In this document: in pieces, positions 1 to 64,000 of the stretch
How the letters are laid out: every line of letters begins with the position of its first letter
How positions within the stretch are numbered: position 1 is the stretch's first letter
Source of the DNA: Actinomycetes bacterium
GTDB taxonomy: Bacteria; Actinomycetota; Thermoleophilia; Solirubrobacterales; Solirubrobacteraceae
Direction: 5' to 3'
Assembly (NCBI GenBank): GCA_021784895.1
Contig: JAJYHG010000152.1
Span: 1 to 64,000, forward strand
Length of the DNA stretch: 64,000 bases
The notes under the pieces: generated by a model
Seen by the model: only the letters and a program-made list of their open reading frames with translations
Databases searched by the model: none
Told to the model about the DNA's origin: nothing
Made by a program: the position numbers and the translations under genes

Positions 1-77
1 CCTGTGAACAAATGCAATCGCACCAGGTCAGCTGGACGGGACGACACGACGATCGGGACGAAGCGGGTGTCGGCCGT

Positions 78-1286
78 TCAGGTGCCGGGGATATCTACCT
101 GATGCCATTGGTGGCCGCCGTCGGTGGTGCGCCATAGCGTGTTGGTCGATGCCTCCGGATCCTGTTGGACGATCCAGCCGATGTTGTCGGAGGGGAACAC
201 TACGACCGGCGGTGTCGGCGAGCCGAAGCTGTAGAACAGGGCTGGGAAGGTGTGGTTGGTCGTGATCGTGTGCCACGTCCGGCCGGCGTCATCTGTGACC
301 AGGATCCGGTTTCCATACACCAGGCGCCAGCTTCGCGCGGTGAGCGTATCGACAAGCCACGGTTTGCCTGGTCCTGGTGGCACCACCGGACTCCAATCGC
401 TGCCCGCGTCCGTTGTGCGGTACACGATGGTCCTGGTGCCGACGCGCTGATCGACTGTGTAACCGACCGCGCCGAATCGACCGTTGATAGTCGGCTGGCC
501 CGCAAACATGGCTCCGTAGCCGGCCTGCGGCGGCGGACCGACGTCCCGCGGTGGCACAGCCACCGTTCGCCGGATCCACCTGCGGCCACCGTTCTCGGTC
601 TCATACAGCGGCGCGACACCTGCCGCGGTCCCAAAGGCCGCCCAGCCAACGTTCGCCGTGGTGAACTCGATGTTCTTGTCACCCCCGAACGGAAGCGCCG
701 CCGGCGAAAACGAATGGGGAGACGTCCGAGACACGACCTGCCAGCTACGAGCCCCATCAATGGTGCGATACAGCGTCACGCTCTCGCTGCCGGCCGCAGC
801 CCCAATCGCGGCACACCACCCGTGGCTCACGGATACGAAGTCGAGCGCGCACGAAGGCGGCTTGGGTCCGAGCACCCGCCACTTCCTGCCCCCGTCGGTG
901 GTCGCGATCACCGATTGCGGAGCTTCCGCGCCCAGTCCGCCGTACCAGACCCAGGCATCATCGGCATTCAGCGCGAACAACCCGTTGATCCAGTGCTTTG
1001 CGCCCTGGACGCTCAGCCCAGGCGGAGTGACATCCGACCAGCGCACTCCACCATCGGTGCTCAGCTTGATCCCCTGCGCACCACCACCCGCAGCCGGACC
1101 GTATTCATCCTGGGTGAACACCCACACGGTGTCAGCGCCACGAACCCACGCTTCCTGCAAGCTTTGCGCTTCGGGCACGGCCGGCGAACCAACAGCGACC
1201 GTGCTGCCAGCAACCGCCAACAGCACCACCGCTGCGCCAAGACAAACAATCCGAGAGCGCGACCCCACAACCGCAGATTGCACCAC
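78..1286 (-). CDS. Secreted Ycf48-like/BNR-repeat beta-propeller protein
   Basis: 402-aa ORF, N-terminal hydrophobic signal segment, repeated TTDGGxxW / TxDGGxxWxxV blades. Confidence 0.75.
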   Translation of the reverse strand: MVQSAVVGSRSRIVCLGAAVVLLAVAGSTVAVGSPAVPEAQSLQEAWVRGADTVWVFTQDEYGPAAGGGAQGIKLSTDGGVRWSDVTPPGLSVQGAKHWINGLFALNADDAWVWYGGLGAEAPQSVIATTDGGRKWRVLGPKPPSCALDFVSVSHGWCAAIGAAAGSESVTLYRTIDGARSWQVVSRTSPHSFSPAALPFGGDKNIEFTTANVGWAAFGTAAGVAPLYETENGGRRWIRRTVAVPPRDVGPPPQAGYGAMFAGQPTINGRFGAVGYTVDQRVGTRTIVYRTTDAGSDWSPVVPPGPGKPWLVDTLTARSWRLVYGNRILVTDDAGRTWHTITTNHTFPALFYSFGSPTPPVVVFPSDNIGWIVQQDPEASTNTLWRTTDGGHQWHQVDIPGT

Positions 1287-1584
1287 ACAGCCGATCTGTG
1301 ACCATCACGGATCGTCGCCAAGGCGATCACGTTGATGCGCGCGGCCACAACTACCAAAGGAATAGTCGGCTGGCTGCTCGCTTGCCGCGAGCGAGGAGGT
1401 GCGCGCCTGGCGTTTGGGCGTCGCGACGCGGGATGCGGATGTAGGGGTTGCTTCGGCTAATCGCCATCGACGTTGTCCGCGGGGGCGCCGGGGGCGCGCG
1501 AGAATCTCTGGTGGATGTGTCGATGCTGCGTGTTCTCGTTCGACGTTGTTGTAGAACACGTCCTATCAGCATGAGGAGGCAACA

Positions 1585-2010
1585 ATGAGGTTCATGGTCC
1601 TGGTTCCTGGTAGCCCGGAGTCTGAGGCGGGGGAGATCCCAAGCACGGAGCTGTTGGAGGCGATGACTAGCTACAACGAGGAGCTAGTGAAGGCGGGTGT
1701 CATGCTCGCTGCGGACGGTCTGCATCCGACCTCGCGGGGCGCGAAGGTGCGCTTTGAGGGGGGCGAGCGTCGGGTCATTGATGGGCCGTTCACCGAGGCC
1801 AAGGAGATCGTCGGGGGCTACTGGATCTGGGAGTGCTCCTCGCGCGAGGAGGCGCTTGAGTGGCTCAAGCGCGCACCGTTCGACGGCGGCACGGAGATCG
1901 AGTTGCGCCCGATCTTCGAGGCCGAGGACTTCGGCGATCAGCTCACTGCTGAGCTGCGCGAGCGCGAAGCGCGGATGCGGGAGCAGACCGCTGAGCGGGA
2001 CGTCGAGTAG
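1585..2010 (+). CDS. YCII-related DGPF-domain protein
   Basis: MRFMVLVPG... with VIDGPFTEAKEIVGGYWIWE motif typical of DGPF/YCII proteins; directly followed by ECF sigma gene. Confidence 0.9.
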   Translation: MRFMVLVPGSPESEAGEIPSTELLEAMTSYNEELVKAGVMLAADGLHPTSRGAKVRFEGGERRVIDGPFTEAKEIVGGYWIWECSSREEALEWLKRAPFDGGTEIELRPIFEAEDFGDQLTAELREREARMREQTAERDVE

Positions 2011-2013
2011 ACG

Positions 2014-3273
2014 ATGTTGGCGTCGGCCACCCAGCGGACGATCGATGCCGTCTGGCGGATGGAGTCAGCCCGGCTGATCGCCGGGCTGACTCGCATCGTG
2101 CGCGACGTGTCGGTCGCTGAGGACCTGGCGCAGGACGCGTTGGTCGCCGCCTTGGAGCAGTGGCCACGGTCGGGCATCCCGGATAACCCCGCGGCGTGGT
2201 TGATGACCGCCGCTAAGCGTCGAGGCATCGATGCGCTGCGCCGCCAGGTCAAGCTGGAACGCAAGCAGGAGCTAATCGCTCGCGAGCTGGAACTTCTGCA
2301 GCAGCTCGACCGTGACGACCTCTTCGCACAGATCGACGATGTACAGGACGACGTTCTGCGCCTGATCTTCATGACCTGCCACCCGGTCCTGTCCCGTGAC
2401 GCGCGCGTCGCGTTGACGCTGCGGCTGCTTGGCGGCCTATCGACGCCAGAGATCGCACGCGCATTCCTGATCGGCGAGGGAACCGTCGCGCAGCGGATCG
2501 TGCGCGCGAAGCGAACGCTGTCCGCAGCGCGCGTGCCGTTCGAGATCCCTGCCCGCGACGAGCTTGCCGACCGACTGCCCGCGGTGCTCGAGGTTATCTA
2601 CCTCGTCTTCAACGAAGGCTACGCCGCCACCGCCGGCGAGCACTGGATCCGCCCGGAGCTCTGCCGGGACGCGCTGCGCCTCGGGCGCATCCTCGCCGCG
2701 CTCATGCCCCGCAACGGCGAGGCCCATGGTCTGCTGGCCCTGATGGAGCTCCAAGCCTCCCGGCTGCCGGCACGCGTCGGAGCAGGCGGTGAGCCGGTGC
2801 TGCTCGCCGACCAGGATCGCGCGCTCTGGGATCACCTGCTCGTCGCGCGTGGCCTTGCCGGCCTGCGCCGCGCCGAGGAGCTCAGCGACGCACTGGGCCC
2901 ATACACGCTACAGGCCGCTATCGCCGCCTGCCACGCCCGCGCAGGCAGCCTCCAGGAGACCGACTGGCCACGGATCGTCGCGCTCTACGACGCACTGGCC
3001 GCGCTCACCGGCTCCCCCGTTGTCGAGCTCAACCGTGCCGTAGCGGTATCCAGAGCGTACGGTCCCGTGGCCGGGCTCGAGCTCGTCGACGCGCTGGCTG
3101 ACGAACCCGCGCTGCGCGACTACCACCTCCTGCCAAGCATCCGTGGCGACCTCTACGCCCGTCTGGGGCGCCAGGCGCAGGCACGCGAGCAGTTCGCGCT
3201 GGCGGCCAGCCTCTGCGCAAACGACCGGGAACGCAAACTGCTGCTCGCGCGAGCAGCCTCCACCAAAACATGA
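2014..3273 (+). CDS. ECF sigma factor with long C-terminal extension (ECF42/SigJ-like, DUF6596 type)
   Basis: 419 aa; sigma2 region RIVRDVSVAEDLAQDALVAALEQWP, sigma4 LGGLSTPEIARAFLIGEGTVAQRIVRAK, C-terminal helical extension; 3 nt after DGPF gene. Confidence 0.9.
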   Translation: MLASATQRTIDAVWRMESARLIAGLTRIVRDVSVAEDLAQDALVAALEQWPRSGIPDNPAAWLMTAAKRRGIDALRRQVKLERKQELIARELELLQQLDRDDLFAQIDDVQDDVLRLIFMTCHPVLSRDARVALTLRLLGGLSTPEIARAFLIGEGTVAQRIVRAKRTLSAARVPFEIPARDELADRLPAVLEVIYLVFNEGYAATAGEHWIRPELCRDALRLGRILAALMPRNGEAHGLLALMELQASRLPARVGAGGEPVLLADQDRALWDHLLVARGLAGLRRAEELSDALGPYTLQAAIAACHARAGSLQETDWPRIVALYDALAALTGSPVVELNRAVAVSRAYGPVAGLELVDALADEPALRDYHLLPSIRGDLYARLGRQAQAREQFALAASLCANDRERKLLLARAASTKT

Positions 3274-3511
3274 AACCCGGGCGACGGCGCCGCGCAGCAG
3301 ACACGGCTCCAGCTGCCGACCACGTTGCGATATCCCGCTCGGTCTGATCCACCGCCAGCACTCCGCGGGAGCATGCGCTCCGACATACGGGATACCGCGA
3401 GCCGTCGCCCTCTCCGCGCATCTCAGGACTTTCGGCCGCGCGTCCGAGATGCCCGTGCCCGTAGAGGAGCGGGACCGCCGCGTCGCCCCCGCGTCCTGGG
3501 AATCGGGGAGA

Positions 3512-3922
3512 ATGGCGAGGATGAGCCGTCGCGCAGCAGTGTCGTTGATGGTGGTCGTGTTCTTGGTGCTGGGGCTGGGAGAAGCCAGCGCCAGCACCTC
3601 GTGGCCTTTGCGGTCAAATCCAGTGAGTTCGGCGCTTGGATGGTTCCAGGCGATCAACGCCCACGACCGGGGGCGCCTGCTGTATTGCGTGGCCCCGAGC
3701 GCTCGGAAACAGATGGCCTGGGCGCAGCCGTCACGCACATGGCCGAAGTTCAAGGCCTTGGACTGCAGTCGCATCAGCGTGGGCGCGACCCGCGCCCATC
3801 TTCGCTGTACGTTCAAGGAACTAGGGCCCCTGGCCGTTGTGGGAAATCGGGACAGCTTCTGGGACCTCTACCTACGCCGCGTCAAGCGGGCGTGGCTGAT
3901 CACGGGTTACGGGCAGGGATAG
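3512..3922 (+). CDS. Small secreted hypothetical protein
   Basis: In-frame ATG inside ORF 3143..3922; signal peptide MARMSRRAAVSLMVVVFLVLGLGEASA then ~110 aa with Cys residues. Confidence 0.55.
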   Translation: MARMSRRAAVSLMVVVFLVLGLGEASASTSWPLRSNPVSSALGWFQAINAHDRGRLLYCVAPSARKQMAWAQPSRTWPKFKALDCSRISVGATRAHLRCTFKELGPLAVVGNRDSFWDLYLRRVKRAWLITGYGQG

Positions 3923-4056
3923 CCAGCGCTGTCCGCTTTCCCGCGGCCGACGACGAGTTCTCTCCACCCGTAGCGGTTCCATCGCCCTAGCCGCGCGCGT
4001 TGCAGGCTTCTTGGGGTCGCCGGGAAGGTGCCCGTCGCGATGCGAGAGCAGGTCTG

Positions 4057-4455
4057 TCAGCCGTGCGTCGGCACGACCACTCGCGCATCGACAGTGCGCC
4101 ACCGCTGATCGAAGGTCCAGATTACGTCGGCGCCGATCAGGTTGGCGACTGCCAAGGAGATTGCGTCGGGCAGGCTGAGCGCCCGGTGACTGGCGCGCAT
4201 CGCAGCTGCGTCATCGGCAATCGCGGCTGTAACCGGGACCGTCTCGCAACCATCGACAAAATCGCGGGCACCGGTGAGCCGACCGCCTCCCGCTGCGGAC
4301 GGGCCGACCAGGATCTCCGCACGTGAGGTCGCGGCCAAGACAAGCTCATCCTCGGCCGCCGAAGCGAGCGCGTTCGCTGCCGCCTGGTGGTGCACGTCGC
4401 TGACGGAGAGAGCAGCGATCCCGACGCTCGCGTCGAGGACGATCAGCCGCGCCAA
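4057..4455 (-). CDS. Type II toxin, PIN-domain ribonuclease (VapC-like)
   Basis: MARLIVLDASVGIAAL..., ...RASHRALSLPDAISLAVANLIGADVIWTFDQRW: PIN-domain acidic motifs; overlaps RHH antitoxin. Confidence 0.85.
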   Translation of the reverse strand: MARLIVLDASVGIAALSVSDVHHQAAANALASAAEDELVLAATSRAEILVGPSAAGGGRLTGARDFVDGCETVPVTAAIADDAAAMRASHRALSLPDAISLAVANLIGADVIWTFDQRWRTVDARVVVPTHG

Positions 4456-4703
4456 CCCGAGCGAACGTCGTCGAGGTAGCCGGGGGGGTAGACGGACTGA
4501 TCGAGTGAGCCGATTGCCGATAGCAGCCGCGCCCGGCGGGCCGCGCGCTCAGCCTGACCCGAGGGCGCCCCGAGCAGCTCGTGCCGAACCGCTGTACGGA
4601 TCAGTTCGGCCTCGCTCGTTCCACGGTCCTTTGCCGCGACCTTGAGCTCCTGGTGTAGCTCGTCTGGGAGATAAACCGTCGTCTTCACCACGCACCACAG
4701 CAT
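4443..4703 (-). CDS. Ribbon-helix-helix antitoxin (VapB-like)
   Basis: VKTTVYLPDELHQELKVAAKDRGTSEAELIRTAVRHEL RHH/CopG fold signature; overlaps PIN toxin by 13 nt. Confidence 0.85.
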   Translation of the reverse strand: MLWCVVKTTVYLPDELHQELKVAAKDRGTSEAELIRTAVRHELLGAPSGQAERAARRARLLSAIGSLDQSVYPPGYLDDVRSGWRG

Positions 4704-4707
4704 ACCC

Positions 4708-4718
4708 TACGTGACGTA
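4708..4718. promoter_or_regulatory. Candidate VapB operator palindrome TACGTGACGTA
   Basis: Perfect 5-bp inverted repeat around a central G immediately 5' of the vapB-like start. Confidence 0.35.
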
Positions 4719-4934
4719 TGGCAACCTTGGCTTCCGGCCCGCCTTGCTGGCCGCGCGAAGTGCGCATCTCGGCGCATCGGGCAAGACACCTTCGCCGGGG
4801 CGAATGCGGGTGAGTGGGGTGTCGGTTGTTGGGGGACCGCGGCGATGCTTAGCAGGACCCGGAAGCGAAAGACGGGCCGGAATGCTGGGGCGCTACGACC
4901 AACGAGTCCTTGATCCGTGGCTTAATCCCGGGGT

Positions 4935-5762
4935 ATGCGGTACGTGCAAGACGAGTGGTTCACGGCCCCTGACGACCTCGACACTGTGCTGTGGAGATAC
5001 ATCAGCTTCACGAAGCTCGTCTCGCTGCTTGACACCCGGTCGCTGTTCTTCGCGCGGGCCGATACTTTGGGCGACCCATTTGAGGGATCCATCACGCGCG
5101 CGAGTCGTGAGGCCCGGAACGAAGCCCGCGCTGACGCAGATCCCGACGACGAGCTGTACGTCTCCATGATGTACCGATGGATCCGACTTCACACTTTTGT
5201 GAACTGCTGGAACCGCGGCGATGTCGAGGGTGCGGCCCTCTGGGGGCTGTATGTGCCGCCGGAGGGCGGGGTAGCCATCAAGTCATCATTTAGGCGTCTG
5301 ACGAGAAGCTTCGGAGCCGCTCGGGGAGTCACGCGCAACTCGCATGAAGACGGCTCGTTTCTCATGGGCGACGGGGTCTACGACGGCCAGGTGCGCTACG
5401 TCGACTATGACCGAGACCTCATACCCGAGCATATGAGCCTGCCGCAATTCGTCCATAAGCGACGGAGCTTTGAGTTTGAGAACGAGGTTCGTGCGCTCTT
5501 CCAGCGATTCCCTCCGCCCAAGTCGCGGGACGAACATAAGGTGTCGTTCGACATCCAAGGGACAGCAACAACCGTCGGCGAGGAGGAGAACCTACCCGCC
5601 GGAGAACTCGTGCGCGTGAGTCTCAGCACGCTGATAGACGCAATCCACGTCTCCCCAGTCGCGCCGCCGTGGTTCGCGGATCTGGTGCGCTCCGTCTGCG
5701 CACGCTACAGGCTTGACAAGCCGGTCGTGCAGTCGAGCCTTGCAGATGAGCCCGTGTATTGA
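4935..5762 (+). CDS. DUF2971 domain protein
   Basis: LWRYISFTKLVSLLDTRSLFFARADTLGDPFEGS ... FVNCWN ... YGQVRYVDY-like block, typical DUF2971 pattern. Confidence 0.85.
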   Translation: MRYVQDEWFTAPDDLDTVLWRYISFTKLVSLLDTRSLFFARADTLGDPFEGSITRASREARNEARADADPDDELYVSMMYRWIRLHTFVNCWNRGDVEGAALWGLYVPPEGGVAIKSSFRRLTRSFGAARGVTRNSHEDGSFLMGDGVYDGQVRYVDYDRDLIPEHMSLPQFVHKRRSFEFENEVRALFQRFPPPKSRDEHKVSFDIQGTATTVGEEENLPAGELVRVSLSTLIDAIHVSPVAPPWFADLVRSVCARYRLDKPVVQSSLADEPVY

Positions 5763-5900
5763 GGGGGCGCCGCGATCGCTTCGACCGATGCCGGCCACGC
5801 TGAGCGCGATCACAATGGCGATGGAGGAGTTACGCCTGGAGGAGTCACCCGCGCTTGCCTCAAAGCAGGTCCGTGCCAGAGTCGGGGTAGACACCTCGTA

Positions 5901-5994
5901 TTCGCCAAATCCCTGACGCGCGCCTGGTCGCCAATGCGCTAGCCAGGCGAGCGCAGTCTGAATCGTGGAAGCGATAGCGATCGCCAACCCCTAC
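5901..5994. repeat. Dispersed intergenic repeat copy 1 (contains GAAGCGATAGCGATCGCC)
   Basis: ~94-nt segment matching 8034..8127 (CTGAATC...AAGCGATAGCGATCGCC...CCCCT, TCGCCAAATCC at left end). Confidence 0.6.
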
Positions 5995-6373
5995 TAGCCG
6001 CGCAAAGCGGATCGGCGAGCAGCGCGCGTCGAGATTCCCCTACAAGCGTCACGGGAGCTTCGCGACCACGGCGTTCCGCCCTATGGGAGCGGCGTGCGGG
6101 TCAGCCGAGTTCGATCCGATCGCGGGTGCGTGTCTCCGCGTGGTATGACTCCAGCTCGGGCTCGGAGTTCGCTTTGACGCATGCGGCTGGCGCATCCGGC
6201 TCTCGCGTTGATCGAGTTGAGCATGGTGCGCGTGGTGCGCTCCCAGAGCCCGGTGCTCAGCTTCAGCCTGGAGCGTGAGCTGGTCCTCGGGCTGGCTGGC
6301 ACCTTGATAGTGGTCGAAGTGATACCCGCTTCACACGGCCGGTGCGGTTTGCGGCCGGTCGCGTCGCTGGTCG

Positions 6374-6991
6374 GTGTTCGTGACGGATTTCGGGTTCGGG
6401 GACGATAAGCAGGTCATGGAGCGTGTTTTGAGCGATGCGGAGCTGCTTGTCCAGTCGGTAGCCGAGCCACGCTGGTTCGGCGAGATATATGAGCGTCACG
6501 GTGTGCCCGTCCGCCGGTACGTCGTGCGCCGCGTCGGTTTGGCGGACGCTGAGGATCTCACGGCCGAGGTGTTCATCAAGGCATTTGGTGTCCGCGACCG
6601 CTACCGCCCGGTGTATTCCAGTGCGCTGCCGTGGCTTCTGGGAATCGCTAACCATGTCGTCGGCGATCACCGCCGCGCCGAACAGCGACGGCTGCATGCG
6701 CTTGAACGGCTCAGTCGCGAACGGCCCGCGAGCCCGACGCCAGCCGCCGGTCTTCTTCCGGGCACGCTCAAAGCGTTGCGCGCTTTGAAGCCGGTGGACC
6801 GCGACACGCTGCTGTTGATGGTATGGGGCGAGCTAACTCGAGATGAGGTCGCCTACGCACTCGCAGTCCCGGTCGGGACGGTCAACTCGAGGATCGCGCG
6901 CGCCCGAAAACGTCTGGCAGCAGAACTAGCACCGACAAGGACCCGGAGAACTACTGGACTGAATGGAGAGACACATGGCGAGGTTGTTTGA
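6374..6991 (+). CDS. ECF-type RNA polymerase sigma factor
   Basis: ERHGVPVRRYVVRRVGLADAEDLTAEVFIKAF and LTRDEVAYALAVPVGTVNSRIARARKRL; start could be 6416. Confidence 0.88.
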   Translation: MFVTDFGFGDDKQVMERVLSDAELLVQSVAEPRWFGEIYERHGVPVRRYVVRRVGLADAEDLTAEVFIKAFGVRDRYRPVYSSALPWLLGIANHVVGDHRRAEQRRLHALERLSRERPASPTPAAGLLPGTLKALRALKPVDRDTLLLMVWGELTRDEVAYALAVPVGTVNSRIARARKRLAAELAPTRTRRTTGLNGETHGEVV

Positions 6992-7901
6992 GCTTTTGCT
7001 CGAGGCCCGTGACCTGGGCGTCGGCATCTCTCCCGAGAGTGGCGATCTAAGCGATCTCCGGATTCGCGCTCGTCTCGCGAACACGATCAACCCTACCGGC
7101 CGTCAGTCGCGTGGACGGTGGCCCAGACGGTTCAGGCTGACTCCCGCGGCCGTCGTGATCGTGTGCGCGCTGACAGCAGCGACCGCGACCGCCGCCGTTC
7201 TTGGCGGGCCTGTCACGAGCTTGTTTCGCGCCAACCCAGAAGCGACCGGGCCCGACCGGCTGTTCCTTCAACAAATCGGACACGTCGCCCCGTCCTCTGT
7301 TGGACTGGTGGCGCAGAAGAGCGTGCCTGCCTACGGGCATGTGCAGTTCTGGGCAGCGCACACAACTCGTGCAGGCGGGTTCTGCTTTGCGCTGAAGCTC
7401 CCTGACGGCGCCTGGGCCAACGATCCGGCAGAGAGCCAGGCCGCGCTCACCCAGGCCGGTTCCATGGGTGGCACCGTCCCCGGCTGTTTCACCACCCGCC
7501 GTCAAGCCAGCATCAAATACCGGGAGCCTGCCGCCTCACTGGAAGCTTGGACAGCTGACGTCAAGAGCAACAACGGGAAGTACTGGACGATCTACTACGG
7601 CTATGTGGAGGCGCGAGGCAAGCCCACCACCGTCCGAGACGCGCGCACAGGCTACAGCGCGCGCGTCAACCGACACGGCTACTACATCCTCGTCGACCCC
7701 ACCCCGACCATCGCCAAAGCCGGTCTCGGGCCCGCCGGCAGCAGCACCCTATGCGAAGGCTGCGACCTCGGTGAGCTCCAAGTCCTCAACGCCGCCGGCG
7801 CTCAGCTGTCCCCCAACTACACCGCCCGGCGCAGCCAGCATCCAGCTCGCCCGAGCAGCGGCAGCGGCTCAGCCGGTGCCGCCAGCGGCAGCAGCAGCTG
7901 A
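6963..7901 (+). CDS. Membrane-anchored protein, probable sigma-locus partner
   Basis: 312 aa, TM segment AAVVIVCALTAATATAAVL after ~60 cytosolic aa, overlaps sigma gene stop by 29 nt. Confidence 0.7.
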   Translation: MERHMARLFELLLEARDLGVGISPESGDLSDLRIRARLANTINPTGRQSRGRWPRRFRLTPAAVVIVCALTAATATAAVLGGPVTSLFRANPEATGPDRLFLQQIGHVAPSSVGLVAQKSVPAYGHVQFWAAHTTRAGGFCFALKLPDGAWANDPAESQAALTQAGSMGGTVPGCFTTRRQASIKYREPAASLEAWTADVKSNNGKYWTIYYGYVEARGKPTTVRDARTGYSARVNRHGYYILVDPTPTIAKAGLGPAGSSTLCEGCDLGELQVLNAAGAQLSPNYTARRSQHPARPSSGSGSAGAASGSSS

Positions 7902-8033
7902 GCGGCCCCGGACACCCGCCATCAGCACCGGCCACCCCACAACCCGCTGCGCCCAAGAAAGCCAGCAGCCTCTCCGCCGAGAGTCGCGCCACGACAGGAA
8001 AGCGCAACTACTCGCCATTTGCGATCTTCCGTC

Positions 8034-8127
8034 CTCGCCAAATCCGGAGCCGGCGCGTAGTCGCCATTCCAATAGCGAAGCGGTCGCGGTCTGAATCTCG
8101 AAAGCGATAGCGATCGCCCATCCCCTG
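8034..8127. repeat. Dispersed intergenic repeat copy 2
   Basis: See copy 1 at 5901..5994; also 94 nt long. Confidence 0.6.
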
Positions 8128-8257
8128 TGTTAGCGCGGCTGGTTCGCTCGGTAAGCGGTTGTTTTGCCAAGGGGCCAGAGCGGGACTCTCGTTTGCCGTG
8201 GACGGTTAGTTCAGCTGGGGCTGGTTTGTCACAGAATCCGCTCGGGAGTCAACTTGT

Positions 8258-8931
8258 ATGGGTATGTCAGGCGGCGGTGATCGTGATGCGGTGCTTGTCG
8301 GGCGTGTAGCCGGTGGTGATCGTGCGGCGTTTGGCGAGATCTATGATCGTTATCTGCCGTTGGTGCTGCGCTGGTTGCTGCGTGAGACCGGTAACCGTGA
8401 GACGGCTGCTGATCTTGCGGCTGAGACTTTCGCCGCGGCTCTGATCGCCTCGCCGCGCTACCGGCCTTCCAAAGGCACGGTCGGTGCGTGGCTGCTGGGT
8501 ATCGCGCGCAACAAGTTGCGTGAGAGCCGCCGTCATCGTCGCGTCGAGAACTCGGCGAGGCGGCGTGTCGGTCTCGATCGGATCGAGCTGACCGATGCTG
8601 ATCTGGAGCGCATCGATGAGCTGGTCAGCCTCAGCCCTGGTGTTGTTGAGCTGTTTGACGCTTTGCCGCTGGTGTTGCGCGAGGCTGTTGAGCAGCGGGT
8701 GATCGAGGAGCGAACCAGACGTTCGCGACCTACACCAACATCAAGAGCGGCCAGATGCTCCGCTACTCGCAGCTGTACCCCGTCAACTGCCGCGGCAAAT
8801 ATGTGATCACCGTCGGATACGTCGCTGCCGCACCACCCCAAGCAACTGACGACACCAACGGTGGCGGTAACGGAACCCCAGGCACCGACGGCTCGGTTAT
8901 CGTCGGCCGTGCAACCTTCACGATTCGCTGA
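8258..8931 (+). pseudogene. ECF sigma factor fused out of frame to the C-terminus of a secreted protein (deletion remnant)
   Basis: Sigma ORF 8258..8806 loses sigma4 after VEQRVIEE; from ~8714 the +1 frame reads NQTFATYTNIKSGQMLRYSQLYPVNCRGKYVITVGYVAAA...GSVIVGRATFTIR* to 8931. Confidence 0.65.
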
Positions 8932-9212
8932 CCGACTCCGACTCGACACCCGCGAACGGCGTCCCCCTCATCACGCTTCAGCGTAGGCCCAGAGACCTCA
9001 TGGTTCCCGGTGGCCCGGCTGAGCTTGCCGGTGTCGGCGGCCTCGCCGGTGAGGTCTTGGCGGGTCGATGAACGTGCGCGTGGCTGTCGCTCGGCCCGCC
9101 CTTTCACGCCTGTCCTTGCCTGTCGTTGCCGCCGACGCGGTGCCCGGCAGGCGATCGACCAAGACTCAGCGGAAAGGCCGCCGACACCGGCACGCCCGGC
9201 CAGACCGCTTTG

Positions 9213-10265
9213 CTAGCGTCGTGTACTGGCTGCGAGGATTGATCCTGACGCTGACCGAAATGTCAGCGAGGGTGGGTCCCACGCCCCTCGGAATACTAGG
9301 ATCGCGAGATTGTCGCTCACGCGGCGCGTGAGCTCAACAGCATGCGGTACGCGGCCCGGGTAGGCCTGGGCGGCGTAGCTTGCTGTGATCGTGGTCACGG
9401 TGTCGGGGACCAGCAGCTCTGTCTCTGTGAGGCGGTTGGTGCCGACGCTGCGGGTGTAACTCCACGAATGGTCGCGTAGCAGCGCGATGGGGAGATAGCT
9501 CGTGCTGGTGCCGCTCCCACCGCCGGAGCTCACAAGCACAATCCCGTCTGTTGGACGCTCGCTGTGGTTTATCAGGCTGCGTTCCCAGGCGAGAGCCCGC
9601 GGGCGCTGAGGTACCGGAAGCTGGTGTTCGAACGCCGCGAGCTGCTCGGTGTAGCAGCGGGCCGGTACTCCCGCGCCGCCGACGCCTGTGGCCGGGATCA
9701 TGGCGTAGCTGACCCCGTCGCGCACGCCTTGGCGGGCATAGCGGGCGTAGATACCGCGGGCATCAACGTGCAGCTGGCGCAGGCGCGCCGCCGATACGCG
9801 CTCTGCTGCGGGGGCTGGTCGGCGCAGCACGGCAAACAGCGACCTGAGATCGGTTGGCGGCGGTCCCTGCAGCAGCCGCGGAGACCCGGCCTGCCGGGCT
9901 GCGACCCCGCATGAGGCGCTGTGTCTGAACACGACGGCGAGTGCACGCTCGTTCGCGTCAACCCACGCGGCTGGTACCCGAGCAGAACGAGCCGCAGCCA
10001 CCGGTGAGGAGCCGCCGGTTCCAAGCGCGACCACAGCACCGCTCGCGCACACGAGCAGCGCAACGCCGACTAACGCCAGACGGCCGCCGCGATAACCCCG
10101 CTCGCGCAACCCTGCCGCCACCAGCGAGCCACAATCCCGGACAAACTCGCCGAAGGAGTCCTCGCTGCGCTCGATCAGCGTGTCGACCATCTCAACGCCG
10201 CGCACGCGCCGCGTCGCCCGCGGGTAAGCACGAACGACCAGGAGCCCCAGGCGTCTACGAATCAT
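9213..10265 (-). CDS. Hypothetical membrane protein partnered with PadR regulator
   Basis: 350 aa, TM LALVGVALLVCASGAVVALG; start overlaps PadR stop. Confidence 0.7.
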   Translation of the reverse strand: MIRRRLGLLVVRAYPRATRRVRGVEMVDTLIERSEDSFGEFVRDCGSLVAAGLRERGYRGGRLALVGVALLVCASGAVVALGTGGSSPVAAARSARVPAAWVDANERALAVVFRHSASCGVAARQAGSPRLLQGPPPTDLRSLFAVLRRPAPAAERVSAARLRQLHVDARGIYARYARQGVRDGVSYAMIPATGVGGAGVPARCYTEQLAAFEHQLPVPQRPRALAWERSLINHSERPTDGIVLVSSGGGSGTSTSYLPIALLRDHSWSYTRSVGTNRLTETELLVPDTVTTITASYAAQAYPGRVPHAVELTRRVSDNLAILVFRGAWDPPSLTFRSASGSILAASTRR

Positions 10266-10606
10266 GCCCGCACCGGATCAGTTTGGGCGCGAATTCGGGC
10301 GCTCACAGTGTCGGCGGCGCGCGCGAGACGCTCAGACTCCCGGGTCAGCGCAAGCAGCCCCGCGGCGGTCAGCTCGTAGTCACGCCGCTGCCTGCCATTC
10401 TTCACATAAGCCTCGCCGGAGACCACCAACGACTCCGCCAGCGCGCGATCGAGAACCGCGTAGAGCGTCCCTGTGGAAAGCCGCACTTCACCACATGAGA
10501 GCTCGCTGGCGCGACGCACGATCGCGTAGCCATGCAGCGGACCATCGATCAGCGCAGCAAGAGCGAAGTAGCTCGGCGGCCTGAACTCCATCACTCCACT
10601 ATACAT
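10262..10606 (-). CDS. PadR-family transcriptional regulator
   Basis: ALAALIDGPLHGYAIVRRASELSCGEVRLSTGTLYAVLDRALAESLV...RRDYELTAAGLLAL. Confidence 0.88.
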   Translation of the reverse strand: MYSGVMEFRPPSYFALAALIDGPLHGYAIVRRASELSCGEVRLSTGTLYAVLDRALAESLVVSGEAYVKNGRQRRDYELTAAGLLALTRESERLARAADTVSARIRAQTDPVRA

Positions 10607-10866
10607 CGGCTAGCTACGTATTGTCAACCGGCCTATTGTGGTCGGCGGGCCTGAAACACCACAGCCACCACCGACACCACAAGTCCGCGCGTGCTACAAA
10701 CGCCGCACCAGCACCCAGACCACAGCCACAAGCATGTGGAAGCCACTCCCCCCGCCTGACAATCCGTACGTCGCCAAGGCGATCGTGCTGCAGTTCGACT
10801 CTTGACAACGGAAGCACTAGCGACGGGTGCTCACAGTGCCCCGCGACGCGCCCGACGCGGTCGGCC

Positions 10867-11439
10867 CTACTGCACGTGGTGCTGAAGGCCAGAGACGAAG
10901 ACCTGGAACGAGCGAGATCTGTTCCGTCCTGGATCCATGTGTGCGGCAACACGCCTTGCTACTTCGACTTTCGGCATCCCAGCTCGGTAGTAGCCAGCTT
11001 GCCGCAGAACGCGGGCCAGTGCTTCCGCGGTACCCCCAGCTATGGCGTCTGGATCACGAAAGGGTGCTCGGTTGGCAAGGTTCCGCGGGACTTCGGGGTA
11101 TGCGCTACGGAGTGCTTCGACGTCGCCAAAGAACCACGCCTCCAGCTCCTCAACTGCGATACGACAAAGCGCATCTGCGCCTGCGGCTGAGCAGGTGTCC
11201 GTCAGTCGCGTCTTGAGTTCGATGCAATCCTGCTGATCGCGGTCCAAGAGAACAACCAGTCGAAGGTTCGGCCAACGGAGGCGGCTGTAGCCTCTGAGTC
11301 GGGACTCCAGCTTCTTGAGCAGGTCTGGCTTGCCTTGGTGGATGTGCGTGACAAAGGTGTGACCAGGGACGATCGCGGGAACGAGTGCCGCGAGCGCGGC
11401 GTCCATCGACGGCTCCTCGATCAGGAACTCGATGTGCAT
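10867..11439 (-). CDS. DUF4276 family (TOPRIM-like) protein
   Basis: Start MHIEFLIEEPSMDAALAALVPAI...HQGKPDLLKKLESRLRGY...LRLVVLLDRDQQDC; 8 nt after AAA ATPase stop. Confidence 0.85.
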   Translation of the reverse strand: MHIEFLIEEPSMDAALAALVPAIVPGHTFVTHIHQGKPDLLKKLESRLRGYSRLRWPNLRLVVLLDRDQQDCIELKTRLTDTCSAAGADALCRIAVEELEAWFFGDVEALRSAYPEVPRNLANRAPFRDPDAIAGGTAEALARVLRQAGYYRAGMPKVEVARRVAAHMDPGRNRSRSFQVFVSGLQHHVQ

Positions 11440-11447
11440 CGATTGAC

Positions 11448-12656
11448 TTATGCCGTCGCCTGCTGGGCGATTCGCAGCGGGTCGCCGGCGGACAGATGCC
11501 CCTCCATCCACAGGTCGCCTACTTGGGCACCTTCTGCGACGAATTCAGCGACACCGGGCATATCCGCCGCGCGTACGGCTTTCGTGTACCCATGAATATC
11601 TCGCTCGAGGGCCCAGAGTTCGTTCGGGCGTATGGCATTAACAAAGAACGGCGAGTGGGTTGACACGAATACCTGCGTATTGGACGAGACCTTTCGGCAC
11701 TCCTCCGCCAACCCATACAGCAGCCTCGGATGCAAGTAGTTCTCGGGCTCCTCTATACCGAGTAGGGAGAGGGGCTCGGGGTCATAAAGAAGCACGAGGT
11801 AGGCGAGCATCTTCAAGGTCCCATCGGAGGCAAACCTTGCAAGGAAGGGATCCTTGAACGGCGCATCCTTAACCCGAAGCAGCAGCCGGCCATCAGGCAT
11901 AGGCTCGGCCGTTACCCGCTCGAGGCGCGGCACCCGTGCGGACAACGTCCGCAGGACTGCCTCGAGGCGATCCGGATGCGTTTCGCTCAGATACTGGATT
12001 ACGTTCGCGAGATTGTCACCGGTTTGGCTCAACCGCTCGATTGGACCAGCCTCCGGAATGCCACGGGCATCCGTCGCCGACAGGTACGAGAGGTACCACC
12101 CCTGGATGAACTCCCGTAGCGCGACGACCCTCGGGTTCTCCGCCAGCTGCCCGAGTGTCGCGATCGCTAACAAGTCAGTTGATGCGAGGTGCGCGTCACG
12201 TCGCTCATCCTCTATCTCAGGGAGATCACCCGAGATGACCTGTCCAGCGCCATTAGCGAAATCAAGGAAGTTGAACGGCTTCCCGTAGCTCCCTCGCTTC
12301 CAGCGAAGAGTCTCCCGCCGGACGATCGGCTTGCCACCATCCTCATCGATCTCAAGGTGGTATGTGATTAGAGGACTGCCGGTACTCTCGCGATAGCGAA
12401 GTTCGATCGAGATAGGGCCGTCAGCCTCTCTGCTTCGCAATTCGCGAAGGCGCCCACGCTTATCCCACGCAGAACGCAGACCCGATTGGAGCGCTTCGGC
12501 TAAGAAGCCGAAGACGTCAAAGAGGGTCGACTTGCCGCTCCCGTTTGGCCCAAGAACAACGGTCAACGGCGTGAGTGCATCCAAGCGGACATCTCTCAGC
12601 GCTCGATAGTTCTTGATCTGGATCTGCTCGATGCGGGGGACCGCGGAAACGGGCAT
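11448..12656 (-). CDS. AAA ATPase (AAA_21/OLD-like ABC-type)
   Basis: Walker [12 protein letters not shown], Walker [18 protein letters not shown]-loop [11 protein letters not shown]. Confidence 0.9.
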
Positions 12657-12663
12657 ATGTGCA

Positions 12664-12685
12664 CGCTATCGCTTCTACGAGACAG
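12664..12685 (-). repeat. Partial copy of the dispersed GAAGCGATAGCG repeat
   Basis: CTGTCTCGTAGAAGCGATAGCG vs CTGAATCGTGGAAGCGATAGCG in copy 1 (19/22 by eye). Confidence 0.4.
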
Positions 12686-12793
12686 GAGGCCGCGGAAGAG
12701 AGCCGAGCCAGCCCGTTCGCCCTCGCTGGCCCGGGTGATCGCTTCCGCCGTACGTGACTCGCTGGTCGGACGAGCGTATTGGCGAGAGCCACC

Positions 12794-13310
12794 TCAGACT
12801 CGACTGGGTCGCCCAATGTAGACCCTAGTCTCGGCGACCCCGGTCGCGGCCACGGCGAGAAGTCGATGTCGCCCGTCGACGATGAACAACGCCTGTTCGC
12901 CGGTTGATAGGGGTTGTGCAATCGCGCGCGCGATCAACGAGTCTATTGCTGTTGGGTCCTCGGCGAGCAACTGCTCAGGCTGCGCGAGTATGGGAAGCTC
13001 CGCCTCAAACGCAGGGTCGGCCCGCTGCGCGACATCTGCCCTGGCGAGCGCGTGCTTCGGCCTCTGGCGCTCCGCGGCGGCGCCAATCCTGGTAGGTCTC
13101 GACCGGAAACTCGCCCCGGATGGCAGCGTCGACCTGCGAGCTCTCGATCAATTCAAATGTCGGAACCGCCAACAACTCGAACGTGAACTCTTCGCCGGGG
13201 AAGACGATCGCAGCGACTAGCTGAGCAACCTCGACGTCATGGTCACTGGCGTTCGGCAACACAAGTTCCTCAAAGGTGAATGGACCAGGATCGAGTACTT
13301 GACGCGGCAT
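12794..13310 (-). pseudogene. Frameshifted gene with C-terminal ParB-like motif
   Basis: MPRQVLDPGPFTFEELVLPNASDHDVEVAQLVAAIVFPGEEFTFELLAVPTFELIESSQVDAAIRGEFPVETYQDW, then frame change near 13080, then ADVAQRADPAFEAELPILAQPEQLLAEDPTAIDSLIARAIAQPLSTGEQALFIVDGRHRLLAVAATGVAETRVYIGR*. Confidence 0.55.
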
Positions 13311-13487
13311 GCGCACACCGTACTTGGACTGAGCACCCCGGAGTGGGGCTTGGACATGGTCCCGCTGTCGCTTACATGCCCTGACCTGCTCGGGAACGTG
13401 ATTGCCATAGCGAGATCTGTTCCGATCTTCGGATCGACCGCTAGCTATCCGAGGACAGGCGTCGAGATTCACCGACAGCTGCCCGGT

Positions 13488-14735
13488 CTATGTTGTCACT
13501 CTGGCGACGTCGATTGCGCCTGCGACCGCAGCGCCGGTGAGGCCGTACCCGCAGCCCTGCAGGACGATCGTTGCGCGGACGGCGTGTGGGTGAGCGTTCC
13601 CGCCGCGTCTACGCCATTCGAGGACAGCCATCATGTGCCAGATCGCTGGCGGAACGTCGCAAGCCACGTCGGTGGGCAGCGGATTTTCCAGTCGCTGTGC
13701 GAGGTCGGGGTCGTCGAGCAGTTGGCGGAGTTTCGCGGCGTTGAGAGGCCAGTGGCTGCTCTGTCGCGCCGGTATCGGCTCTTGGGTCGCTGTCAGGCAT
13801 TCGATTTTGGGGGTCGTTGTCCGGTGTGTCCGCGCGGCTGTGAGCGTCTGCCAGCGCGTCGCCTCTTCGGCGGCATGCCGCGCAACGGCTTTCTGCGCCT
13901 CTTCGATTTGGCGTTGCCGTTCGGCCTCGGCCTTGCGGCGTCGCTCGATCTCCTGGTCGGCGTGGTCGCTCGCTGGAGTGTGCACCCCGTGTTGATCGAG
14001 ACGGGCGTTGTCGAGTTGGTCGATGACGCACAGCAACTGGCCGGGCCGTCTTTGTCGGGTCAGCCCTGCATCCCTAGCGATCTCTCCTGGAATCAGAGTG
14101 GCGATTAGTCGCTCCTGCGGATTTATCGTGATCGCCCAGCCGCGATCGGAGATGATCTCATCGACTAGTCGGCCGTGTCCGCACCACCAGGCTCCGCGCG
14201 GATCGCTGGCCTCGACCCGGGGCAGCAGAAGCGCGCGCGAATGTCCGAGCAGCACTTGCTCGTCGCTTCGACCCGGCGGTCGGTAGCGACGGTCGTACGT
14301 GACTATCAGTCGCAAAGCACGTCCGGTTCGTGTTGAGTGGACCGAGAGTTCCGCGGCGTCGTCTCGTTCCGTGGCTACCTCGAGCTGAGGGTAGGAGCGG
14401 GAGAGCCAGTCCATCAGCATCAGCATGGCCTGGTGACGCCACACCTCTGTGCTGCGATGTTCCTGCCCGGCCATTTTGTGCGCAAAGTGATGCCGGCGCT
14501 CGGTACCGCCCCTTGCGATGAATCGCGTGTCGGGACATCCTGGGTAGGGACAGGTCAGCTCGCCGGCGCGCGTCGCGTCGCGCACGGCGTCGTCCACACC
14601 ACCATCTTCGAGATAGAAAAGCCTGCCTCCGCTGCGCCGCGCCCACACCTGCTGGACCTCGCCTGCTTGCCAGAAGAAGGTGCGGTGCCTGCGATCAGCA
14701 GTTGCGGTGGCCTGGTCGAACATGCTTGATCTCAC
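13488..14735 (-). CDS. CoiA-like (competence/nuclease-like) protein
   Basis: 415 aa; CPYPGCPDTRFIARGGTERRHHFAHKMAGQEHRSTEVWRHQAMLMLMDWLSRSYPQLEVATE zinc-ribbon + HHFAH pattern. Confidence 0.6.
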   Translation of the reverse strand: MRSSMFDQATATADRRHRTFFWQAGEVQQVWARRSGGRLFYLEDGGVDDAVRDATRAGELTCPYPGCPDTRFIARGGTERRHHFAHKMAGQEHRSTEVWRHQAMLMLMDWLSRSYPQLEVATERDDAAELSVHSTRTGRALRLIVTYDRRYRPPGRSDEQVLLGHSRALLLPRVEASDPRGAWWCGHGRLVDEIISDRGWAITINPQERLIATLIPGEIARDAGLTRQRRPGQLLCVIDQLDNARLDQHGVHTPASDHADQEIERRRKAEAERQRQIEEAQKAVARHAAEEATRWQTLTAARTHRTTTPKIECLTATQEPIPARQSSHWPLNAAKLRQLLDDPDLAQRLENPLPTDVACDVPPAIWHMMAVLEWRRRGGNAHPHAVRATIVLQGCGYGLTGAAVAGAIDVARVTT

Positions 14736-14861
14736 GCCACGCCCCCGGCGGGCACTATCGCCTCAGCCCGCTATCTCGTTGTGTTCTGGATCCGCAAGTG
14801 CATCTGGCGGTATGGAGACGGCCCGTCAACTGCGCTGCTGGGTTCCGGTGTCGCCTGACGG

Positions 14862-15257
14862 TCATGCGTTTCCCTCGCTGAGAGCCCAGATCACGGCGAC
14901 GACGAGGATCACCGCCGCGACCCCTCCAGCCTTCTTCTGGCCTTCTCGTTGTTGAAGCTTGGCCGCGTACTGCAGACCGTTGACTAGAAACTCGATCTGT
15001 GGGCGATAAATCGGGGGCAGGGCCGCCTCTACCGCGGCCGTGATTACTCGGCCGTCGGTAGTTCCCAGCCAGGTTCCGAGTTGCAGTGCTCGGAACTCGG
15101 CCATGGTCAGGATGCTCACCGCGAACTCTTCGACGGTCGGCTGGTTCGCGTAGGTCCGCTCGTCTGGCAGCCCGCTCGCGGCGAAGTCATAACCGTAGGC
15201 GGTTGCTACGAGCACGGAGGATTTGATGAAGCCGGCGATTTCTTCCTGCTTGGTCAT
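14862..15257 (-). CDS. Hypothetical protein with C-terminal TM
   Basis: 131 aa ending AAVILVVAVIWALSEGNA; clean coding composition. Confidence 0.6.
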   Translation of the reverse strand: MTKQEEIAGFIKSSVLVATAYGYDFAASGLPDERTYANQPTVEEFAVSILTMAEFRALQLGTWLGTTDGRVITAAVEAALPPIYRPQIEFLVNGLQYAAKLQQREGQKKAGGVAAVILVVAVIWALSEGNA

Positions 15258-15341
15258 TGTTTCTCCTTGTCACGGAGTTCCGGTGGGACGCCTTGCCTCC
15301 CCAGCGGCGGCTTGCGCGGTGCGCTGGGAAGGCTGACGCGA

Positions 15342-15473
15342 CTACTTCTTGGCGCTATCCTTCTTCTGCGTTTGCGCTAGGTCGCTGGCCGCTGCTGTCT
15401 TCTCAGCCGGCGTGGCGTTCGGATCCGCAAGGACCTTCCCCGCGTCTGACGCAGCCTTCTTTCCGGTCGGCAT
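15342..15473 (-). CDS. Small Lys/Ala-rich hypothetical protein
   Basis: MPTGKKAASDAGKVLADPNATPAEKTAAASDLAQTQKKDSAKK; resembles small KTSC/DNA-binding-like tail peptides often annotated near DUF3892. Confidence 0.45.
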   Translation of the reverse strand: MPTGKKAASDAGKVLADPNATPAEKTAAASDLAQTQKKDSAKK

Positions 15474-15516
15474 ACTCACCCCCTTTCGACGTCGTGCTGT
15501 GTGGATGCTGGGCGGG

Positions 15517-15807
15517 TCACGCTGGGCATTCCGGGAGCGCCAGCAGGTTGTCGGGCTGCTCACCGTCGGCGGTGGTCTTGAGGTACTTGTGACCGAGATG
15601 CTGGGCGACGACGACGTTGACGACATGCCCGGTGGGGCGCTCGACGTAGAAGCTGTAGGTCCCGTCCTCGATCGCTCCGATTGCGTCGGCCTCGGCGAGG
15701 CGCCAGCGCGTCCAGTTCGGATTCGTCCCGCCGATTGTCCGTATCCGTTCATGGGCTGAGTAGCGGTCGCTCTTGTTGATGCATTGGACCCTAATTCGCT
15801 GAGCCAT
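15517..15807 (-). CDS. DUF3892 domain protein
   Basis: RIRVQCINKSDRYSAHERIRTIGGTNPNWTRWRLAEADAIGAIEDGTYSFYVERPTGHVVNVVVAQHLGHKYLKTTADGEQPDNLLALPEC. Confidence 0.85.
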   Translation of the reverse strand: MAQRIRVQCINKSDRYSAHERIRTIGGTNPNWTRWRLAEADAIGAIEDGTYSFYVERPTGHVVNVVVAQHLGHKYLKTTADGEQPDNLLALPECPA

Positions 15808-15964
15808 AGGTTCGTCTCCTCTGCTCGTCACGCGTGACGTGTTAGGGCGAGAAGCATCCCGCCTGGGTCGGACGGAAACGTCCCACTTTGCGTCATGACC
15901 TTCGGCATACGTCCTGTTCGATGCGTATAACCCGGCCTAGGAATCACTGGTCGAGAGGAGCCCC

Positions 15965-16186
15965 ATGGGTAAGGTCGAGGTGTCCAATGACGAGCTACGG
16001 ACGGTTCGGGACGCGATGCGCGAACTCAACCGAATGGTCGATGCTCTTGAGAGCGGCACGTCCGAGAAGTTCGTCCTTTGCCAGAACAACCGGATGCGCG
16101 CAGTCGTCATCTCGCTAGAAACGTTTGCTCAGCTCCGAGAGGCACTCTCCACCCTGGAAGAGCCGAACTCGGCCATTGCAGCCTGA
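15965..16186 (+). CDS. Orphan Phd/YefM-like antitoxin
   Basis: 73 aa MGKVEVSNDELRTVRDAMRELNRMVDALESGTSEKFVLCQNNRMRAVVISLETFAQL. Confidence 0.5.
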   Translation: MGKVEVSNDELRTVRDAMRELNRMVDALESGTSEKFVLCQNNRMRAVVISLETFAQLREALSTLEEPNSAIAA

Positions 16187-16376
16187 TGGCTCCCGTCGCT
16201 CACCAGGGATGGGCGAAGACCGCTCCTCGGCCAGCCCGTAGATCACCTCCTGCGTACACGCGCGCTGCACCCACTATCGCTTCCGCTCGCACGGACTCGT
16301 GAGCGACGCTATGCCTTTGGCGACCGTCGGTGGGCGGGCTCGGCAAGCCGCAGCTCACTCAGTGCGCTCGGGCTCG

Positions 16377-17762
16377 CTAGGACTTCCTCTGGCGCAGATA
16401 GGCAACGACGCTCGCGACGCCATGTTGCCTTGGAGGAATCAACGCGCCGATGGTCCATTTTGCGATCGCGCTGAGCCCGGCGGCGGCTATGGCAGTGGTC
16501 GTGCCGCCAAGGGCTGCGCCGGTCGCGCCCGCCACTGCCACCCCAGCGGCGAATTCGACTGAGAGCTCCCGTCCGGTGCCGAACAGACGGCGTATCGATT
16601 GCGCTTCGTCTCGTACACGGCGCTCAACCGGGCCAAGTGCATCCTGGAGTACCTGCGCACTATCAGCCGCGAAATCAGCGCCATCAGCCGGGACTGTAGA
16701 TAGCCCGCGCGCCGCCTGACGAAGCGCGATTCGCCAGTCCTCCATCGCTCCTTCTTTGATCCTGAGAGTGCTCACAGCGTCGAGCGTGAGCCCATCGAGC
16801 AAAGGAAGTTCGGAGGCGTGGAGGGCGGCGAGTACCTTCAGATCCGTTCCGGTTATCCGCCTCAGTTCGTTCGTCGCTGCCTGGCACCGCAGCTCGAACA
16901 GACGCCAATCTGTAGCTGACGGCGGCACGTACGCGGCACCAGCAGCAGCCGCCACAGCGAGTGTCTTGTTCAGGTAGTAGGAGGGGTTGGCGCCAATTTC
17001 GAGTCGCCGGTCCTTGTCGCTCGCCAGGCCACCGGCGCCGGAGAGGCTTTGTTGCATCCCGCGGGTGGAGTTCGAAGTCACCGGCTGAACGTCAACTGGC
17101 GCCTGAACCGCTTCAAGAAAGGCGTCATTGCGAAGGTCGTGCCGGACTGCGCTGAGAATGCCGTCTTGCGCTCGAATGACGAGCTGCAACTGCGGAACCA
17201 GAATTGCCGCGCCCGCGGTGACTAAGGGCTCCACACTCTGAAGCGCCGGCACCGCCCACCGCAGCACCGCGAGGTTGCGTTCTCTGTCGGTCTTATGAGC
17301 GACCCAGCCGTCGGTGACGAGAATGTGTCCCTCGGAGCTCGCCACAGCGGCGCCGTTCCTGTATCGGACCACGTCAAGTGGTTGTATGCGGGAGCGGTCT
17401 GCGCAGAACCAATCGGCAAGCGGATCGTGAAGGACCACCTGATCCGCGTACAGCAACATCGTCGCCAAGATTTCTCGAGGCTGAGCGGCGGTGAAGTGAC
17501 CGCCGACCCAGGCTCCAAGGTCCACGCGAAGCCGAGGGCTTTCCGGGGCGCGCCAGCTCTGGTAGTAGCTCTGCACCGCGTACGCCAGCTCTGCGATCTC
17601 GTCAACGGTAAGCTCTTCAAGGCGGCCTGCTCTTAGATCCGCGCCGAGTACTTCTCGCAGCACGTCGACGATTGTGCGCTCCACAAGCCCATGATGCCGA
17701 AGCGCCCGAGCCTCGCTCACCGACGTGTCGTCGGCAACAGTCGTATGAGCGGCGACCGGCAT
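16377..17762 (-). CDS. Hypothetical protein (large, C-terminal hydrophobic Gly/Ala segment)
   Basis: Proposed start MPVAAHTTVADDTSV within ORF 16377..18080; good coding composition; C-terminal AAGVAVAGATGAALGGTTTAIAAAGLSAI. Confidence 0.65.
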   Translation of the reverse strand: MPVAAHTTVADDTSVSEARALRHHGLVERTIVDVLREVLGADLRAGRLEELTVDEIAELAYAVQSYYQSWRAPESPRLRVDLGAWVGGHFTAAQPREILATMLLYADQVVLHDPLADWFCADRSRIQPLDVVRYRNGAAVASSEGHILVTDGWVAHKTDRERNLAVLRWAVPALQSVEPLVTAGAAILVPQLQLVIRAQDGILSAVRHDLRNDAFLEAVQAPVDVQPVTSNSTRGMQQSLSGAGGLASDKDRRLEIGANPSYYLNKTLAVAAAAGAAYVPPSATDWRLFELRCQAATNELRRITGTDLKVLAALHASELPLLDGLTLDAVSTLRIKEGAMEDWRIALRQAARGLSTVPADGADFAADSAQVLQDALGPVERRVRDEAQSIRRLFGTGRELSVEFAAGVAVAGATGAALGGTTTAIAAAGLSAIAKWTIGALIPPRQHGVASVVAYLRQRKS

Positions 17763-18199
17763 CCGTTCGCCTTGTGTGACATGAGCACGACGGCCTGCCC
17801 CGGGCGGCCAGCCTAAGGCCAGGCTATTCCTTCCACGTACAGGCGGCTCTCGAGCAGACGATCGCTTCGGCGACAAGTGGATCGCGCTTGTATGCGGTCT
17901 TCGGACGAGGCGCGTCGCCGACGACGCGGTGTCCAGGGCGTGGAGAAGGCCCCGTGGCGGCACGGTTGTGGCAACGCGCCGACGCTGCGGCCCTCGAGCT
18001 GGCCAAGCACGTCCCCAGCGCCCCGTCGCCTGAGATGACCCACCGGCTGTTCGTCCCACCCTGGGCAGCGTCAGAACCAACCGCCCTTAGGATTCGTGGC
18101 GCGTTTGGTACCCACGAGCGGTACCCACAGCCCGACGACCACTCCCAGCGCGTGGCGAGGCAGCAACCAAACCGGCGGTTTACCAGGTAGTTTGTAGAT

Positions 18200-18271
18200 G
18201 GGCGGTGAGGGGCTCGAACCCCCGACATCCTGCGTGTAAAGCAGGCGCTCTACCAGCTGAGCTAACCGCCC
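18200..18271 (-). tRNA. tRNA-Val(TAC)
   Basis: Reverse complement GGGCGGTTAGCTCAGCTGGTAGAGCGCCTGCTTTACACGCAGGATGTCGGGGGTTCGAGCCCCTCACCGCCC; anticodon loop TTTACAC. Confidence 0.93.
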
Positions 18272-18472
18272 GTTCCCGGAGTAGTCCGGTCGCAACCAGT
18301 TTGGCGCGCGCGGCTCGTTCCTCGGTCCCACGAGGATACGAGCACGGACGCGTGCCGGCGTCCAGCAACGGCTGGTCGATCCGCAGCCCGCACAGATGAC
18401 CGCTGGCTCCGGGCCGCAATCAGCGGGCACCGGACATAGGCTCCGCGAGGCCCTCTGAGTTACTCTGCCCTA

Positions 18473-19909
18473 ATGACCTCCGAACCCCATGTCGGCCTCA
18501 CCGGCCTGGCGACCATGGGCGCCAACCTAGCCCGCAACCTGGCCCACCACGCGATCCCCGTCGCGGTCCACAATCGCACCTTCAGCCGCACCGAAAAGTT
18601 CATCGCTGACTACGGCAGTGAGGGCCCTCTCAGCGCCTACGAGTCAACTGCCGACTGGGTGAGTGCGCTCTCACGGCCGCGGCTACTGATCAGCATGGTT
18701 CAGGCGGGAGCGCCGACCGACGCGGTGATCGAGGAGATAATTCCCCACCTCGACCCGGGGGACATCCTGATCGACGGGGGCAACGCGAACTTCCGTGACA
18801 CCCAGCGCCGCCACCGCTCGGTCGCTCAGCACGGTGTGCACTTCCTGGGCGCGGGTGTATCGGGCGGAGAGGAGGGCGCGCTCAACGGCCCGAGCATCAT
18901 GCCAGGCGGTGACCGCGACCCGTACGAGCGAGCGGTGAGGCCGGTCTTTGAGGCGATCGCCGCCCAGGTCGACGGCACCCCCTGCTGCACCTACGTGGGC
19001 CCAGACGGCGCTGGCCACTACGTCAAGATGGTTCACAACGGCATCGAGTACGCCGACATGCAGCTAATCGCAGAGAGCTACGACCTGCTCCGCCACGGAG
19101 CTGGGCTCGAAGTTCCCGAGATCGCGGCGTGCTTTGAGCAGTGGAACCAGTCGGAGCTCGAATCGTTCCTGATCGAGATCTCAGCCCGGGTGTTGGCGAA
19201 GACCGACGAAGCGTCCGGACAGCCCCTGGTCGACGTGATCCTCGACGCCGCCGAGCAGAAGGGCACCGGCCGCTGGACCGCGCAGAACGCGCTCGAACTC
19301 GGGGTCCCGCTCACGGGTATCACCGAGGCTGTGTTCGCGCGGACGCTGAGCGCGCTGAAATCGGAGCGGGTCGCTGCGGCCGGCCGTCTCGCCGGCCCGG
19401 CGCCCGGGACCAGTCGTGGAGACGAAACGCTTGTCGACGACCTGGGCCACGCACTCTACGCCTCAAAGATCGTCTCCTACGCCCAGGGTTTCGCGCAGAT
19501 GGCGGCCGCCTCCCAGGCCGAAGGCTGGGGACTCGACCTGGGCGCGATGGCGACGATCTGGCGCGGCGGCTGCATCATCCGCGCCCGCTTCCTGGATCGC
19601 ATCCGCGAGGCTTACGGGGCCGATCCCGCGCTGGCGAATCTGATGCTCGCCGAGTTCTTCGCGCAGGCTCTGGAGCGCGCACAGGATCCTTGGCGACGGG
19701 TCGTCGCCAAGGCGGCCGAGATGGGGATTCCGGCGCCGGCCTTCTCATCCTCGCTCGCCTATTACGACGGCTACCGGCGGGCTCGCGGGCCAGCCAGCTT
19801 GATCCAGGGTCTGCGCGACCTGTTCGGCGCACACACCTATCGACGGATCGACCGCGAAGGCGCGTTCCACATCTCCTGGAGCGGGGATGGCGCGGAGAAC
19901 GAAATCTAG
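18473..19909 (+). CDS. gnd: 6-phosphogluconate dehydrogenase, long form (NADP-type)
   Basis: GLATMGANLARNLA, DGGNANFRDTQRR, LGAGVSGGEEGALNGPSIMPGG, GHYVKMVHNGIEYADMQ. Confidence 0.93.
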   Translation: MTSEPHVGLTGLATMGANLARNLAHHAIPVAVHNRTFSRTEKFIADYGSEGPLSAYESTADWVSALSRPRLLISMVQAGAPTDAVIEEIIPHLDPGDILIDGGNANFRDTQRRHRSVAQHGVHFLGAGVSGGEEGALNGPSIMPGGDRDPYERAVRPVFEAIAAQVDGTPCCTYVGPDGAGHYVKMVHNGIEYADMQLIAESYDLLRHGAGLEVPEIAACFEQWNQSELESFLIEISARVLAKTDEASGQPLVDVILDAAEQKGTGRWTAQNALELGVPLTGITEAVFARTLSALKSERVAAAGRLAGPAPGTSRGDETLVDDLGHALYASKIVSYAQGFAQMAAASQAEGWGLDLGAMATIWRGGCIIRARFLDRIREAYGADPALANLMLAEFFAQALERAQDPWRRVVAKAAEMGIPAPAFSSSLAYYDGYRRARGPASLIQGLRDLFGAHTYRRIDREGAFHISWSGDGAENEI

Positions 19910-19930
19910 CGACGCAGGACCGACCGCCGG

Positions 19931-20950
19931 TTATGCCGCCTTTTCGTCATGCCCGCCGAACTGCTTGCGCATCGCCGACAGCAGTTTGTCGGCAAAGTCC
20001 TCCTGGCCACGTGAGCTGAAGCGGCTAAAAAGCGCAGCGCTTAGCGTGTAGGCTGGCACCGCTTCATCGACCGCCGCCGCAATGGTCCAACGACCCTCCC
20101 CCGAATCAGATACGTGCCCGCTGAACTGCGCAAGCTCCGGCGACTCCGTAAGCGCAGCCGCGGTCAGATCGAGCAGCCAGGAGGCCACGACGCTGCCGCG
20201 CCGCCAGAGTTCCGTGACGGCCGGCACGTCGATCCGGTAGGCGTAGTTGCGGGCGGCGTCGGCAACCGGCGCGGTTTCGGCGTCCCGCTCCTGAACGCGC
20301 GTACCAAAGTCGGCGTTCTGCAGGACGTTCAAGCCTTCGGCGTAGGCCGCCATCAGGCCGTACTCGATCCCGTTGTGGACCATCTTTACGAAGTGTCCGG
20401 CGCCGGCCGGCCCGCAGTGCAGATAGCCCTGCTCGGCCGTGCTCGGCTCACCGCTGCGCCCCGGCGTGCGCTCCGCCTGGCCGATCCCCGGGGCCAGTGT
20501 CTTGAAGACCGGATCCAACAGGGCAACGGCCGCGTCGGCGCCGCCGATCATCATGCAGTAGCCGCGTTCAAGCCCGAAGACGCCGCCGCTGGTGCCCACG
20601 TCAACATAGTGGATACCACGCGGCTCGAGCCGCTCGGCGCGCGAGATATCATCACGGTAGTAGCTGTTGCCACCGTCGATCAGCACGTCACCGGCCGCCA
20701 CCAGCTCGGCGAGCTGGTTGATCGTGTCGTCGGTGAAAGCTGCAGGCACCATCGTCCAGACCACCCGTGGCGGGGTGAGCTTGGCAACGAGGTCGGCCAG
20801 CGAACTGGCGCCGGTGGCGCCGGTCTCCTGCGCGAGCGCGCTCACAGCTTCGGCGGAAACGTCGTAGACCACCAGTTCATGTCCGTCGCGAACCAGACGG
20901 CGGACCATGTTCGCGCCCATCCGTCCGAGTCCGACCATTGCCAGCTGCAT
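19931..20950 (-). CDS. 6-phosphogluconate dehydrogenase, short form (decarboxylating, Gnd/YqeC type)
   Basis: MQLAMVGLGRMGANMVRRLVRDGHELVVYD; DGGNSYYRDDISRAE; GAGHFVKMVHNGIEYGLMAAYAEGLNVL. Confidence 0.92.
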   Translation of the reverse strand: MQLAMVGLGRMGANMVRRLVRDGHELVVYDVSAEAVSALAQETGATGASSLADLVAKLTPPRVVWTMVPAAFTDDTINQLAELVAAGDVLIDGGNSYYRDDISRAERLEPRGIHYVDVGTSGGVFGLERGYCMMIGGADAAVALLDPVFKTLAPGIGQAERTPGRSGEPSTAEQGYLHCGPAGAGHFVKMVHNGIEYGLMAAYAEGLNVLQNADFGTRVQERDAETAPVADAARNYAYRIDVPAVTELWRRGSVVASWLLDLTAAALTESPELAQFSGHVSDSGEGRWTIAAAVDEAVPAYTLSAALFSRFSSRGQEDFADKLLSAMRKQFGGHDEKAA

Positions 20951-21009
20951 CGAAGCCTCCAGTTTTTTTCTCGTCGCCGTCCGCGCAACGCGCGGCTGCC
21001 AACGCCAGC

Positions 21010-22113
21010 TTATTGATCAGCCGCCACCAGGTCGCCGCCAGCGCCCACCAGCTCTTGGATCGAGCGCGCGCCAGCGGCGCGAGTGCGGCGCACGAGCTCC
21101 AGGTTCACCGCCCGGGGCCAGGCGGGACCGCCGTACACGAATCCGGTGTATGTCTGGACGAGCGTCGCGCCGGCCAGCACCCGGTCCCAAACGTCATCGG
21201 CGGACGCCACCCCGCCGGCGGATATCACGACCAGCCGGCCGCGGGTCCGCGCGCGCAGCCGCCTGAGCACCTCGAGCGAGCGCGCCCGGAGGGGCGCGCC
21301 GGACACTCCGCCTCCTTCCGGCCACGCTCGGCGCGCAAGCTCAGCGTCCGGTGTGCGCAGGCCGTCTCGGCGCACGGTCGTGTTGGTGGCGATGATCCCA
21401 GCCAGTCCCAACTCGACCGCCATGTCCGCGACCGCTTCCAGCTCGGGGTCGCCGAGGTCGGGGCTGATCTTGACCAGCAGCGGCACCTCCCCAGATGCCT
21501 CCCCCACCACCCGCACTAGCGGCCCAAGCTGCGCCGCCGCCTCGAGCTCGCGCAGGCCGGGCGTGTTGGGTGAACTCACATTCAGCACCAAGTAGTCGGC
21601 GTAGGGCGCGAGCAGCCGCGCCGCCTGCACGTAGTCACCCGCCGCATCCTCGTTGGCCGTCTCCCGGTTCTTGCCGACGTTGACCCCCACGATCGTCTGA
21701 CGCTGACCGCGTGCGAGGCGCCTCGCCGCTGCTTCGGCGCCTTTGTTTGGAAAGCCCATCCTGTTCAGCAGCGCCCGGTCAGCCGGCAGGCGCGCCAGGA
21801 TGCGGCCGGGGTTGGCTCCTTGCGGTCGCGGGGTGAGCGTGCCGACCTCAACGAAGCCGAACCCGAGCGCTCCAAGCGCCTCGTAGTGCTTTGCGTCCTT
21901 GTCGAGCCCGGCGGCGACACCGAGCGGCGACGGAAAGCGCAACCCGAGCGCCTCGACATCTATCACGCCACCACCGGGATGCGTCATACGCCGCGTCCAG
22001 GCGCGCGGGCGCGGCCGCGCACAGGCCGCGTCCAGCGCCGTCAAGGCCGCGGTGTGCGCTCGCTGCGGGGACACGCGCGCGAGCACAACGTCGAAGAGCT
22101 GCTCGTACACCAC
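21010..22113 (-). CDS. pyrD: Dihydroorotate dehydrogenase (quinone, class 2)
   Basis: FPSPLGVAAGLDKDAKHYEALGALGFGFVEVGTLTPRPQ, NRMGFPNKG, LVLNVSSPNTPGLRELE. Confidence 0.93.
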   Translation of the reverse strand: MVYEQLFDVVLARVSPQRAHTAALTALDAACARPRPRAWTRRMTHPGGGVIDVEALGLRFPSPLGVAAGLDKDAKHYEALGALGFGFVEVGTLTPRPQGANPGRILARLPADRALLNRMGFPNKGAEAAARRLARGQRQTIVGVNVGKNRETANEDAAGDYVQAARLLAPYADYLVLNVSSPNTPGLRELEAAAQLGPLVRVVGEASGEVPLLVKISPDLGDPELEAVADMAVELGLAGIIATNTTVRRDGLRTPDAELARRAWPEGGGVSGAPLRARSLEVLRRLRARTRGRLVVISAGGVASADDVWDRVLAGATLVQTYTGFVYGGPAWPRAVNLELVRRTRAAGARSIQELVGAGGDLVAADQ

Positions 22114-22197
22114 AGAAAAGCTACACGCCCTGGTCGCGCTGACGCGCGGAGTCGTGTACTGTGGTCCGTCAGGTAGTCATACCGCCAGAAATTTTCA

Positions 22198-22338
22198 ATG
22201 CGTAACTCCACCATCAACAAGCTCAACGTGAATGCACCCGCCGGGGGTCTCCTCGGTGCGTGGGCCGCCGCCCGCCGCACGATGGCTGGGGCTGCTGTGT
22301 TCACCGGAGGATTCCTCGCTGTCAGGTGTATGCGCTGA
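22198..22338 (+). CDS. Possible 46-aa small protein
   Basis: MRNSTINKLNVNAPAGGLLGAWAAARRTMAGAAVFTGGFLAVRCMR; followed ~30 nt later by terminator-like hairpin. Confidence 0.35.
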   Translation: MRNSTINKLNVNAPAGGLLGAWAAARRTMAGAAVFTGGFLAVRCMR

Positions 22339-22366
22339 GACACGCGCATCATTGGCCGGGCAGACG

Positions 22367-22394
22367 AGGCGGACCCTGAGGGGCCGCCTTTTTT
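22367..22394 (+). terminator. Rho-independent terminator-like hairpin
   Basis: AGGCGGACCCTGAGGGGCCGCCTTTTTT: GGCGG/CCGCC stem followed by 6 T. Confidence 0.7.
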
Positions 22395-22772
22395 GTTGCC
22401 CAAATGGGCGCCAAATGCGGTCCACGGCTGCCAGTCAGAGCCGGCCAGGACCTCTCACGATGAACTGACCTAGGTACAACCCAGACGTTCACCACGCTGT
22501 GTCACTCACCACACCTGAGCGCGTGACGAGAGTTCACGCTCTTACACGGGCGTGCAACCACTGTCATCACCCAAGATCCATGAAAGGCAGCTACTGATGC
22601 TGACTCGTACTACGGTCACGAGCCTGCTTCCCTACAGAGAGACGTTGCGTCACGGCCGGACCGCGCCTAATGCCATCTGGACGCGACTTGCAGATGCAAG
22701 GCTCCGCTCGCTCGAGATACAGGAGCGTGTCGAAGCGGCACGCTCCCGCACCACCGCCCGCCACGGGCTACG

Positions 22773-23525
22773 GTGGCGGCCATGATCGAGCAGGCGCGTG
22801 GACTCAACCAGGCGGCGCTCGAGGCCATTGCCGGCCTCGAGCGCCGCTCTGTTGCCGCCGACGGTGGACGGCTGAAGCTCGAGTGGGGAGCACTGCGCAC
22901 CCGCCCCGCCGACGCGGTGCGGGACCTGCTGTGGTGGGATAACGGAAGGCTGCTTGGCTTCCTGGGGATCTACGGTTACCGGACCGGCCGGTTCGAAGTT
23001 ACCGGCATGGTCGACCCGGACCACCGCCGGCGAGGCGCGAGCTTGCGCTGGCATTCGGCATGAGCTACGAGCACTCCGAGCACGCGCTGCGCCTGAACCA
23101 GCGACCCGCGGACGGTGAAGCCGATGCTGCTCTCAGCCTTCGCCCAGCGCACGCGCAGGACATCCCGGTGCTGTCGGCCCTGTACCTCGACGCGTTCGGC
23201 ATGGACGAGGTGGACCCGGACCGGCTGACCGGCGGGCGCTCACGCACGCTGATGATCGTGCACGACGGCGAGGTGCTCGGCACGGTCGCCGCCTCGCTTG
23301 ACGGCGCGCGCAGGGGTCTATGGCTTCGTGGTCACCGCGGCGCCGCGCGGCCGTGGCATCGGTTCTCAGGTGCTGCGCCAGGTTTGTAGGGACCTGTTTG
23401 ACGCCGGCGCAGAGTACGTCGACCTCGACGTGGAGGTCAAGAATGACCGCGCGCTGCGCCTCTACACCTCGGTCGGCTTCGAGGCCTTGGCGACCGACGA
23501 CTACTACGAACTCGCGCTCAGCTGA
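22773..23525 (+). pseudogene. Two-domain GNAT acetyltransferase broken by frameshift/deletion
   Basis: Consecutive fragments in different frames: ...WDNGRLLGFLGIYGYRTGRFEVTGMVDPDHRRRGA | SLRPAHAQDIPVLSALYLDAFGMDEVDPDR | GVYGFVVTAAPRGRGIGSQVLRQVCRDLFDAGAEYVDLDVEVKNDRALRLYTSVGFEAL. Confidence 0.75.
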
Positions 23526-24448
23526 TCGATACCCGGCGGCTGGCCCGGCCACTGTACGTCGCTGATCCGAGCAAGCGCTCGGATCAGCGCCTGCGTGCCG
23601 TCGCGCCCGCCGCCCTGGGCGCGCAGCGCCAAGTAGAGCTCGTGCGCAAGCGCGAGCCCGGGCAGCGCTAGGTTCATGCGCCGCGCCTCGTCGAGCGCGA
23701 TCTCCATGTCCTTGATGAAGTGCTCGACCATGAAACCGGGGGCAAAGTCGCCGCGCAGCATGCGCGGCGCGTAGTTGGCAAGCGACCAGGAGCCGGCCGC
23801 CCCACCACCGACCGCGGCCAGCACGGTCTCCAAATCCAGGCCCGCCCGGTGCGCGTAGAGCAACGCCTCACAGACGCCGATCATCCCGGTCGCAATCAGC
23901 GTCTGGTTGACCATCTTCGCGTGTTGACCCGCGCCAGCCCGACCAAGATGGACGATCGTCTTGCCCATCAACTCAAGCAGCGGCCTGACAGTCTCAACCG
24001 CCTCTGCGTCGCCGCCGACCATGATCGCAAGCGTCGCGTTGCGAGCGCCCACATCCCCGCCCGAGACGGGAGCGTCGACGCTCGCCACCTGGCGCAGCCT
24101 GGCCTTCTCGTAGAGCTCCTGCGCGAGCGAAGGCTCGCTCGTCGTCATGTCAACCACCACCGTCCCTGGACGCGCCTGGCTGAGCACGCCGTCCTGACCG
24201 AGGATCACCTCCCGCACGTCAGCCGGATAGCCGACGATCGTGAAGATCACGTCACTTTGGGCCGCAACCTCCGCGGGCGTATCCGCCCAATCCGCTCCTC
24301 GATCGAGGAGGCGCTCGGCCCTCGCACGCGTGCGGGTATTCACCGTCACGCTGTACCCAGCGGCGATCACGTGCCCGCACATCGACGCGCCCATCACGCC
24401 TGTGCCGACCCAGCCAACCCGTATCCGCCCTACCTCGTCGCGACTCAC
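23504..24448 (-). CDS. NAD(P)-dependent beta-hydroxyacid dehydrogenase (2-hydroxy-3-oxopropionate reductase/3-hydroxyisobutyrate dehydrogenase family)
   Basis: [64 protein letters not shown]. Confidence 0.88.
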
Positions 24449-24771
24449 CGGCCAGAACCTCCTGCTGCCTGCGTATCCAACACCGTCACGCTTGCGCCCG
24501 GGAACACAGCCCTTAGCTCGAGGTGGCCGCCGAGCGCCGCCACGAACCGCGTCAGCGACGTGAGGTAAACGTCCTCGAGCTCTTCATCGTCGGGAATCGC
24601 CGGATGGGCGGCATCCAACGCATCCGCGAGCAGTGCGTCCTCCACGCCGTGCTCGACCAGCAACGAGCTGATCCTCTCCTGGGCGTCCATCACGCGTTTA
24701 TAAGTCTCGACCCGAGCCTCGTTCAGCGGCCGCTGACCGCGGACCTCGCGCCAGCTCTTATTTCCCGCCAC
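24445..24771 (-). CDS. HigA-like XRE antitoxin
   Basis: [30 protein letters not shown]...[26 protein letters not shown] antitoxin tail; overlaps toxin gene. Confidence 0.8.
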
Positions 24772-25118
24772 AGCCTTCCACCTCCTCCACTTCCGCGCAG
24801 ATGCTCGTCAAACAGCCTATCGGCAGCCGAGATGTTGCGCGCATACCACTGCTTCCACTGGCCCGCCTTGTCGCCGCCCAGCAGGACGACCGCGCTCCTT
24901 CTCGGGTCGAACGCGAACAGCGCCCTCTGCGAGCCCGACCGCAGCTCCTTCATGTTGTGGTGGCGCGAGCCCTTGACTGAGTCGACGAACGGGCGCGCGA
25001 GCGCCGGCCCACGCTCCTCGAGCCGGTCGAACCTCGCCGCCATGAGCCGCTGCTGCTCGCGCCCCAGCGACAGATACCACCGCTCGGCCTGCGCGCTCAG
25101 CTCTACCTTCCATGCCAT
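24723..25118 (-). CDS. HigB-like (phage Gp49-type/RelE superfamily) toxin
   Basis: MAWKVELSAQAERWYLSLGREQQRLMAARFDRLEERGPALARPFVDSVKGSRHHNMKELR...ALFAFDPRRSAVVLLGGDKAGQWKQWY. Confidence 0.82.
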   Translation of the reverse strand: MAWKVELSAQAERWYLSLGREQQRLMAARFDRLEERGPALARPFVDSVKGSRHHNMKELRSGSQRALFAFDPRRSAVVLLGGDKAGQWKQWYARNISAADRLFDEHLRGSGGGGRLWREIRAGARSAVSGR

Positions 25119-25240
25119 CCCCGCACTATCACACGGCGCGAGCGCACCAAGCCAAAAAGACACACTCTTGGCACACATTGCTCGCAGGCGTAAACGGCGG
25201 GCCAACGCGCAAGCTTGGACTACCTGCTGCTGTGACACAA

Positions 25241-25512
25241 TCCGTGTCCTATCAGAGGACTTGATATTCGGGGATACGGTCCGCCATCCGGCGATGCGGC
25301 ACGAGGTTGCGTTGATGGTGCCCGACCCGTTTCTTTACGCGGAGGCCGCGGGCGACCGCCACGTGGTCGTCCGCTCGCTTGAGCGCTCGCATCGCCGAGC
25401 TCGATGCGACGCTTGTCGTGCACGCGCTGGAGGAGTTCGGTCTCGATGAGCTCGTGGCCGCCGGAATGGGACGCCCCGAGGCGCAGCTCGAGGTGATGGC
25501 GCGGGCGTGTCA
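25241..25512 (+). pseudogene. N-terminal remnant of Xaa-Pro aminopeptidase (creatinase N domain)
   Basis: VLSEDLIFGDTVRHPAMRHEVALMVPDPFLYAEAAGDRHVVVRSLE | RIAELDATLVVHALEEFGLDELVAAGMGRPEAQLEVMARACQA (frameshift near 25380), truncated at IS630 remnant. Confidence 0.55.
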
Positions 25513-25830
25513 AGCGTGTCCACAACAACCCAGGGATCCGCAACTGGTCAGGGTTCTTGGAGGCAATCAACGAAGCCAGCCTGTGCTGCTGCACACCAGT
25601 AAGCACCATCGGCACCTCTGCCGGGTGGCCGCGCCTGTGCTTGTCAAGCGCCTGCCAGCCACCACGACGAAAACGCGCCTTCCAGCGTCTCACCTACCCC
25701 TCACCGACCCCGACCGCGTCCGCTACAGCAATCTGTGTCCTGCCCTCCAAAAGCTGTACGCCACGTACCCGCAGCGCCTCGTGAGCGTCCCGCGAGAGTG
25801 ACCGCGCATCCCCGCGCGATGATTTAATTT
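25512..25830 (-). mobile_element. IS630-family transposase N-terminal remnant
   Basis: SRDAHEALRVRGVQLLEGRTQIAVADAVGVGEG / VRRWKARFRRGGWQALDKHRRGHPAEVPMVLTGVQQHRLASLIASKNPDQLRIPGLLWTR. Confidence 0.7.
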
Positions 25831-26023
25831 CACCGGTACTCATACCACGATGATCGCACGAACCGGCCCTATTAGCAGCCCCTGGTGATCTCGGGCCTAG
25901 ACCGGGCTACCTCGCCGCTTCGACACCCAAGCTCCGGACGCGCTATTCTGCACGTGGCTTGCGCCATCCTTGTAGTGAGCAGGCTACTTGTAGGCAGTCA
26001 CTAGGGCGACCTTCACGGACTAA

Positions 26024-27112
26024 ATGAGCGACACAACGCACTCGTCGCTTCGCCGACTTCAGGTTGTCATGGTCGCGGACGGCCACCCAGAAGGCTGGCG
26101 ATCGGTTGGCTTGCCTGAGGCCGTGCTCGAGCGATGGTCGCGTTACACGTCGCCGCTGCGCGTGGCGATGGTGACAGCGAGAGATAACACTCGACTACAA
26201 GGCGCGATGCTCCTCGTCAGCCGGGCTATCGGGCAGTACGTCAAGGTAGCCGATGTCTGGATTGCGCCCGAGATCGAGGACTCGTCCGGCCTAGAACGGG
26301 CGCTCGTGGTGTTCACACTCGAACACGCATGGCAAAGCGGAGCGGTGGCCGTCAAACGCGCGCTGAAGCAGCCCCAAGCTTCAGTCCTCCGCGGCGGGCT
26401 CATCCACCAGCAGCCCGCCGCCATGGATGAGCCCGGCGCCCCTGAATCGACCGCTGAGGTTTGGTGGCACAGTACACACCCGTCGATCGCGCCGCCCTAT
26501 TTAAGTCAGACAACATACTTCACCTGCGGCCCTACCAGTCTCCTGATGGCTCTCGCTCACTTTCAAACCGACATGCTCCCGACACGTCAGCTCGAGTTTG
26601 AGATATGGCGCGAGGCGACCATGGTTGAGGCCTGTGACCCCTACGGCCTCGCACTCGCTGCAAAACGCCGTGGCCTTGATGTTGACTTGACAGTGACTAC
26701 CGATGCGTTCATGCTGTTAGAGGAGTTTCATAGCGAGAAAGAGCGTGACGTACGCCGCTACTTCCAGATGAGGTTTCGTGAAGCCGTTGCGGCTACGGAC
26801 ATCAAGGTCCGAAGAGAAGCTGTCACGAGCGCTCAAATCAGAGCCGCGCTCGACAGCGGACGGCTCGCGCTTCTGTTGGTTGATGAGGCGCCGTTCGGCA
26901 TTGAGCCATGCCCACACTGGATTATGGTCCATAGCTTTGTCGACGGGGTGTTTGTGGTCCACGACCCATGGGTGGATCCCGCTATGGGTGAGACCTGGCT
27001 TGATGGACGCGACCTCCCGCTTCTGCCAGCCGACGTTGAACGGCTCGCGGCCTTCGGCAGCCCCCCGTATACGGCGCTGCTCGCGGTGCGCGGCGCGGCC
27101 ACGCCCATCTGA
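26024..27112 (+). CDS. Peptidase C39-like family protein (DUF3335-like) with N-terminal domain
   Basis: PPYLSQTTYFTCGPTSLLMALAHFQ (Cys motif) ... PHWIMVHSFVDGVFVVHDPWVDP (His/Asp motif). Confidence 0.8.
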   Translation: MSDTTHSSLRRLQVVMVADGHPEGWRSVGLPEAVLERWSRYTSPLRVAMVTARDNTRLQGAMLLVSRAIGQYVKVADVWIAPEIEDSSGLERALVVFTLEHAWQSGAVAVKRALKQPQASVLRGGLIHQQPAAMDEPGAPESTAEVWWHSTHPSIAPPYLSQTTYFTCGPTSLLMALAHFQTDMLPTRQLEFEIWREATMVEACDPYGLALAAKRRGLDVDLTVTTDAFMLLEEFHSEKERDVRRYFQMRFREAVAATDIKVRREAVTSAQIRAALDSGRLALLLVDEAPFGIEPCPHWIMVHSFVDGVFVVHDPWVDPAMGETWLDGRDLPLLPADVERLAAFGSPPYTALLAVRGAATPI

Positions 27113-27493
27113 GACCCTTACGTGACGAGCGCGCCCAGCCGCGACCGCATGTCAAGGGAGGGACGCTCACACTAAGCCTCAATCCACCGTGGGGCTGGGT
27201 CGGTGCGGTGGAATCGGCGGGTCTGGCGGGGTGACGCTCGGGTCGGACATGGTTGACGGCCTTGGATGCGTACACCCACGGATGTCAGCGCCCGAGATCG
27301 CCGTTGACACCCGGTTTTCGGCCAGCGCGAGCGGGCCGGTGTCGGCGGTGGGGGTCGGCTGGTGCTCGTAGTGACCGTCAGCGGGTCAGGTGAGCGCGGG
27401 GACCGCGCGGAGCCTGGTGAGGATGGTGGTGAAGTCGAATCACAAGCTTCCTACAACGCGACTACCGGACGAACCGTCCCTCGACAATCCAGG

Positions 27494-28903
27494 CTAAGAC
27501 CATTGCGCCTTGGCCGCCAGCCTTGCTCCCAACATCCGGCCCACTCGCACGGCACCGTCAACGTGCAGGTATCCGTAGCCGGCCAGATCAGCGCTGCCAA
27601 AGTGGAGCGGACCGACAGGCTCGCGCATGAGAGGCCCATGCCGCGTCAGAGCACCGACCTCAAAGGACGAACCGTAGGCCCCGCCAGCGAATGGATCGGC
27701 AAGCCAGGGACTCTCCACATAACAAGAGGTCCTCAGCGCCTGCTCACCAAAGTACGCCGACAATGAAGCCAATACCGCCGCACGACGGTGCTCTGGGTTA
27801 CTCCTGGCAGCCCGAGTTGCGTTCTCGCCCGCAATGAACCCGACCAGTATCCCGCTACCATCAGGTAGATCGTCGTTGCAATTGTCGTACACCTCATGCA
27901 CTAGCTGGTATGGGCTGAACGCAGTGCCGGACAGGTTGCGATGTCGCCAGAATGGCTCGTCGTATTGAGCACTGACCTTGATCACCTGCCCCATATGCTG
28001 ACGCGCTCTGAGCTCGCACTGCGGCTCGGCAAGCGGAGGCAAGAAGTCGATTGACGCGACGAGCGGTGGTGGCATTGTCAGGAGCACAGAGCGCGCCCAG
28101 TAGCTAGCCCGCCCGCAAATAACCGTTGCTCCATCTTCGGACCACTCAATGCGTGTGACCGGGCTGTTCAGCACAAGGTTCCCAGCAAGCCGGGCCGCGA
28201 GCCGATCCGCCACTTGGCTGAGGCCGCCACATACGCGCAGATCGAGAACGACGTTCTCGTCAGCTAGATGCGAGAAGCCGCCCACGCTGCTGGTCAGGAG
28301 CGCAGCCGTCAGCAAGGAAAACGCCGAGTTTGGCCGTGCGATCATCGCCGGTCCAACGTATAGGCCTGCTAGGTTTAGCGCCTCCACGTCATCTGTCTGC
28401 TCAGCGAGCCAGGATGCGAAGGAGACAGCGTCGAGCTCCTCTGCATCCGGGTGCTCCCAAGGTGCTTCGGGATTGAGTTGACGCGCCAGTGCGTCCAGCG
28501 CACTGCCAACTCTGTGCAGCTGGGTGGTCGTGTGCGCCGAAAGAGGAAGGGCATCGCCGCTATATGTACGCCTGACGCCGTCATGCCCGATGTATACGTT
28601 CTCGCCGTTTCGATAGCGGGGAAAAGTTGCCAGCCCGAGGTCTTCGATCAGCCTGAGCAGCTGGTCCTGGCCCGCAGACAACCACTGTCCTCCCTGCTCG
28701 ACCCGGGTGCCATTGACGGTCTCGGTCAGCAGCCGACCCCCGACACGGTCTCGCGCCTCGACGATGACAACCGACCTACCTGCGCTTTTGAGCATGGTTG
28801 CGGCCGTCAGTCCTGTGACTCCTGCACCTACGACCACCGTGTCGACTTCCTCAGCTCGTGAGTGTCGTGTCAATTGCTCTCCCCGGTCATGCTTGACCCT
28901 CAC
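27494..28903 (-). CDS. FAD-dependent amine oxidase (flavin monoamine oxidase family)
   Basis: DTVVVGAGVTGLTAATMLKSAGRSVVIVEARDRVGGRLLTETVNGTRVEQGGQWLS; C-terminal LHFGSADLAGYGYLHVDGAVRVGRM. Confidence 0.92.
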   Translation of the reverse strand: MRVKHDRGEQLTRHSRAEEVDTVVVGAGVTGLTAATMLKSAGRSVVIVEARDRVGGRLLTETVNGTRVEQGGQWLSAGQDQLLRLIEDLGLATFPRYRNGENVYIGHDGVRRTYSGDALPLSAHTTTQLHRVGSALDALARQLNPEAPWEHPDAEELDAVSFASWLAEQTDDVEALNLAGLYVGPAMIARPNSAFSLLTAALLTSSVGGFSHLADENVVLDLRVCGGLSQVADRLAARLAGNLVLNSPVTRIEWSEDGATVICGRASYWARSVLLTMPPPLVASIDFLPPLAEPQCELRARQHMGQVIKVSAQYDEPFWRHRNLSGTAFSPYQLVHEVYDNCNDDLPDGSGILVGFIAGENATRAARSNPEHRRAAVLASLSAYFGEQALRTSCYVESPWLADPFAGGAYGSSFEVGALTRHGPLMREPVGPLHFGSADLAGYGYLHVDGAVRVGRMLGARLAAKAQWS

Positions 28904-28990
28904 GCCAGCATGGCCGTATCCAAGAGGACCAGAGCGGCACGGTGCACCTGCGACTCCCCGACGGCGCCGTGGTAGTAGCCCGATGGGCGC

Positions 28991-30355
28991 TCAGCTCAGA
29001 ACCTCTTCGGCTGCGACGGCAAGCTGGTCGCATGACCAGGCAAACAGGTCAGGGTCCATCGTCAGCTCCGGCTGCAGCCGATACGTCCATTTCTGCGGAA
29101 AGCTGATGGCAAACACTCCGCGGCGCAGCGCGGCCTGATGAAAAGCAGCCTGCGTACTGGGGTCGGGACGCTTGCTCGCCTTGTCTGTGACGAACTCAAG
29201 CGCCCCCCACGCGCCGTACTGGCGATAGTCCCCGATGCCCTCATAACGCTCGACGAGGCTGCCCAGTTTCTGACGTCCGATCTCCTGCAGTTGAAGCGCG
29301 TTGTCGATCGCGGCGGGCATCAGATCAAGGCCCGCGAGTGCTCCCGCCACGGCACCCGGCTCCCAAACATAGGTTCCTGTGGTGTGAACGTTGGTCTTTG
29401 CCATGATCGCATCGGTCCCAAGAATGGCGGCCATCGGCTGACCACCAGCGGACAACGATTTGCCGGTCAGCAGCAGATCCGGCTCCAGCCCCCACAGGTC
29501 TCCAGCCCACACGGCCCCGGATCGGCCTAGGCCGGACTGAATCTCGTCACATATGAGTACCCATCCATGGTCAGCGCACATCGCGGTCAGGCCCGCCCAG
29601 AAGGACCCAGACGGCGCGTAGACGCCTAGCTCGCCTGCGATCGGCTCGATCAGTACACCCGCAATCTGGTTTGCCTCAACCTGATGGCGCAGCAGCCAAT
29701 CGTTGATGTAGTCGATCACGAGCGAATCATCAACCGACCCTGGTTCCCGAGTGAACGCACCGCGATAACTGCTCGGGTATGGGGCGAACATTAGCCCCGG
29801 AGCGTACGGTGTGCTCCCGGTCGTGATCTCAGCAAGCTCGGTCGAAGCACTCGCTGCGAGATACGTGGACTCGCCGTGGTACTGGCCAAGGAACGTCAGG
29901 ATCATAGGGCGGCCCGTATGTTCCCGCGCTAGCCTGATCGCGCCCTCTACGGCCTCCGTGCCCGTCACCGTCGGTGCGACTCGGGTGATCTTGCCAGGCG
30001 CAAGAGCGATGAGCCGTTCAGCGAGCTCCACCACCGGCGGGGACTGCAGAAAGCACGATATCTCCATCCCATACCTGTCCCACGCGTCGCACATGGCCTT
30101 CCGCACCGTAGGAGGAAAGGGGCCATACGGCGCGGCGCCCCATGCCGCGAGATGGTTGGCGAAAGTGTTGCCGTCCACGTCGTGTATCAACCCTGACTCA
30201 TCCTTATAGTCCAGAATGAAGGGACACGTCTCACCCAGATGCATTTGAGTGTAAAACACGTCCTTCTGCCGGGCGAATATTTCCCGGGAACGCGGGCCCG
30301 GTAGTTCGGTAGCCACCTGCGGGTACGGCCGTGAGGGTCTTTCACCATTACTCAT
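28991..30355 (-). CDS. Class III (PLP) aminotransferase
   Basis: VTGTEAVEGAIRLAREHTGRPMILTFLGQYHGE, WVLICDEIQSGLGRSGAVWAGD, LTGKSLSAGGQPMAAILG. Confidence 0.92.
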   Translation of the reverse strand: MSNGERPSRPYPQVATELPGPRSREIFARQKDVFYTQMHLGETCPFILDYKDESGLIHDVDGNTFANHLAAWGAAPYGPFPPTVRKAMCDAWDRYGMEISCFLQSPPVVELAERLIALAPGKITRVAPTVTGTEAVEGAIRLAREHTGRPMILTFLGQYHGESTYLAASASTELAEITTGSTPYAPGLMFAPYPSSYRGAFTREPGSVDDSLVIDYINDWLLRHQVEANQIAGVLIEPIAGELGVYAPSGSFWAGLTAMCADHGWVLICDEIQSGLGRSGAVWAGDLWGLEPDLLLTGKSLSAGGQPMAAILGTDAIMAKTNVHTTGTYVWEPGAVAGALAGLDLMPAAIDNALQLQEIGRQKLGSLVERYEGIGDYRQYGAWGALEFVTDKASKRPDPSTQAAFHQAALRRGVFAISFPQKWTYRLQPELTMDPDLFAWSCDQLAVAAEEVLS

Positions 30356-30464
30356 ATGCGATCACCATACGCCGATATTGCTTTTTTGTCAACTGGTTCG
30401 CGCCAAGCTGCTGCCCCGGAATCTGTGTGCGATCGCCCAGCCGTCTGGCTCAGCAGGCTGGAAC

Positions 30465-31091
30465 TCAAGCCAGCTCTGGACACTGCAGAGCAAGACTCAG
30501 CCAAAGCCGCACCGAGCCGCCAGCCGCGTTCCAGTCCAGCGATGGGCGGCCGAGCGCAACCTGGACACCCAAGCCATCGCCCATCGCCACCGCCCCCGCG
30601 GCGATTAGATCCACGTCGGCGGGTTCGGCCACAGCTCCCGTCCTCACGCAGTCGAGGATCGCGTCGCGCACCACTCCGACCCATGCTTCGTACATGGCCA
30701 ACGACGCCAGCCGCAACTCTTCGTCGCGCAGCGCAGCTCGCCAGTACTCTGTCCACAGGAGCCACTCGCGCCTCGCAGGCTCCTCGTCGCCTTGCACCCC
30801 GGCAGCCAAGTGTGTGGCCACCCAGCGCAACCGCTCCACCGGACGCTCCATTTCAGCAGCTTTGGCGACGACGGCCGAAAGAAGCTCCTGCGTCGCATGC
30901 TCGAGCCCAGCGAGCACCATGGCCTCGCGGCTCCCAAACAGGTATTGCAGGTTCCCGACCGAGACGCCGGCGCAGGTGGCAACATCTGTGAACCGTGTCC
31001 GCTCAACGCCTCGTGCGGCAATCGTGTCACATAGCGCCTCAACTACGCGTGCGCGTGTTTCGCTTGATCCGCGGCCAGCCCCCGAGTTCAT
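30465..31091 (-). CDS. TetR-family regulator
   Basis: RARVVEALCDTIAARGVERTRFTDVATCAGVSVGNLQYLFGSREAMVLAGLE. Confidence 0.9.
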   Translation of the reverse strand: MNSGAGRGSSETRARVVEALCDTIAARGVERTRFTDVATCAGVSVGNLQYLFGSREAMVLAGLEHATQELLSAVVAKAAEMERPVERLRWVATHLAAGVQGDEEPARREWLLWTEYWRAALRDEELRLASLAMYEAWVGVVRDAILDCVRTGAVAEPADVDLIAAGAVAMGDGLGVQVALGRPSLDWNAAGGSVRLWLSLALQCPELA

Positions 31092-31217
31092 CAGTCGGCT
31101 CCCATGCCAGTCCTCAATGTAACCCGTTTGCTCCCAGAAGCCAGCCGCCCAGCTTGACCACTAGCTCGAGAGTGCGTCTGCGGCAACCCGCCTCAAGGAC
31201 GCGGCACGCCCGCCGTT

Positions 31218-33062
31218 TCACTTTTTCGTCAAATACCAGTTGCTCACGTCGTAACTCGCGTAAGGGCTGAGCGGATACCAGCCACCGAGATGACTCGAGA
31301 CGAGATTGATCTGGAAATCAGCCAGCGGCCAAGCCAGCGAAGCGACATTCTTAGCCAGGTAGGTCTCCGCCGCGTAGAGTGCGCTCAAGCTTGAAGAGGC
31401 GTGGGTCGCGGCGATTAATCTATCGGCCACAGGATTGTTGTATCCACCACCCCAGTAGTTACCCTTGCCAAACTGCTGGCCGCCGCTCGGAAGCCCTTGG
31501 TACTGCCCGAAGTCCCACATGTAGCCGTTGTATCCGGCGATGCCCCACTTGCACGGGCCCGGAGGACACACACCTGCGATTGAAAACATCGTAGTCTGAC
31601 TCTGTGGGTCTAGTGGCAAGCTGATACCCACGCGCGCAGCCGCCGTGTCAAAGGCTTCGACCTGAGCTAGGAAACTAGGAGAACCGGTGTCGTACATCAA
31701 GGGAATACTCAATGGCTTGTTCTTAGGCACGCCGGGGCCGCACTCGTTCGCAGCGCTGCCAGGGCGTGCGCACACGTCGATTCCGTTGGCTCCCTTAACC
31801 CAGCCGTGCGACCGAAGAAGTGCCTTCGCGGCGCTAGGGCTATACGGGTACGGGTTACTCCGCAGTGCGGGTGCTACCAAATTAGAGCCCGGATAATCAG
31901 GCGCGACTCCATAGTCTGGAATCCCATAGCCATGGTCAGTCTGTTTGATATACAGCGCCTGATTTACTAGGTGCTGGAGCGCCTGTCTTACGTACAGCTG
32001 GCCGACAAGGTTCTTCCAGGGCCCGGTGTACCCAAATTCAAACATTTCGTTGTAGAAGTAGGGCCACGCTGTGACGCTGTATCCGAGTGATTTGAAGTGG
32101 CTCACTTGGTTAGCGTCGCTGAACGGGAGGTAGCCAAAATCTACGACCCCTGCCCTCACAGCATCGACCTCAGCCGTGTCAGATGAAAAACTGTAGATCT
32201 GGTAGCCAGCGAGATGAGGCTTGACCGGGCCGCTGAAGGACCGGTTCGCGGCCATGACCGTGTGGTAGGTAGTTGGGTTATACGACTTAATTACCCACGG
32301 GCCGTCCACAACCTTCCACAGTTTGCTCGTGCCGTACGTCGAGAGCGATTGAGATTGGTGGTACAGAAATGCGAATACTTTGGCGGCGCCCGCCGGCGTC
32401 GCAGCCACGTTGGTCACGCTGCATGTCAGACACGTTTTATCCCAAGCCTGCACAGGCAACGGATAGATCCAGGTCAGCTGATTATCGGTGAACCACTGCG
32501 CACTGTAAGGGCGCTTGAGATGAAGAACGAATTTGTACGGCCCCGGGTAGCTGACGTTGACGATATCGGCGGGCATCTCTCCAGCAACATAAGGTGCGTA
32601 CTTCCCCGCCTTGACGGCTGCCGCTTCAAGTTCGAAGAAGAAGCGCACGTCGGCTGTCGTGACGGGAAGGCCGTCCGACCACCGCCATCCGCGGTTCAAG
32701 GTGACGGTAACCGTACGGTTGCCGTCGGAGAAGACTGGCTTCCGGCCAATGGAACGAGGATAATTGATTCCGGTCTTACCAGGGGCTCCAGCGAAGTAGA
32801 GCGGATTCCACATCCCGCTCTCAACGTTGCTGTCGTACGATTCATAGTTCGCTTGATTCTCCAGCGGTAGGATCCAGGTGAAGTCGTCGTCGACCGGCAG
32901 CGCGTAGCTAGCCACGCCTCCCTTGATTGGGGTGCCTTTGGCAGCGGCTGCCCCAGCCGCTGGCGTGGAGGACCCACAGGCCGCAATGGCCACGGCCGCG
33001 ACGAACCCCGCGCTCACCGCGATGAGTGGCCGGCGGAAGATACGAATCCGCGATGTCAACAT
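31218..33062 (-). CDS. ABC transporter substrate-binding lipoprotein, family 5 (peptide/opine type)
   Basis: MLTSRIRIFRRPLIAVSAGFVAAVAIAACGSS lipobox; NRTVTVTLNRGWRWSDGLPVTTADVRFFFEL. Confidence 0.92.
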   Translation of the reverse strand: MLTSRIRIFRRPLIAVSAGFVAAVAIAACGSSTPAAGAAAAKGTPIKGGVASYALPVDDDFTWILPLENQANYESYDSNVESGMWNPLYFAGAPGKTGINYPRSIGRKPVFSDGNRTVTVTLNRGWRWSDGLPVTTADVRFFFELEAAAVKAGKYAPYVAGEMPADIVNVSYPGPYKFVLHLKRPYSAQWFTDNQLTWIYPLPVQAWDKTCLTCSVTNVAATPAGAAKVFAFLYHQSQSLSTYGTSKLWKVVDGPWVIKSYNPTTYHTVMAANRSFSGPVKPHLAGYQIYSFSSDTAEVDAVRAGVVDFGYLPFSDANQVSHFKSLGYSVTAWPYFYNEMFEFGYTGPWKNLVGQLYVRQALQHLVNQALYIKQTDHGYGIPDYGVAPDYPGSNLVAPALRSNPYPYSPSAAKALLRSHGWVKGANGIDVCARPGSAANECGPGVPKNKPLSIPLMYDTGSPSFLAQVEAFDTAAARVGISLPLDPQSQTTMFSIAGVCPPGPCKWGIAGYNGYMWDFGQYQGLPSGGQQFGKGNYWGGGYNNPVADRLIAATHASSSLSALYAAETYLAKNVASLAWPLADFQINLVSSHLGGWYPLSPYASYDVSNWYLTKK

Positions 33063-33385
33063 ACTGAATCCCCTTTGAGAGCAGCCCGTCACGTACCGTT
33101 GAGAGGTCAGCTGCGCTAGAGATCTGCTGAGAGCCGGTTAGGCACGGAAGGCGCGCGGTCTGACCATACCGAGATATTACGCGACTTTGCGGCTGCTGTC
33201 AAGGGGTGATCAGTGACGGTGCGGCGCCTCCAAGCACCAAGGATGAGAGCTTGAGCCCGAGGCTGGGCCTCGGTGAAGCCCGTGAAGGTAGACCAGCCTG
33301 TGCGTCTGCGAGCAACCGGTTCTAGCCCAGTTTCACGAACTTTCCGAACTGGAGCCCGTATGCGCAAATGATCGGAAGGCCGCTA

Positions 33386-34221
33386 GACCCTATCCCGGTA
33401 GAGGGTTGATGTGCGCTACCTCGAATCTTGTGATCAGCGTCGTCTGGATGTCGATCAAGGGGTTCTGATGGGACTTATCGACCGTGATGATGGCTGGCGG
33501 TTGCCGGGCTGGCTGTGGAAACTGATCGAGGTGCTGTTGCCTGAGCGGCCGGCGCATCCTTGGGCGTGTCACAACCTGCGGGCACCTGACCGCCAGGCGA
33601 TGAACGCGATCCTGCTGGTCCTGCGGACAGAGATGCAGTGGGACGCGCTGAACAGCTGCGTTGTGCGCTCGCCATCCTCTGCTCACCGCCAGTTTCAGGA
33701 ACGGCAGGCCGGAGTGTTTCATGAGATCGGGCGCCACGGCCTGCTGGACCTGGAAAAGACAGTCGGGCTCGATTGGTCGTTTTTTGCGTGTGACATGTGA
33801 CCGCGCGGTAGGAAAGGCTCCGCTTGGAGCCCCTCAAACCGGGCCGAACCCTACTGGTGATCGCGGTGAAGAGAGCCAAGCGCTCGGTCGTCACGGACGC
33901 CGCTGGTGTTCCTCTCGGGATAGCGATCAAGGGCGCGAACCGCAAGGATCAGCTGCTCTTGGAAGCGACGCTTGAGTCGGTGCCAGTCGCTCGGCCGATC
34001 CCAACCGATCAAGCCCCTCAGGTGCCGTGCCTGGACAAGAGCTATGACCACTCGAGCGTGGCGGCGTTGTGTGATCACTCCACGCTTTGTGCTCCAAATC
34101 CGCACCCGCGGCGAGGAGATCGACGAGAACCACGAAGCGCTGCTCCAGCTCGCCAGGGGACTCATCGCACTCGAACGCGCTCACGCCTGGCGAGAAGCGA
34201 ACCCTCTACCGGCATAGGCCC
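33386..34221 (+). mobile_element. IS5-family element, transposase decayed, terminal inverted repeats retained
   Basis: IRs CCTATcCCGGTAGAGGGTT (33389..33407) and its complement AACCCTCTACCGGcATAGG (34200..34218), 18/19; transposase pieces in three frames (LIEVLLPERPAH..., RAKRSVVTDAAGVPLGIAIKGANRKDQLLLEATLE..., IRTRGEE). Confidence 0.85.
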
Positions 34222-34228
34222 TCATCTT

Positions 34229-35506
34229 ATGCCGCACCCCAAGCCGAGATGGCGCCCCGGTGACGATGCTCCTGTCGACATCGGCATCCGCGGTGAGAGG
34301 ATTGTGGAGGTCGCGGCGGTGATCGACCGGGGTGGTGCCAGCGAGATCGACGGAGAGGGGCGGCTGTTGACGCCGCCGTTCATCGAGAGCCACTTCCACC
34401 TGGATTCGGTGCTGAGCGCCGGCACCCCGCGCCGCAACGGCTCAGGCACGTTGCTTGAAGGCATCACGCTCTGGGGTGAGCTGCAGCCGCTGCTCACGCA
34501 GGAGGGGATGAGGGAGCGTGCGCGTGAGTATCTGCGCTGGTGCGTGGCGCAGGGCACGCTGTTTTTGCGCAGCCATGTGGACACCTGCGACCCGCGGCTG
34601 ATCGGGGTGCGCACGCTGATCGAGCTGCGCGAGGAGTTCCGCGGGCTCGTCGACATCCAGCTCGTTGCGTTTCCCCAGCACGGCCTGCTGCGCTTCCCGA
34701 ACGCGATCCGGCTGCTTGACCAGGCGCTGGACATGGGCATCGAGGTTGTCGGCGGGATTCCTCACTACGAACGCACCAGGGAGGCGGGGATCGAGAGCAT
34801 CCGGCTGCTGATGGACCGCGCGCAACGGCGCAACCTTCGTGTTGACATGCACTGCGACGAGACCGACGATCCGCTCTCGCGCTTCGCCGAGGTGCTCGCC
34901 GAGCAGACGGTCGCACGGGACATGCAGGGACGTGTTACCGGCAGCCACCTGACGTCGATGCACTCGGTCGACAACTACTACTTCGCGAAGCTGCTCGGGC
35001 TGCTGCAGGACGCCAGCCTGCAGGTGGTCGCCAATCCGCTTGTGAACCTGCTGATCCAGGGCCGCTACGACACCTACCCCAAGCGCCGGGGCCTGACCAG
35101 GGTCAAAGAGCTGATCGCTGCCGGGGTGAACGTCAGCTTCGGCTTGGACTGCGTGATGGATCCCTGGTACCCGCTCGGAACCGGAGACATGCTGGAGGTT
35201 GCCTGGATGGCGCTGCATGCCTGCCAGATGTCTGGCGTCGAGGAGATCCCACTGATGTTCGACGCGGTCACGACCGCTGCCGCACGGACGCTCGGGCTCG
35301 AGGACTACGGCCTTGAGACCGGTTGCTCGGCCGACGCCGTCCTGCTCGACGCCTCAAGCGTCGAGGACGCGCTACGCACACGCCCCAGCCGGCTCGCGGT
35401 GATCCGGCGCGGCAGGATCGTCGCACGCACAACCCCGCCGCAGCGCACCCTGCTCGCCGACGGCTTGGCGGGCCCGGTCGAGTTCCACCAGCCGGCGTTT
35501 CGCTGA
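34229..35506 (+). CDS. codA: Cytosine deaminase-type amidohydrolase
   Basis: GRLLTPPFIESHFHLDSVLSAG, LRSHVDTCDPRL, VDMHCDETDDP, GSHLTSMHSVDNYY, VSFGLDCVMDPW. Confidence 0.88.
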   Translation: MPHPKPRWRPGDDAPVDIGIRGERIVEVAAVIDRGGASEIDGEGRLLTPPFIESHFHLDSVLSAGTPRRNGSGTLLEGITLWGELQPLLTQEGMRERAREYLRWCVAQGTLFLRSHVDTCDPRLIGVRTLIELREEFRGLVDIQLVAFPQHGLLRFPNAIRLLDQALDMGIEVVGGIPHYERTREAGIESIRLLMDRAQRRNLRVDMHCDETDDPLSRFAEVLAEQTVARDMQGRVTGSHLTSMHSVDNYYFAKLLGLLQDASLQVVANPLVNLLIQGRYDTYPKRRGLTRVKELIAAGVNVSFGLDCVMDPWYPLGTGDMLEVAWMALHACQMSGVEEIPLMFDAVTTAAARTLGLEDYGLETGCSADAVLLDASSVEDALRTRPSRLAVIRRGRIVARTTPPQRTLLADGLAGPVEFHQPAFR

Positions 35507-35546
35507 AGTGCAGCCTCACCGTGGCCGGCCGGCGTGCGTGCGTGGC

Positions 35547-35873
35547 TCAGCTGCCTCGGTAAGTGCTGTAGGCAAATGGGCTCAGCAGCAGCGGCACGTG
35601 ATGGTGGGCATCGGCGTCGGTAATCCGAAAAGCCACGGTAACCTCTGGGTAGAAGGCGTCTACGCCAACGGTGTCGAAGTAGCTTCCGACATCAAACCAC
35701 AGTCGCTTCACGCCGGTGCCGGGTGTGCCCAGACGAGTGATCCGGCCGTCCTCGTCGGTGTGTCCTTCGGCAGTGGCCTGCCAGTCGCCGTCCACCTCCT
35801 CAAAGAGCCTGACGTGAACACCCGCGGCGGGTCGACCGCTGATCGCGTCGAGCACGTGCGTAGAGAGGCTCAT
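35547..35873 (-). CDS. uraH: 5-hydroxyisourate hydrolase
   Basis: MSLSTHVLDAISGRPAAGVHVRL ... HHHVPLLLSPFAYSTYRGS (C-terminal YRGS). Confidence 0.96.
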   Translation of the reverse strand: MSLSTHVLDAISGRPAAGVHVRLFEEVDGDWQATAEGHTDEDGRITRLGTPGTGVKRLWFDVGSYFDTVGVDAFYPEVTVAFRITDADAHHHVPLLLSPFAYSTYRGS

Positions 35874-36589
35874 CTCATCTCCTCAAGCAACTTCTCCAGG
35901 CGCAGGCGGTTGATTTGGGCGAGCTCCGCCAGTACGACCCCGCGCTCGGTTTGCGGATCATTGGCCAGACGGCCCAGGCAGATCTCGAGCAACTCTCTAG
36001 CGGTGCGGCCCGTGGCACAAACCAGGTAGATGTGCCCGAAGCGGCGCTCGTAAGCGGTGTTGGCGGCTGCCAGCTGGGCCTTCAGGTCAATGCCGGCCTC
36101 GGCGACCAGCGCCTGCTCGCCACGCACCCACGCCGCCGCGGCGGCGTGGGCGGCGTCGGTGGCTGCGTAGGCAGAGTCGGCGGCGGGGGTGGCGGGGGTG
36201 GCGGGGGTGGCGGGGGTGGCCGACGCGGTGTCGGCGGCGTCCGCGATATCGCCGATGCGCGGGTGGCCTGCCAGCGCCTGGGCGAGTCCGTTGTCATTCA
36301 GGGCGGCGGTCAGCCGGTCGGACGCTTCCAGCAGCGCTCGTCGGGATGCGTACGGCCGCCCAGCGAGGATCCCCGCAACCCAGCTCCCGGAAGCGCAACA
36401 GCGATGCAATGCGAGCCGCAGATCGCCCTCGGCGTCGTCATTGAACGCATGCGGGCCCGTGGTGATAGCGCTAGCGGGCAACATCAACTCGCTCGCGGCA
36501 GCAGCAAGGGGCACGTGGGTGAGTAACTGCGATGTACTCCGCCTCATCGACGACAACCCCGCGACGACGACGCGGGCTCGCTTCCGCAT
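35870..36589 (-). CDS. uraD: OHCU decarboxylase with Ala/Thr/Pro-rich insertion
   Basis: LAGHPRIGD ... NTAYERRFGHIYLVCATGRTARELLEICLGRLANDPQTE; ATGA overlap with uraH. Confidence 0.93.
   Translation of the reverse strand: MRKRARVVVAGLSSMRRSTSQLLTHVPLAAAASELMLPASAITTGPHAFNDDAEGDLRLALHRCCASGSWVAGILAGRPYASRRALLEASDRLTAALNDNGLAQALAGHPRIGDIADAADTASATPATPATPATPAADSAYAATDAAHAAAAAWVRGEQALVAEAGIDLKAQLAAANTAYERRFGHIYLVCATGRTARELLEICLGRLANDPQTERGVVLAELAQINRLRLEKLLEEMR
36182..36220. repeat. Tandem GGCGGGGGT repeat (about 4 units) inside uraD
   Basis: ggcgggggtggcgggggtggcgggggtggcgggggtggc; encodes ATPATPATPATP on the minus strand. Confidence 0.85.
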
Positions 36590-36717
36590 CGTGGGTTAGC
36601 ATTTTCATTATTGCAGCCTAGGCCACTACTCCCAAGCTGTCAAACGAGACTGACGGGTCCTCCTTCAGCAACGACAAACCGCCAGACAACAGCTGCGCCG
36701 CTCAGATAGGCCACCGG

Positions 36718-37518
36718 TCAGGCAGGCTGCAGCTCCGCGGTTGCACGGCTGGTGCCGGCGGCCTCGAGTTCCGCGCCGATCCGGCGGGCAGCGTCGGCAA
36801 GAACCGGCACGGCACGCATGACCACTTCATCTGACACCCGTGGCAGCGGTCCCGAGATCGAGAGTGCCATCGGGCGCGGCGCCGGTTGCACCGCGACCGC
36901 CACGCAGCGCACGCCCAGCTCGTGCTCGCCGTCGTCGATCGCGTATCCACGCTGGCGCACCTGATCGAGGTCGGCGATCAGCCGCTCCGGCGTCGTGAGC
37001 GTGTGCTCGGTGCGCCGCGGCATACCGGTCCGGCCCAGCAGCCCGCGGACGGCGTCCTCCGGCATGTGGGCGAGGATCGCCTTGCCCACTGCGGTGCTGT
37101 GCGGCTTGACGCGGCCACCGACCTCGGTGAACATGCGCATGAAGTTCTGGGACGGCTGCAGCTGGGCGACGTAGACAACCTCATCCCCGTCCAGGACTGC
37201 GAGGTTGACAGACTCGCCGAGCAGGTCTACCACCTGCGACATTTGCGGGTGCGCGAGCGTTGCCAGACGCTTGGTACTCGTGTCGACCAGGCGCATCAGC
37301 CGCGGGCCGAGCGAGTACTGACGCGACGGCTCTTGGCGCACGTAGCCGAGTCCGACGAGCGTTCGGATCAGGCGGTGGATCGTGGGCGGCGGCAGCTGTG
37401 TCCTGGTGGCGAGCTGAGACAAGCTGATCTCGCCACCAGCGTCAGCCATGGCCTCGAGCAGGCCGAAAGCCCTACTGAGCGACTGAACCCCGTTTTTTCC
37501 GGAGCTTCCAGTTGCCAT
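36718..37518 (-). CDS. IclR-family transcriptional regulator
   Basis: SLSRAFGLLEAMADAGGEISLSQLATRTQLPPPTIHRLIRTLVGLGYVRQEPSRQYSLGPRLMRL; VGKAILAHMPEDAVRGLLG. Confidence 0.94.
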   Translation of the reverse strand: MATGSSGKNGVQSLSRAFGLLEAMADAGGEISLSQLATRTQLPPPTIHRLIRTLVGLGYVRQEPSRQYSLGPRLMRLVDTSTKRLATLAHPQMSQVVDLLGESVNLAVLDGDEVVYVAQLQPSQNFMRMFTEVGGRVKPHSTAVGKAILAHMPEDAVRGLLGRTGMPRRTEHTLTTPERLIADLDQVRQRGYAIDDGEHELGVRCVAVAVQPAPRPMALSISGPLPRVSDEVVMRAVPVLADAARRIGAELEAAGTSRATAELQPA

Positions 37519-37576
37519 TTCAGCCCTCCAGGCACCGTTGCGCAGTCGACTGACGATTCGTTGAACGATATTAGCA

Positions 37577-37591
37577 TTCCACGATACGGCA
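37577..37591. promoter_or_regulatory. Candidate operator TTCCACGATACGGCA upstream of iclR
   Basis: Same architecture as sites at 43794, 51635, 52946 and 53110. Confidence 0.3.
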
Positions 37592-37595
37592 GCGG

Positions 37596-38894
37596 CTAGG
37601 CGGCTACTGCCGTAGCCTTCACGGGCACACCGCCCACCCAGGCGCCGGCAATGTCGGTGCTGGTCGCTAGCGCAAAGGTACGCGCCAGCGCCTGCTCAGC
37701 CGTGTCGGCATGGCGCAGACAGGAGTCGAGCGGACTGCCCAGTGCGGGGCGTAGCCAGATCGCATCGAACCGCTTGCCGACGCTCAGATCGCCTATCTCA
37801 GCACCAAGACCAAGCGCCCGCGCGCCCGCGTTCGTCGCCAGGTACAGGAGCATTGCGGCGTCCAGCGTGACGCCATCGTCACCCCGCAGGCGCTGCATGA
37901 AGTACGCCTGTAGAGCCTCCTTGAACATCGAGTAGCCGGTGCCGCCGCCGACATCAGTGCCGAGCGCCACTGGTACGTGATGGTAAAGATGGCGGTCGAG
38001 GGGGAACATCCCGCTGCCGAGCGACGCATTGCTTGAAGGACAGTGGGCGATAGCGGCGCCGCTGGCGCCCAGACGCTCGAGCTCCCGGTCGCGGGGATGG
38101 ACGTTGTGGGCCAGAACAGTCCGTCGGCCTACTAGACCATGCCGGTCGTAGCTATCAACGTAGTCGCATCCGAACAGGCGCCGTACGGTCGCGATCTCAG
38201 CCGGATTCTCATTCACGTGGGAGGTCACGAAACTCCCTGGGACAGCTGCCTGCAGCGCCGCGCACGCGGTCAGCAGCTCGTCGCTGCAGGAGAGCGCGAA
38301 ACGTGGAGTCACGGCATAGCGGCTGAGCCCTCGGCCATGCCAGCGCTGCGCCAACGCAAGTCCCTCATCGTAGGCCCGCTGCGCCGAGGTGTGCAGCTCG
38401 GAGCGCAGGCCGCGGTCGCTCACCACCAGCCCACAGGTAACCCGGAGGCCACGGTCCTCGGCTGCGGCAAACAGCAGCTCGACCGCGTACGCAAAGTGCG
38501 CCCCAAACACCAGCGCGGTGGTCGTGCCGGCGTCAGCAAGCCCGGCCACGAACTCGCAGGCGACCGCCTGCGCGTAACCGGCATCGGCCATCCGCGCCTC
38601 TTCCGGGAGCGCACAGCGATCCAGCCACTCGAGCAGCGGCATGCCGAGACCACCGATGATGCGTGCTTGCGGGAAGTGCACGTGGCAGTCGACAAACCCT
38701 GGCAGCAGCAGGCCTTCGCCCAGCCGGCACGGCCGCGCTTGCGGGTAGCGCGCGCACACCTGCCCGAACGCGCCGCGCTCGACGATGACGCCATCATCGC
38801 CGACCACGATGCCCACGTCCTGCTCGGCGCGCAAACGGCCTCCGCGGAAGGGGTCTTCAGGAACGTCCGCAACATCAGCGCGAAAGACGATCAC
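37596..38894 (-). CDS. guaD: Guanine deaminase
   Basis: PGFVDCHVHFPQARIIGGLGMPLLEWLDRCALPEEARM; AIAHCPSSNASLGSGMF; VALGTDVGGGTGYSM. Confidence 0.93.
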   Translation of the reverse strand: MIVFRADVADVPEDPFRGGRLRAEQDVGIVVGDDGVIVERGAFGQVCARYPQARPCRLGEGLLLPGFVDCHVHFPQARIIGGLGMPLLEWLDRCALPEEARMADAGYAQAVACEFVAGLADAGTTTALVFGAHFAYAVELLFAAAEDRGLRVTCGLVVSDRGLRSELHTSAQRAYDEGLALAQRWHGRGLSRYAVTPRFALSCSDELLTACAALQAAVPGSFVTSHVNENPAEIATVRRLFGCDYVDSYDRHGLVGRRTVLAHNVHPRDRELERLGASGAAIAHCPSSNASLGSGMFPLDRHLYHHVPVALGTDVGGGTGYSMFKEALQAYFMQRLRGDDGVTLDAAMLLYLATNAGARALGLGAEIGDLSVGKRFDAIWLRPALGSPLDSCLRHADTAEQALARTFALATSTDIAGAWVGGVPVKATAVAA

Positions 38895-39715
38895 GTCGGC
38901 CCGCCTTCGCGCTCGAGCGTGATCAGCAGATCGGCGGCAACGCTGACGGCGATCGTCGCCGGATCCTTGCCCGTGATCTCAGGCAGCCCGATCGGTGTCT
39001 TGATCCGCGCGATTGCCGCGGCGTCGTGTCCCGCCTCGTGCGCGAGCCGCTTGCGGAAGCGGGCCCACTTGGCTGACGAGCCGATCAGGCCGATTGAGCC
39101 CAGATCCGCACGCCGCAGCGCCGCGTCACAAAGCGCCAGATCCTCCTCGTGATCGTGCGTCATGACCAGCACGTGGGCGCCTGCCGGCAGCTCGGCAACG
39201 ATGGATTCCGGCAGGATCGTGACGCGGTGCAGGTGTACCGACGCCGCGGCGCCGGCCAGCACCGCGAGACGCTCGCTGATCAGCATCTCGGGCCGCGTGT
39301 CGATCAGGTGCAGATCCAGATCCAGGCGCCCAAGAATCCGTGCAAGCTCGAGGCCGATGTGGCCAACGCCGAAGATCGCCACGGCTGGCGGCGGCCGAAG
39401 CGGGTCGAGCAGCAACGTCACCTTACCTCCGCAGCACTGCGCACCAAACGCCGGGGAGACGCGGCCTGAGAGTTCGCAGCTGACAAGCTCGGGCGCCGCA
39501 AGCCCCGCGGCGAGCTGAGCCCGAGCTCGCTCGATCGCGACCGCCTCGACATTGCCGCCACCGATCGACCCCCAGCTCGAAGTCATGCTCACGGCCATCT
39601 TGGCGCCCGCGCGCCGCGGCGCATGGCCACGTACGCCAGCGAGTGTTACAAGCACGACGGGTTGGCGCTCGGCGCGCAGTCGCCTTATCGCCTCTAGCCA
39701 CGAGCCATCAGACAT
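38891..39715 (-). CDS. xdhC: Xanthine dehydrogenase accessory protein XdhC
   Basis: VLVTLAGVRGHAPRRAGAKMAV...GSIGGGNVEAVAIERA; AIFGVGHIGLELARIL; VMTHDHEEDLALCDAAL; IGLIGSSAKWARFRKRL. Confidence 0.9.
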   Translation of the reverse strand: MSDGSWLEAIRRLRAERQPVVLVTLAGVRGHAPRRAGAKMAVSMTSSWGSIGGGNVEAVAIERARAQLAAGLAAPELVSCELSGRVSPAFGAQCCGGKVTLLLDPLRPPPAVAIFGVGHIGLELARILGRLDLDLHLIDTRPEMLISERLAVLAGAAASVHLHRVTILPESIVAELPAGAHVLVMTHDHEEDLALCDAALRRADLGSIGLIGSSAKWARFRKRLAHEAGHDAAAIARIKTPIGLPEITGKDPATIAVSVAADLLITLEREGGPT

Positions 39716-42185
39716 GCAGCGGTTGCTTCGGGCGGTCGCCGACGGGTGCTGGGCGGACCACCGCACCATCGACCGGGGTGCGCCCGTGTCCCGCCCACGT
39801 GCCCGCACCGTCGCAAGGCGCGCTCGCGTCCTGCAGCGCCCAGAAGACAGCCTCTGGCGTCGCGGGGCTGGGCAAATTTACACTGCTGCCAGACGGGCCG
39901 AAGGCGGCAACCGCCTGTCGCAGCGCCTCGCGTACCGACAGGGCAAGCATCAAAGGCGGCTCGCCGACCGCCTTGGAGCCGTAGACGACACCCGCCTCGT
40001 GCGCATTTTCGAGCAGGGTTACGTTGAATATCTCTGGCATCTCAGAGAAGCTGGGCAGCTTGTAAGTGCTCGCGGCCTGGGTGAGCAGACGACCGCCACC
40101 TTCACCTGTGGAGCAGTCCCAGCGAAGGTCCTCGAGCGTCAGCCATCCAGCCCCCTGCACGAATCCGCCCTCGATCTGACCGAGGTCAATCAGCGGCGAG
40201 AGGCTGTCACCCACGTCGTGCACAATGTCCACGCGCAGGATCCGGTAAGCACCGGTGAACGCGTCGACCTCCACCTCAGTCGCCGCCGCGCCGTAGGCGA
40301 AGTACTTGAACGGGCTGCCGCGCATCGCGCTCGAATCCCAGTGCAGGCCGGCAGTGCGGTAGAAGCCTGCCGCGGAGAGCTGGACGCGCTGCAGATATGC
40401 CGCCTGTACCAGCTCCTGCCAGGCAATACCGTCGCCGGGTCGCGCGCCCAGCGCTCGCGCGACACCGTCGGTGATGAGCACGTCTCGAGGGCTGACGCCG
40501 AGCATGCCGCCGGCGACCGTGAGGAGCCGTTCCCTGATCTGCTCGCAGGCATCCTTGACAGCCCCTCCATTGAGATCCGCGCCAGAGCTCGCGGCTGTGG
40601 CTGAGGTGTTGGGCACTTTGTCGGTGCGCGTTGGCGCCAGGCGCACCTTGTCGAGTGGCACGCCGAGCGCCGTCGCAGCCACCTGCAGCATCTTGGTGTG
40701 CAGGCCTTGCCCCATCTCCGTACCGCCATGGTTGACCAGCACAGAGCCATCCTTGTAGACGAGCACGAGCGCGCCCGCCTGATTGAACGGCGTCATGTTG
40801 AAAGAGATCCCGAACTTGACCGGAGTGATGGCCAAGCCTCGCTTGCGATGGGGATGTTCCGCGTTGAACCGCTCGAGCTCATCCGCGCGGGAGGCTGTCT
40901 TGCCTCTGGTGATGGTCTCCGACCAGACGGCTGCCAGGCGCACTGGGTGGCGAACCGGCTGTCCGTACGGGGTGCTCTGGCCCGCGCGGTAGAAGTTGCG
41001 CTCGCGCAGCGCGATCGGATCGATGCCGAGCAGTGGCGCGCACCGGCCCAAGATGTCCTCGATCACGAGCATCCCCTGCGGTCCGCCGAAGCCGCGAAAG
41101 GCTGTGTTCGACACTTTGTTTGTCTTGGCGATGCGGCCCTTCACGCGCACGTTGGGGATCCAGTACGCGTTATCGACGTGGCACAACGCCCGCGCAAGCA
41201 CTGGTTCGGATAGGTCGAGGCTCCAGCCGCCGTCCGCGGTGAGCACCGCGTCCAGTGCCAGCAGATGCCCATCGGCATCAAACCCCACGCGCCAGGTCGC
41301 GTGGAAGCCGTGGCGCTTGCCGGTCATAGTCATGTCCTGCTGGCGGCTGAGACGCACGCGCACCGGGCGGCGAGTGAGCGCGGCACCCAAGGCGGCCACC
41401 GCTGCATAGCCGTGCGGCTGCATCTCCTTGCCACCAAAGCCGCCCCCCATCCGCAGACACTCCACCGTAACCTCGGAGCTGGCACGCGCCAGCACGTGTG
41501 CGACGATCTCCTGCGTCTCGCTGGGGTGCTGTGTGCTCGACTGGACGAACACCTGGCCGTTCTCGTCGATATGGGCCAGCGCTGCGTGGGTCTCCAGATA
41601 GAAATGCTCCTGTCCTGAGAACTCGAGCTCACCGCTGAAGGCGTGCCGTGCCTGTTGGAGCGCCTGCTCGACATCCCCGCAGGCAACGATCGGCCGCGCG
41701 CCCTGGAAGCTGGCCGCCTCGATCGCCTGCGCCACCGTCAGGATTGCCGGCAAAGGCTCAGCCTCAACTGCGACCGCTGCCGCGCCGCGCCGCGCGGCCT
41801 CGAGCGTCTCGGCGAGTACCCAGCAGACGGGATGCCCGTAGAACATGATCTCTGGCGGAAACAACGGCTCGTCGTGCTTGACGCCAGCATCGTTGATGCC
41901 GGGAACGTCGTCGGCTGTGAGGACACGGACGACACCGGGCACCGCCAACGCTGGCGCGCTGTTGATGGCTATGACGCGCGCGTGGGCGTGCGTCGTCTGC
42001 ACGGGAAAGGCGTGCAACAGATCCTTGGTCCGGTAGCTGATGTCATCCGTGTAGAGCGCTGTGCCGGTGACGTGCAGGGCAGCACTCTCGTGCGGGATCG
42101 GCACGCCTACGGCCGCGCTCTCCGGACGTGTTGCCAGGTCGTGAATCGCGATCACCCTTTCGCTGTATGCATCAACACGAGTCAC
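39708..42185 (-). CDS. xdhB: Xanthine dehydrogenase molybdopterin-binding subunit
   Basis: TGTALYTDDISYRTKDLLHAFPVQTTHAHARV; ALRERNFYRAGQSTPYGQ; GGTEMGQGLHTKMLQVAATALG. GTG start at 42185 inferred (overlaps xdhA stop). Confidence 0.93.
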   Translation of the reverse strand: MTRVDAYSERVIAIHDLATRPESAAVGVPIPHESAALHVTGTALYTDDISYRTKDLLHAFPVQTTHAHARVIAINSAPALAVPGVVRVLTADDVPGINDAGVKHDEPLFPPEIMFYGHPVCWVLAETLEAARRGAAAVAVEAEPLPAILTVAQAIEAASFQGARPIVACGDVEQALQQARHAFSGELEFSGQEHFYLETHAALAHIDENGQVFVQSSTQHPSETQEIVAHVLARASSEVTVECLRMGGGFGGKEMQPHGYAAVAALGAALTRRPVRVRLSRQQDMTMTGKRHGFHATWRVGFDADGHLLALDAVLTADGGWSLDLSEPVLARALCHVDNAYWIPNVRVKGRIAKTNKVSNTAFRGFGGPQGMLVIEDILGRCAPLLGIDPIALRERNFYRAGQSTPYGQPVRHPVRLAAVWSETITRGKTASRADELERFNAEHPHRKRGLAITPVKFGISFNMTPFNQAGALVLVYKDGSVLVNHGGTEMGQGLHTKMLQVAATALGVPLDKVRLAPTRTDKVPNTSATAASSGADLNGGAVKDACEQIRERLLTVAGGMLGVSPRDVLITDGVARALGARPGDGIAWQELVQAAYLQRVQLSAAGFYRTAGLHWDSSAMRGSPFKYFAYGAAATEVEVDAFTGAYRILRVDIVHDVGDSLSPLIDLGQIEGGFVQGAGWLTLEDLRWDCSTGEGGGRLLTQAASTYKLPSFSEMPEIFNVTLLENAHEAGVVYGSKAVGEPPLMLALSVREALRQAVAAFGPSGSSVNLPSPATPEAVFWALQDASAPCDGAGTWAGHGRTPVDGAVVRPAPVGDRPKQPLHV

Positions 42186-43668
42186 CTGCCGTCGCCTGGC
42201 TGGCGCCCGAGACCTCGGGCACGCCGGACTCCCGGCCGGGATGCTCGGCGTACAGCTTGAGCAGGCTTGTACGCAGCACCGCGGCCCGATATCGAGCGCT
42301 CGCGCGGTGATCGTCCAGCGGCGTGCCCTCAGCTCCGAGAAGCTCCGCGCACTCTGCGACGGTGGCGGCCGTCCAGGGTCTGCCAACAAGCGCCGCCTCG
42401 GTCGTACGGGCGCGCAGAGGCGTCGCGGCAACTCCGCCCAAACCGATTCGTGCAGTCCTGACGACGCTGTCAGCGTCGAGCTCGACCGCAAACGCCACCG
42501 CAACGCTCGAGATGTCGTCGAAGCGGCGCTTAGCGATCTTGTGAAAGGAGCTCAGCGGCGCGAGCGGAAGCGGCACCTTGACCGAGCGTATGAGCTCATC
42601 TGGCCGGCGCACACTGCTGCGGTAACCGGTGAAATAGTCGGCGACAGGCAGCTCGCGCTCACCGCCCGAAGAGATCAGCGTTAGGCGCGCGTCGAGGGCG
42701 AGCAAGACGGGTGCGGCATCGCCGATCGGCGAGCCCGTGCCGAGGTTGCCGCCGAGCGTCGCGGCGTTGCGGATCAAGCGCGATGCAAACGCAGGGAAGA
42801 GTTCTGCCAGCAGTGGCACACGTCCTTGCAGGCGGCGTTCAAGCTCGGTCAGCGGCAGCGCGGCACCGATCTCGATCAGCTCGTCGCCGATCGTCAGCGT
42901 GCGCAGTTCCGGTATGCGGTCGATGGCGAGCACAACGCGCGGGCGCTTGCCGCCCAGATTGACCTCCACGCCGTAGTCGGTGCAGCCAGCCACCACGGTT
43001 GTCTGCGGAGCGCTCGCGAGCATCGCGAGCGCCTCAGGCAGCGTTTGCGGTCGGTTGAAGCTCGCACCGTCGACATGTATTGAGGTGGGCGCGGGCACCG
43101 GCGCCGGCTCCCACAGGCGCGCCGCCAGTGGGTCGGAGGGCGGCGGCGACCCCAGCGCGTATGCGGCATCGCGAATCGGCCGGTACCCGGTGCAGCGGCA
43201 GAGATTGCCGCTCAGCGCGTGGAGGTCGAAGCCATTCGGGCCCAGCTCGGACAACGGCTGACTGGCGGCAACACGATCGGGCCGGTAGTACTCGGCAGCC
43301 ATGCTGCACACAAATCCGGGCGTGCAGTATCCACATTGGGAGCCGCCGCGCATCGCCATCTCCAACTGCACGGGGTGAAGCTCGCTAGGGCTACCGAGCC
43401 CCTCGGCGGTGAGGATCTGCTGGCCGTCGAGCGCGACGATCGGAATCAGGCAGGCGTTGATCGCGACCCACTCGGTTGGTGCCGCCAACCCAGCCCTGGC
43501 CACGAGTACTGCACAGGCACCGCACTCACCTTCCGCGCAGCCCTCCTTGCAGCCGGTCAGACCGTGCTCGCGCAGAAAGTCAAGCGCACTGGTCCACACT
43601 GGCAGCTCGCCGAGCGGAGTTTGGCGCCCATTGATCTCAACCTCAGCTACGGCGGTAGCGCTCATCAT
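42172..43668 (-). CDS. xdhA: Xanthine dehydrogenase small (2Fe-2S/FAD) subunit
   Basis: GCKEGCAEGECGACAVLV; SQCGYCTPGFVCSMAA; GNLCRCTGYRPIRDA; NAATLGGNLGTGSPIGDAAPVLLAL. Confidence 0.95.
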   Translation of the reverse strand: MMSATAVAEVEINGRQTPLGELPVWTSALDFLREHGLTGCKEGCAEGECGACAVLVARAGLAAPTEWVAINACLIPIVALDGQQILTAEGLGSPSELHPVQLEMAMRGGSQCGYCTPGFVCSMAAEYYRPDRVAASQPLSELGPNGFDLHALSGNLCRCTGYRPIRDAAYALGSPPPSDPLAARLWEPAPVPAPTSIHVDGASFNRPQTLPEALAMLASAPQTTVVAGCTDYGVEVNLGGKRPRVVLAIDRIPELRTLTIGDELIEIGAALPLTELERRLQGRVPLLAELFPAFASRLIRNAATLGGNLGTGSPIGDAAPVLLALDARLTLISSGGERELPVADYFTGYRSSVRRPDELIRSVKVPLPLAPLSSFHKIAKRRFDDISSVAVAFAVELDADSVVRTARIGLGGVAATPLRARTTEAALVGRPWTAATVAECAELLGAEGTPLDDHRASARYRAAVLRTSLLKLYAEHPGRESGVPEVSGASQATAGDSC

Positions 43669-43793
43669 CTATCCCTCTTCTCGCGCCGGAAGCGACGCCC
43701 GCTAGCGACCGCCTACGCCGCGAAATGCGGTCGTCGGCAGGGCCGCGATCTTACTGGTCAAGATCGATTCCTGCAATAGTTTTGAAACAAGCA

Positions 43794-43808
43794 TTTCACT
43801 AAACGGAA
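43794..43808. promoter_or_regulatory. Candidate operator TTTCACTAAACGGAA upstream of xdhA
   Basis: Same architecture as other sites; at the allE 3' end and ~125 bp 5' of xdhA. Confidence 0.3.
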
Positions 43809-44632
43809 TTGATAGCGGCAGCCAGGGGAACGTGACGGTTCACATCCTTGTAGAGCAGATAGCGGAACGGCTCGGGCCCGGCAGCGACGCAAGCTTGCGG
43901 ACAGAAGGCCCGCAGCCACATGAAATCGCCCGCCTCCACCTCGAGCCAGTCGCGGTTGAGCAGGTAAACAGCTTTGCCCTGCAGCACGTAGAGCCCGTGC
44001 TCCATAACGTGGGTCTCGGCGAACGGAATCGACGCGCCCGGTCGCAGCGTCACGATCGTCACGTGCATGTCGTGCCGCAGGTCGGCCGGATCCACGAACA
44101 TCGTCGTGGACCAGGCGCCGTCGCAGTCAGGCATCGGGACCGGTGTGATCATGCGCTCGTTGGTGACAAGCGGATCCGGCGGCGTGAGTCCGGCCACCCT
44201 CCGGTAGTGCTTGCGGATCCAATGAAAGGCTGCCAGGCTCGTTCCACGGTTGTGCAGCGACCAGGTTATGCCGGGCGGGAGATAGGCGTAGGCGCCGGGC
44301 CGCAGCACGTGCTCGGCGTCCGCCAGCGTCAGCGCTAGCTCACCGTCCACCACAAACAGCGCCGCCTCGGCGTTTGGGTCGGCTTCGGGGTTGCTAGAAC
44401 CGCCGCCAGGACCAACTTCAACTATGTACTGAGAGAACGTCTCAGCAAAGCCAGAGAGTGGCCGTGCGAGCACCCACAGGCGGGTCTGTTCCCAGAACGG
44501 CAGCCGGCTGGTAACGATGTCACGCATCGTGCCCCTGCAGATCAGCGCGTAGGCGGCGGTGAAGCGGGTCCGGTCGGTAGCCAGCTCACCCTGTGCGGGC
44601 AGACCCCCGCGCGGTACGTAGTAGCTCGTCAC
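43799..44632 (-). CDS. allE: (S)-ureidoglycine aminohydrolase (bicupin)
   Basis: LPFWEQTRLWVLARPLSGFAETFSQYIVEVGPGGGS; FAETHVMEHGLYVLQGKAVYLLNRDWLEVEAGDFMWLRAFCPQACVAAGPEPFRYLLYKDVNRH. Confidence 0.92.
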   Translation of the reverse strand: MTSYYVPRGGLPAQGELATDRTRFTAAYALICRGTMRDIVTSRLPFWEQTRLWVLARPLSGFAETFSQYIVEVGPGGGSSNPEADPNAEAALFVVDGELALTLADAEHVLRPGAYAYLPPGITWSLHNRGTSLAAFHWIRKHYRRVAGLTPPDPLVTNERMITPVPMPDCDGAWSTTMFVDPADLRHDMHVTIVTLRPGASIPFAETHVMEHGLYVLQGKAVYLLNRDWLEVEAGDFMWLRAFCPQACVAAGPEPFRYLLYKDVNRHVPLAAAINSV

Positions 44633-45993
44633 GCCAGCTCCCGCCGTGACAGGGTGGCTCCGTTACCGGGACCGGCGAAGGGGTATGCGCGCCTACCTCT
44701 GACCCAGCTCTGCCTGACTACACCGGTGAGGCGTTCGCCGTTGTAGGCCGAGAGCGGCACGCGCTGGTGCAGCCGCACCGGGTCAACGACGAACTCGGCT
44801 TCCGGGTCAAAGACGACCAGATCCGCGTCGGCGCCCGGCACGATGCGTCCCTTGTGTTCCAGCCCAACCCGGTCGGCCGGTGCGCTTGCCATCCAGCGTG
44901 CCACCGTAGCCAGTCCGTGACCTCGCTCGCGGGCGCCCGTCCAGACCACCGCCAAGCCGAGCTCCAGCGACGCGATTCCTCCCCAAGCCACCCCGAAGTC
45001 GCCACTGTCGAGCGCTTTCAGATCCGCGGTGCAGGGTGAGTGGTCCGAGACGATCATGTCGATCTCGCCGCTGGCAAGCGCATTCCAGAGCCGCTCGCGA
45101 TTGTCTGCTCCACGGATCGGTGGCGCGCACTTCAGCCACGTGGCGCCGTCGGCGACCTGCTCGGCCGAGAAGTGCAGGTAGTGGGGGCAGGTCTCTACCG
45201 TCAAGTCGAGTCCGTCGGCACGGGCTCGACCGATGCACGCAAGCGAACCCGCATGCGACAGGTGCAGCACATGGGCGCGCGTGCGGCATCGGCTGGCGGC
45301 ATCGATCAGGTTGGCGATCGCGCGCTCCTCGGCCTCTGCAGGCCTTGATCGCAAGTAGGCGGAATACGCGCGTCCACGCGGCGGCGGCGCGGCCGCAATC
45401 ACCTGCCCATCTTCAGCATGGGCGATCAGCAGCGCTCCCAGGCGGGCCATCTCAGCGGCAGCTACCTCGAGCCCGGCCGGGTCAAGGGGCGGGAACTCTG
45501 GTACGCCCGAATCCGCCAGGAAGCACTTGAAGCCAAACACGCCCGCTCGGTACAGGGCTTCGACGTGCCTGAGCGAGCCTGGGACCACACCACCCCAGAA
45601 CCCGACATCGACATGCAGCTTCCCGCTCGCGGCGGCGCGTTTGACGTCGAGCGCGTCGCGTGTCGTGGTTGGCGGCAGGCTATTGAGCGGCATGTCTATC
45701 AGCGTTGTCACCCCGCCTGCGGCCGCGGCTTTCGTACCGCTCTCAAAGCCCTCCCACACGCTGCGGCCGGGCTCATTGAGATGCACGTGCGTATCGACTA
45801 GGCCTGGCAGCAGTACCTCGCGATCAGAGAGCGTGACCGTCTCACGGCTAGAGACGGGCAGCGCCGCCGGGTCCAGCACCGCCGCGACACGACCGTCGCG
45901 TGTGGCCACAACGGCGGGCCGCTCCTGCATGTCGATCACTGCCCGGCGCGCGATGAAGAGCTGGTCGTATTCACCCATGTGGCATCCAGTCAC
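44629..45993 (-). CDS. allB: Allantoinase
   Basis: LPGLVDTHVHLNEPGRSVWEGFESGTKAAAAGGVTTLIDMPLNSLPPTT; FKCFLADSGVPEFPPL; VSDHSPCTADLK. Confidence 0.95.
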   Translation of the reverse strand: MTGCHMGEYDQLFIARRAVIDMQERPAVVATRDGRVAAVLDPAALPVSSRETVTLSDREVLLPGLVDTHVHLNEPGRSVWEGFESGTKAAAAGGVTTLIDMPLNSLPPTTTRDALDVKRAAASGKLHVDVGFWGGVVPGSLRHVEALYRAGVFGFKCFLADSGVPEFPPLDPAGLEVAAAEMARLGALLIAHAEDGQVIAAAPPPRGRAYSAYLRSRPAEAEERAIANLIDAASRCRTRAHVLHLSHAGSLACIGRARADGLDLTVETCPHYLHFSAEQVADGATWLKCAPPIRGADNRERLWNALASGEIDMIVSDHSPCTADLKALDSGDFGVAWGGIASLELGLAVVWTGARERGHGLATVARWMASAPADRVGLEHKGRIVPGADADLVVFDPEAEFVVDPVRLHQRVPLSAYNGERLTGVVRQSWVRGRRAYPFAGPGNGATLSRRELA

Positions 45994-47104
45994 CGACCCG
46001 TGTGCCGATGCGCTCCAGCAGGGCCGCAGGCTCGTCGAGAGCTTGCCTTGGCGTGTGCGCCTCCTCCATCAGGGTGTAAACGGAATCAAAACCAGCGCTC
46101 TGAAGCGTCACGACGTCGAGCAGACAGCGACCGGCGACCGCGATCACGGGCACGCCGCACGCGCGCCCGGCCGCCGCGACCACGGCTGGCGCCTTGCCCC
46201 TGAGCGTCTGAGCGTCAAGCGAGCCCTCGCCGGTGATCACCAGGTCCGCACGCTGCAGCGCCGCGTTCAGGCCAAGCTGCTCGACCACCATCTGCGCGCC
46301 CGGCCTGAGGCTGGCGCGAAGCAGCGCCCCCGCTGCAAACCCAACCCCACCGGCCGCACCGGCACCAGGGTCCAGCCGGTGATCACGGCCCACGGTCACC
46401 GCGACCAGCGCCGCCCAGTTGCGCAGCGCACGATCGAGCAGGGCCACTTGATCAGGCGCGACCCCTTTTTGCGGCCCGTACACGGAGGCGGCCCCGAGCG
46501 GGCCTGTGAGCGGATTGTCCACGTCGCAGGCAACGGTGATTCTGGCCCTGAAGATCCCTGGGTGAAGCCCGGCCAGGTCGAGGCGTGCTGCCGCTGCGGC
46601 TCCGTACGCGCCGGCGACCACCTCAGCGCCCGAGCGGTCGAGGACGCGCGCGCCGAGCGCTTGCACCAGCCCGACACCACCGTCGCTGGATGCGCTGCCG
46701 CCGATGCCCACCAAAAGCTCGCGGCAGCCTGCATCGAGCGCGTGAGCGACCAGCTCGCCAACCCCGCGACTGGTGGCCCGCATGGGGTCGTGCGGCACGC
46801 CGAGGTCGGCGTGTGCGCGCGCGAGGCCGGCGACCTTGGCAAGCTCGATCACGGCGACCGTGCCACGGCGGGCGTACCAGGTCTCACACCGGTGGCCGCC
46901 CGCGTCGGTGGCTTCCAGCCGGACGCGCTCAAAACCAGCCGACAGGAACACATCGAGGAAACCATCGCCGCCGTCTGCCACCGGCAGTGCGATCAACTCA
47001 GCTTGCGGGCGGCGGCGACGGATACCCACCGCCAGCGCCGCGGCCACCTCACCGCCGCTCAGCGTGCCCTTGAACTTGTCGGGGGCCAGCAGGACGGTAG
47101 TCAT
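45971..47104 (-). CDS. glxK: Glycerate kinase
   Basis: LLAPDKFKGTLSGGEVAAALAVGIRRR; PVADGGDGFLDVF; LVGIGGSASSDGGVGLVQALGARVLD; VITGEGSLDAQTLRGKAPAVVAA. Confidence 0.94.
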   Translation of the reverse strand: MTTVLLAPDKFKGTLSGGEVAAALAVGIRRRRPQAELIALPVADGGDGFLDVFLSAGFERVRLEATDAGGHRCETWYARRGTVAVIELAKVAGLARAHADLGVPHDPMRATSRGVGELVAHALDAGCRELLVGIGGSASSDGGVGLVQALGARVLDRSGAEVVAGAYGAAAAARLDLAGLHPGIFRARITVACDVDNPLTGPLGAASVYGPQKGVAPDQVALLDRALRNWAALVAVTVGRDHRLDPGAGAAGGVGFAAGALLRASLRPGAQMVVEQLGLNAALQRADLVITGEGSLDAQTLRGKAPAVVAAAGRACGVPVIAVAGRCLLDVVTLQSAGFDSVYTLMEEAHTPRQALDEPAALLERIGTRVGDWMPHG

Positions 47105-47112
47105 GCGTTCAG

Positions 47113-48867
47113 CTAACCCTGCGATGCCGTGACGAGCTCGGCGACGGCCTCCGGCTCGTCGAACTCGACGACGTTGTCAAGCTCGGTCCCCATAGCCACA
47201 TTCGTCACTCTCTCGAGGATGAACTCGACCACAACCGGAACCTGGTACTCCCGCATCAGCTCTCTCGCGTGGTCAAACGCCGGTGCAATGTCATCGGGCT
47301 CGAACACCCGAAGCGCCTTGCAGCCGAGCCCTTCCGCGACTCGCACGTGATCCACTCCGTAACCGCCCAGGCCGGGCGAGTTGACGTTCTCAAACGACAG
47401 CTGGACGCAGTAGTCCATATCAAAGGCGCGCTGCGCCTGGCGGATCAAACCGAGGTAAGCGTTGTTTACCACCACGTGGATGTAGGGGATGTTGAACTGT
47501 GCACCGACCGCAAGCTCCTCGATCAGGAACTGGAAGTCGTAGTCGCCCGACAGCGCGACCACTGTCGCTTCCGGATCGGCAACGGCCAGGCCGAGCGCCG
47601 CCGGTATGGTCCAGCCAAGCGGTCCCGCCTGTCCCGCGTTGATCCAGTGCCGCGGCTTGTAGACGCGCAACATCTGCGCGGCTTGAATCTGTGACAGGCC
47701 GATTGTGCTCACGTAACGTACATCTGGACCGAAGACACGGTTCATCTCACCGTAGACGCGCTGCGGTTTGAGGGGCACGCAGTCGTAGTCAGTCTTGCGA
47801 ACCATCGCCTGCTTGCGCGCGCCGCACTCTCTCACCCAGTCCGACCAGTCCGGCAGATCCCGGTCGCGGGCGGCCTCGATCAGTAGCTGCAACGCCACCG
47901 CGGCGTCTGAAGCGATTCCGTAGTCGGGGGCGAACACCCGCCCGATCTGGGTCGGCTCGATGTCGATGTGGACGAACGTGCGGCCCTCGGTGTACTTGCT
48001 GAGGCTGCCGGTATGCCGGTTAGCCCAGCGGTTACCGATGCCAAGCACAAAGTCCGCCTCGAGCATGGAGGCGTTGCCGTAGCGATGCGAGGTCTGCAGG
48101 CCAACCATGCCCGCGTTCAGCGGATGATCGTCGGCGATCGTGCCCCAGCCCATCAGCGTTGGCACGACCGGAACACCGGCGAGCTCCGCGAACTGGACCA
48201 GCAGCTCAGCCGCGTCGGCGTTGATCACGCCACCGCCAGCCACCAGTAGCGGCCGCCGCGCGGCCTGCAGCATGTCCAGCGCACGGCCGATCTGCGCGCG
48301 ACTGGCGCACGGCTTGAAGACCTCGAGTGGCGTGTAGGTCTCTGGATCAAACTCGATCTCAGCCAGCTGTACGTCCAGCGGGAGATCGATCAGCACTGGC
48401 CCTGGCCGTCCTGACCGCATCAGGTGGAAGGCAAGCTGGAAGGTACCCGGCACCTGGGCCGGCTCGAGCACGGTCATCGCCATCTTTGTGAGCGGAGCCG
48501 CGATCGAAGCGATGTCCACAGCCTGAAAATCCTCCTTGTGCAGCCTCGCCACCGGCGCCTGGCCGGTGATGCACAAAAGCGGCACGGAGTCGGCACTGGC
48601 GGAGTAAAGACCGGTGATCATGTCGGTGCCGGCGGGACCGCTGGTACCGACGCACACACCGATGTTGCCGGCGCGCGCGCGGCTATAGCCCTCGGCCATG
48701 TGCGATGCGCCTTCCACGTGACGCGCGAGAACATGCGTGAAGGCGCCGTCGACCTGAACCGCTTTGTAGAACGGGTTGATCGCGGCTCCGGGCACGCCGA
48801 ACAGGCACGTCGCGCCTTCGGCCTTCAGGATCTCGACCGCGGCCTGGACGGTTGTCATTCGTGCCAT
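47113..48867 (-). CDS. gcl: Glyoxylate carboligase (tartronate-semialdehyde synthase)
   Basis: [106 protein letters not shown]. Confidence 0.96.
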
Positions 48868-48883
48868 CGCTAGATCCTCGCTT

Positions 48884-49777
48884 TCACCGTGGCTGGCCGC
48901 GACCAGCCAGCCGCTCGACCCCACGCAAAAGCGCGGAGTGGTCCAGTTCCCCGTCCCCGCAGGCCCGCGCCGAGGCCATCAGCTGCCCGACCAGTGCGCC
49001 TACTGGGAGCACAACCCCGGCTGCACGGGCGGCCGCCGTCACGATGCCCATGTCCTTGTGATGCAGCTCGATGCGGAAGCCAGGTGCAAAGGAGCGGCTG
49101 AGCATGTTCTCGCGCTTGAGCTCCAGCACCCGCGAGCCCGCCAGCCCGCCGCCGATCACCTCGAGGGCCGCGGTGGCATCGACTCCATAAGCCTCGAGAA
49201 ACACCAGCGCCTCGGCCAGCACCTGGATGTTGGTGCCAACGATCAGCTGGTTGGCTGCCTTGACCGTCTGGCCCGAACCGCTCGGCCCGACGTGTACGAC
49301 CGTCTGTCCTACGGCCTCGAGAATCGGGCGCGCGGCTTGGAAGTCGTCGGCGGCTCCACCCACCATGATTGACAAACTCGCGTTCTTGGCGCCCACTTCG
49401 CCACCGGAGACAGGCGCATCGAGCGGGCGCAGACCACGCTCCCGGGCCATCGCCGCGAGCTCGGCACTGACGTCTGGCCGGATGCTCGAGAAGTCGATCA
49501 CCAGAGTCCCGGGTGTGGCGCTGTCGAGGACGCCACCGGGGCCGGCGATCACCTCCTCCACGTCGGGGGTATCAGGGACCATGATTGCGACGGCTCCAGC
49601 ACCGTCAAGCGCTTGCGCGATGTCTGCCGCGCTGCGTCCGCCGGCCGCCACCAGCGGGCCACCGCGATCGTGACGTTTGTTATAGCCACGCACCTGGTAG
49701 CCGGCGCGCTGGAGGTTTACGGCCATCGGACTGCCCATGATCCCAAGGCCGATGAAGGCGAGCTCGCTGTTGCTCAT
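48884..49777 (-). CDS. glxR: 2-hydroxy-3-oxopropionate (tartronate semialdehyde) reductase
   Basis: [84 protein letters not shown]. Confidence 0.93.
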
Positions 49778-50622
49778 GCCCTCCTCCCCTCGTGCCGTGC
49801 GGCACGACGCATCGGCGCCAGCCACTGCAGGCTCGCCTCTGTGTCTGCTGTGCTGGGCTTGTATTCCAGGCCGACCCAGCCCGCGTAGCCGTGTGCCACG
49901 AGCTGGCTGAGGTAGCGGTCGATCTCGAGCGTGCCGCTGCCCGGCTCACCACGACCCGGGAAGTCAGCGACCTGCACGTGCAGGGTCAGCGGCGCATGGG
50001 TGCTGATAGCAGCTTCCAGATCATCCCCGTTGTTGGCCAGATGGAAGAGATCGCACAGCATCCCGATGTTCGGATGCCCCGCCGCCCTGACCCGCGTTAC
50101 GACCGCAGCAGCACTATCGGCGGTGCGCAGCGAGTAGGGTTTCGGCCCGCTCACCGGCTCAACCAGCACGTTGGCCCCGATCCGCGCGGCAGCGGCAGCG
50201 GCGGCGGCGAGACTCTCAGCGGCCAGGAGGTCTTGGCCGGCTTCCGTAACACCCGGCACCCGGTTGCCGTACAGCGCGTTGAAGGCGCTGACGCCGAGTT
50301 GCTCGCCGATCGCCACCGCAACCGGGACGTTTTGCGTGAACTGCTGCGACCGGCCAGGAATGGAGAGCACGCCCGCGTCGGGCCCAGCGAGGTCTCCAGC
50401 AAAGAAGTTGAGGCCCACGAGCTGGACGCCCGCGTCGCGCACCGCGCGCACGAACGCATCCACTTCACGGTCCGTGGGAACAGGTTCTTGTGGCCACGGC
50501 CACCAGAACTCAACCGCGTCAAAGCCGGCGCGTTTGGCTGCGGCGGGCCGCTCGAGCAGCGGGAGTTCGGTGAACAGCATCGAGCAGTTGACCAGGTAGT
50601 TCAGCCCATGTTCGTCAGGCAT
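49774..50622 (-). CDS. hyi: Hydroxypyruvate isomerase family TIM-barrel
   Basis: NYLVNCSMLFTELPLLERPAAAKRAGFDAVEFWWPW; LNFFAGDLAGPDAGVLSIPGRSQQF; HVQVADFPGRGEPGSGTLEIDRYLSQL. Confidence 0.92.
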   Translation of the reverse strand: MPDEHGLNYLVNCSMLFTELPLLERPAAAKRAGFDAVEFWWPWPQEPVPTDREVDAFVRAVRDAGVQLVGLNFFAGDLAGPDAGVLSIPGRSQQFTQNVPVAVAIGEQLGVSAFNALYGNRVPGVTEAGQDLLAAESLAAAAAAAARIGANVLVEPVSGPKPYSLRTADSAAAVVTRVRAAGHPNIGMLCDLFHLANNGDDLEAAISTHAPLTLHVQVADFPGRGEPGSGTLEIDRYLSQLVAHGYAGWVGLEYKPSTADTEASLQWLAPMRRAARHEGRRA

Positions 50623-50692
50623 CGCCACGCCCTCCTCATGAGCAGCGTTCACGTTTGCCACCGCGATCGGGTTCCTCATCGCCTACATCCGC

Positions 50693-51598
50693 TCAGGTAA
50701 ACGCGGGGACGGCTAGCCAAGCCTCACCGGGGTCCGGGGCTTCATCACGGATCACTGTGGCTTCGATTAGCCCGTAGGGCCTGTCAGCAGCGATGAAGAC
50801 CTCGCCGTTGTTCTCAAGTCCGAACGGCTCTAGGTCAACCAGAAAATGATGTTTGTTGGGCGCGGAAAAGCGGATCTCAGCCACCTCAGAGTGGGCTTCG
50901 AGCACACGCTGGCCCATCAGGTAGAGCGTCTCCTGGAGCGCGCGGCTATAGGTTGCGGCAAACACCTCGAGCAACGTGGCGCGGATGGCGGCGTAGCTGG
51001 CGTTCCAGTCGGTCTCTGTGGTCATATGCCGCCAACGAGCCACAAGCGATGTGGCCATGATCCGGTCGTCCGCCTCTTTGAGGGTTGTGTACTCGTCTTT
51101 CAGGAAACCCTTGAACTCGGACGCGGTCGTCTTCAGTACCACCAGGTCGCAGACGCCCGACAGCACAGCGATCCGCTCCCGCGCATCCCGGTCACTAACG
51201 GTCACCGCCACGGTGCGCGTACCGTCGCCACGGCGGATAAAGGCGTGGTCGTGGCCCTCGCCGCCGACCGGGATCCTGTCCCAGGCGTACTGTTCGACCC
51301 GCACCTGGACGCTCTGCGCCCGCGGAGCAGCCTCGAGCAGACGGCGCCCCAGCGCGATCGCGTAATCCTCCGGCGAGCTCACGCCGTGTCGCTTGGCGTA
51401 AGCAAAGGCGGTGTTCTTCTGCGTGTCGGTTGGCAGGACGTCCGCCTGGCTGCCGGTGACATGCGCAGCAGTGAACTCTCCGCGCAGCGAGGTAGAGACG
51501 TTGAGGTCATATAGCTCGTGCCGGGAGCTTTCGCGATAGACGCGCACGACCCGGTTCTCTGCCTTCCCGTATTGATTCGCGCCGAGCCTGATTCCCAT
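50693..51598 (-). CDS. Factor-independent urate hydroxylase (uricase)
   Basis: LGANQYGKAENRVVRVYRES; FTAAHVTGSQADVLPTDTQKNTAFAYAKRHGV; LKTTASEFKGFLKDEYTTLKEADDRIMATSL; FSAPNKHHFLVDLEPFGLENNGEVFIAADRPYGLIEATV. Confidence 0.97.
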   Translation of the reverse strand: MGIRLGANQYGKAENRVVRVYRESSRHELYDLNVSTSLRGEFTAAHVTGSQADVLPTDTQKNTAFAYAKRHGVSSPEDYAIALGRRLLEAAPRAQSVQVRVEQYAWDRIPVGGEGHDHAFIRRGDGTRTVAVTVSDRDARERIAVLSGVCDLVVLKTTASEFKGFLKDEYTTLKEADDRIMATSLVARWRHMTTETDWNASYAAIRATLLEVFAATYSRALQETLYLMGQRVLEAHSEVAEIRFSAPNKHHFLVDLEPFGLENNGEVFIAADRPYGLIEATVIRDEAPDPGEAWLAVPAFT

Positions 51599-51634
51599 CG
51601 AGAGAACTCCTTGTAGCGGTCCATCAGGACAAAC

Positions 51635-51649
51635 TTCCGTCTAGCGGAA
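51635..51649. promoter_or_regulatory. Candidate operator TTCCGTCTAGCGGAA upstream of uricase gene
   Basis: Perfect 5-bp arms, 5-bp spacer, 37 bp 5' of the uricase start. Confidence 0.45.
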
Positions 51650-51694
51650 ACTATAAGTCGATAGTCGGAACTATATCCCGACGTTCGCCACGTG

Positions 51695-52939
51695 TCAACG
51701 GTCAGCACAGCCCAGCAGTGCCAGAGTCTGCGCGTCGAGCCCGGCAAGCTCGCGCAGCTCCTCGCCACTGCTGGCGCCACAGTCGAGCGCGCGCCTGAGA
51801 TAGTCGGTGAGGGCCCGGGCCGTTGCAGGCTCATCGAGGATCGCTGTGGGGCGGCTCGTCAGGTAGTCGCGCAAGCGTGCAGCCGCCGAGACCAGATCCT
51901 GGCGGTAGAACGCAAAGGTCGCAGCAAAGCGGGTTGGCAGTTGGTGCGGATGCAGATCCCAGCCCTGGTAATAGCCGCGCTCGAGCGAGCGGCGTACGAG
52001 TCGCAGGTGCTCGGCCCAGCCGCGACGGACCGCTGCCGCATCGCCCACCGGCATGAGGTTGCTGGAGCCGTCAGAGAGCCTCACGCCGGTCCCCGCCGCG
52101 GCAGCCTGCATGACGAGTTTCGCGTAGTCGGCCACGGGATGATCCACGGCCTGGTAGGGGGCGGCGATGCCGCAATAAGCGGAGTAGTCGTAGGTCCCGT
52201 AGTGCAACCCGATGCAACGCCCGTCAGCCACGTGCACCATGCGCGCCACCAGACTCGTTCCATCCGGTCCGAGAATCGCCTGTGGCATCTCGATCTGAAG
52301 CTCGAAGCGCAGCGGCTCGATCCCCAGCACTTGCTCAGCTCGCTCGCAGAGCATTACCATCGCCTCAACCTGATCGACACTCGTGACCTTGGGGAGGGTG
52401 ACGACGAAGCCATCCAGCGACGCACCGCAGCCGCCGAGGCGCTCCAGGAAACGCAGCAGTGTCCGTACAGCTCGGCGTCTGGTCGGCGCCTCTAGGCTCT
52501 TGACCCGTATGCCGCACATTGGTGGGGCCGACCCAGCTGCCTGGCTGCGCGCGAGCGCAGTCGCGGCCCTCACAGCATCCGCATCCTCTGCATCATCGGC
52601 CCGCATTCCGTAGCCGTCCTCAAAGTCGATGCGCAAGTCCTCGACCGGCTCGGCCGCGAGCTTGTGGCGCACCAGCGCGCAGACTCTGTCGTCGTTCACC
52701 AGCTCGCTGTAGAGCGACGCGTGCTCGTCGATCAGCGCACACGCCTGCTCACCCCACATCGGCACGAGCCGCTCGTCATGCCGGTCGGCGGCAACGTAGA
52801 CCGTATGCACCGGCTGGCGTCCGCCACGCCTCCCCGGAAACTGCCGCGCCAGCTCCGCATCCGCAGTTTGCAGGAGCATGTCCAACTCGTCGCAGAGCAC
52901 ATTCACAGCGTGCGCAAAGTCGCCATCGCCCAACGTCAT
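51695..52939 (-). CDS. DUF6986 / HpcH-HpaI (CitE-like) aldolase-superfamily protein
   Basis: DLRIDFEDGYGMRADDAEDADAVRAA; VTLPKVTSVDQVEAMVMLCE; LRFELQIEMPQAILGPDG; GLHYGTYDYSAYCGIAAPYQAVDHPVADYAKLVMQ. Confidence 0.8.
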   Translation of the reverse strand: MTLGDGDFAHAVNVLCDELDMLLQTADAELARQFPGRRGGRQPVHTVYVAADRHDERLVPMWGEQACALIDEHASLYSELVNDDRVCALVRHKLAAEPVEDLRIDFEDGYGMRADDAEDADAVRAATALARSQAAGSAPPMCGIRVKSLEAPTRRRAVRTLLRFLERLGGCGASLDGFVVTLPKVTSVDQVEAMVMLCERAEQVLGIEPLRFELQIEMPQAILGPDGTSLVARMVHVADGRCIGLHYGTYDYSAYCGIAAPYQAVDHPVADYAKLVMQAAAAGTGVRLSDGSSNLMPVGDAAAVRRGWAEHLRLVRRSLERGYYQGWDLHPHQLPTRFAATFAFYRQDLVSAAARLRDYLTSRPTAILDEPATARALTDYLRRALDCGASSGEELRELAGLDAQTLALLGCADR

Positions 52940-52945
52940 CCCTCC

Positions 52946-52960
52946 TTCCGCCTAACGGAT
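52946..52960. promoter_or_regulatory. Candidate operator TTCCGCCTAACGGAT upstream of the DUF6986 gene
   Basis: Matches 51635 site architecture, 7 bp 5' of the annotated start. Confidence 0.4.
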
Positions 52961-53109
52961 CTTCTATCCCACCCCCCAGAAACTCTACGACCTCGCGTTT
53001 CGCGAACGGTGCCCCGACCGAAGCCCGTGCCACAGCCCTGCAGAATCTCCACAGCCACCTTGACACCCGCACGTGATGATGGCTACCATCTCTGCGGCGA
53101 AACGTAGGT

Positions 53110-53124
53110 TCTGCATCGTGGAAG
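53110..53124. promoter_or_regulatory. Candidate operator TTCTGCATCGTGGAA upstream of the NCS1 gene
   Basis: Weaker match, 64 bp 5' of the permease start. Confidence 0.25.
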
Positions 53125-53187
53125 GTCGTATCCTCGCTGCAGTCATGCGATCGCTGACAGACCACACGGGAACAATCGAGGAGGGCG

Positions 53188-54645
53188 ATGTCCATCAATC
53201 TGACCCCCGGTGCTGACGACCTCGTGTCTCCGCACCTGCCCACGACCGGCGACGCGGTTGTCGCGGAGGTACGCGAGGGCACGTACGGAGATGCCGTCAC
53301 AGCGGTCGAACCGGGCGGCGCCGAGTTCATACCGCTATCCGAGCGCCACGGCGTGCCTCGGACCCTGTTCGGCACATGGATGTCGCCCAACATCGAGTTC
53401 GCCACCGTGTTCGTCGGCGTGATCGCCGTCGCGTTCTTCGGCCAGTCCTTCTGGGACGCGGTGCTTGCGATCATCGTCGGCAACTTGCTCGCAGCAGTTG
53501 CCCACGGGTTCCTGAGTAGTCGCGGCCCCGGGTTCGGCGTGCCCCAGATGGTGCAGAGCCGCATCTCCTTCGGGTTCTTGGGCAACATATTGCCCGCTGG
53601 CTTGAACTCGGTCACTGCCGGTATTGGCTGGTTTGCCGTCAACAGCGTCAGCGGCACACTCGCCCTCAACGCGCTCACCCACGCACCGGACTGGGCCTGC
53701 CTCCTGTTCGTGTGGGTCATCGAGATCGGTATCGCGTTCTACGGCCACAACCTGATCCAGCTGTTCGAACGCTGGATGCTGCCGTTCCTCGGCATCGTCT
53801 TTCTGCTCGCCTCGATCATCGTGCTGTCGAAGAGTCACCTCGGGGCGGCACACACCACCCAGGGGTTCGGCGGCTTCATGCTGACTGTCGGGGCTGCCTT
53901 CGGCTACGCCGCAGGGTGGAATCCATTTGCCTCCGACTACACACGTTACTTCAAGGAGGACTCGGATCGCACACACATCGGCCTGTGGGCGGCCGCCGGG
54001 TTGTTCCTGTCGTGCGCCGGGCTCGAGATCGTCGGTGCCGCCTCGGCGACGATCCCGGGATCCAACCCGAATCCAACCGCTTTGTTCACCTCTCACCTGT
54101 CAACTGCCGTGGCCGACCTGACCCTGATCGGGATCGCTCTCGGATCAATTTCCGCCAACATTCTCAACGTCTACTCGGGCGTCATGTCGTTCCTGTCCAC
54201 AGGCATCAACCTGCCGCTCAAGCTGCGCCGCGCGATCGTGGCGCTTGGCTTTGGCTCGATCGGTTTCGTGCTCGCGCTACTGGCCGTCCACAATGCGGGC
54301 AGTAACTACGAGAACTTCCTGCTCGTCATCGCCTACTGGATCGGCCCCTGGCTGGGCGTGTTCTTCGCCGATTGGCTCTTGCGCCGCGGCCAGCGCGTCG
54401 ATGGCTTCCTGTTTGACAGGCACCACCGGCCCTGGGCTGGTTTCGCCGCGATGTTCCTCGGCATGGCGATCTCAATCCTGCTGTTCTCGAATCAGACTGA
54501 CTTCGTTGGCCTCATCGCGAAGCAGGATCCGCACCTTGGTGATCTGACCTTCGAGGTTGGTTTCGTACTCAGCGCATTGATGTACGTTCTATTTTTCAGG
54601 CTGAGCAAGGAGAAGATCTCAGAAGCGCTCATCATTCCTGACTAG
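53188..54645 (+). CDS. NCS1-family purine/cytosine/allantoin permease
   Basis: 485 aa, multi-TM; FGTWMSPNIEFATVFVGVIAVAFFGQSFWDAV; GPGFGVPQMVQSRISFGFLGN; NPFASDYTRYFKEDSDRTHIGLW. Confidence 0.94.
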   Translation: MSINLTPGADDLVSPHLPTTGDAVVAEVREGTYGDAVTAVEPGGAEFIPLSERHGVPRTLFGTWMSPNIEFATVFVGVIAVAFFGQSFWDAVLAIIVGNLLAAVAHGFLSSRGPGFGVPQMVQSRISFGFLGNILPAGLNSVTAGIGWFAVNSVSGTLALNALTHAPDWACLLFVWVIEIGIAFYGHNLIQLFERWMLPFLGIVFLLASIIVLSKSHLGAAHTTQGFGGFMLTVGAAFGYAAGWNPFASDYTRYFKEDSDRTHIGLWAAAGLFLSCAGLEIVGAASATIPGSNPNPTALFTSHLSTAVADLTLIGIALGSISANILNVYSGVMSFLSTGINLPLKLRRAIVALGFGSIGFVLALLAVHNAGSNYENFLLVIAYWIGPWLGVFFADWLLRRGQRVDGFLFDRHHRPWAGFAAMFLGMAISILLFSNQTDFVGLIAKQDPHLGDLTFEVGFVLSALMYVLFFRLSKEKISEALIIPD

Positions 54646-55284
54646 CCCTGCTGGTGCGGCTGGCGGGGAGTGACCCAGGAACTTTCACGACCGCGGCGCT
54701 ACCCGTCAGCCGACACACAGCGATTCTCCCGACCCAGGTCAAGCGTCTCCTCTCCGGCGGGCTCGCCGCTGCTTCGCCCGCCGGCCATCGGCAGCCCCTC
54801 ACTGATCTACCCTTGCGGTCATGATCGACTTCACCACTGATCTTTGCCCGATCACCACCGTGATCGCCCAGAAACAGGGTGAACTCGCCGACCGTCTCCT
54901 GCCCGCGGCCGTCAGCGACGAACACCACCCGACGTGGGATTCCGCGCATGCACAGGTTCTTGGACCCCGCGAGGCCCGCCAAGGGCTCGCGAAAACGCCG
55001 CCGGACGGTGTTGCCTTCCACATGTTGTGAGAGCGTCGGCACCTCGACTAAAACCAATTTCGGGGCTCTATAGCCCAGCCTGCGCGTACCCCTACCGACG
55101 CTTCGACAACGCCCTCACAGACGCCACCGCACGGCTCGGGGCCATCGTGGATCGCTACTCCTTCGACGTAGAGCTCTCTCATCTCCTTCTCCACGCCGGT
55201 TTCTCCCGGCGCCGCCACAACATTTGACAGTTGCTCGATCAAGTAGACGTCACTTTCAGACGACCATAACCACTAAGGAGCCCT

Positions 55285-56499
55285 ATGCCAACACCCACTC
55301 CTCTTCACAAAGTCGCGCTGACGAGCGTTGACGACCGCAGAATCACAGACTTCGCGCAGCGGCTTGTCGCTACAGCTAGCCCGTCGGGCGAGGAGGATGC
55401 CGTCGCCGCGATTGTGGCCCAAGAGATGCGGGACTTGGGCTTCGATGTGGACGTAGATCCATTCGGAAACGTGACGGGGGTGCTTGATGCTGGACCCGGG
55501 CCTTGCGTGATGCTTGACTCCCACATGGATACGGTAGGCGTCACTGATCGCAGCGCGTGGTCGTTCGACCCGCACGGTGAAATCTCAGACGGGCGCCTCT
55601 ACGGACGCGGCGCCATGGACATGAAAGGCCCTCTGGCTGCGTCTGTCTACGGCGTTGCTGCCCTCCGCGACAAGCTAGAACATGGTCGAGTAGTCGTCAG
55701 CGCCTCGGTCGCCGAAGAACTCGTCGAAGGTCCAATGGCGACAGCCGTAGCGGCGCGCATCAAACCCCAAGCCGTGATCATATGTGAGGCGACATCCCTA
55801 AGGCTTTCGCTCGGCCAACGTGGACGCGCCGAGATTACCGTTGACGTCGGCGGACGATCTACTCATTCCTCCCGCCCTGATCTAGCAATCAACGCCGTGG
55901 AGGTCATGACCAACATCATCGCCGCAATTCGTGATGTGTCCATGCCCACCGGTCCCGCCGACCTTGGGCCTGCCATCCTAGTGCTAACTGACATTGTCAG
56001 CCGTCTCTACCCCGGCAACTCTGTGATCCCAGACAGGTGCGTGGCCACCTACGATCGGCGCACGCTGCCCACAGAGACGGAGTCTGACGTGCTGCGTCCG
56101 ATACGCAAAGCCATCGGTCATGCACTCAAAAGCCACCCGGGTGCCACAGCTACAGCAGCTATAGCCCGCGATGTCTTTCAGACCTACACGGGCGCCCTGG
56201 TCGACGAGCTCAATTTCGCGCCGGCGTGGCTCACGAGCATCGACGCAACGATCGCACGCATCGCACTCGCAGCATTGGAGGCAGCAGACATGAAACGCGA
56301 GATATCGGCCTGGGACTTTTGTACCAACGGAAGCGGCACCGCTGGTCGCCTCGGCTTGCCGACGATTGGCTTTGGGCCAGGCGACGAGGCACTGGCGCAT
56401 CGGATCGACGAATACATCGAGCTTGCCGAGATGCACAACGGCGCACGTGGATATGCCGCCATAGTTCAAGCACTAACCGAAATGAAAGCAGTGGCATAG
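55285..56499 (+). CDS. M20-family hydrolase, YgeY-like
   Basis: MLDSHMDTVGVTDRSAWSFDPHGEISDGRLYGRGAMDMKGPLAASVYG; SASVAEELVEG; TDIVSRLYPGNSVIPDRCVATYDRR. Confidence 0.88.
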   Translation: MPTPTPLHKVALTSVDDRRITDFAQRLVATASPSGEEDAVAAIVAQEMRDLGFDVDVDPFGNVTGVLDAGPGPCVMLDSHMDTVGVTDRSAWSFDPHGEISDGRLYGRGAMDMKGPLAASVYGVAALRDKLEHGRVVVSASVAEELVEGPMATAVAARIKPQAVIICEATSLRLSLGQRGRAEITVDVGGRSTHSSRPDLAINAVEVMTNIIAAIRDVSMPTGPADLGPAILVLTDIVSRLYPGNSVIPDRCVATYDRRTLPTETESDVLRPIRKAIGHALKSHPGATATAAIARDVFQTYTGALVDELNFAPAWLTSIDATIARIALAALEAADMKREISAWDFCTNGSGTAGRLGLPTIGFGPGDEALAHRIDEYIELAEMHNGARGYAAIVQALTEMKAVA

Positions 56500-57629
56500 T
56501 GGGTAGCGTGCGCGTGGTTGCAAACCCTCTTCGTACGAACACTATTGAAGATACGACGCCGTCGTCGGTGTTCGCGTTCCACAGCGGCTTGGCTGGTTAC
56601 CAGGCTACCCCATTGCTGCGCGCGCCGTCGGTCGCGAGGGCGCTCGGTGTCGCGACCGCACTAGTTAAGGATGAGTCAGACCGTTTCGGTATGCCATCGT
56701 TCAAGATTCTCGGTGCGTCGTGGGCGATCTACTGCGCGCTCTGCGAGCTTCTCAGCGTGAGTCTCGAGCCAGTCATTCCGTTGACGCAGTTGCGTCAACT
56801 ACTTGAGGGGATCCAGCCGCTGGAACTCGTCGCCGCCACTGATGGTAACCACGGTCGGGCTGTGGCTCGGATGGCGACCCTAATGGGCCTGAACTCGCAT
56901 ATACTCGTGCCCGACGAGATGGTGCCGGCCCGGCGACGTGCGATCGTCGCCGAGGGCGCTCGTCTAACGCCGATACAAGGCACATACGACGATGCTGTTC
57001 GGGCAGCTGCCGCATTAGCTGACAATCACCATCTCGTCATATCAGACACCTCATGGGAGGGCTACCAGAAAGTCCCCACGTGGGTAATCGATGGATACTC
57101 CACCATCACTCATGAGTTAGCAACTCAACTCGACGCGCTCGGGGAACGCGCCCCAACAGTCATAGCCGTGCAGATCGGCGTCGGCGCCTTTGCCGCTGCG
57201 ATGGTGAGATACGCTCACCAGAAGGCAGGTACTGTCTTGGTCGGAGTGGAGCCCGCAGATGCGGCCTGTATGCTCGCGTCGATCGAGGCTGGCCACTTGG
57301 TTGAAGTCGCCGGGCCACACCGTTCGATCATGGCCGGCCTCAACTGCGGAAACGCATCGCCGGTTGCGTGGCCGCTTGTCAGCCGCGGCCTCGACTACAT
57401 TGTCGCAATCGATGACGACGACGCACGGAGAGCCATGCGCTTGCTCGCCCAAGACGGCATCGTTTCAGGCGAGAGCGGTGCTGCCGGCCTCGGCGGCCTG
57501 CTAGCTGGCCGCCGCCAGCTCAAGCTGCCACCTACGTCAACAGTCCTCATCGTTTCGACAGAGGGTGCGACAGACCCGTCCGCTTACGAAAGGACCGTCG
57601 GCAGGTTGCCTGACGTCCGCGCTAGGTAG
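56499..57629 (+). CDS. Diaminopropionate ammonia-lyase (YgeX-like, PLP)
   Basis: FHSGLAGYQATPLLRAPSVARALGVATALVKDESDRFGMPSFKILGASWAIY; LVAATDGNHGRAVARMATLMGL; SWEGYQKVPTWVIDGYSTI; GTG start overlapping the M20 stop (TAGTG). Confidence 0.9.
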   Translation: MGSVRVVANPLRTNTIEDTTPSSVFAFHSGLAGYQATPLLRAPSVARALGVATALVKDESDRFGMPSFKILGASWAIYCALCELLSVSLEPVIPLTQLRQLLEGIQPLELVAATDGNHGRAVARMATLMGLNSHILVPDEMVPARRRAIVAEGARLTPIQGTYDDAVRAAAALADNHHLVISDTSWEGYQKVPTWVIDGYSTITHELATQLDALGERAPTVIAVQIGVGAFAAAMVRYAHQKAGTVLVGVEPADAACMLASIEAGHLVEVAGPHRSIMAGLNCGNASPVAWPLVSRGLDYIVAIDDDDARRAMRLLAQDGIVSGESGAAGLGGLLAGRRQLKLPPTSTVLIVSTEGATDPSAYERTVGRLPDVRAR

Positions 57630-57648
57630 GTGGGCGCTAGGCCGGGAC

Positions 57649-58062
57649 TCACCCGAGAAAACAGGCGATCAGCCGCGTTGTGAGTCTTCGGTCACGTTGT
57701 AGGTGACCCCAGCGCTCACTGCCCAGCCTGAAGTCCGAGCCGCTCGCGATAACAACAAGCAACCTAAACGGTGGCACTGCGTTCCCGTCATGGTCTTCAC
57801 CATCGTGACCGAGGTGCCGGAACTCGTCTGGTGGGCGGCGCTGCATCAGCTGGAACTCCCGCCCGTACGGGCATCGCTGCTGGTGGATGGTGTGGGCGAG
57901 CATTTCAACACCGTTCGGGATGTAGGTACCCGAGTTGTCGTTGCGCTCGCCGACGATCACGACCGGCCGCCGCCCGGGCTTCTCGAACGCGCGGACGTGA
58001 CAGATGCCCTGCATGTCGCCCAGACCTGGCAGTGCGAGCACGCACTCGCAGGTCAGCTGCAT
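57649..58062 (-). CDS. Hypothetical protein (plasmid/ICE-like cargo)
   Basis: 137 aa RPVVIVGERNDNSGTYIPNGVEMLAHTIHQQRCPYGREFQLM...; plausible composition. Confidence 0.5.
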   Translation of the reverse strand: MQLTCECVLALPGLGDMQGICHVRAFEKPGRRPVVIVGERNDNSGTYIPNGVEMLAHTIHQQRCPYGREFQLMQRRPPDEFRHLGHDGEDHDGNAVPPFRLLVVIASGSDFRLGSERWGHLQRDRRLTTRLIACFLG

Positions 58063-58218
58063 CGGTGATCCTCCCGTCTTGACCCGGTGTCTTGTATCCG
58101 CCGATGCAGAGCGCGGTCAGAGCTGCGGCGTCGGTGTGTGCGCATGTGCTCCCCGTCTGCCGTCCCGATCGCCGGCAGCGCCTGCCCGACATCGGCTTGA
58201 GTTGCTGGTAGTTGGGTG

Positions 58219-59252
58219 TCAGATCTCCCATCCCGGACCCCGGTCGGCCTCACGCTCGCTTCCGCGAGCCGGCCGCTCCGCCTCGGGCTCGCCTGTGTCC
58301 GTGTCGCGGCCTGGCCACAGCCGCCTCTGGGCCGGCATGAGCTCCATCTCCTCGGGTCCCCGTCTAGCAGGGTGGCGCTCCTGCCCCCGACGGCCTGGCC
58401 ACACGCGGCCCCTAACCGGTTCTGGAACGTCTTCCAGCGCCCTGTCGTGTCGTGGCCGCTCCACGGGAGGCGCGTGCTCCGCAACCCGTGCCGCGACGCG
58501 ACCGGCTTCGATCGCCGCACGCCGGACGAACCGCGCGCGATTGGCAGAAACGTCAGGGGGATCCGCAGCCTCAAGCTCCGTCTCCACTACCACACGGGTT
58601 TCGTGTGCGAGCGGGATGCTGATCGAAGGCACCTCCGGCTCTGAACGGCTGAGCCGGTCAGCCAGCAGCGCCAACCTGTCCGTGTCGGGCTCGACATCAG
58701 GCGGGCGCGCGGCGTAGACGTGGGTGTCGTGGCGTGCGCGGCTGATCGCGGCGTAGGTGCCTTTGCTGACTTGTCGCGTGCCCGGCGATGATCACGTGCG
58801 CCGTGTCGCTCGTGTGCCGTTGAACGGGGAACGGGTGCTGCACATATGACAGTCGTAGGTCGGCGTCCTGGACCTGCTCACGGTCCAGGGTCAGCTCGCG
58901 GCCGTCCGCCAAGCGGAGCCGCACCTCGCCCGTCTGCGGGTCAACGCCGGTGACGGTGGCGCCGGTGCCGTTACGCAGAGGCCCGTGCTCCGGCACGGTG
59001 ATCGTGTGGCGAACCAGCACCTCGTCAGCCTCATGGAGGCTGTAGAGGCGACCAGGAACCTCGAGCGCGTTGTCGCCGAGCTGGCGGGTGTTGTTTGCGG
59101 ATCGCCTGCGCTCGCGCGTTGAGCGCGTCCAGATGCTCGTTGGAGGTTTGCGCGAGCACCAGGGTGCCGTAGCCCTGGTCACGGTCGGTCTGGGCGGCGT
59201 CGAGTGCCTGGTCCTCAGCGTTGTGAGCCAGAGTAGTGCTCGTGGTGTGCAA
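58219..59252 (-). pseudogene. C-terminal remnant of TraA/TrwC-like relaxase-helicase
   Basis: EDQALDAAQTDRDQGYGTLVLAQTSNEHLDALNARAQAIR | VTGVDPQTGEVRLRLADGRELTLDREQVQDADLRLSYVQHPFPVQR | VSKGTYAAISRARHDTHVYAA; at least two frame changes (~59100, ~58790). Confidence 0.7.
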
Positions 59253-59271
59253 TCACGGGCTATGGTGGCTG

Positions 59272-59725
59272 ATGAGCGCGCGATCGGTGAGCGGTTCCGC
59301 GATGGCGGGATCGCTTGACGAGCGCCAGCGGCGTCGGTGGGTGGCGGCGGAGGCGCGTTCGTATGGGCGGGATGGGATCGCGGCGGTTGCGCGAGCGACG
59401 GGGGTGGCGGAAAAACACGATCCGTAAGCGGCTTCGGGATCTCGACACTCCGGAGGGGTTGGCGGCGGGCCGAGTGCGCAAGCCGGGAGCAGGCGCGAAG
59501 CGTAGGACCGATGTGGACCAGACGCTGTTGGAGGACCTCGAGCGCCCGGTTGATGGGGACACTCGCGGGGATCCGGAGCGGCCGCTTCTGTGGACGTCGA
59601 AGAGCGTGCGCAAGCTTGCGCGTGAGCTGCGCGACCTGGGGCATCAGGTGTCCTACCGGACCGTCGCACACGCTCCCTATGAGCTGTCAACTCACAGCAT
59701 CACCCAAGGTCCGTTCCGGCCATAG
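59272..59725 (+). mobile_element. ISAzo13-family transposase N-terminal fragment
   Basis: MAGSLDERQRRRWVAAEARSYGRDGIAAVARATGVAEK | TIRKRLRDLDTPEGLAAGRVRKPGAGAKRRTDVDQTLLEDLERPVDGDTRGDPERPLLWTSKSVRKLARELRDLGHQVSYRTVAHA; frameshift near 59415. Confidence 0.75.
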
Positions 59726-59754
59726 GCCAGCCCTGAAGTCGACGAGACGGCAAG

Positions 59755-59889
59755 GCCCCTTCCCGGATGAGAGCGATCATGGCGCCGACGGCTGGGCGGT
59801 CAAGGTCGCTGCGCGGCCTTCCCATCGCTTACGCTCGGTGACAGCCCAGCCGCCCGGCGCGAATCACGCAATGACATCCGGGAAGGGGC
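59755..59889. repeat. MITE-like element with 15-bp perfect terminal inverted repeats
   Basis: GCCCCTTCCCGGATG (59755..59769) and CATCCGGGAAGGGGC (59875..59889). Confidence 0.6.
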
Positions 59890-59975
59890 AGCACTGGACG
59901 GCGCCGGCACCTGATCTCAGAGCGGCCCAGTCGCCCGGCAAGCCGGTTGCAGCGGTGGCTGCGGAGGGCTACTCC

Positions 59976-61145
59976 TCAGGCGTCGACCTGCCGGCCGATA
60001 AACGCCGCCATGCCCGGCACCGTAAAGGCAACGACGCCGTGCTCGGGCGCGTAGATGACGCCCTTGGCGATCAGGGAAGCACGCGTGGGGCCCAGGCTTG
60101 CGGGCTTGCGACCGAGCCGAGCGGCGACTTCACTAGAAGCACTGCCTTCATCGCCATCTGTGGCGATGGCGCGCAGGTATGCCTGCTCTGCCGGCGTCGC
60201 GCGGTCCCACCTGACGCGAAAGAACCCGTTGTCAAGCGCATTGGTGCCACGCGCGACACCCAAGGCCGCATCCTGGGTCCCGATCAGCGGGCCCGCTGCG
60301 ACATTCCAGCTCTCTTGACCGAACTGCTGGAGAAAGTACGGGTAGCGTCCGGCGGCGTTCACGACCACGGCGATCGCGTCGGGATGCCAGCGCACATCTT
60401 CCAGTCCGGCAGGGATCGTCAGCGCTTCAGCTGCCGCGTTGGGATTGAGTTCCTGGATCCTCATGTAGCGGAGCCGCTCGGCGTAGGATTTCGCTTCGGC
60501 AAGAATCCGCGGCAGACTCGGAAGCCCCGCAAAACCGATCAGCACCCGCCAGTTGTCCTGTGCGGCCGCGTGCGCGATCATGCAGAGCGTCGCGAGTTCG
60601 TCGGAGCGAAGATCTTGCGCCTCGTCGATCAGGATCGCGAGTCCTATGCCCTCCTCCTCGACTGCACCAGCGAGGTCGCCGATCAGCTTCTTGAGGTCGG
60701 TGTCGAGCATGCCCGTGTCCGCCCCGCCACCAGGCACCCCGGACAGGTCGAGCCCGAACCTCCAGGTTCCACCAACGTCGTAGGAGGCCTTGAAACTGAG
60801 TGCGGTCTTCAGTCCCTTCAGCAGCCGCCTGCCGACACCGGGCCGTGCCAGATCCGATAACGGGCCGTAGAGCGCCTCGCCCAACAGCTCGCGCAGCGAC
60901 TTGCCGGAGCCAGCCTCGATCTGCGCGACGATCCAGCCCCTTTCCGTAGCCCGTCGCCGGAACTCGGAGAGCAGCACCGTCTTGCCGACACCACGAAGCC
61001 CGTACAGCACAACCGGCTGATCAGTCCTACCGACAAGCCCCCGCTGCAGCGATGTCTGCCAAGCGGCAAGCGCGTTATCACGACCCACGAGAGCCGCCGG
61101 CTTACGGCCAGCGCCGGGAGCGTAGGGATTGCGAACGGGATCCAT
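59976..61145 (-). CDS. P-loop AAA ATPase (Orc1/Cdc6- or STAND-like ATP-binding protein)
   Basis: PVVLYGLRGVGKTVLLSEFRRRATERGW Walker A; GLAILIDEAQDLRSDELATL Walker B. Confidence 0.88.
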   Translation of the reverse strand: MDPVRNPYAPGAGRKPAALVGRDNALAAWQTSLQRGLVGRTDQPVVLYGLRGVGKTVLLSEFRRRATERGWIVAQIEAGSGKSLRELLGEALYGPLSDLARPGVGRRLLKGLKTALSFKASYDVGGTWRFGLDLSGVPGGGADTGMLDTDLKKLIGDLAGAVEEEGIGLAILIDEAQDLRSDELATLCMIAHAAAQDNWRVLIGFAGLPSLPRILAEAKSYAERLRYMRIQELNPNAAAEALTIPAGLEDVRWHPDAIAVVVNAAGRYPYFLQQFGQESWNVAAGPLIGTQDAALGVARGTNALDNGFFRVRWDRATPAEQAYLRAIATDGDEGSASSEVAARLGRKPASLGPTRASLIAKGVIYAPEHGVVAFTVPGMAAFIGRQVDA

Positions 61146-61167
61146 CCCACTCGAGTCTAGTCAAATC

Positions 61168-61200
61168 TATGGCTATATAGCGAGCCGCTACATAGCCATA
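61168..61200. promoter_or_regulatory. Palindrome upstream of AAA ATPase gene
   Basis: TATGGCTATATAG cgagccg CTACATAGCCATA, 12/13 arm match, 23 bp 5' of start. Confidence 0.45.
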
Positions 61201-61566
61201 TGTTTTGCTAGGTCTCGCAGCCCGCCCACAGCAGCCGGCGCAGCGGCGTCGTCAAGCAAGAGCGAAGCGACTCCTCAGTCCGGCACCCAACCCAAAGTCC
61301 GCGCTCGGCACAGGCCCGCACAGGGCGCACGCAGATCGCGGGACGGCAACCGCACCGTTCGAGCACTCGGACCGCGCCGCGAAACGGTTCTCAGGCGACC
61401 TCGTTCAAGTCGACCTGCAAGAAACTGCCACGCTGAGCTAGAGCCGCAGGCACATCGCCTGACCGTGCCACCGGCGATGACAGCCAGCGTCCGGACGCCG
61501 CGACCGCATGAGATCCCGCTCCGGTCGCGACGCGGTCTGGCAAGGCGGCGCAGTGACGGCTGCTCG

Positions 61567-62988
61567 TCACACATCGTCGCCGACAGGCGCGGCCCCACTG
61601 TTCGGGGCGCCGTCGCTGGCTGCGCCGGCCAACACGACGGAGTGCTCGTCCTCGAAATCCGCTTGCATATCCAGCTGCTCTGCATCCTGCAGCCTGGGCG
61701 CTGGTGCATGCCAGGGTTTCAGGTTCTGCACGATGTCGTGGTAGAACGCAGTCGTCTGTAGCGCTGTCTCACGCACGAACGAGCCCTTCGCTCTCCCGCG
61801 TTTTTGGCCCATCGGCTTGGCTAGCGTCAGGGTGAACGCCCGCGGCGGACGCTTCGGCTGGCCCGGGCAGAGTGCGGCTGACGGATCCTCGCGCACATCA
61901 CCAAGCTTGACAACGGTGCTCTCGCGGACGTTCGCGAAGCTGGTCTTGATCGACAGGTCGTGTGGTGCATGCTTCAGCTGGCGGATAAGCCAGTTGAACC
62001 TAGTCTTGGCCATCCCCTCGCGGGGCGCGTCGAAGGTGACGCTCAAGAACGTCTGCCGCGACCGCAGGTCCGCCCGGATCGTGAGCGGCCCGATCGCGTC
62101 AGGCACACGGACGGTAGACCAAAGCTCTCCGGAACTGGCAAGCCTGTCAACCAGCTCATCCAGCCGCGCAGACGACGTCTGGGCGCGTGGACGCGGAGCG
62201 GTGACGGTGACGCCCAGCTCCTGGGTGAGGCGCAAGCACAGGTACTGGGTGAACTGCTCCCAACGGTCCGCGACATCACGGCCGGCCCCGTCGCTCTTCC
62301 GAAACGACTGGTTGCGGACTGCGGTTCGAACCTTGACCCAGTTCGTACCCATGTCCTCAAACCCGATCGCTCCACTCGCGGGGCTGGTCAGATAGTGGAT
62401 CAGCTCCCTGAGCACCCACTCCTGATCTGAATTTGAAACCCCGCGGTAACGCTGCTGCACGATCGCCTCGGTGAGCACCCGCCACCAAGAGAGGTGCCAC
62501 AGGCCGGGGCCGTTGCGCGGTGGCTTGCGCCCGTCGAAGACGATCGGCGATTCGAACGGGCCGGCGGTGATCTGCGTCGATATCGTCAGCACCCCGTCGA
62601 AGCCGTGAGCTTTCGCAACATCCAGGTAGGACAGCACCTGCTCGGCTCTCAGGTGCGCAGACCCAGTCTTGACCTCAACCAGGCACGTCCAATCCTTGCC
62701 CGCCCACCGGCAATGGATCGCTCCGTCCGGTATCACGGTGGGACGGCCAACCGTCTTGAACCGGACCTCCGCGAACGTTTCGATCACGGACGCCTTGGGA
62801 GCGCCGAGCTCCTTGAGCAGCGCATGCCCGAACTCCGGCACACCATGCATCACGGCCAGCAGTAGCGAAGTCGCGCGCTTCTCACGCTCTTGCTGGCTGC
62901 GAATGCCGAAGGTGGGCATCAGCCGCGCGTGGGACCAGCTTTCCCATACTTCAGCCCGCGTACCATCGCCCCCTCTCGGCATGGCCAA
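61567..62988 (-). CDS. Hypothetical protein with PD-(D/E)XK nuclease-like N-terminal domain
   Basis: TVIPDGAIHCRWAGKDWTCLVEVKTGSAHLRAEQVLSYLDVAKAHGFDGVLTISTQ: D...ExK pattern. Confidence 0.7.
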   Translation of the reverse strand: MAMPRGGDGTRAEVWESWSHARLMPTFGIRSQQEREKRATSLLLAVMHGVPEFGHALLKELGAPKASVIETFAEVRFKTVGRPTVIPDGAIHCRWAGKDWTCLVEVKTGSAHLRAEQVLSYLDVAKAHGFDGVLTISTQITAGPFESPIVFDGRKPPRNGPGLWHLSWWRVLTEAIVQQRYRGVSNSDQEWVLRELIHYLTSPASGAIGFEDMGTNWVKVRTAVRNQSFRKSDGAGRDVADRWEQFTQYLCLRLTQELGVTVTAPRPRAQTSSARLDELVDRLASSGELWSTVRVPDAIGPLTIRADLRSRQTFLSVTFDAPREGMAKTRFNWLIRQLKHAPHDLSIKTSFANVRESTVVKLGDVREDPSAALCPGQPKRPPRAFTLTLAKPMGQKRGRAKGSFVRETALQTTAFYHDIVQNLKPWHAPAPRLQDAEQLDMQADFEDEHSVVLAGAASDGAPNSGAAPVGDDV

Positions 62989-63682
62989 ACCCTACACCCA
63001 GCCAACGCGCTGGCGCAACACGCGTCGGTCCGGTCGGCCGAGGTTGCAGGAGCAGAGCCCCGCGCCCAGCGACAGGTGCTACCCGTGCTGGCGCTTGGGC
63101 GCAAACAGGCCGCCACGCTTCTCGGAAGGCGCGATCCTGGCGGCGGCGTGCAGGGCAGCTGAACGATCGCCAGCTACGGCACGCCGTGCATGGCGGCTCC
63201 GTCACGTCTCCGACGCCGTGCTGATAGCTCACTGCCAAGAGCGGATCGCGCCAGAACGCGAAGATGAGCTGGCGCGCAAGCAACAGCCAGCTCGCGCATG
63301 CCAAACAGGGGAAGAACACCGCGCACGCAGCTATGCCGCAGCCGCCTGGCGAACCGTGACCCACCTTGGCTCCGAGAAACGAGCCCCGGATCGCTGCTGC
63401 GACTGCGACCGTGCCGGGCCACGGAGTGCGTGATCACGACTGAGGAGCGCGCCGCGTCACGGGCACGCCCGGCGAAGCGACAACGTTCACGGCGGGAAGC
63501 GGCCAGCGCGGCGCCAGCACCGTCCAGCCGCCAGCCACGGAGAGCTCGAGCGCACGCTCGCGGCGCGGGCACGACAAACCGAAGCGCGTTTGGTAGCCAA
63601 AAGTGGTAGCCAAACGGCTCAAGTCGCTCTTTGCAGCGCTCTACTAACCGGTAAGTAGCTGGAAAAGCGCCTGTTTTTCGAG

Positions 63683-63755
63683 TACCCCCAGCCGGGCTCG
63701 AACCGGCGATCTCCTCCGTGAAAGGGAGGCGTCCTGACCACTAGACCATGGGGGC
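63683..63755 (-). tRNA. tRNA-Glu(TTC)
   Basis: Reverse complement GCCCCCATGGTCTAGTGGTCAGGACGCCTCCCTTTCACGGAGGAGATCGCCGGTTCGAGCCCGGCTGGGGGTA; anticodon loop CTTTCAC. Confidence 0.93.
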
Positions 63756-64000
63756 CAGACGGCCCATTGTATGGCCGGTTCACCAGCCGCCCGAGCGAGC
63801 TAACCGCCCGCCCATCAATCTGCGCGACTGCCGTGCGCGCGACCAAGCTGCAGGCGCGCGACAGGCCGCGTTCACGCGCGCGTCCTGCCGCACCTTCACG
63901 ATGAGTCAAACGGCCAGCAGGCGGTGTGATCCCGCGCGGTCCCGGAAGGCCGCGGGCCACCGTAACCCCTGGTTGGGCACGATCGATCGGTGACCGCCGA

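What the first reader, a model, noticed from the sequence alone, without database searches (positions are those of the whole stretch)
10867..12656. Two-gene AAA ATPase + DUF4276 cassette, candidate phage-defence system
An OLD/AAA_21-like ATPase (Walker [10 protein letters not shown], Walker B, H-loop STHSPF) is followed 8 nt later by a DUF4276 protein with TOPRIM-like acidic motifs (E in LIEEPS, VVLLDRDQQD). Established: ATPase + TOPRIM pairs occur in OLD and PARIS-type defence. Inference: this split pair is a related, less-characterised defence or DNA-damage module. The locus lies among TA and remnant genes.
Basis: partly seen in the sequence, partly recalled or inferred. Interest (0 to 1): 0.68.

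Follow-up and report, generated by a model that had tools for sequence, protein, structure and literature searches.

The report
HEC-01 type defence gene pair
This is an intact, horizontally acquired copy of an already catalogued candidate anti-phage gene pair (PADLOC 'HEC-01'): an ATP-driven sensor gene followed by a gene for a probable metal-dependent nuclease; it is genuine, but it is not a new kind of system.

Summary
On the minus strand a 402-aa ABC-type ATPase (12656-11448) is followed after 8 nt by a 190-aa DUF4276 protein (11439-10867). The pair is a clear member of a catalogued candidate defence system, PADLOC HEC-01 (E 2e-163 and 3e-73). It is far below the curated cut-offs for MADS and Septu/PtuA and much closer to HEC-01 than to PARIS. 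The two genes are obligate partners: DUF4276 follows the ATPase in 76 of 80 homologous loci, and all 10 distant actinobacterial DUF4276 genes found independently sit beside such an ATPase. Homologous pairs lie between hsdS and hsdR of type I restriction operons in at least 17 loci, a plasmid and a viral contig. The window copy stands alone: its 90%-complete genome has no detectable type I restriction genes, and its codon composition suggests horizontal gain. DUF4276 shows a TOPRIM-like layout (conserved E, DxD and ExE after strands 1, 3 and 4), and a profile alignment to OLD TOPRIM domains superposes E and DxD, but no solved structure matches its predicted fold at E<=0.001, so TOPRIM is probable, not proven. 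Most likely function: ATPase-gated nuclease giving abortive-type immunity, as in PARIS. Target and trigger are unknown.

The parts
11448..12656 (-). ABC/AAA_21-type ATPase, 402 aa (HEC-01A); predicted sensor/gate subunit
   Evidence: ORF; PADLOC HEC-01A PDLC04182 E 2e-163; Pfam AAA_21; Walker A, Walker B, signature and H-loop residues invariant in 43 homologues; AlphaFold2 pLDDT 89; closest PDB folds PtuA of retron Ec78/Ec83 and Septu
10867..11439 (-). DUF4276 protein, 190 aa (HEC-01B); predicted TOPRIM-like metal-dependent nuclease effector
   Evidence: ORF; Pfam DUF4276 95 bits; PADLOC HEC-01B PDLC04202 E 2.8e-73; invariant D66, D68, E98, E100, W102 and nearly invariant E8, E9; AlphaFold2 pLDDT 88.8, strands 2-7, 28-33, 59-66, 93-97; profile match to OLD TOPRIM
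11440..11447 (-). 8-nt intergenic gap (GTCAATCG); near-contiguous genes, probably co-transcribed and translationally coupled
   Evidence: sequence; homologous pairs mostly overlap by 4 nt or lie within about 25 nt

Best explanation
The two genes are an intact HEC-01-type module. The ATPase probably forms the nucleotide-bound dimer typical of ABC/OLD/PtuA ATPases, binds the DUF4276 protein and holds it inactive. A phage-linked cue, plausibly a phage anti-restriction or DNA-takeover factor because these modules are repeatedly placed inside type I restriction operons, triggers the ATPase to release or activate DUF4276. DUF4276 then uses a TOPRIM-like acidic site (E8, D66/D68, E98/E100) with divalent metal to cut nucleic acid (tRNA as in PARIS, or DNA as in OLD), arresting the infected cell. 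Shown here: family membership, obligate pairing, conserved catalytic-type residues, signs of mobility, defence neighbourhoods of homologues. Inferred: complex formation, trigger, target, abortive outcome. Rough confidence by step: HEC-01 member 0.95; anti-mobile-element defence 0.8; TOPRIM-like nuclease effector 0.75; ATPase-gated suicidal nuclease rather than direct restriction 0.6.
For: PADLOC HEC-01 models at E 2e-163 and 2.8e-73. DUF4276 detected downstream in 76 of 80 ATPase loci (2 of the 4 exceptions are cut by contig ends) and an ATPase relative beside 10 of 10 DUF4276 genes found by DUF4276 alone. Distance matrices of the two trees correlate, r 0.66 against a maximum of 0.21 in 2000 shuffles. 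ATPase and candidate nuclease residues conserved across bacterial phyla and archaea. Pair between hsdS and hsdR in at least 17 loci, plus the Meiothermus plasmid with a DarTG-like pair alongside and viral contig L150. Genes within 2.5 kb match 177 PADLOC models at E<=1e-20 against 21 for genes beyond 4.5 kb; type I M+S subunits at least 12/110 against 2/110, Fisher p 0.005. Horizontal gain: in 3 of 151 relatives, with only distantly related copies in the other two; GC3 0.67-0.69 against 0.79-0.84 for housekeeping-type genes. DUF4276 fold layout and profile alignment to OLD TOPRIM with E and DxD superposed; best TM-score in the viral library is an RloB-like protein, 0.52. In PARIS an ATPase AriA gates the TOPRIM tRNase AriB (PMC12409363, PMC12839542).
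Against: No PDB match to the DUF4276 model at E<=0.001 and no TOPRIM structure among the 50 hits shown; the OLD profile match is only E 0.0024 for one comparison, HHsuite probability 12%. The window copy has no restriction operon or strong defence neighbour beside it, and its genome has no detectable Methylase_S or HSDR_N, so a restriction-guard role cannot be general. No phage phenotype seen; the preprint that defines HEC systems was not readable here.
Confidence: 0.65

Rival explanations
1. Direct DNA restriction: the complex acts as an OLD-like DNA nuclease on invading DNA (ends or damaged/replicating DNA) without killing the host.
For: Closest detected profile relative of DUF4276 is the OLD TOPRIM domain, a DNase in characterised members (PMC10568477). 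Placement between hsdS and hsdR could make it an auxiliary restriction nuclease.
Against: Split ATPase/TOPRIM genes are otherwise known from PARIS, whose effector cuts tRNA. There is no helicase or DNA-binding partner beside it. The window copy works, if at all, without a detectable type I restriction system.
Confidence: 0.2
2. Toxin-antitoxin-like stabilisation: the ATPase restrains a toxic DUF4276 nuclease, and the pair mainly maintains plasmids or islands.
For: Copies on plasmids including a conjugative one; obligate pairing; DUF4276 reading frame looks broken more often than the ATPase in the 80 loci, as expected of a costly effector.
Against: Recurrent insertion inside restriction operons and enrichment of restriction genes nearby point to defence. 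The ATPase is long and strongly conserved, unlike most antitoxins. The frame-break count is biased because loci were ranked on the ATPase.
Confidence: 0.1
3. Housekeeping or DNA-repair role (RecF/SMC-like ATPase with accessory nuclease), as found for the archaeal OLD protein Cran1.
For: OLD-family ATPases can have cellular roles (Cran1, PMC12796447); weak RecF/Rad50/SMC similarity of the ATPase.
Against: DUF4276 is present in 3 of 151 relatives and 9 of 297 genomes across the phylum, GC3 is unlike housekeeping genes, and homologues have defence neighbourhoods: the profile of an accessory, mobile gene pair.
Confidence: 0.05

Closest known systems
PADLOC HEC-01 (Hma-embedded candidate 1; Payne et al., bioRxiv 2024.01.29.577857, cited in PMC12988326)
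   Same: Both proteins match its models over their whole length with very strong scores; same pairing.
   Different: No operon around it here: no Hma genes beside it, and no type I restriction genes detected in the genome; stand-alone.
PARIS (AriA + AriB, class 4 OLD)
   Same: Two adjacent genes: ABC/AAA_15/21 ATPase and a small TOPRIM-like protein; single-ORF fusions occur in both (L006 here; AriAB).
   Different: AriA model scores 99 bits against 542 for HEC-01A; no AriB model matches DUF4276. DUF4276 and DUF4435 are separate Pfam families.
OLD family nucleases (class 1; Gabija GajA, class 2; retron class 3)
   Same: ABC ATPase coupled to a TOPRIM-like nuclease; DUF4276 aligns to the OLD TOPRIM domain with E and DxD in register; ExE after strand 4 resembles the E409/E411 pair of Cran1.
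   Different: Genes are split, the effector is small, there is no UvrD-like helicase or reverse transcriptase beside it; profile similarity is weak.
Septu / retron effector PtuA
   Same: PtuA structures are the closest solved folds of the ATPase (Foldseek E 2.6e-14).
   Different: Partner is PtuB (HNH nuclease) in Septu, DUF4276 here; NCBIfam PtuA model 37 bits against a cut-off of 500.
MADS (MAD3 ATPase)
   Same: MAD3 is the best NCBIfam match of the ATPase (122 bits).
   Different: Far below the cut-off of 420; no other mad genes among the neighbours scanned and no mad model matches DUF4276.
RloB / AbiLii
   Same: RloB-like protein is the best full-length structural neighbour by TM-score in the viral library (0.52); same E ... 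DxD logic.
   Different: No PADLOC AbiLii hit and no significant direct profile match (E 0.065).

Membership tests
HEC-01 | ATPase subunit matches a HEC-01 ATPase profile | tested here: met
   PDLC04182 E 2e-163, residues 7-392 of 402
HEC-01 | DUF4276 subunit matches a HEC-01 partner profile | tested here: met
   PDLC04202 E 2.8e-73, residues 1-189 of 190
HEC-01 | Both genes adjacent on one strand | tested here: met
   8-nt gap
HEC-01 | Embedded in a host defence system (how the family was discovered and named; not a requirement for each member) | tested here: not met
   Not embedded in the window; homologues are embedded in type I RM operons
HEC-01 | Protects against phages | not testable with these tools
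   needs an experiment
PARIS | ATPase is AriA by best profile | tested here: not met
   AriA 98.8 bits against 542 for HEC-01A
PARIS | Effector is AriB (DUF4435) | tested here: not met
   no AriB model at E<=0.1; the only Pfam family is DUF4276
PARIS | Activated by Ocr and cleaves tRNA | not testable with these tools
   needs an experiment
OLD nuclease (classes 1-3) | ABC ATPase and TOPRIM fused in one chain | tested here: not met
   separate ORFs here; one fused 615-aa homologue in L006
TOPRIM superfamily | Acidic residue after strand 1 and DxD after strand 3 | tested here: met
   E8/E9 after strand 2-7; D66-x-D68 at the end of strand 59-66; D66/D68 invariant
TOPRIM superfamily | Significant fold or profile match to known TOPRIM proteins | tested here: inconclusive
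   hhalign to OLD TOPRIM E 0.0024, reversed control 0.1, positive control RloB-OLD 8.6e-4; PDB Foldseek no match at E<=0.001; viral RloB-like TM 0.52 but E 0.28
Septu | PtuA above curated cut-off and PtuB HNH partner | tested here: not met
   37 bits against 500; partner is DUF4276
MADS | MAD3 above cut-off with other mad genes | tested here: not met
   122 bits against 420; no other mad genes among neighbours scanned
Gabija | UvrD-like helicase next to the OLD protein | tested here: not met
   neighbours are PadR and uncharacterised ORFs
Retron | Reverse transcriptase and retron RNA beside the effector | tested here: not met
   no retron family in the Rfam scan; no RT among the neighbours scanned

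The most novel reading that the evidence does not exclude
HEC-01 is a distinct lineage of split ATPase/TOPRIM immunity that evolved as a back-up alarm inside type I restriction operons (it fires when a phage blocks restriction) and that has also become an autonomous module, as in this genome without detectable type I restriction genes, with a DUF4276 nuclease whose target differs from the tRNA target of PARIS.
Probability: 0.25. Interest if true: 0.6.

Novelty: new member of a known kind. Interest (0 to 1): 0.33.

Why it matters
It adds a stand-alone member, in a poorly studied actinobacterial lineage, to a widespread candidate defence family whose mechanism is listed as unknown (HEC entry in PMC10855318). 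The analysis also narrows the mechanism: obligate ATPase + TOPRIM-like pairing, named catalytic residues to mutate, and a recurrent hsdS-hsdR insertion site that makes a 'guard of restriction' role directly testable.

Tried and rejected
Identity as PARIS, OLD, Gabija, Septu, MADS or AbiL was tested by profiles and partner genes and rejected. Foldseek of the DUF4276 model against the PDB gave only generic Rossmann-like hits, none significant. phmmer of DUF4276 against PDB sequences gave nothing. hhalign of DUF4276 against RloB gave no usable match (E 0.065). An alignment meant to model the natural L006 fusion put DUF4276 rows onto the ATPase and was not used. A search for an empty site in sister genomes failed because flanks are not syntenic. 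A tRNA-Val next to the region was checked as an integration site, but no matching repeat was found on the other side of the pair in the window. Promoter and terminator scans found nothing. A DUF4435 (AriB) reference set could not be built: one genome in 297. Literature: no paper in the library names DUF4276; the HEC-defining preprint is not held.

Full report
OBSERVATION. Pfam gives AAA_21 (E 1e-28) and DUF4276 (95 bits, cut-off 30). The Walker A, Walker B, signature-like and H-loop residues are invariant in 43 homologues.

WHAT IT IS. PADLOC identifies both proteins as HEC-01 over nearly their full length: PDLC04182 at E 2e-163 for the ATPase, PDLC04202 at E 2.8e-73 for DUF4276. HEC stands for Hma-embedded candidate, defined in a 2024 preprint (Payne et al.) that is cited in PMC12988326 but not readable here. 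PMC12988326 reports antiviral activity for several HECs including HEC-06; whether HEC-01 was among those validated I could not check. PMC12724379 reports HEC-01 in Desulfovibrio piger, and PMC10855318 lists the HEC mechanism as unknown.

OBLIGATE PAIR. A scan of the GTDB-based genome contigs with the ATPase returned 80 loci, 53-75% identical, from Actinomycetota, Cyanobacteriota, Pseudomonadota, Poribacteria, Verrucomicrobiota, Chloroflexota, the archaeon Methanolinea and others. DUF4276 is detected downstream in 76 of the 80; two of the four exceptions run off a contig end, and L058 and L079 lack it. Coming from the other side, all ten distant DUF4276 genes found in Actinomycetota with the Pfam model alone lie beside a relative of the ATPase, 25-37% identical. 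Patristic distances of the two proteins over 63 loci correlate at r 0.66 (maximum of 2000 shuffles 0.21); the correlation is weaker, r 0.39, among distant pairs. One Akkermansia MAG (L006) reads the two genes as one 615-aa ORF, which could be a fusion or a sequencing error.

MOBILITY. Only 3 of 151 genomes searched (the window's own and two relatives) carry DUF4276, and the ATPases in the other two are only about 30% identical. GC3 of the pair is 0.69 and 0.67, against 0.79-0.84 for several housekeeping-type genes in the window. The nearest homologue is in a Solirubrobacterales MAG (74-75%). The ATPase tree groups some phyla and splits others (Pseudomonadota needs 8 changes), compatible with both local inheritance and transfer. 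Copies occur on plasmids, including a conjugative Pseudomonas plasmid, and rarely on viral contigs (3 loci).

DEFENCE CONTEXT. Genes within 2.5 kb of homologous pairs match 177 PADLOC models at E<=1e-20, against 21 for genes more than 4.5 kb away (110 proteins each). Model counts are inflated by redundancy, so I also counted type I M and S subunits: at least 12/110 near against 2/110 far, Fisher p 0.005; loci are not fully independent and near ORFs are somewhat longer. Pfam near the pair shows Methylase_S, DNA methylases, TIR, SEFIR, Schlafen, AbiEi and nucleotidyltransferases. Direct inspection is stronger: in at least 17 of the 80 loci the pair sits between hsdS and hsdR on the same strand, as it does in viral contig L150 and Meiothermus plasmid pMtWR-220, where a DUF4433/macro-domain (DarTG-like) pair is also embedded. 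PMC12255303 describes the same hsdS-hsdR position as a potential recombination hotspot for defence genes. The window copy itself is stand-alone: no type I RM genes are detected in its 90%-complete genome, and the only other PADLOC match among the neighbours scanned is a weak PDC-S31 at 4935-5762.

THE EFFECTOR. The AlphaFold2 model of DUF4276 has pLDDT 88.8 and four alternating beta-alpha units with strands 2-7, 28-33, 59-66 and 93-97. The most conserved acidic residues sit after strand 1 (E8, E9), at the end of strand 3 (D66-x-D68) and after strand 4 (E98-x-E100). This matches the TOPRIM signature and resembles the extra E409/E411 pair of the OLD protein Cran1 (PMC12796447). hhalign to OLD TOPRIM domains gives E 0.0024 with E8 on the OLD glutamate and DRD on DxD; the reversed control gives 0.1 and a known relative pair, RloB against OLD, gives 8.6e-4. 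Foldseek finds nothing significant in the PDB; in the viral library the highest TM-score shown is an RloB-like protein at 0.52 with a non-significant E-value. My reading is probable TOPRIM nuclease, not proven.

THE ATPASE. The AlphaFold2 model (pLDDT 89) is closest to PtuA of retron Ec78/Ec83 and Septu (Foldseek E 2.6e-14). It fails the curated cut-offs for MAD3 and PtuA.

MECHANISM (INFERENCE). By analogy with PARIS, where AriA gates the tRNase AriB (PMC12409363, PMC12839542), the ATPase most likely senses an infection cue and unleashes DUF4276. Placement in restriction operons suggests a restriction-guard role in many hosts, but the window copy must be able to act alone if it acts at all. 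DNA restriction, plasmid maintenance and repair are weaker rivals.

VERDICT. It is a new member of a known, poorly understood candidate system, of modest interest.

Noticed in passing
window 16315-17874: A ~1.56-kb segment carrying most of ORF 16377-18080 (-) (no Pfam or PADLOC hit) is 97% identical in G024 and 93% in G016 (there interrupted twice), with the same sharp borders and no similarity in the flanks: looks like a discrete mobile unit.
   Followed up: partly
window 18198-18247 and G000:C41:1181-1230: 50-bp copy (96%) of the 3' half of tRNA-Val(tac) on another contig of the same genome, not called as a tRNA: resembles an attachment-site remnant.
   Followed up: partly
window 54955-55179 (-): Full-length Rfam group-II-D1D4-6 intron match (166 bits, gathering 49).
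   Followed up: no
L006:7977-9824: ATPase and DUF4276 read as one 615-aa ORF in an Akkermansia MAG; in related Verrucomicrobia the genes are 3-6 nt apart. Natural fusion or sequencing error.
   Followed up: partly
L079:9227 onward; L058: ATPase copies without DUF4276: in L079 an HsdR-like gene follows the ATPase directly, in L058 a second AAA-type ATPase.
   Followed up: partly
L007, L017, L029, L039, L054, L068, L073, L076: DUF4276 frame looks broken or truncated more often than the ATPase frame among the 80 loci; biased by how the loci were chosen.
   Followed up: no
window 4057-4703 (-) and 4935-5762 (+): PIN/RHH toxin-antitoxin pair, and a weak PADLOC candidate PDC-S31 (52.8 bits), 5-7 kb from the HEC-01 pair.
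   Followed up: partly
PADLOC-DB 2.0.0 models PDLC04143 and PDLC04144: The A and B labels look swapped for one HEC-01 subtype: PDLC04143 'HEC-01A' matches DUF4276 and PDLC04144 'HEC-01B' matches the ATPase.
   Followed up: no
window 5897-5991 and 8030-8124: 95-bp direct repeat, 75% identical, near two sigma-factor genes.
   Followed up: no
G000:C234:13082-13291 (L138): The same genome has a separate OLD-like TOPRIM gene in a 709-aa open frame.
   Followed up: no
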